21,031 nt of DNA, from positions 1-21,031 of IMG/VR virus record IMGVR_UViG_3300013132_000311; one strand, given 5' to 3'. A program made the position numbers and the translations under genes. This document shows positions 1 to 21,031 of the stretch, piece after piece; position 1 is the first letter of the stretch; each line of letters begins with the position of its first letter. This DNA is from a virus. The notes beneath the pieces are model-generated. The model worked only from the letters and a program-made list of their open reading frames with translations. It searched no databases and was not told the DNA's origin.

Positions 1-663
1 GAACCTTTTTATATTCATCAATGGAATGATATTTGGGATGAAATAGTTTCTAGTGGACGCAGTAAGGAAATTAATATTTCAATGAGTTCTAATGCTACAA
101 TTTTTGCTGAAAAACAAATAAAATTTTTGAATGACAACTTTAAGACAGTAGGACTTGGATTAAGTATTGATGGTATAGGAGATATGTATGAGTATTTGCG
201 TCATCCTGGAAAATGGAATGAAGTATCAAAAAACATAATAGGATATAGTAGGCTTAAAGAGGAGGGAGTATTGAATAATACACATATTTCAATTAGTCAC
301 ACTATTGGGTGGTTAAATGCTTGGTATATACCAGAGTTTATAGATTGGGTTACAAAAAATACTAAAGAATTTCAAATTTGGTATAATTTAATACACAGTC
401 CAAGTCATATGGCAATGTGGGCAATACCTAAATCTATTAAGGACATAATTGAAAATAAATTAATTTATAGTGATTTTGGATTTAAAAATAAAAATGTTAT
501 AACTGGGTTAATTAATCACATGTATAGCAGAGAAGTAAGTACAGATGAACTTAAAAATTTATATTCTAATTTTGACATTCATGACGCTGTTCGAGGGGAA
601 AAAATAATTAAGATTATGCCCCCAGATTTTATTAATTTTATGAAAACATTATTTAAATCTTAG
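1..663 (+). CDS. Radical SAM protein, C-terminal part (5' end outside window)
   Basis: The reading frame is open from base 1 and gives 220 residues before the TAG at 661-663. The first residues are EPFYIHQW, which fit the end of a GGEP motif, the conserved SAM-binding loop of radical SAM barrels. About 25 residues on come INISMSSNATIF and then GLGLSIDGIGDMYEYLRHPG. That is the usual order (strand with Asn, then 'S-I-D-G ... EYIR-x-P') in radical SAM enzymes with a SPASM/twitch-type C-terminus. The CxxxCxxC cluster-binding motif must lie upstream of the window. The ATG at 82 is internal and not the start. The gene runs tail-to-tail towards another radical SAM gene (696-2132, minus), 32 bases away. 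The substrate is unknown; glycan or peptide modification fits the neighbours. The family call is firm, the specific role is not. Confidence 0.85.
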   Translation, partial: EPFYIHQWNDIWDEIVSSGRSKEINISMSSNATIFAEKQIKFLNDNFKTVGLGLSIDGIGDMYEYLRHPGKWNEVSKNIIGYSRLKEEGVLNNTHISISHTIGWLNAWYIPEFIDWVTKNTKEFQIWYNLIHSPSHMAMWAIPKSIKDIIENKLIYSDFGFKNKNVITGLINHMYSREVSTDELKNLYSNFDIHDAVRGEKIIKIMPPDFINFMKTLFKS

Positions 664-695
664 CAGTCGAAGAATAACAATTAATTAGAATTAGT

Positions 696-2132
696 CTATA
701 ATAAATTTTTACAATCGAACCAAAAGTTTTCAAATTCAGGAAACGTTTTTAATAAACTTGTTTCTCTTCTTAAATCATGCTCAGTCCAAAATAAATAAAA
801 ATTTTTCATAGCAGAATGTATATTAAATTTAGTGTCTAAAGAGATCCAATCTATCAACCTTTGTACTTTACTAATTTCAAAATCTTTAAACCCTTTATAT
901 TGATTATGAATAGTCTCTTTATTCAATTTCATAAATTCTATTGCTTTATATAACTCATCTAACAAATCTGGACGTAATTTTGGATTTAAAAAATCTGGTT
1001 CTATCAACTGAGGCACATCAAACCAAATCAATTGCCTATCTGTATTAAATGTTTTACGTAGTTCTAATATATTTTTCATATAATTGAAAAACCCAGTATA
1101 ACTTAAAACATTAAAAGTAATAATAAAGGTTAAACTATGTCTATTTGCATTTTTTAGATAGTCAGTAATATTTTGATATAGAGTTTTAAAACTCATACCA
1201 TTTCTAATATATTCGGCTTGTTCACCCCAACTGTCTAAACTACAAAATAACATAAAATGGTCTATAGAATGTTCATCAGTCATTTCTTTTAATTTTGACA
1301 TAAACTTATTCCACTGATCACCTGGGGGGCAACAATTACTGGTAATACTTAAATTTAAATCTTTTTTAGGATTATTTTTAATATAATCAAACATTTTAAA
1401 TGTATTTCTATCCATTAATGGCTCACCACCAGTCATTCTAAATGTTTGAAGTGTAGGATATATTTTAGGCAACCATTCCCAAAATGCTAGTAGATAAGGA
1501 TTATCTGGACTATTATTTGGTTGCATATCTTTACGCATCCATGTTGTATCATTATGTATTCGGTCTGATAAAATATATGGTCCATGCTTTTCTATTTCCT
1601 GCATCCAAGCAGTACTAAGATGTGGACTACAATAGCTACACTTGAAATTACAAGATTGATTAAAATTAATTTCTACATATCTAGGATTAGGGTTCCCTAA
1701 AAAACCTAATTTTCTTGCTTCTTCTATTAGTCCTGGAACATAAACATCCTTACTTCTATAAGCTCTGTCACTTAGTTGATTTCCACTATCTTCAATTTGC
1801 CAACAAAAATCACATTCTTTTGGGCGTTCTCCTTCAAGCATTAACTTTCTTTGACTTTTTTTATAATTTGTATTATGCAAAGCACTAACGTCTATTTTAA
1901 TTTCTTCAAGAGGAATTTTATGAGTAGATGGATGATAACAACTATGAGTTCTTCCAGTTGGTATATGCACACTGACATTGTACCATTTAGCAAGACAAAA
2001 ACTGGGACTTACTTGATTAATCTCTTTAAAAACTTTTTCAGAAGTAGTTAAATATTTTGATTCAAATTTTTCGTCGACTATTCTTGATTCGTCACCTCTT
2101 TGACTAAATTCATTATTTTTAAAATTGGTCAT
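696..2132 (-). CDS. Radical SAM protein, twitch/SPASM-like, 478 aa
   Basis: This is a complete radical SAM enzyme. It has the 4Fe-4S motif CNFKCSYC (Cys161, Cys165, Cys168), preceded by the strand YVEINFNQS, and then RMTGGEPLMDR (GGEP at 235-238), LSITSNCC (about 262-269) and LFCSLDSWGEQAEYIRNGMS. These are in the normal order for the SAM-binding barrel. Before the barrel lies an extra N-terminal region of about 150 residues with SCYHP (Cys65) and ECDFCW (Cys107, Cys110), which could bind an additional metal or cluster. Aromatic- and charge-rich sequence follows the barrel. Similar twitch-type radical SAM proteins are known from marine T4-like phages, usually beside glycosyltransferases. Upstream, on the minus strand, are ACTAAATA (2160-2167) and an AAGAAG sequence that could act as ribosome binding site. 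Substrate not known. Confidence 0.88.
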   Translation of the reverse strand: MTNFKNNEFSQRGDESRIVDEKFESKYLTTSEKVFKEINQVSPSFCLAKWYNVSVHIPTGRTHSCYHPSTHKIPLEEIKIDVSALHNTNYKKSQRKLMLEGERPKECDFCWQIEDSGNQLSDRAYRSKDVYVPGLIEEARKLGFLGNPNPRYVEINFNQSCNFKCSYCSPHLSTAWMQEIEKHGPYILSDRIHNDTTWMRKDMQPNNSPDNPYLLAFWEWLPKIYPTLQTFRMTGGEPLMDRNTFKMFDYIKNNPKKDLNLSITSNCCPPGDQWNKFMSKLKEMTDEHSIDHFMLFCSLDSWGEQAEYIRNGMSFKTLYQNITDYLKNANRHSLTFIITFNVLSYTGFFNYMKNILELRKTFNTDRQLIWFDVPQLIEPDFLNPKLRPDLLDELYKAIEFMKLNKETIHNQYKGFKDFEISKVQRLIDWISLDTKFNIHSAMKNFYLFWTEHDLRRETSLLKTFPEFENFWFDCKNLL

Positions 2133-2159
2133 TTTAATTAGTTTCTTCTTAACAATTTT

Positions 2160-2167
2160 TATTTAGT
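2160..2167 (-). promoter_or_regulatory. Candidate late-type promoter (ACTAAATA)
   Basis: On the minus strand this reads ACTAAATA, two bases off the T4 late consensus TATAAATA. It lies 27 bases upstream of the ATG at 2132. With T4-like geometry transcription would start near 2154, leaving room for the AAGAAG ribosome-binding sequence. Inferred only from motif and position. Confidence 0.35.
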
Positions 2168-2211
2168 TTTAAACAATTTTTGTAGAAGATATTTCCAATT
2201 TTCAGGAACAG

Positions 2212-2228
2212 GACTATAATAAATAGTC
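2212..2228. repeat. Perfect 6-bp inverted repeat in divergent intergenic region
   Basis: GACTAT, five bases (AATAA), then ATAGTC form a perfect inverted repeat. It sits in the 116-base gap between the divergent genes at 2132 (minus) and 2249 (plus). The AATAAATA octamer lies inside it, so it could be an operator over the promoter or a short hairpin. The low GC of the stem and the absence of a T-run argue against a terminator. Confidence 0.4.
2218..2225 (+). promoter_or_regulatory. Candidate late-type promoter (AATAAATA)
   Basis: AATAAATA fits the NATAAATA form reported for late promoters of T4-like cyanophages. It ends 23 bases before the ATG at 2249, so the predicted start near 2231 would give a short leader beginning GGGAAAC. 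It is embedded in a perfect inverted repeat (2212-2228). Confidence 0.45.
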
Positions 2229-2248
2229 TAGGGAAACAAATATAAGCA

Positions 2249-2920
2249 ATGTATGATATAGTTTTTATTAGTAACAACGAGCCTAATGCTGATGAAAATT
2301 GGCATATTTTGACTAAAAGATTTTTTACATCTAAACGTGTGAATGGAATAAAAGGCATACATGAAGCACATAAACGAGCAGCCAAAATGGCATTTACTAA
2401 AATGTTTTGGGCTGTTGATGGTGACGCTAGAATATTAGATACATTTAATTTTAATTATGAAGTGCCTGTATATGATGAGGACTGTGTGCATATTTTTCAT
2501 AGTCGTAATCCTATAAATGAACTGGAGTACGGATACGGTGCAGTTAAGTTATTACCAAGAAAACTCACACTAGAAATGCCGACTAGTTCATTAGATATGA
2601 CTTTAGGAATTAGTAATCAAATAAAAATGATCAGCGAAGTCAGTAATATTACACATTTTAACGTAGATGAGTTTAGTACTTGGCGTAGTGCATTTCGTGA
2701 ATGTGTTAAATTGACTTTAAATGTATTGCAAAAGAAGGACAATGATGAAAGTTTACAACGACTTAATACTTGGTGTGAGATTGGCCTAGATAAACCTTTC
2801 GGTAAATACTCTATACAAGGTGCAAGAGATGGTAAAAATTATGCTCTTGTAAATTGTGAAAATATAGAAGCATTAAAATTAATAAATGATTTCGAATGGT
2901 TAAGAAACAGATTTAAATGA
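2249..2920 (+). CDS. Putative GT-A-like glycosyltransferase (phage family, DGD motif)
   Basis: This 223-aa protein begins with a beta strand (YDIVFISNNEPNADENW) followed by a region ending MFWAVDGDARIL, with Asp57-Gly-Asp59. That resembles the nucleotide-sugar/metal-binding acidic motif of GT-A folds. HIFHSRNPINELEYGYGAVK and STWRSAFRECVKL are segments I associate with a protein family common in T4-like marine phages, of unproved function. It heads a plus-strand run: its stop overlaps the next start by ATGA (2917-2920), so the two are probably translationally coupled. The ATG at 2249 is the first in frame behind a candidate late promoter. Glycosyltransferase is an inference from the acidic motif and from sitting among clearer glycosyltransferases. 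Confidence 0.7.
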   Translation: MYDIVFISNNEPNADENWHILTKRFFTSKRVNGIKGIHEAHKRAAKMAFTKMFWAVDGDARILDTFNFNYEVPVYDEDCVHIFHSRNPINELEYGYGAVKLLPRKLTLEMPTSSLDMTLGISNQIKMISEVSNITHFNVDEFSTWRSAFRECVKLTLNVLQKKDNDESLQRLNTWCEIGLDKPFGKYSIQGARDGKNYALVNCENIEALKLINDFEWLRNRFK

Positions 2921-3603
2921 AATATATGATACCAATTTTTATAGGTTATGACCCTCGTGAAGCAATAGCATTTCATGTTTGTGCTAATAGTATTATTAGA
3001 CACAGCACCAGTCCAGTACAAATTATACCATTATCCCTTAATCTATTTGAAGAATATACTGAGACACATACTGATGGAAGTAATGCGTTTATTTACAGTA
3101 GATTCCTAGTGCCTTATCTAAGTCATTGGTTAGGACATGCTATCTATATAGATGGTGATATGATTGTTAAGTCAGATATTACAGAATTATGGAATCTACG
3201 TAATTATATGATGGATGTACAAGTAGTAAAACATAACTACAAAACACGAATGCCTATCAAATATTTAGGGGCCAAAAATGAAGATTATCCAAGGAAAAAT
3301 TGGAGTAGTGTAATACTATGGAACTGTCAAAATTTTCCTAATCGTCGCTTAACTCCTGAATATATTATGAAATCAACAGGAAGTCATTTACATAGATTTG
3401 AATGGATAAACGATGATAGAATAGGTGAATTACCTATTGAGTGGAACTGGTTACCAGATGAATTTGGACCAAATCCTAATGCTAAATTATTACATTATAC
3501 ATTAGGGGCACCATGTTTTAACGAATTTGCTAATACTGAAATGGCTGATGATTGGCATTCTGAAAAAGATTTAACCGTGCATTGCGAGCAAAGAGTACTA
3601 TGA
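2917..3603 (+). CDS. GT8-like glycosyltransferase
   Basis: This 228-aa protein has the layout of GT8-type glycosyltransferases. An N-terminal strand (IPIFIGYDPREAIAFHVCANSI) is followed by NAFIYSRFLVPYL (about residues 56-68) and then HAIYIDGDMIVKSDITELW with Asp79-Gly-Asp81 as the metal/nucleotide-sugar DxD motif. Near the C-terminus, KLLHYTLGAPCF supplies the late histidine that completes metal binding in many GT8 enzymes. It probably moves a sugar from a nucleotide sugar to a cytoplasmic acceptor; donor and acceptor cannot be told. The start overlaps the previous gene by 4 bases, and the stop overlaps the ATG of the next gene (ATGA at 3600-3603), so three genes form one coupled unit. Confidence 0.82.
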   Translation: MKYMIPIFIGYDPREAIAFHVCANSIIRHSTSPVQIIPLSLNLFEEYTETHTDGSNAFIYSRFLVPYLSHWLGHAIYIDGDMIVKSDITELWNLRNYMMDVQVVKHNYKTRMPIKYLGAKNEDYPRKNWSSVILWNCQNFPNRRLTPEYIMKSTGSHLHRFEWINDDRIGELPIEWNWLPDEFGPNPNAKLLHYTLGAPCFNEFANTEMADDWHSEKDLTVHCEQRVL

Positions 3604-4139
3604 AATTACCAGATCATTTAGGTGGACATCTTAATAAAACTCACGTTGATGAGGGAAGTTTGTCCTGGATCATTGAATCTTTTGACATTAAAAGTTTTTT
3701 AGATGTTGGATGTGGACCTGGTGGTATGATAGAATTAGCCACTAGTAAAGGACTCAAATCTTTAGGTATTGATGGTGATTATACACTTAAAAGGTTCGAT
3801 CCTAATAAATTTTTAATACATGATTATACTACTGGTCCTTTAATTTTAGAAGAAAAATACGATTTATGTTGGAGTTGTGAGTTTGTAGAGCACGTGGAAG
3901 AAAAATATATGGACAATTTTATGAAAACATTTAATTGTTCAAATATAATGGCAATCACACATGCACCACCAGGTTGGCCAGGGCATCATCATGTTAATTG
4001 TCAACACGCAGAGTATTGGATTGATGTTTTTAAAAATTATAATTTTTTTTACAGTCAAGAATATACTGATAAATTAAGAAAATCTAGTACTATGAAAAAA
4101 AAGTTTATTCAAAGAACTGGATTATTTTTTACTCGGTAA
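3600..4139 (+). CDS. Class I SAM-dependent methyltransferase, 179 aa
   Basis: Motif I of the Rossmann-fold methyltransferases is clear: FLDVGCGPGGMIELA (about residues 33-47), followed by GLKSLGIDGDY with the acidic residue (Asp58) that would hold the SAM ribose. SCEFVEHVEEKYMDNFMKTF matches the 'EHV' region after motif III. ITHAPPGWPGHHHVNCQHAEYW follows, as in small phage and bacterial methyltransferases of sugar or lipid clusters. I start it at the ATG at 3600, which overlaps the preceding stop as ATGA, rather than the in-frame TTG at 3582 that would lie inside the glycosyltransferase gene. It probably methylates a sugar or small molecule made by the surrounding enzymes. Confidence 0.82.
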   Translation: MKLPDHLGGHLNKTHVDEGSLSWIIESFDIKSFLDVGCGPGGMIELATSKGLKSLGIDGDYTLKRFDPNKFLIHDYTTGPLILEEKYDLCWSCEFVEHVEEKYMDNFMKTFNCSNIMAITHAPPGWPGHHHVNCQHAEYWIDVFKNYNFFYSQEYTDKLRKSSTMKKKFIQRTGLFFTR

Positions 4140-4145
4140 ATATGT

Positions 4146-4916
4146 ATGAGAATAGCATGGTCTGGGTTGGCAGACTCCAAATATTACCACTATATTGCAA
4201 AATATTGCATACCTTCTTGGAATAAGTTACCAGGCACCAAATACATTGTACATGATTCCAATGATATATTAGATTCTAATTTTAATATTGTAGATTGGGC
4301 ATATGCCTATAACCGATCAAACAAATTTACTACTTTTTGTAAAAGAACGAAACCAGTAAATTTCTGGCGTAAGATGCAAAGTCAAATATGGGCTCTTAAA
4401 AACTTAAAAAATTATGATTGGGTAGTTTTACTTGACACAGATGTTGAAATTTTAGATTTTAATGAGATAGAATTCAAAAAAGTCTTAGATGAAATTATAA
4501 AAAATAAAGTAATTTGGGCTACTGGGGAAAGTCAAAAACTTAAACTTGATGCCGGTCATATTATTGTTAATATGCGTGACTCTAGGCTAGAACAACTTAT
4601 ATTTGACTATGAAAATATTTGGGAAAGTGGAAAAATTTTTGAATTAGATAGGTACTATGACGGTAATGCTGTGGAAAGTTTACTGAAAACTAAATATCCA
4701 TCATATAAAATAAAAAACACTGATCATGGCGGTGGTTTACACACTTATTCTATTGGAACTGTACATTATGGTAGTAAAATACCTAAATTATTAAGAGCCT
4801 TACTACACAATACAACAAATTTTATGGTAGAAGACATCATAGAAAGGAAAAGCAGAGTAGTTGATAGTAAGGTGACAATTGAATTACTAACGAAAGAATT
4901 AAATGAAAGAAATTAG
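4146..4916 (+). CDS. Putative GT-A glycosyltransferase (DTD motif)
   Basis: This 256-aa protein has an N-terminal strand (MRIAWSGLADSKYYHYIAKY), then FWRKMQSQIWALKNLKNYDWVVLLDTDVEILDF (in two parts around residue 90), with Asp97-Thr-Asp99 as the likely donor-sugar/metal motif. WATGESQKLKLDAGHIIVNMRDS is typical of the acceptor-side loop, where glycosyltransferases keep an 'N-x-G-h-h-h' segment. GGGLHTYSIGTVHYG follows near the C-terminus. It lies six bases after the methyltransferase and overlaps the start of kdsA by 14 bases, so it probably belongs to the same operon. Sugar donor and acceptor unknown. Confidence 0.72.
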   Translation: MRIAWSGLADSKYYHYIAKYCIPSWNKLPGTKYIVHDSNDILDSNFNIVDWAYAYNRSNKFTTFCKRTKPVNFWRKMQSQIWALKNLKNYDWVVLLDTDVEILDFNEIEFKKVLDEIIKNKVIWATGESQKLKLDAGHIIVNMRDSRLEQLIFDYENIWESGKIFELDRYYDGNAVESLLKTKYPSYKIKNTDHGGGLHTYSIGTVHYGSKIPKLLRALLHNTTNFMVEDIIERKSRVVDSKVTIELLTKELNERN

Positions 4917-5730
4917 TATAAAACATATAAAATTGAGTAATAATTCACCAATAACTTTGATTGCAGGGCCTTGTCAAATAGAAAGTAGAGATCATGCCTA
5001 TCAAATAGCCGCTGAATTAGTAGACATTTGTAGAGAAGTAGGTATAGATTTAATTTTTAAGAGCAGTTTTGATAAGGCCAATAGATCAAGCGTCTATGGA
5101 CGTCGTGGAGTAGGCTTACATAGTGGTTTAAGCACACTTAATGAAATAAAAACTAGATTAGGTGTACCAGTACTAACAGATATACATGAAAAAGAACATG
5201 CTAAATTGGCAGAGGCTTATGAAATAGACGTAATACAAATTCCTGCGTTCCTTTGCCGTCAAACTGACCTACTCATAGCAGCAGGTGAGAGTGGATTGGC
5301 CATAAATGTGAAAAAAGGTCAATTTCTTGCTCCGCATGACATGAAAAACGTGGCAGAAAAGATAGCAAGCACTGGTAACGATAAAATTATGTTATGTGAA
5401 AGAGGATATACCCATGGATATAACAACTTGGTGGTTGATATGCGTAGTTTGCCTATTATGGCTAGGACTGAATATCCTGTTGTTTTCGATTGCACACATA
5501 GTGTTCAACAGCCTGGAGGATTGGGCACCAGTTCTGGCGGGGATCGCGGGATGGTCCCCTACCTTGCCCGAGCAGCAGTGGCCACCGGATGTCTAGCAGC
5601 AGTATTCGTTGAATGTCATGATGATCCAGACAATGCTCCTAGCGATGGACCCAACATGATTCATATGAAAGACATGAAAAAATTACTAAAAGACCTAAAA
5701 GCCATAGATGAACTGGTAAAAAGTCAATGA
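4903..5730 (+). CDS. kdsA: 3-deoxy-8-phosphooctulonate synthase (KdsA), metal-dependent type
   Basis: KdsA condenses phosphoenolpyruvate with arabinose-5-phosphate to Kdo-8-phosphate, the committed step towards the sugar Kdo of lipopolysaccharide and some capsules. At 275 aa it has the usual length. Recognisable motifs are LIAGPCQIESRDHA (residues 19-32), FKSSFDKANRSS (52-63), VPVLTDIHE, IQIPAFLCRQTDLL, GFTHGYNN-like RGYTHGYNNL, FDCTHSVQQPGG and FVECHDDPDNAPSDGPNM. Cys24, His199, Glu237 and Asp248 match the four metal ligands of the metal-dependent class (as in Aquifex KdsA), whereas the E. coli type has Asn in place of the Cys. A patch at about 5515-5605 is much richer in GC (67% over 5521-5580) than the rest. 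The last 4 bases overlap the next gene. Confidence 0.96.
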   Translation: MKEISIKHIKLSNNSPITLIAGPCQIESRDHAYQIAAELVDICREVGIDLIFKSSFDKANRSSVYGRRGVGLHSGLSTLNEIKTRLGVPVLTDIHEKEHAKLAEAYEIDVIQIPAFLCRQTDLLIAAGESGLAINVKKGQFLAPHDMKNVAEKIASTGNDKIMLCERGYTHGYNNLVVDMRSLPIMARTEYPVVFDCTHSVQQPGGLGTSSGGDRGMVPYLARAAVATGCLAAVFVECHDDPDNAPSDGPNMIHMKDMKKLLKDLKAIDELVKSQ

Positions 5731-6641
5731 ATGTTGGGATTTTTTATAGTTCTATATCAAACATACATAAAGCCTATCATAAACAGGCTCTTATGGATGC
5801 CTTTAAACAAGGAGTATTGGCCTGTGGGGATAAAGTTAATGATTTTCACAGTAAACATCAGATAATAGAAAAATTAGATGCTGGATTCGTACTAGGATAT
5901 ACTTTAGAAAATAATTATAGACGAAAGATTATAGATACATTGAAATTAATGAAGGCCAAAGTTATCTTTGTTGACAGTAATATCTTCAGTTATGGAAGAA
6001 ACTTACATCAGTATCATAGATATAGTGTAGATAGTGTTTATCCTACTGATGGTGAGTATTTTTTAGGCCCTAATCTAAATAAAGATAAGATCAAAGAAAT
6101 TTTACGATTTCATAGATTAGATGTTAAGTCTTGGAGGAAGCAAGGTAATCATATTCTTGTTTTAGGACAACGAACTCAGTCATGGAACATGCTAAATCGT
6201 AATGGATTAGAGTGGATTATCGAGATTGTTAGTAAAGTTAGGTGTCATACAGATAGAAAAATTATAATTAGGTTACATCCTGGTGATAAAACCTTTGATA
6301 GTGAAAATAGACGAAGATTATTTCAGATTTTTAGTAAGTCTAATGTTACTATCAGTAATAATTCTAATATTATGAATGATTTAAGCAATGCTTGGTGCAG
6401 TGTAGGATACAATAGTACAAGTAATTGTGCCAGTATAATAGAAGGTATACCAGTTTATCTGGATGCTCCTTTAACGAGTTGGGCTCGAGACGTTTCCTTT
6501 GATAACTTAAGCAAATTAGAAGATCCTCCACTGCCTGATAGAGAGAAATGGCTAGAAAAAATTGCTAATATACATTGGAGTAATATGGAAATAGAAGACG
6601 GTTCTTATTGGCGAATATTTAAAAAATTTTACAATGTTTGA
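5727..6641 (+). CDS. GT-B-like protein resembling KpsC/KpsS Kdo transferases, copy 1
   Basis: This 304-aa protein has a C-terminal half like the nucleotide-sugar domain of GT-B enzymes. ILVLGQRTQSWNM (143-155) is followed by KIIIRLHPGDK (178-188), whose HPGD/HPRD motif is typical of capsule Kdo transferases and related proteins, and YNSTSNCASIIEGIPVYLD (228-246), the donor-binding 'S-x-x-A-x-x-x-G-x-P' element. The tail REKWLEKIANIHWSNMEIEDG closely parallels the gene at 7450-8307, so the two are paralogues. It starts at ATG 5727 overlapping the kdsA stop (ATGA), which suggests coupled production with KdsA and use of Kdo, though it could be another sugar. Its 3' end overlaps the minus-strand gene 6629-7432 by 13 bases. 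Confidence 0.68.
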   Translation: MNVGIFYSSISNIHKAYHKQALMDAFKQGVLACGDKVNDFHSKHQIIEKLDAGFVLGYTLENNYRRKIIDTLKLMKAKVIFVDSNIFSYGRNLHQYHRYSVDSVYPTDGEYFLGPNLNKDKIKEILRFHRLDVKSWRKQGNHILVLGQRTQSWNMLNRNGLEWIIEIVSKVRCHTDRKIIIRLHPGDKTFDSENRRRLFQIFSKSNVTISNNSNIMNDLSNAWCSVGYNSTSNCASIIEGIPVYLDAPLTSWARDVSFDNLSKLEDPPLPDREKWLEKIANIHWSNMEIEDGSYWRIFKKFYNV

Positions 6642-7432
6642 TACCGTGTTATCTCATCTAACCATACTTTTTCATTCTTTCTTTTGCCCTTAGCACACCA
6701 GATCATACTATTGGAGTTCATGTCAAAGTCTACAAGTATTTGATCTAAAGGATTTTTTCGATATTTCTGTATAGCAATGTCTAACGTCTCTTGATCTAGG
6801 AACCAATAAAAGGTATTAGCATCAAATTCTTCCTTGATTAGGTTTGAATGATCTCGAATTAGGTTAAAACTACCATTCGTTCCAGTGTAAAAAATTGTAC
6901 TAGCAAGATGTTGCGTATAAGGAACATGCCTTTTATGACGTTTTTCAAAAATATGAATATCATAATGATTACTAGGTAAATTAAACGATTGCCTAACCAA
7001 ACTGTCAGTATCTAACATGATAATATAGGTAGGTTTGGTTAATAATTCATGTAATCTTATAAATCTAGCACAAGCATAGTATGTCCTTATAAGTTCAGAA
7101 CGTAACTTTTCGACCGAATCTCCAATACCTAACATTTTTGTTCGTCGACGTAGCATTTCCCAATCGTTACTAGGCACTTGATATATTTGATACGCAGTTT
7201 TTACTAAATTTTCATCGAAATATTCAAAACTATATGAGATATTATTGTTTTCGCAAAACTTTTTGGTTTCGTCACTTGGGTTATAAAGGTGAAAATGGAT
7301 ACTCTCCTTAAAATTTTTTTTGATGCTATTGATTAATGGTTTGGCATGAATGTTAAAATACACTTCATCACTAGCAACAAAAAAGACTGTGTCATTTTGG
7401 GAGAAATTTCCATAAAGTTGGGGCATTTTCAT
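6629..7432 (-). CDS. Putative GT-A glycosyltransferase (LDTDS motif)
   Basis: This 267-aa protein resembles short GT-A glycosyltransferases. VFFVASDEVYFNIHAKPLINS forms the N-terminal strand and helix, and SELIRTYYACARFIRLHELL leads into YIIMLDTDSLVRQSF with Asp141-Thr-Asp143 as the probable metal/donor motif. HLASTIFYTGTNGSF and a C-terminal WFLDQETLDIAI ('D-Q' helix) match the usual acceptor-site elements. It lies on the opposite strand to its neighbours, overlapping the preceding gene tail-to-tail by 13 bases. It is divergent from the gene at 7450 across a 17-base gap that holds a palindromic TAAATA pair. ATG 7432 and ATG 7426 are both possible starts. Substrates unknown. Confidence 0.7.
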   Translation of the reverse strand: MKMPQLYGNFSQNDTVFFVASDEVYFNIHAKPLINSIKKNFKESIHFHLYNPSDETKKFCENNNISYSFEYFDENLVKTAYQIYQVPSNDWEMLRRRTKMLGIGDSVEKLRSELIRTYYACARFIRLHELLTKPTYIIMLDTDSLVRQSFNLPSNHYDIHIFEKRHKRHVPYTQHLASTIFYTGTNGSFNLIRDHSNLIKEEFDANTFYWFLDQETLDIAIQKYRKNPLDQILVDFDMNSNSMIWCAKGKRKNEKVWLDEITRYQTL

Positions 7433-7433
7433 G

Positions 7434-7447
7434 ATTAAATATTTAAC
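7434..7447. promoter_or_regulatory. Candidate bidirectional late-type promoter (TTAAATATTTAA palindrome)
   Basis: The 17-base gap between divergent starts at 7432 (minus) and 7450 (plus) contains the perfect palindrome TTAAATATTTAA (7435-7446). Read on plus it gives ATTAAATA (7434-7441), and on minus GTTAAATA (7447-7440), so each gene has a TAAATA-type octamer. T4-like spacing would put both transcription starts within a few bases of the ATGs, i.e. nearly leaderless. Confidence 0.35.
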
Positions 7448-7449
7448 TT

Positions 7450-8307
7450 ATGCGTATTTCCTACTTTGCAAAACAGACAGCACTTCAGAGTGATCCAATA
7501 TGGAAAAGTTTTTTGTCAAGTTGCAAAAAAATAAAAATCGATCCTGTTGAAGAGTCATGGGATGCTGACTGTGCTTTAATTTGGAGCGTGCTTTGGAAAG
7601 GTCGCATGGCTGAAAATCGTAAAATTTATGAATTTTACAGAAATTTAGACAAACCTGTGTTCATTATTGAAGTTGGCAGTTTGATACGTGGAAAAACTTG
7701 GAAAGTCGCCGTTAATAATATAACTAAAGATGGAATTTATGCCAACGGTGATAATTTTATACCCAACAGAGCAAAAAAATTAGGTGTTAATTTATATGAT
7801 TACAAAATAATGCCAAATATGCCAATACTCATAGCAGGACAACATGATCAAAGCCTACAATGGACTTATGGATATAACAATGCCAAATGGATTAGGGATA
7901 AAATTACGGAAATTAGAAAATTTACTAGTAAGCCTATACATGTAAGACCACATCCTAGGAATTTTTTTAGAGAAAATTTTGGAAAAAACATAATTATTGA
8001 AACTCCTACAAAAATAGCCAATACATATGATCAGTATGATCTAAATTTTAACTATCATGCTATTTTTAACTATAACAGTGGAGTAAGTGTACAGGCTGCT
8101 CAACATGGTGTACCTATAATTTGTGACGAATCCAGTCTAGCCAGTGAGGTTAGTGTAAATTTATCCAATCTTAATCGTCCTACCATCATAGACAGACAGC
8201 AATGGTTTGAAAGAATTACACATACTGAGTGGACCTTAGAAGAAATAGGTGAAGGCATACCTTTGAAGCGTTTATTGAGTAAAGTGGACTTGACACATAA
8301 TACCTGA
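7450..8307 (+). CDS. GT-B-like protein resembling KpsC/KpsS Kdo transferases, copy 2
   Basis: This 285-aa protein is a diverged paralogue of 5727-6641. MPILIAGQHDQSLQW (124-138) aligns with the ILVLGQRTQSW segment of copy 1, KPIHVRPHPRN (161-171) holds the HPR motif, and YNSGVSVQAAQHGVPIICD (208-226) is the donor-binding element. The tail RQQWFERITHTEWTLEEIGEG parallels the tail of copy 1. Upstream, FIIEVGSLIRGKTWKVAVNN (71-90) resembles the N-domain segment of phage members of this group. It probably transfers Kdo or a related sugar, by analogy and from the nearby kdsA. No Shine-Dalgarno sequence is visible before ATG 7450, and a TAAATA octamer ends 8 bases upstream. Confidence 0.63.
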   Translation: MRISYFAKQTALQSDPIWKSFLSSCKKIKIDPVEESWDADCALIWSVLWKGRMAENRKIYEFYRNLDKPVFIIEVGSLIRGKTWKVAVNNITKDGIYANGDNFIPNRAKKLGVNLYDYKIMPNMPILIAGQHDQSLQWTYGYNNAKWIRDKITEIRKFTSKPIHVRPHPRNFFRENFGKNIIIETPTKIANTYDQYDLNFNYHAIFNYNSGVSVQAAQHGVPIICDESSLASEVSVNLSNLNRPTIIDRQQWFERITHTEWTLEEIGEGIPLKRLLSKVDLTHNT

Positions 8308-8318
8308 TAGTATACAAT
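8290..8318 (+). promoter_or_regulatory. Sigma-70-like promoter TTGACA-17-TACAAT
   Basis: TTGACA (8290-8295) and TACAAT (8313-8318) are separated by exactly 17 bases: a perfect -35 box and a one-mismatch -10 box. The -10 is followed by AAGGT and then ATGA of the next gene, the same junction as at the primase (15066-15103). The expected transcription start falls at or next to ATG 8324. It overlaps the 3' end of the preceding gene and probably drives the 8324-13882 operon. Confidence 0.6.
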
Positions 8319-8323
8319 AAGGT

Positions 8324-9496
8324 ATGAAAACAATTGATAGCGTCATTGATGAACTTAACAATATAGGCTTCAATAACCTACATCCTAGCATACCTGCTAG
8401 AGATATAAAAATATTGAAAAATATTGCCAACCTAATGGTTAGTCCATCATACATTACCGAAAATCAAGGTCGACTGCTTCTTAAAATTTTTAACGAAAAT
8501 CTAGTACATTTAGATTTGGTCTATGATAACATACATTTCTATGTACAAAATCCTACGTGGAAAAATTCATTTAGGGTACAGGAAAAAATTAGGGAAGTTT
8601 TCATAGAAAATGTCAAAAATACGAATTTTCGCATTGTTATAAGATATAATTTTGATAAGGAAATTAAAAAAGTATTGGGAATCTTAAACAAAAAAATTGG
8701 AATTAGTGGATTTGGAGGAGATAATAAAACTCAACATTATACCTTAAATGAAAAAAACTTGATTACTGTATATGATTTGCTAAATCCACTAAAATTTCAC
8801 TTTTCTACTGAATTTTTAGACCTACACGAAAAGACTAAAAATATTGAATTAGAATCAACTTTACAAAAATATGAATTTGACAATTTTATAAAAGATAAAC
8901 CTTTTAGTAATTTAGAACAAGAAAGTGCCTTAGTAATTTTAGACCAAAAAATTCGATATCAGTATATTTTTACCCAAGAATTTGACAAAAATGTACAAAA
9001 TACATTAGTATATAAAATAGCCAGTAGAAACAATAATAAAATTTATTTGAGCAGTTTAACTACAGATTTTACTAGTCTAATTGAAAGTTTGAGATTTTTA
9101 AAAAGGTCAAAAATTTTAGTAATTTTTGATGATTTTAGAATAAATGAATGCTTAACGCATATTCATACTGTCAAAAATTCACTAAAGAATTTAAGAATAG
9201 ACAATGTTGGAATTTATTTTAGATTTGATAATAAAGGTGAAGGTGAAACTTTTAATAAAATCATATCTGAAAACAAATTTAATAAAAAATTAGATGCTAG
9301 TACTGAAATAGTTGGTATTAGTAATGGTAAAATGCCTAAATTTATCTTAAAAACTGATTGGTATCCAGATGCTGTTATTACTTTTACTAACAGTTTAAGA
9401 AATAATAAAACAGATGTGTATTGTAATGATTGCGATTTAATTGTATACTATACAGATGTAAAACCATTAATGTCGAACCTAGATGAAATCCTGTAA
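8324..9496 (+). CDS. Hypothetical protein, 390 aa, coupled to uvsW
   Basis: I do not recognise this protein. The N-terminal 90 residues are helical and charged (KILKNIANLMVSPSYITENQ, then GRLLLKIFNENLVHLDLVYD). The middle is Lys/Asn/Phe-rich. The C-terminal half alternates hydrophobic strands and helices: LRFLKRSKILVIFDDFRIN (about 263-281), VGIYFRF, DWYPDAVITFTNSL and CDLIVYYTD, which suggests a Rossmann- or RecA-like alpha/beta domain. No intact Walker A motif is seen. Its end overlaps the uvsW start by 14 bases and it stands first after a sigma-70-like promoter, so it probably works in DNA replication, recombination or repair with UvsW. No signal peptide or membrane segment. ATG 8324 follows AAGG by two bases, an unusually short distance for a ribosome binding site. 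Confidence 0.75.
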   Translation: MKTIDSVIDELNNIGFNNLHPSIPARDIKILKNIANLMVSPSYITENQGRLLLKIFNENLVHLDLVYDNIHFYVQNPTWKNSFRVQEKIREVFIENVKNTNFRIVIRYNFDKEIKKVLGILNKKIGISGFGGDNKTQHYTLNEKNLITVYDLLNPLKFHFSTEFLDLHEKTKNIELESTLQKYEFDNFIKDKPFSNLEQESALVILDQKIRYQYIFTQEFDKNVQNTLVYKIASRNNNKIYLSSLTTDFTSLIESLRFLKRSKILVIFDDFRINECLTHIHTVKNSLKNLRIDNVGIYFRFDNKGEGETFNKIISENKFNKKLDASTEIVGISNGKMPKFILKTDWYPDAVITFTNSLRNNKTDVYCNDCDLIVYYTDVKPLMSNLDEIL

Positions 9497-10949
9497 ATTA
9501 ATTATAAAAGATGAGGTAAACATAAAATTTGAGGGCTTGCCTTTAGAAGCACGTCGCAAGCTGGCCAATACCTTCAAATATGTATTACCCTACGCACGTT
9601 TCCAACCTGCTTACAAATTAGGACGTTGGGATGGCACTACTAGCCTCTTTGGGATAGGAGGGTCAGGCTACCTAACACACATAGAAAAGATACTGACTGT
9701 ATTAGATTCTATGGATATTGAAGTCACTGATATTGAAGATCATAGAAGCAACAAACAAATTACGTTTACACCAGTTACAGAAACATATTGGGCTGATCAG
9801 GGCAAGGTATGGCCCAAAGGACATCAACAAGAAGGTCAACCTATATTATTACGTGACTATCAAATAGATGCTATCAATACCTTCCTAGAACACCATCAAA
9901 GCCTACAAGAGATTGCTACTGGTGCTGGTAAAACTATTACTACAGCCACCTTAAGTCAACTGTGTGAACCATATGGTAGGACCATAACCATAGTACCAAA
10001 CAAGAGTTTAGTTGAACAAACTGAGGAAGATTTTCGCAATGTAGGATTAGATGTTGGTGTATATTATGGTGATCGTAAAGAGTTAGAATGTACCCATACA
10101 ATATGTACTTGGCAAAGCCTAAACATACTGGACAAAAAGAGTAAGAATGGTGAAGAAGATCAACTTACTTTGGCTGAATTTTTAGATGGAGTCGCCGCTG
10201 TAATAGTCGATGAAGTTCATATGGCCAAGGCAGAAGTATTGAAAAATCTGCTTACACGCAATCTAAACAATGCAGGTATACGTTGGGGATTAACTGGAAC
10301 TGTGCCCAAAGAACCTTATGAACATGAGCAAATCTTTGCCAGCATTGGTCCATTAGTTGGCGGTATTAAGGCCAGTGAACTACAGGAAAAAGGTGTACTA
10401 AGTAACTGCCACGTAAACATTGTACAACTTATTGACCTACCCGAATTTAAGAACTATGCAGAAGAATTAAAGTATCTTGTTACCGATGAAAACAGGATGA
10501 TCCATATTAGTAAATTCATTAAAAATGTAGCACTAAAAGGCAACACTCTAGTACTAGTAAATAGAATAGACACAGGCAAATTTATAGTAAATGAATTAGA
10601 AGGCAGCGTATTCATATCAGGCAATGTAAAGACAAAAGATAGAAAAGAAGAGTATGACGAAGTGGCAACGAGTCAAAATAAGGTCATCGTCGCAACCTAC
10701 GGTGTGGCGGCAGTTGGTATCAATATTCCTCGCATTTTTAATTTGGTTCTTATTGAGCCTGGCAAGTCCTTTGTTCGTGTTATACAATCGATTGGTAGGG
10801 GCATACGCAAGGCGGAAGACAAGGACTTTGTTGAAATCTGGGATATAACTAGCACCTGTAAGTTTAGCAAGCGCCATCTTACAGAACGTAAAAAATATTA
10901 TAAGGAAGCCCAATATCCATTCAGTATAGAAAAGGTGGATTGGCAATAA
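9483..10949 (+). CDS. uvsW: UvsW-type RNA-DNA/DNA helicase
   Basis: T4 UvsW is a superfamily 2 helicase that unwinds branched DNA and R-loops and shifts replication from origin-dependent to recombination-dependent initiation. This 488-aa protein has that family's length and layout. An N-terminal DNA-binding domain ends near residue 100 (RFQPAYKLGRWDGTTSLF at 39-56 is characteristic). Then come the Q-like LRDYQIDAI (123-131), Walker A ATGAGKT (145-151), DEVH (243-246), LTGT (270-273), FISGNVKTKDR, VATYGVAAVGINIP and motif VI QSIGRGIRK (435-443). It overlaps the upstream gene by 14 bases. The stretch 10655-10850, covering motifs V and VI, has higher GC and uses codons (CTT, GTT, CGC, GCG, TCC, TCG) that are rare in the first part of the gene. 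Confidence 0.95.
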   Translation: MKSCKLIIKDEVNIKFEGLPLEARRKLANTFKYVLPYARFQPAYKLGRWDGTTSLFGIGGSGYLTHIEKILTVLDSMDIEVTDIEDHRSNKQITFTPVTETYWADQGKVWPKGHQQEGQPILLRDYQIDAINTFLEHHQSLQEIATGAGKTITTATLSQLCEPYGRTITIVPNKSLVEQTEEDFRNVGLDVGVYYGDRKELECTHTICTWQSLNILDKKSKNGEEDQLTLAEFLDGVAAVIVDEVHMAKAEVLKNLLTRNLNNAGIRWGLTGTVPKEPYEHEQIFASIGPLVGGIKASELQEKGVLSNCHVNIVQLIDLPEFKNYAEELKYLVTDENRMIHISKFIKNVALKGNTLVLVNRIDTGKFIVNELEGSVFISGNVKTKDRKEEYDEVATSQNKVIVATYGVAAVGINIPRIFNLVLIEPGKSFVRVIQSIGRGIRKAEDKDFVEIWDITSTCKFSKRHLTERKKYYKEAQYPFSIEKVDWQ

Positions 10950-10951
10950 CT

Positions 10952-11458
10952 ATGCAAATACTAACATTAGAAAACAAATTATTCTCATTAAACAATTTAC
11001 CTGAAGAAGTAGATGAAAACACAAGATTTGCTGTATTAGATAATAGTGATCCAAAGAATCCAGACTTCTTTTTTGTACCACTTATATTTTTAGAAAGTTT
11101 TAATAGTCCCGCTATTGTATTAAGAATTGGTGATCAAGAAATTAGTATGCCTATTGATTGGAGTATAGCAGTAGGTGATGCTATGAGCAATGTAGATGCT
11201 GAAATACTACCTTTAACTAGCTTAAATGATCGAGGATTTGATGCGGTAGTATTTAACCCGTTAAGTAGTTTTAAAATTGAATACAGACCAATTGAAATTG
11301 TAAATTTTTACAATGATGTCAAATGGTATTTTCCTAAGATGCGTAACAATCATTTGTTAGTTACACCATTAGGTTTTGAAGAAAAACCAGAATGTGCTTT
11401 CTTTATTAAAGAAGTTAGTAGACAGAGCGAACTCATAGATATTAGTCGAATATTATGA
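10952..11458 (+). CDS. Conserved phage-like hypothetical protein, 168 aa
   Basis: No enzyme motif is visible. The protein is soluble and acidic, with segments DFFFVPLIFLESFNSPAIVL, SMPIDWSIAVGD, ILPLTSLNDRGFDAVVFNPL and VKWYFPKMRNNHLLVTPLG. These have the look of a protein I associate with marine T4-like phages, of unknown function. I choose ATG 10952, two bases after the uvsW stop, because AAGGTGG (10932-10938) lies about 13 bases before it. The in-frame TTG at 10940 would sit inside uvsW directly against that sequence. The stop overlaps the next ATG as ATGA (11455-11458). It lies within the replication operon, so an accessory DNA-metabolism or regulatory role is possible but unproved. Confidence 0.8.
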   Translation: MQILTLENKLFSLNNLPEEVDENTRFAVLDNSDPKNPDFFFVPLIFLESFNSPAIVLRIGDQEISMPIDWSIAVGDAMSNVDAEILPLTSLNDRGFDAVVFNPLSSFKIEYRPIEIVNFYNDVKWYFPKMRNNHLLVTPLGFEEKPECAFFIKEVSRQSELIDISRIL

Positions 11459-11688
11459 ATTCTGATAAAGGCTATATCTATGAAAGTCCAGATGGTGGAC
11501 ATACTGTATACAGGCGTCGTATTGGGGACAAGGATAGAGAATTAGTAAGCGAGGATGAATATGTTGCTCATCAACTAGCAAGAATAGAATGGTTGGAGAT
11601 TTTTGATAGAAAAGACTCCAACCCCACTTTACAAGCATCAATAGACCGTGTTATACTCGTACATAGACTAACTAAAGATCATGGCTAA
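11455..11688 (+). CDS. Small hypothetical protein, 77 aa
   Basis: The protein is charged and soluble. It begins YIYESPDGGHTVYRRRIGD, a beta-hairpin-like segment, followed by a helical acidic stretch (SEDEYVAHQLARIEWLEIFD) and a C-terminal RVILVHRLTKDHG. No known domain is recognised, though similar short proteins with a 'P-D-G-G-x-T-V-Y-R-R' start seem common in aquatic T4-like phages. It starts with an ATGA overlap with the gene before it and is followed after six bases by the next ATG, which supports translation as part of the operon. Confidence 0.75.
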   Translation: MNSDKGYIYESPDGGHTVYRRRIGDKDRELVSEDEYVAHQLARIEWLEIFDRKDSNPTLQASIDRVILVHRLTKDHG

Positions 11689-11694
11689 ACTAGA

Positions 11695-11985
11695 ATGAGT
11701 ACTGAACAAGATAAGTTTAAGAACAGTAAGCGTAGACTCAAAGACGAAAACGCAGTAAAGAAGCAGACTAAGATAGCCAAGGAACACGGCGCACCTGTTG
11801 ACGAGCCTCATCGATTGCATAAAAAACATGCTATGGATTGTGGTAATCCTCATTGTTTTTTATGTGGTAACCCTCGCAGAACACATAAAGACAAATTAAC
11901 ACAGCAAGAAAAAAAATTGTTTCAAGATCTTGACCATGTCACAGATAAGCACAGTAACGGACTAGGGTCTAAAGAAGATGAGTAA
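11695..11985 (+). CDS. Small Cys/His protein, possible zinc binding, 96 aa
   Basis: The first 35 residues are very basic and probably helical (KFKNSKRRLKDENAVKKQTK). The core HRLHKKHAMDCGNPHCFLCG holds Cys49, Cys54 and Cys57 with nearby histidines (39, 42, 45, 53), followed by NPRRTHKDKLTQQEKK. A 'H-A-x-x-C-G-N-P-x-C-x-x-C-G-N-P-R' core of this kind recurs in small bacterial and phage proteins without known function; zinc or nucleic-acid binding is inferred from residues only. The gene sits six bases behind the previous one and its end overlaps the next gene by 8 bases (11978-11985). Confidence 0.78.
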   Translation: MSTEQDKFKNSKRRLKDENAVKKQTKIAKEHGAPVDEPHRLHKKHAMDCGNPHCFLCGNPRRTHKDKLTQQEKKLFQDLDHVTDKHSNGLGSKEDE

Positions 11986-12463
11986 CAAACTTGAATTAAA
12001 AGATATACTCAGCGCAATCGACCAAGGTGGAAAAGATATATGGGATCTATTGGATGAAGAACAGAGAAAATCAATAAACTTATTCACTTTAAACAGATTT
12101 GTCAGTAGTGTAAATTTAGATAGGAGTCGTTTGTCCGATAGTAAAAAAAGAGAAATTCAAGAACATTATGTATTAAGTGTTAATGAGTTTTATAATAAAC
12201 GTTACTTTAGTCTGCACAAACACCCTAAACTACTATGGTTATTATTATGTATATGTGCCCATGATACTAAAACTCCTTATTTTCATGAATATATAAGGAC
12301 AGAAAAAGAAAAGAATCCTAAACAAAAGATTCTTGAAGCACTATATCCTAAAACAAAACTTTCCGATATTGAAACGATGAGTCAGTTAAATTCTTTAAAA
12401 GAAATTATGCAATTGGCCAAAGATCATGGTTGGGATGATAATAAAATTAAAGAATACTTATAA
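11978..12463 (+). CDS. Probable clamp-loader small subunit (gp62-like), 161 aa
   Basis: The protein is mostly helical, with no catalytic motif. ELKDILSAIDQGGKDIWDLL, FTLNRFVSSVN (the 'N-R-x-x-S' segment), HYVLSVNEFYN and KHPKLLWLLLCICAHDTK, followed by a C-terminal helical tail (KEIMQLAKDHGWDDNKIKEY), resemble the small gp62-type clamp-loader subunits of marine T4-like phages. In T4, gp62 and the ATPase gp44 load the sliding clamp gp45 onto DNA; no gp44 or gp45 gene is in this window. The replication-operon setting fits. The assignment rests on pattern memory with weak similarity to T4 gp62 itself, so treat it as probable only. The stop shares one base with the next start (TAATG). Confidence 0.6.
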   Translation: MSNKLELKDILSAIDQGGKDIWDLLDEEQRKSINLFTLNRFVSSVNLDRSRLSDSKKREIQEHYVLSVNEFYNKRYFSLHKHPKLLWLLLCICAHDTKTPYFHEYIRTEKEKNPKQKILEALYPKTKLSDIETMSQLNSLKEIMQLAKDHGWDDNKIKEYL

Positions 12464-13143
12464 TGGATCAAGTACATATTTGTCCACATTGTCAAACTAA
12501 GTTTAGTAAAGAAAAAACTTTATTTGTTCATATGTGTGAACAAAAAAGACGACATCTTGCTAAAGGAGAACGTCATGTACAAATGGGCTTTCTAGCATTT
12601 GATAAATTTTATAAATTAGCACAAAAGTTTAATGGACAAAAGACTTATGATGAATTTGCCCGTAGCCCATACTATACCTCTTTTGTAAAATTTGGCAGTT
12701 TTCTACATAATGTAAACCCATTATACCCAGAAAAATTTATTGAGTATGTAGTTACAAGTGGTGTAAAATTAGATCATTGGTGTAAAGAAAGTTTATATTA
12801 TGAATATGTTTTACACTTAATTAAGCATGAAAGTGTAGAAACTGCGCTACAACGCAGTATAGCCACTATGATGGATTGGGCAGACTCTCATAATAGTATA
12901 TGGAATCATTATTTTCATTATGTTAGCACAAATAGGGTGACATTTGATATTAAAGACGGAAAGATAAGTCCCTGGCTACTGTTAAATAGTACTAGTGGTA
13001 AAACCCTTCTAAATCAACTAAATGATGAGCAATTATCCAATGTAGGAACTGTAATTGATCCCACATTTTGGATTGGTAAATTTCGTTCTAATGAAGAAGA
13101 TTTGGACTTAGTACGACAAGTTATAAAGGAAGGAAATCTATGA
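12463..13143 (+). CDS. Zinc-finger-containing conserved phage-like protein, 226 aa
   Basis: The N-terminus is a zinc-finger-like unit: CPHCQTKFSKEKTLFVHMC, with Cys7, Cys10, His23 and Cys25 (or His31) as ligands, followed by EQKRRHLAKGERHVQMGFLA. The remaining 180 residues are helical and aromatic (YDEFARSPYYTSFVKFGSFL, NPLYPEKFIEYVVTSGVKLD, TALQRSIATMMDWADSHNSI) and end with KDGKISPWLLLN and LDLVRQVIKEGNL. I associate this arrangement with an uncharacterised protein of marine T4-like phages. DNA or RNA binding is suggested by the finger and the basic stretch after it. It overlaps the preceding gene by one base and the following ATG by ATGA (13140-13143). Confidence 0.78.
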   Translation: MDQVHICPHCQTKFSKEKTLFVHMCEQKRRHLAKGERHVQMGFLAFDKFYKLAQKFNGQKTYDEFARSPYYTSFVKFGSFLHNVNPLYPEKFIEYVVTSGVKLDHWCKESLYYEYVLHLIKHESVETALQRSIATMMDWADSHNSIWNHYFHYVSTNRVTFDIKDGKISPWLLLNSTSGKTLLNQLNDEQLSNVGTVIDPTFWIGKFRSNEEDLDLVRQVIKEGNL

Positions 13144-13316
13144 GTACAGTGCCAAAAGAAGTAGAACTAAGTATGGAAGTTAGATTAGTTGAAGAAGAAA
13201 CTGCGGTGTATGTTAAAATTGAAGGATTTGATAATTTAGAAGATGCTGAAGAATATGCTGAGTATTTGGCTGAAAATTTGCCATTGTTACTATTCAACAG
13301 TGAGGTAAGACACTAA
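13140..13316 (+). CDS. Small acidic protein, 58 aa
   Basis: A short reading frame begins at ATG 13140, overlapping the stop of the gene before it (ATGA), and ends in TAA at 13314-13316, whose last base is the first of the next ATG (TAATG). The protein is strongly acidic: MSTVPKEVELSMEVRLVEEE, then TAVYVKIEGFDNLEDAEEYA, ending LAENLPLLLFNSEVRH. It has a strand-strand-helix pattern and no recognised motif. The exact fit between two coupled genes and the absence of any other gene in the 172 bases support it as real. Function unknown. Confidence 0.75.
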   Translation: MSTVPKEVELSMEVRLVEEETAVYVKIEGFDNLEDAEEYAEYLAENLPLLLFNSEVRH

Positions 13317-13882
13317 TGCCTGATATTGATATAGATTTTGCTGATCGTGAATCTGCTTTAAAAATCATAGAACATGTTAAAGCAAAGTTAGATAATAAGC
13401 ATCATAACACAGGAATATATGCTCAAAGCATACCATACGATCCTGTAACAAACATTGCTGGTATTGAATACAAACAAGCCGAACTGCGTGGATATTATAA
13501 AATAGACTTTCTAAACGTAGGAATCTATAAAGGTGTAAAAAACGAAGCACATTTAAACCAACTAATGGAGGCTGAACCACTATGGGAACTATTACTGCAA
13601 GACGAGTTTACGGATCTACTATTTCATTTGAAAGGGCATGGGACTATTCTGAGGAAGACCCAACCTACTTCCGTGGAACAATTAGCTGCCGTCCTCGCTA
13701 TGATCCGACCATCGAAGAGGCACTTAATTGGAAAAACTTGGCCCGAGATCTTGATGGAAGTTTGGACGATTCCAGAGAATGATGAGTATTATTTTAAAAA
13801 GCCACATGCTATAGCCTATGCTATGGCTGTGGCAGTACAGATGAATTTGATTTGTGAAAGTTTAAGTTACGATTATAGTTAA
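13316..13882 (+). CDS. Miniature DnaE-like (Pol III alpha-related) protein, 188 aa
   Basis: The protein opens with PDIDIDFADR (2-11), the palm motif of bacterial C-family polymerases that carries a catalytic aspartate. It also keeps GYYKIDFLNVGIYKGV (59-74), matching the 'V-K-x-D-F-L-G-L' element, and EYYFKKPHAIAYAMAVAV (157-174), matching the 'F-N-K-S-H-A-x-A-Y' element. DnaE proteins exceed 1,000 residues, so most of palm, fingers and the whole PHP domain are absent. It is therefore unlikely to be a working polymerase. I recall similar short proteins from marine T4-like phages, so it is probably a stable mini-protein and not a fresh deletion. Its 3' end overlaps the minus-strand gene 13879-14253 by 4 bases. 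A second open frame (13582-13782) lies inside it. Confidence 0.75.
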   Translation: MPDIDIDFADRESALKIIEHVKAKLDNKHHNTGIYAQSIPYDPVTNIAGIEYKQAELRGYYKIDFLNVGIYKGVKNEAHLNQLMEAEPLWELLLQDEFTDLLFHLKGHGTILRKTQPTSVEQLAAVLAMIRPSKRHLIGKTWPEILMEVWTIPENDEYYFKKPHAIAYAMAVAVQMNLICESLSYDYS

Positions 13883-14253
13883 ATTTTTCTAACCAACTCT
13901 ACACTTTTACGTTTGGCTCTTTTTAAACTAAGATTTAAAATATTAACTGTGGGGCCTAGGACAATTCTAACACCCTTGCTACTAAAAGTTTTTATACAAT
14001 ATTTGAATACATCTATTTCTGATTTAAGGAATATATTGATAGGTATAAGTCTATTGCTTTCCCACCACCAAGTTTCTCCCATGGTTAGAAACTGATTCTT
14101 TTCTTCAGGGGTTCTAATTGCATCAATGTCATAAAAACTGGTAACAAATTGATCTTGATTAATTATGATCCCCACATACTCCTGCTCACCGTAGTTTATG
14201 ACGCTGATAAAGGGTAATTGTTCTTTAGTAGTTTCTTTAAGCTTTTTAGCCAT
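13879..14253 (-). CDS. Conserved phage-like hypothetical protein, 124 aa
   Basis: A basic N-terminus (MAKKLKETTKEQLPFISVIN) leads into YGEQEYVGIIINQDQFVTSF and an acidic helix, then GETWWWESNRLIPINIFLKS, an aromatic-rich segment that looks strongly conserved, and a basic tail (LNLSLKRAKRKSVELVRKI). No catalytic motif, signal or membrane segment is seen. The pattern recalls a small protein of marine T4-like phages with unknown function. It lies opposite to its neighbours, meeting the DnaE-like gene tail-to-tail with a 4-base overlap. Its start codon touches the late promoter of the divergent gene, since TATAAATA begins on base 14253. Confidence 0.75.
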   Translation of the reverse strand: MAKKLKETTKEQLPFISVINYGEQEYVGIIINQDQFVTSFYDIDAIRTPEEKNQFLTMGETWWWESNRLIPINIFLKSEIDVFKYCIKTFSSKGVRIVLGPTVNILNLSLKRAKRKSVELVRKI

Positions 14254-14260
14254 ATAAATA
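14253..14260 (+). promoter_or_regulatory. T4-type late promoter TATAAATA
   Basis: This is an exact match to the T4 late-promoter consensus, directly in front of a probable virion gene. With T4 spacing, transcription would start at about 14266 (GGGGATCC...), downstream of ATG 14261 and upstream of ATG 14276. It shares base 14253 with the start codon of the divergent minus-strand gene. Confidence 0.65.
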
Positions 14261-14275
14261 ATGTTGGGGATCCAA

Positions 14276-15091
14276 ATGCAAAAAATTCAAGTTTATTTAT
14301 ATCCAAATCGTATTACAGTACTTACCAATTTGGATGAAAATCTCACTAATACGGAGTGGAGAATTGTGTACCAACGACAAGTAAAAATATATAAAGGTAT
14401 TGATAATATCATAGAAATTGAAGTAAAAAATAATGATCAAAAACGAGTTGAAATTGGTATTAGTCAAATAAAACTAGTTTTAATGGATCAAAAACGAAAT
14501 GCTATCAATACTTATACAGCCCAAAGTTTAGAAGATAGCACTCAAGTAGGTCTTGCACGTCTTACTATACCTGCTAGTGACTTAACTAATTTAGATCCTC
14601 AATTTTTAAAATTTGCTATATTTCAAACTAATGATAATTTTGAAAATATATTGACCTACACGGATAGTCAATATGGTGCTATCGGTACTATTCAATTACT
14701 TGATGGTATTAATACTGTTACTACAACTACCCGTAAATATGATAGATGGACCACAGAGACTAATTATCAAAGCAGCAGATGGGAAGAAAGAAAGATTTGG
14801 TATATTAGTGAGGCTATTTTATTACAAGATTATAGGGCCCAATCTAATCAAGAAGTTACTTTAAAAATTAAAATGAATGACTATAGCGGTACCATTTACG
14901 TAGAAGGCACTGATATAGAAGTAATTGGTAATGAAGCATTCAAAGATCCAGATATCAAACTTGAATTTACTTGGGATGGTTATAATGGAGTTTGGACTAC
15001 TACTCCAATCAACATTCAAGATCTCACTTATCTTAGAGTGAAATATAGCAAAACTGCCGGTTCCATTGACTATGTAGAACTTGTAATGTAA
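14276..15091 (+). CDS. Probable virion/structural protein, 271 aa
   Basis: The protein is almost entirely beta-strand-like, rich in Thr, Asn, Ile and Val, without Cys or catalytic motifs. It begins MQKIQVYLYPNRITVLTNLD and has RIVYQRQVKIYKGIDNIIEI, then LARLTIPASDLTNLDPQFLK, SQYGAIGTIQLLDG and a C-terminal domain with TWDGYNGVWTTTPINI and a final VKYSKTAGSIDYVELVM. This composition and the exact late promoter upstream suggest a tail, neck or head-decoration component; I recall proteins with this start from marine myophages. I choose ATG 14276 because GGGGA (14266-14270) lies just before it and the predicted late transcript begins after the other in-frame ATG at 14261. Confidence 0.7.
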   Translation: MQKIQVYLYPNRITVLTNLDENLTNTEWRIVYQRQVKIYKGIDNIIEIEVKNNDQKRVEIGISQIKLVLMDQKRNAINTYTAQSLEDSTQVGLARLTIPASDLTNLDPQFLKFAIFQTNDNFENILTYTDSQYGAIGTIQLLDGINTVTTTTRKYDRWTTETNYQSSRWEERKIWYISEAILLQDYRAQSNQEVTLKIKMNDYSGTIYVEGTDIEVIGNEAFKDPDIKLEFTWDGYNGVWTTTPINIQDLTYLRVKYSKTAGSIDYVELVM

Positions 15092-15094
15092 AAT
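15066..15094 (+). promoter_or_regulatory. Sigma-70-like promoter TTGACT-17-TAAAAT
   Basis: TTGACT (15066-15071) and TAAAAT (15089-15094) are spaced by 17 bases, each one mismatch from consensus. AAGGT and ATGA follow, exactly as at 8319-8327. It overlaps the end of the structural gene and would let the primase be transcribed separately and early. The predicted start is at or beside ATG 15100. Confidence 0.5.
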
Positions 15095-15099
15095 AAGGT

Positions 15100-16062
15100 A
15101 TGACCCTAATAAGTGATACTCTACAAACTTATCTGCCTTATAAACGTAAACATACCCCAAGCGGTTGGATCAGTTTCAATGCCGTTTGTTGTGATGATCG
15201 GCGTAATAGAGGTGGCTTCATAAGTGACGGCAATAGTATAAGTTATCACTGCTTTAATTGTGGGTTTAAAGCCAGTTGGCAACCTGGTAGAACAGTTAGT
15301 CAAAAACTTAGAAAATTATTCCAACTGCTCAGTGTCCCAGATGACGTGATATCAAAATTAACTATAGACGCACTACGTCATCGTGATGTATCCAATGATA
15401 AAATCACTTATTCAATACCTAAATTTGAACCTAGAGAATTACCTAGAGGATCTCTAGCCATTAATGACATTATCAATGATCCTCCAGATGACTTAATTCC
15501 AATACTAGAATATATATTAAGTCGCGGACTAACATTAGATGATTATGATTTTTATTGGACTCCTGAAGAAGGATTTAATAATAGATTGATTATTCCTTAT
15601 TACTATAAAGGTAGTATTGTAGGCTATACCGCACGTAGAATTGATGATGGAAAACCAAAATATCTAGCAGAACAACAACCAGGATATGTGTTTAATTTAG
15701 ATGCTCAAAATGATAATAGAAAATATGTTATAGTATGTGAAGGTCAATTTGATGCTATTAGTATTGGTGCTGTTAGTGTTAACGGTAGCGAAATTAGTGA
15801 GGGCCAAAGATTATTGATAAATCAATTACAACGTAAGGTCATTGTAGTTCCAGATAGAGATAAGGCAGGATTTAAAATGATAGATACTGCTTTAAGATAT
15901 GATTGGTCATTGAGTTTTCCACCTTGGGAAACTAATATAAAAGATATAAACGAATCTATTCTACACTATGGAAAAGTAAAAACATTAATAATGATTATTG
16001 ACTCAATTCAGACTAGTGAAGTTAAAGTAAAACTTAAGGAAAAAGAATGGTTAAAATATTAA
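15100..16062 (+). CDS. 61: DNA primase, T4 gp61-like
   Basis: The primase makes RNA primers for lagging-strand synthesis and works in a complex with the replicative helicase (gp41 in T4). At 320 aa it is close to T4 gp61 in length. The N-terminus has a zinc-site pattern: Cys30/Cys31 followed by DDRRNRGGF and SYHCFNCGFKASW (Cys51, Cys54). FNNRLIIPYYYKGSIVGYTA (159-178) corresponds to the strand pair before the TOPRIM fold. TOPRIM residues are VIVCEGQFDAISIG (Glu214), VVPDRDKAGF (Asp252, Asp254) and IKDINES (Asp282). It starts two bases after AAGG, behind a sigma-70-like promoter. Unlike in T4, where genes 61 and 41 are neighbours, two cargo genes separate it here from the helicase. Confidence 0.9.
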   Translation: MTLISDTLQTYLPYKRKHTPSGWISFNAVCCDDRRNRGGFISDGNSISYHCFNCGFKASWQPGRTVSQKLRKLFQLLSVPDDVISKLTIDALRHRDVSNDKITYSIPKFEPRELPRGSLAINDIINDPPDDLIPILEYILSRGLTLDDYDFYWTPEEGFNNRLIIPYYYKGSIVGYTARRIDDGKPKYLAEQQPGYVFNLDAQNDNRKYVIVCEGQFDAISIGAVSVNGSEISEGQRLLINQLQRKVIVVPDRDKAGFKMIDTALRYDWSLSFPPWETNIKDINESILHYGKVKTLIMIIDSIQTSEVKVKLKEKEWLKY

Positions 16063-16202
16063 AAATAATAAAAGATTTCTTGTGTACAGGATGTCCTATG
16101 TTGTTAAACACCAGTTTAAATATTAAAGGACAACCTTTAATACACGATGAAAAAGGCGCAAAAGAATTTGAAGAATTATATGGTACAAAAGTCTTTATAT
16201 AA
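16047..16202 (+). CDS. 51-aa remnant of a carbamoyltransferase C-terminus (likely decayed gene)
   Basis: A reading frame of 51 residues starts at ATG 16047 inside the last bases of the primase and stops at 16200-16202. Its core, GCPMLLNTSLNIKGQPLIHD, closely matches the 'G-x-P-x-L-L-N-T-S-F-N-x-x-G-E-P-x-V' motif found near the C-terminus of NodU/CmcH-type carbamoyltransferases. AKEFEELYGTKVFI follows, like the 'A-x-x-x-F-x-x-x-G-x-D-x-x-V-I' helix and strand of that family. Full proteins of the family exceed 500 residues and need an N-terminal domain, so this piece cannot be active alone. It is most likely what is left after deletion of a phage carbamoyltransferase gene, perhaps still translated. 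It precedes a methyltransferase by 9 bases. Confidence 0.6.
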   Translation: MVKILKIIKDFLCTGCPMLLNTSLNIKGQPLIHDEKGAKEFEELYGTKVFI

Positions 16203-16211
16203 GGATAAAAA

Positions 16212-17219
16212 ATGAACCTAATTGAAAAAATTCAGGAGAATAAAGACCCTGGATTGCATCCAGATGAAATAAATGGATTGGTTAATAAATTAAATGGTTA
16301 TGCTAAAATATATGAAAAGTTAACTAGAAACATTCAAGTAGAAGATCTATTACATGTGGATATTATGTATTATAGAAATAGATATGAAGATCTTTTGCCC
16401 TATGATTTTGATGCAACTAGAAAGCATTATATCTATTATGGATCACAAGAAGGTAGACATGCTAGTCCTTTTAGTACACGGGAATCATTCGGAGATTATG
16501 TGCAAAGTTACGTCAGCGCAAAAATATTAGAGATTGGACCGTTCACTAGACCTTTAGTAAAAGGATCTAATGTAAAATATGCAGATACATATGACACAGA
16601 TACTTTAAGACATAGAGCCACAAATTTTGGAATGAATCCAGATGAGGTATGTGATGTTCACTATGTTATACCTGAAATAAGTTTGACTGCTATAAAAGAT
16701 AAGTTTGATATTGTAGTTACCAGTCATAATATAGAACATCAACCAAATTTTGTTAAACATCTTAATGAAGTTTATGATTTATTGAACCCAGGCGGAAAAT
16801 TTTGTTTGGTAGTTCCAGATCATAGATTTTGCTTTGATGCTAATATGCCTTTGACAAATATAGGTGATATATTAGATGCATATTACAGTAACAGAAAACT
16901 TCATACTTTAAAAAACTTAGTACAACACTATACATATAAAGTACACAATGATGCTAAAGAACATTGGCAGTATTACAATAGTAATACTAGGAGTTTATAT
17001 CAACCTACTGATGCTATCAAAGTGATGAATACCTTAATTAACTATGCTAATGCAGATAAAGAATTTTATTTAGATGCACATGCTTGGTATTTTACTCCTT
17101 GGAATTTTAGTGACATTGTAAATTGTTTAATAAAATTGGAATTAATTAAATTTGATCGAATTCTTTGTAATGGCACAGTGGAAAACAATCAAGAATTTAC
17201 TGTTATATTGGAAAAATAA
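16212..17219 (+). CDS. SAM-dependent methyltransferase with extra N-terminal glycan-type domain, 335 aa
   Basis: The second half is a class I methyltransferase: KILEIGPFTRPLVKG (104-118; motif I in its 'E-I-G-P' form), YADTYDTD (123-130), DIVVTSHNIEHQPNFVKHLN (166-185) and LLNPGGKFCLVVPDHR (190-205). The N-terminal 90 residues contain DIMYYRNRYEDLL and ATRKHYIYYGSQEGRHASPF. This follows the 'Y-D ... H-Y-x-x-x-G-x-x-E-G-R-x-P' motif often fused to glycosyltransferases and methyltransferases of polysaccharide clusters. A sugar or glycolipid substrate is therefore likely. AAGG (16201-16204) lies 7 bases before ATG 16212. With the carbamoyltransferase remnant it forms a cargo insert between primase and helicase. 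Its stop abuts the helicase ATG at 17220. Confidence 0.83.
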   Translation: MNLIEKIQENKDPGLHPDEINGLVNKLNGYAKIYEKLTRNIQVEDLLHVDIMYYRNRYEDLLPYDFDATRKHYIYYGSQEGRHASPFSTRESFGDYVQSYVSAKILEIGPFTRPLVKGSNVKYADTYDTDTLRHRATNFGMNPDEVCDVHYVIPEISLTAIKDKFDIVVTSHNIEHQPNFVKHLNEVYDLLNPGGKFCLVVPDHRFCFDANMPLTNIGDILDAYYSNRKLHTLKNLVQHYTYKVHNDAKEHWQYYNSNTRSLYQPTDAIKVMNTLINYANADKEFYLDAHAWYFTPWNFSDIVNCLIKLELIKFDRILCNGTVENNQEFTVILEK

Positions 17220-18629
17220 ATGACTAGACAAAATGCTGACTATGGATATGATATTCAAAAAGTTTATTTAGAACTAATGCTTAACGATTCTCAAACATTT
17301 GTAAGGTGTCAAAGTATTTTTGATCATGAACTATTCGATCGTCGTTTACAAGTGACGGCCAAGTTTATTAATGATTATGTGGTAGAACATAATGTATTAC
17401 CCACATATGATATCGTTAATGCTGCTACTAGCACAGATTTAAAAGATCCTGGACAAATTAGAGACGAACATTATGATTGGCTACTTCAAGATTTTGAAAC
17501 TTTTATTAGACACAAAGGTCTTGAACGTGCTATAATTCATAGCGCAGACTTATTGGAAAAAGGTGAATACGGTCCTGTAGAAGATTTAATCAAGAAGGCA
17601 GTACAAATTGGTCTAACTAAGGACATGGGAACTGACTACTTTGAAGATCCTAGAGCAAGACTATTAAAGATCAAAGATAAAAATGGACAAGTTACTACAG
17701 GTTGGAAGGCACTTGACCAAAGATTATTCGGTGGATTTAATAGAGGTGAACTCAATATCTTTGCTGGTGGTAGTGGTGCAGGTAAAAGTTTATTCTTGGC
17801 CAACTTAGGATTGAATTGGGCTCAACAAGGACTTAACGCACTTTACATCACATTAGAACTTAGTGAAGAACTAGTAGGCTTAAGAATTGATAGTATGGTA
17901 TCAAATATATCTACTAAAGAAATCTTTAGACAAATTGATGAAGTTGAAATGAAGGTACGTGTACTAGGAAAGAAAAGTGGAAACTATCAAATAAAATACT
18001 TACCTAGTGGTAAAACTGCCAATGACATACGCAGTTATATGAAAGAGTATGAAGTAAAAACTGGAAATAAAATTGATGTATTACTAATTGATTACTTAGA
18101 CTTGTTGATGCCAATTAGTAGGAAAATTAGTAGTGAAAATTTATTTATTAAGGATAAGTTTGTTAGTGAAGAACTGAGAAATTTAGCTGTGGAAAAAAAT
18201 GTTGTATTAGTCACAGCAGCACAGTTAAACAGAGGTGCGGTAGAAGAAATTGAATTTGATCATAGTCATATCAGTGGTGGGCTTAGTAAAATTCAAACTG
18301 CTGATAATGTGTTCGGAATCTATACCAGTAGGCAAATGAGAGAAAATGGCAGATATCAAATACAACTTATGAAAACTCGTAGTAGTAGCGGTGTTGGTAC
18401 TAAAATTGATCTAGCATTTGACATGGATACTCTACGTATTCAGGACTTGGAAGAAGGTGATGCTCCAGAATATAAGAGTGGAAATAATGTATTAGAAAAC
18501 ATTAGACAGCGCAGCATGGCACAGCGTGATGACCCTACCCAAGGTCTTAGCGTGAAGAATAGTGAAGTTAAAGTGGCCAGTAACAAACTTCGTGACTTAC
18601 TCAACAACTTGAACACCCAAGATATCTAG
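17220..18629 (+). CDS. 41: Replicative DNA helicase, T4 gp41/DnaB-like
   Basis: This RecA-fold hexameric helicase unwinds DNA ahead of the replication fork and partners the primase. At 469 aa it matches T4 gp41 (475 aa). The N-terminal 130 residues are helical (DnaB-N-like). TGWKALDQRLFGGFNRGELN (160-179) leads to Walker A GGSGAGKS (183-190), YITLELSEELVGLRID (209-224), Walker B DVLLIDYLDLL (286-296), VTAAQLNRG (331-339) and KTRSSSGVGTKIDLAFD (385-401), which carries the basic residues of the arginine-finger region. The start is the ATG immediately after the stop of the methyltransferase, so translation is probably coupled. About 38 bases without a gene follow it. Confidence 0.93.
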   Translation: MTRQNADYGYDIQKVYLELMLNDSQTFVRCQSIFDHELFDRRLQVTAKFINDYVVEHNVLPTYDIVNAATSTDLKDPGQIRDEHYDWLLQDFETFIRHKGLERAIIHSADLLEKGEYGPVEDLIKKAVQIGLTKDMGTDYFEDPRARLLKIKDKNGQVTTGWKALDQRLFGGFNRGELNIFAGGSGAGKSLFLANLGLNWAQQGLNALYITLELSEELVGLRIDSMVSNISTKEIFRQIDEVEMKVRVLGKKSGNYQIKYLPSGKTANDIRSYMKEYEVKTGNKIDVLLIDYLDLLMPISRKISSENLFIKDKFVSEELRNLAVEKNVVLVTAAQLNRGAVEEIEFDHSHISGGLSKIQTADNVFGIYTSRQMRENGRYQIQLMKTRSSSGVGTKIDLAFDMDTLRIQDLEEGDAPEYKSGNNVLENIRQRSMAQRDDPTQGLSVKNSEVKVASNKLRDLLNNLNTQDI

Positions 18630-18655
18630 TAGCACTTAATACAACCGATTTTATC

Positions 18656-18663
18656 CGTAAATA
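18656..18663 (+). promoter_or_regulatory. Weak candidate late-type promoter (CGTAAATA)
   Basis: CGTAAATA lies in the 38-base gap after the helicase gene and ends four bases before ATG 18668. Only the TAAATA half fits the late consensus, and the spacing predicts a leaderless transcript. Positional evidence only. Confidence 0.25.
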
Positions 18664-18667
18664 CAAT

Positions 18668-18952
18668 ATGGACGAGATTGGAATAATCAGTCAATTATTA
18701 GAAATAGGTAGCCCTATTGCTGCGGCTATAGTAGCCTTTTATTTCGTTTACCTTACAATTAAGTTTATACTTGCAGGTGTGACTAGCAGTATTACTGGCA
18801 TGGGTAATACTATAAAAAGGCTAGATCATAGAGTATTCACTATGACTAATCAACTTATACAGATTGACGTAAAAGTTAGCACTGCTCTTGGGCTAAAACC
18901 AGACTATGAGAGGCTAAGTAGGGCTAACCTTAGAGATAAACGTAGAGACTAA
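18668..18952 (+). CDS. Small membrane protein with coiled-coil tail, 94 aa
   Basis: A single membrane segment spans about residues 15-38 (SPIAAAIVAFYFVYLTIKFI). The segment after it is amphipathic and helical (NTIKRLDHRVFTMTNQLIQI, then DVKVSTALGLKPDYERLSRA), with a basic C-terminus. The N-terminus is short and acidic, so topology is not obvious. I recall similar short proteins in marine T4-like phages without a known role; lysis, tail-assembly or membrane-docking roles are possible. It shares one base with the next start (TAATG at 18950-18954), and the next protein has the same plan (membrane segment then coiled coil), which suggests a functional pair. Confidence 0.75.
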   Translation: MDEIGIISQLLEIGSPIAAAIVAFYFVYLTIKFILAGVTSSITGMGNTIKRLDHRVFTMTNQLIQIDVKVSTALGLKPDYERLSRANLRDKRRD

Positions 18953-19269
18953 TGAACCCTAACGACTTCATTAATTTCATAAACAAATACGGGTTTACTA
19001 TCGTGTTTAGCGGCTGCTTGGGTGCATTAATTTGGTATATATGGAATTGGGTTACTAAAGAAATCAAACCTGTTATTGGACAGGCTAACGAAACACTGCT
19101 TGAACTAATCGATCGTGTGCGTATGCTGGATAACGATTTAATCAGATTAAATCAAAAAGTTGAAACTGTTATGGAACTTAGAGGTGAACGTATTGAAAAA
19201 GAAACTGAACAGTTTGAAGACTTAATCAATAATCAACCACCAAATAAAACTGAAAACGGGAACAAATAG
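18952..19269 (+). CDS. Small membrane protein with coiled-coil tail, 105 aa
   Basis: One membrane segment covers about residues 14-34 (GFTIVFSGCLGALIWYIWNW). It is followed by a heptad-like helix, QANETLLELIDRVRMLDNDL then IRLNQKVETVMELRGERIEK, and a polar Asn/Pro-rich end. It resembles the preceding protein in plan: both have 'R-x-L-D' followed by 'L-I-x-h-x-x-K-V' within the helix, so the two may be ancient duplicates or partners in one complex. The 3' end overlaps the minus-strand gene 19222-19437 by 48 bases. No function is recognised. Confidence 0.75.
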   Translation: MNPNDFINFINKYGFTIVFSGCLGALIWYIWNWVTKEIKPVIGQANETLLELIDRVRMLDNDLIRLNQKVETVMELRGERIEKETEQFEDLINNQPPNKTENGNK

Positions 19270-19437
19270 TAATAAAATTCCTACTGTTTGTCTTTGAAAC
19301 ATCTCAGTTTCAAACCGTTCAATCTCACTAGGATTTAGGCTTTGTCTTACTTCTTTAGGCAATGAAGCAAAGCCAGTAATGAATAATACTAGTCCATAAA
19401 CTAAAAATACCAAGTATATACTATATATAATTATCAT
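19222..19437 (-). CDS. Small protein with two membrane segments, 71 aa
   Basis: Two hydrophobic segments, about residues 4-22 (IYSIYLVFLVYGLVLFITG) and 51-69 (TVGILLLFVPVFSFIWWLI), flank a charged loop (SLPKEVRQSLNPSEIERFET). This is the size and layout of a small hairpin membrane protein, such as a two-segment holin, but nothing in the sequence proves that role. Its ATG lies one base after the stop of the minus-strand gene upstream (19439-19837), with AGAGAAG just before it, so the two are likely co-translated. The end overlaps the opposite-strand gene by 48 bases. Confidence 0.65.
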   Translation of the reverse strand: MIIIYSIYLVFLVYGLVLFITGFASLPKEVRQSLNPSEIERFETEMFQRQTVGILLLFVPVFSFIWWLIID

Positions 19438-19438
19438 T

Positions 19439-19837
19439 TCATTCTTCTCTGCGCCAGTTATAGTCTGGATAACACTGTCTAGGAATTATTTTCTTATCTA
19501 TGGTGATAACCCATATGTACTCACACATACGCTTTAAAACCTCTGTTTGATTCTGTTGGTTCTTATCTAATCGTTTAAAATTAGTTTGACTGGTTTGGTT
19601 GTAAGTGTCATACCAACTGATAACTTTTTGCTGATCTTCCAAACGTTTTTCCAATGCCTCCACACGTAGGAGTAATTTATCATCTTCAATTGTTACTTGT
19701 ACTATGGGTTCCTGTTTAGGCTGCTGCATCCTATAGACATGTACAAGATAACTGACATTTAGTACAAATACGACGCCAACCCAAAACCTCCAAGTACGTT
19801 CAAACCATTTTAAAATAGCATATAAATTGATTAACAT
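19439..19837 (-). CDS. Membrane-anchored coiled-coil protein, 132 aa
   Basis: I start at ATG 19837. The upstream in-frame extension to 19996 lies inside the overlapping gene 19845-20087 and reads like out-of-frame sequence. The protein has a short basic N-terminus, a membrane segment at about 18-35 (FWVGVVFVLNVSYLVHVY), a Gln/Pro linker and a coiled coil (DKLLLRVEALEKRLEDQQKV, 53-72). A C-terminal part with two cysteines (105 and 122) and a very polar end (NWRREE) follows. A single N-terminal anchor with a coiled-coil ectodomain is the layout of inner-membrane spanins, but also of many other proteins. Its ATG is 8 bases after the stop of the gene before it. Confidence 0.65.
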   Translation of the reverse strand: MLINLYAILKWFERTWRFWVGVVFVLNVSYLVHVYRMQQPKQEPIVQVTIEDDKLLLRVEALEKRLEDQQKVISWYDTYNQTSQTNFKRLDKNQQNQTEVLKRMCEYIWVITIDKKIIPRQCYPDYNWRREE

Positions 19838-19844
19838 ATAGTAT

Positions 19845-20087
19845 TTATTGTCTACTTTTGAGTCTTTCCAACTCACTGTGCAGTTCACGATGACGATTAT
19901 GTAGTCTACGAATTTCCTGTTGCAATACAGCAATTTGGCGCTGCAACAAACGAACAACATCATAATCCTGTGGACTTTGTTTAACATTGTCCCCACCTAA
20001 GGTCAAGGGGCTGGCATTACTACTGATAGCAGTCTCTACATTATATTGCTCTTCAATCATATTACGCATTTCAATCATATTACGCAT
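19845..20087 (-). CDS. Small coiled-coil protein with duplicated N-terminus, 80 aa
   Basis: The C-terminal half is a leucine/glutamine-rich coiled coil (VVRLLQRQIAVLQQEIRRLH, then NRHRELHSELERLKSRQ). The N-terminal half is low in structure, with Ser/Asn/Pro residues. The first 12 residues are two copies of MRNMIE, encoded by an 18-bp tandem duplication. I start at ATG 20087 because AAGGG (20095-20099) stands 7 bases before it and a TCTAAATA octamer (20106-20113) predicts a transcript starting near 20100. The in-frame ATG at 20105 would lie upstream of that. It is followed by the membrane-anchored coiled-coil gene, so the two proteins may interact. Function unknown. Confidence 0.65.
   Translation of the reverse strand: MRNMIEMRNMIEEQYNVETAISSNASPLTLGGDNVKQSPQDYDVVRLLQRQIAVLQQEIRRLHNRHRELHSELERLKSRQ
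20052..20087. repeat. 18-bp perfect tandem duplication (two copies)
   Basis: TTCAATCATATTACGCAT occurs twice without change at 20052-20069 and 20070-20087. On the minus strand each copy encodes MRNMIE and carries its own ATG start codon, so the repeat keeps the frame and adds six residues at the N-terminus. Confidence 0.95.
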
Positions 20088-20105
20088 TTCTTTACCCTTA
20101 TACAT

Positions 20106-20113
20106 TATTTAGA
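20106..20113 (-). promoter_or_regulatory. Candidate late-type promoter (TCTAAATA)
   Basis: On the minus strand TCTAAATA is followed after 6-7 bases by AAGGG and then ATG 20087. The geometry (promoter, short leader with ribosome binding site, start) is what a T4-type late unit would show. It is paired with the divergent CTTAAATA at 20124-20131. Confidence 0.4.
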
Positions 20114-20123
20114 ATACTTATCA

Positions 20124-20131
20124 CTTAAATA
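20124..20131 (+). promoter_or_regulatory. Candidate late-type promoter (CTTAAATA)
   Basis: CTTAAATA ends 18 bases before the TTG start at 20150. A transcript starting near 20137 would include the AGGA ribosome binding site at 20140-20143. It lies 10 bases from an opposite-facing TCTAAATA, so the short gap would be a divergent promoter pair. Confidence 0.4.
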
Positions 20132-20149
20132 CTTTATACAGGACCTAGT

Positions 20150-20581
20150 TTGAAAGTATTAGAAAACGCCTTTACCCACCTCTTTGAAGATACTTTGGAT
20201 CGACAAGGATGGATGGTACCAAAACCCTTGCAAAAGGTCATGATTTCTATTCTCATTAGCAAAGCGGATAAACCTAATTGGAAACCCACACCCAGCTATG
20301 CTCAACTGTACGTTACTGCCCAAACACCACAGGCTCTTAAAAGTTTAGGTGATACTTGTTGGTTTACTAGAGCAGTATTTCCACAACTAGGAGAACGTAG
20401 AGGTATAAGCGCCAGTTATTATACAGACCTAGGACAGGGCTGCTACAGTAGATTATTACAACATACAGGACCTGATCATAATATAGAACTGATGATTAAG
20501 CACTTTGACTTCCTAGCTGAAGTGGCCTACACTGTGGTACACAGTCAAGGACGCTTTAGAGAAATGTGGGACGACGAATAA
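20150..20581 (+). CDS. Conserved-looking hypothetical protein with TTG start, 143 aa
   Basis: The protein is rich in aromatic residues and probably globular and cytoplasmic: NAFTHLFEDTLDRQGWMVPK, PLQKVMISILISKADKPNWK, PSYAQLYVTAQTPQALKSLG, DTCWFTRAVFPQLGERRGIS and YYTDLGQGCYSRLL are clear blocks, ending FDFLAEVAYTVVHSQGRFRE. I recall comparable proteins in proteobacteria as well as phages, with no known function. No membrane segment or metal site is evident. The start is TTG 20150, supported by AGGA (20140-20143) six bases upstream and by the lack of any ATG in frame before residue 22. It lies 19 bases upstream of hemF, so an operon with it is possible. Confidence 0.72.
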   Translation: MKVLENAFTHLFEDTLDRQGWMVPKPLQKVMISILISKADKPNWKPTPSYAQLYVTAQTPQALKSLGDTCWFTRAVFPQLGERRGISASYYTDLGQGCYSRLLQHTGPDHNIELMIKHFDFLAEVAYTVVHSQGRFREMWDDE

Positions 20582-20587
20582 ATCTCT

Positions 20588-20595
20588 ACTAAATA
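20588..20595 (+). promoter_or_regulatory. Weak candidate late-type promoter (ACTAAATA)
   Basis: ACTAAATA fills most of the short gap before hemF and ends five bases before ATG 20601. T4 spacing would place the transcription start on that ATG. No Shine-Dalgarno sequence is visible. Evidence is positional only. Confidence 0.25.
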
Positions 20596-20600
20596 TGTGC

Positions 20601-21031
20601 ATGATAAAAAATCAAGCACTGGAATTTTTTAAAAACTTACAAACAACAATAGTAGAAGGGTTAGAAAACATTGATGGTAGACCCTTTAAGTCAGATAGCT
20701 GGCGTAGACCAGAAGGTGGCGGTGGCACTAGTACTTTAATAGAAAACGGTAATGTTTTCGAACGTGGCGGTGTTAACTTTAGCCATGTCAAAGGCTATAA
20801 ACTACCAGTAAGCGCTACAGCACATAGAACTATAGCGCCAAATCAACACTGGGAGGCTATGGGAGTGAGTTTGGTCATGCACCCACGTAACCCATACATT
20901 CCTACAGTACATGCTAATGTACGTATGTTTATGACAGAAGATGGCAATTCTTGGTATGGTGGTGGCATGGATCTAACACCATATTACTACTATGAACAAG
21001 ATGCTGTACACTGGCACAAAAGTTGTAAAGA
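20601..21031 (+). CDS. hemF: Coproporphyrinogen III oxidase, oxygen-dependent (HemF), N-terminal half
   Basis: HemF uses O2 to decarboxylate two propionates of coproporphyrinogen III, giving protoporphyrinogen IX in haem synthesis. The frame is open to the window edge (143 residues of the usual 300 or so). Hallmark blocks are present in order: WRRPEGGGGTSTLIENGNVF (about 34-53), ERGGVNFSHVKGYKLPVSA, WEAMGVSLVMHPRNPYIPTV and HANVRMFM, then WYGGGMDLTPYYYYEQDAVH, which carries the conserved metal/substrate-side residues. No internal stop or frameshift is seen. ATG 20601 and ATG 20595 (two residues longer) are both possible starts. A haem-pathway gene beside T4-like replication genes suggests an auxiliary metabolic gene taken from an aerobic Gram-negative host. 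Confidence 0.95.
   Translation, partial: MIKNQALEFFKNLQTTIVEGLENIDGRPFKSDSWRRPEGGGGTSTLIENGNVFERGGVNFSHVKGYKLPVSATAHRTIAPNQHWEAMGVSLVMHPRNPYIPTVHANVRMFMTEDGNSWYGGGMDLTPYYYYEQDAVHWHKSCK

Follow-up and report, generated by a model that had tools for sequence, protein, structure and literature searches.

A short DnaE-like protein of jumbo phages as the probable half of a split C-family DNA polymerase

Background

In the 21,031-nucleotide stretch of viral DNA analysed here (the window), an intact open reading frame of 188 codons encodes a 188-residue protein, which we call B, that carries motifs of the alpha subunit of bacterial DNA polymerase III (DnaE), and it raises the question of what so small a piece of a bacterial replicase could do for a phage. 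The original prediction took it for an isolated fragment that has been put to another, non-catalytic use, for instance as a decoy or blocker of host Pol III. That view found no support, the catalytic residues being invariant and the rest of the palm being encoded by a second gene, which we call A. We consider it likely that B is one half of a split C-family polymerase, A and B together most likely forming a heterodimeric auxiliary polymerase beside the family B replicase of the phage.

A split, minimal Pol III alpha was described in group 2.2 jumbo phages in 2021 (Iyer et al., Viruses 13:63, PMC7824862), and the available part of that paper suggests that the split enzyme cooperates with the family B polymerase in one strand or in repair. 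The B protein of the window is an uncultivated member of this system already in print, and the catalytic, two-piece reading of A and B agrees with the view taken in that part of the paper. Relative to it, the present analysis adds the exact junction between the two pieces, the loss of the thumb and of the RRAMGKK segment, an invariant steric gate and the complementary structure matches of the two halves. A search of the open-licence literature returned no experimental work on the split polymerase.

Other reports touch on single pieces of the system. The report on phage CBB speaks of a 172-aa protein as a truncated Pol III alpha (PMC5259590), and this protein matches gene A in length and annotation; from phage Atu_ph07 one alpha piece was reported (PMC6102473). 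In their available parts, these two papers each mention one alpha piece and no second half. The PHROG labels of the two families, 11778 for B and 11127 for A, are also silent on being halves of one domain, near-full-length as the profile matches are. A further report deals with marine jumbo phages (Weinheimer and Aylward 2022). In the part of that report available, PF07733 is unique to the marine jumbo-phage cluster PGC_A, where it occurs in 51.9% of the phages and is the sole PGC_A-unique gene that reaches at least half of them; it is the same Pfam domain that is matched by A, and that part mentions neither a split nor a second half (PMC9123017). We infer that the PF07733 genes of PGC_A are gene A.

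Results

The three polymerase motifs noticed at the outset are present in one intact frame, MPDIDIDFADR at residues 1-11, KIDFLNVGIYKGV at residues 62-74 and YYFKKPHAIAYAM at residues 158-170 (Table 1). The catalytic aspartates of E. coli DnaE are D401, D403 and D555, and H760 is its presumed steric gate, according to the available part of the source (PMC8485763). By alignment, D64 of B, in KIDF, corresponds to D555 and H164 to the steric-gate histidine, and the HNTG stretch stands immediately ahead of the second palm part. From 99 ORF hits, 76 distinct B sequences were obtained and aligned, the window's own and eight from named phages among them, and the residues D3, D5, D7, H30, G33, K62, D64, I130, R131, P132, K134, H164 and Y168 were invariant in all 76. 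The original prediction had the other catalytic aspartates missing, which proved wrong, D3, D5 and D64 all being kept throughout this alignment. DIDID, KxD and HxxxYA are also kept in the divergent phages SCTP-2 and CM1, which were viewed separately. The absence of a PHP domain was correctly called: the Pfam scan of B gave no PHP match, and its only match was a sub-threshold one to DNA_pol3_finger. As a candidate clamp-binding tail, an end of the [SG][YV]x[YFH] type was found in 53 of the 76 sequences, but RaK2-type members are without it and the candidate was dropped.

Table 1. Coordinates of protein B, its motifs and the genes discussed with it (window positions, except for the exonuclease genes, which are given by phage locus)
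Feature	Coordinates	Strand	Basis or remark
UvsW-type helicase, same replication/recombination cluster	9483..10949	+	domain/PHROG matches
58-aa ORF directly upstream of B	13140..13316	+	no Pfam match
Protein B, C-terminal (metal- and template-binding) half of the probable split minimal DNA polymerase III alpha	13316..13882	+	PHROG 11778, AlphaFold2
MPDIDIDF, catalytic aspartates D3 and D5 (plus D7)	13316..13339	+	aligns to MPDIDTDF from Taq alpha residue 461
HNTG, H30 to G33, counterpart of Rhodococcus DnaE GVHACAV (histidine-containing stretch)	13403..13414	+	profile alignment
KIDFLN, third catalytic aspartate D64 with K62	13499..13516	+	aligned by profile with bacterial DnaE KMDFLG
IRPSK, residues 130-134, counterpart of the DnaE fingers RPG turn	13703..13717	+	profile alignments
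YYFKKPHAIAYAM, residues 158-170, fingers helix	13787..13825	+	aligns with FNKSHAAxY helix
Convergent small gene, phrog_11637, unknown function	13879..14253	-	overlaps B 3' end tail to tail by 4 bases
DnaG/gp61-type primase	15100..16062	+	domain/PHROG matches
DnaB/gp41-type replicative helicase	17220..18629	+	domain/PHROG matches
DnaQ-like exonuclease genes, five phage loci	L086 4721-5542; L085 4802-5620; L087 4923-5729; L089 4796-5599; L088 12865-13458		PF00929

That B is a DnaE-derived fragment, as had been predicted, was borne out by profile and structure comparisons alike. B matches PHROG 11778, labelled 'DNA polymerase', at E 1.4e-63, with residues 3-182 aligned to positions 8-194 of the 197 of the profile, and the whole-DnaE profile phrog_405 weakly, at E 3e-6. 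It also has the features of a PHROG 11778 unit: a short stand-alone ORF that starts at the DIDID strand or just before it, the metal-binding aspartates and T4-like replication neighbours. Against solved chains, the profile of the B family is colinear with Pol III alpha at weak scores (E 1.6e-4 at best, and 0.039 for one unrelated chain); the resemblance of B to DnaE is above chance and is one of homology.

An AlphaFold2 model of B (68 rows, pLDDT 85.3) was compared with the PDB, where rows 1-14 of 17 were all Pol III alpha or PolC, with Z from 5.0 to 8.1, and the next row was unrelated, with Z 2.4. The comparison with the DnaE palm and fingers that had been proposed as a check thus brought up no unrelated fold that was better. 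The whole chain of the model matches E. coli alpha 400-784, Taq alpha 461-838 and PolC 971-1358. For a predicted model set against a mixed list a Z near 8 is middling, and the weight lies on the match being colinear and on the list being uniform.

A search for the distribution of B in phages had been suggested as well, and it revealed 63 phage records by tblastn, with a best E of 1e-58 and all below 60% identity. The B-bearing phages that are listed, 60 of these 63, are nearly all jumbo phages, among them RaK2, 121Q, PBECO4, PA5oct, Paride, Atu_ph07, Phosso, CBB and GAP32, and the phages that carry B have hosts from several genera; three B-bearing records, of 86-110 kb, are shorter and probably incomplete. 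Relatives of B are encoded in at least 547 metagenomic stretches of IMG/VR, of which the best 80 were kept. Cellular or prophage copies were sought by a scan of 84,980 species genomes with two short patterns, and among the matches listed there were 6, all of them weak (27-34% identity), at loci that in all 6 cases hold open frames of 1160-1535 aa with GRGS, PDIDID, KxDxLG and KSH motifs.

The missing part of the palm came from a search with phrog_405 over 16 B-bearing records. The profile recognised the B ORF in 14 of the 16, at profile positions of about 577-809, the B proteins of PBECO4 and Vibrio phage 2.275 being too diverged for it, and in 11 of the 16 it also matched a second small ORF, A, at positions of about 340-437 and with a length of 164-213 codons from stop to stop. 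The protein A is of about 170 aa and belongs to PHROG 11127, again labelled DNA polymerase, with residues 3-168 aligned to positions 9-171 of 171. All three A proteins that were scanned match Pfam DNA_pol3_alpha with 35.1-46.5 bits against a cut-off of 23.9, the match ending at position 94-95 of the 260 of the profile, and none of these three has a PHP match. Among 81 distinct A sequences, obtained from 94 ORF hits, GxGRGS is present in all 81, with G134, G136, R137, G138 and S139 invariant. With A as the query, IMG/VR yielded at least 591 relatives, of which the best 80 were kept; the window's own 21 kb fragment contains no gene A.

The ends of the two proteins meet at one place in DnaE. At the A/B junction, bacterial DnaE runs from the GPGRGS segment to 'ERFL' and then, a few residues on, to 'MPDIDID'. 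In 93 of the 94 A ORFs, the protein ends within a few residues of [ED]F[LMF], after the GxGRGS segment, the commonest ending being LDWQEFLR followed by a stop. The 76 aligned B sequences, of 186-213 residues, start at the DIDID strand or at most some 20 residues before it. The split point therefore lies where A stops at DnaE 'ERFL' and B begins at DnaE 'MPDIDIDF'. The structure of A tells the same story, in that the model of an A protein from IMG/VR (L132; 73 rows, pLDDT 91.4) gave Pol III alpha or PolC in the first 15 of 17 rows, with Z from 7.4 to 11.9 and the next row at Z 2.5, and the part of it that matches, from about residue 60-70 up to 168, corresponds to E. coli 276-393, Taq 293-455 and PolC 817-965. 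On the same solved polymerases, the ranges matched by A and by B adjoin without overlap. The best Foldseek E-values are weak for both models, at 0.039 and 0.027.

The profiles of PHROGs 7513, 13169 and 11165 stop a little past the GRGS segment or start not far ahead of it, which may mean that these families are further divided or PHP-less forms of DnaE in other phages.

The two genes were found together in most of the phage records. Of the B-bearing phage records, 60 were listed (the other 3 of the 63 being left out), and all but one of these, a record of 109.5 kb, have A (59 of 60); a profile search found A in 10 of 10 named phage records with B. In IMG/VR the same kind of search found A in 3 of 12 contigs with B, the nine without it being one of 280 kb and eight of 89-160 kb, and B in one of the 15 contigs that carry A, where the 14 without B measure 38-111 kb. 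These contigs may be fragments, and would then carry little weight either way on the co-occurrence of A and B. The 280 kb contig is a possible counter-example to the pairing. This contig (G003, locus L041; 280,019 bases) encodes B and a family B polymerase and has no detectable A, being either an incomplete contig or a case of true loss.

A and B could in principle be the remains of a normal, full-length dnaE that a frameshift, an intein or an assembly error has split, as genes annotated DnaE or Pol III alpha exist in other phages and the profiles phrog_11165, phrog_13169 and phrog_7513 resemble DnaE that is divided in other ways. We regard this as extremely improbable. The same short ORFs with the same split point recur throughout the distinct sequences, 76 of B and 81 of A, and in the 13 records where the map distance was measured A lies 15-224 kb away from B. 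Among the fetched loci, with the best 80 kept from each viral scan, neither a single ORF nor a locus was matched by the two profiles together, as an A-B fusion would be, and no PDxDxD was found in the downstream sequence of the 94 A ORFs, which extends for up to 3 kb and is shorter for some of them; a rare fusion could have escaped at this depth. The search with phrog_405 over the 16 records also brought up nothing further except two weak, short stretches. The hidden full-length dnaE that the original prediction had named as its own refutation is thus very unlikely, with 76 copies that are all of 186-213 residues and share the same start region.

To see what the two pieces lack, we placed them by profile alignment in the frame of six bacterial DnaE ORFs taken from genome contigs. 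A 97-167 falls on positions 694-764 of this frame (probability 92.8%), B 1-13 on 771-783 (78.4%) and B 28-133 on 893-1021 (94.9%). KSHAAGY starts at about 1137, and since the alignment of the last helix of B is weak alone (5.5%), its placement there rests on the motif and on the structure match. B has no counterpart of the thumb (about 784-892 of the reference frame), nor of some 100 residues of the fingers (about 1022-1120) that include RRAMGKK, and a motif like RRAMGKK was found in none of the 76 B sequences and, by a loose pattern, in one of the 81 A sequences. In Taq alpha, the arginines of RRAMGKK presumably contact the incoming nucleotide. With the thumb and the RRAMGKK fingers lost, the normal chemistry or processivity of DnaE cannot be assumed for A and B.

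Compared to DnaE and PolC, A and B together keep the palm order GRGS - PDIDIDF - KxDFL, the RP turn and the KxHAxAY fingers helix, all colinear by sequence and by predicted structure, and differ in that no PHP, thumb, beta-binding or OB region was found in them, that their fingers are shortened and that they form two chains instead of one. What defines a full C-family DNA polymerase, namely a PHP domain, a palm with GRGS and three aspartates on one chain, and a thumb with full fingers, is not found in either protein; the palm elements are divided, with the aspartates on B and GRGS on A. Across the 16 records phrog_405 matched no stretch outside about 340-809, so that at this sensitivity the PHP, beta-binding and OB regions apparently have no further pieces.

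This bears on the idea that B is a mimic of host Pol III alpha, one that would sequester the clamp, tau or DNA, or block the host replisome. A fold derived from DnaE and encoded by a phage would suit such a mimic. However, neither B nor the three A proteins scanned gave a PHP match, and together with the absence of the phrog_405 ends this means that the host-contacting ends of DnaE are apparently absent, whereas the part that is conserved is the active site. We hold a mimic to be very unlikely. With the catalytic residues invariant and the rest of the palm in a co-occurring gene, a two-piece catalytic enzyme fits better.

The replication-operon setting that had been noted for B is real, with a UvsW-type helicase, a primase and a DnaB-type helicase around it. 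The genes in the window follow the order UvsW-type helicase, B, primase, DnaB-type helicase (Table 1), and nine annotated jumbo phages were viewed beside it. In 8 of the 9 the replicative helicase lies about 2-4 kb downstream of B, being absent there in XacN1; in PBECO4 the downstream counterpart is an AAA ATPase immediately after the primase; and five of the nine have an annotated helicase on the upstream side of B. Directly upstream of B in the window, the TAA of the 58-aa ORF overlaps the ATG of B (TAATG), and because of this overlap the translation of the two is probably coupled; a short ORF is annotated at the same place in other jumbo phages, as a counterpart by position. A small convergent gene also follows B directly in 8 of the 9 annotated jumbo phages, overlapping it in 7, with XacN1 as the exception, again as a counterpart by position. 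In RaK2, Paride and PBECO4, the three examined, A lies a few genes ahead of a clamp-loader gene. Because B is derived from DnaE and sits in a phage replication operon, a replisome role for it is plausible.

A gene with a methyltransferase domain (16212-17219, +) separates the primase from the DnaB-type helicase in the window; where a separate primase is annotated, in five relatives, it is followed immediately by the helicase. Elsewhere in the window, a full-length gene of the DAHP_synth_1 family (4903-5730, +; Pfam E 5.4e-68) looks like a KDO-8-phosphate synthase. Near it are a glycosyltransferase family 8 gene, a gene with a methyltransferase domain and a weak radical SAM match, the last a sub-threshold one (E 1.3e-5) at 699-2132 (-), upstream of the sugar-related genes.

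A DnaQ-like exonuclease (PF00929) is encoded in the B gene cluster of RaK2, PBECO4, Vibrio phage 2.275, XaC1 and XacN1 (Table 1) and is a possible proofreading partner of the split polymerase. PF00929 gave no match to the one ORF tested for each of Phosso, Atu_ph07 and Paride, and no exonuclease match was seen among those of the window's ORFs that were scanned, which were a part of them.

A gene for a family B polymerase is present in 12 of 16 B-bearing records, the 4 without it being contigs of 142-160 kb, and the catalytic motif Y[GA]DTDS is present in 9 of 9 of the family B polymerase ORFs inspected, some of which are cut at the end of the fetched stretch. A family A polymerase, considered as the phage replicase, had no match above the cut-off in any of the 16 records.

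Discussion

A rival reading is that B, with or without A, is no longer a polymerase and serves as a structural or regulatory part of the replisome, which would hold primer-template or nucleotides and bring the family B polymerase, the primase or the clamp loader into position. The lack of any counterpart of the thumb and of the RRAMGKK fingers would be in keeping with such a part, as would the family B polymerase with its intact catalytic motif and the place of the A and B genes among those for primase, helicase and clamp loader. A purely structural role would not need the metal-binding aspartates, GRGS and the steric-gate histidine, however, and all of these are invariant. On balance we find such a structural or regulatory part unlikely, and prefer the reading of A and B as the two halves of one C-family polymerase.

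In the mechanism that we propose for these two halves, B would supply the three metal-binding aspartates, the steric-gate histidine and the reduced fingers, and A would supply the palm segment with the GxGRGS nucleotide-binding motif. A and B most likely pair non-covalently at a natural loop of DnaE, the one between its 'ERFL' helix and its 'MPDIDID' strand, and the pair would rebuild one palm of the pol-beta type that binds dNTP-Mg2+. It would act next to the family B (gp43-like) replicase that the phage itself encodes, probably in an auxiliary capacity, and its task is probably short synthesis, be it primer extension, one strand, or repair and gap filling. The binding of A to B, catalysis by the pair and the product it would synthesise we infer from homology, from conservation and from the co-occurrence of the two genes. 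With a family B replicase at hand, and with the thumb and part of the fingers gone, the pair would be expected to be a poorly processive auxiliary enzyme and not the main replicase.

A bolder version of the split polymerase can also be envisioned, where the active site is divided over two chains, GRGS on one and the aspartates on the other, and becomes active only when the two meet. Without the thumb and the RRAMGKK fingers, it would have turned into an enzyme that differs from every C-family polymerase known, perhaps a nucleotidyltransferase for primer extension or short patches (possibly template-relaxed) that serves the genome ends, the Okazaki fragments or the repair of jumbo phages. This version is possible, and we put it forward tentatively, as somewhat doubtful.

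Conclusions

The split polymerase is widespread, and cultivated phages, RaK2, 121Q and Paride among them, make it open to experiment. Should the pair be active, A and B would amount to a C-family polymerase core of very small size, with an active site that nature has divided between two genes, and would show the minimum of the bacterial replicase fold. An active pair would also give the jumbo phages a second polymerase.
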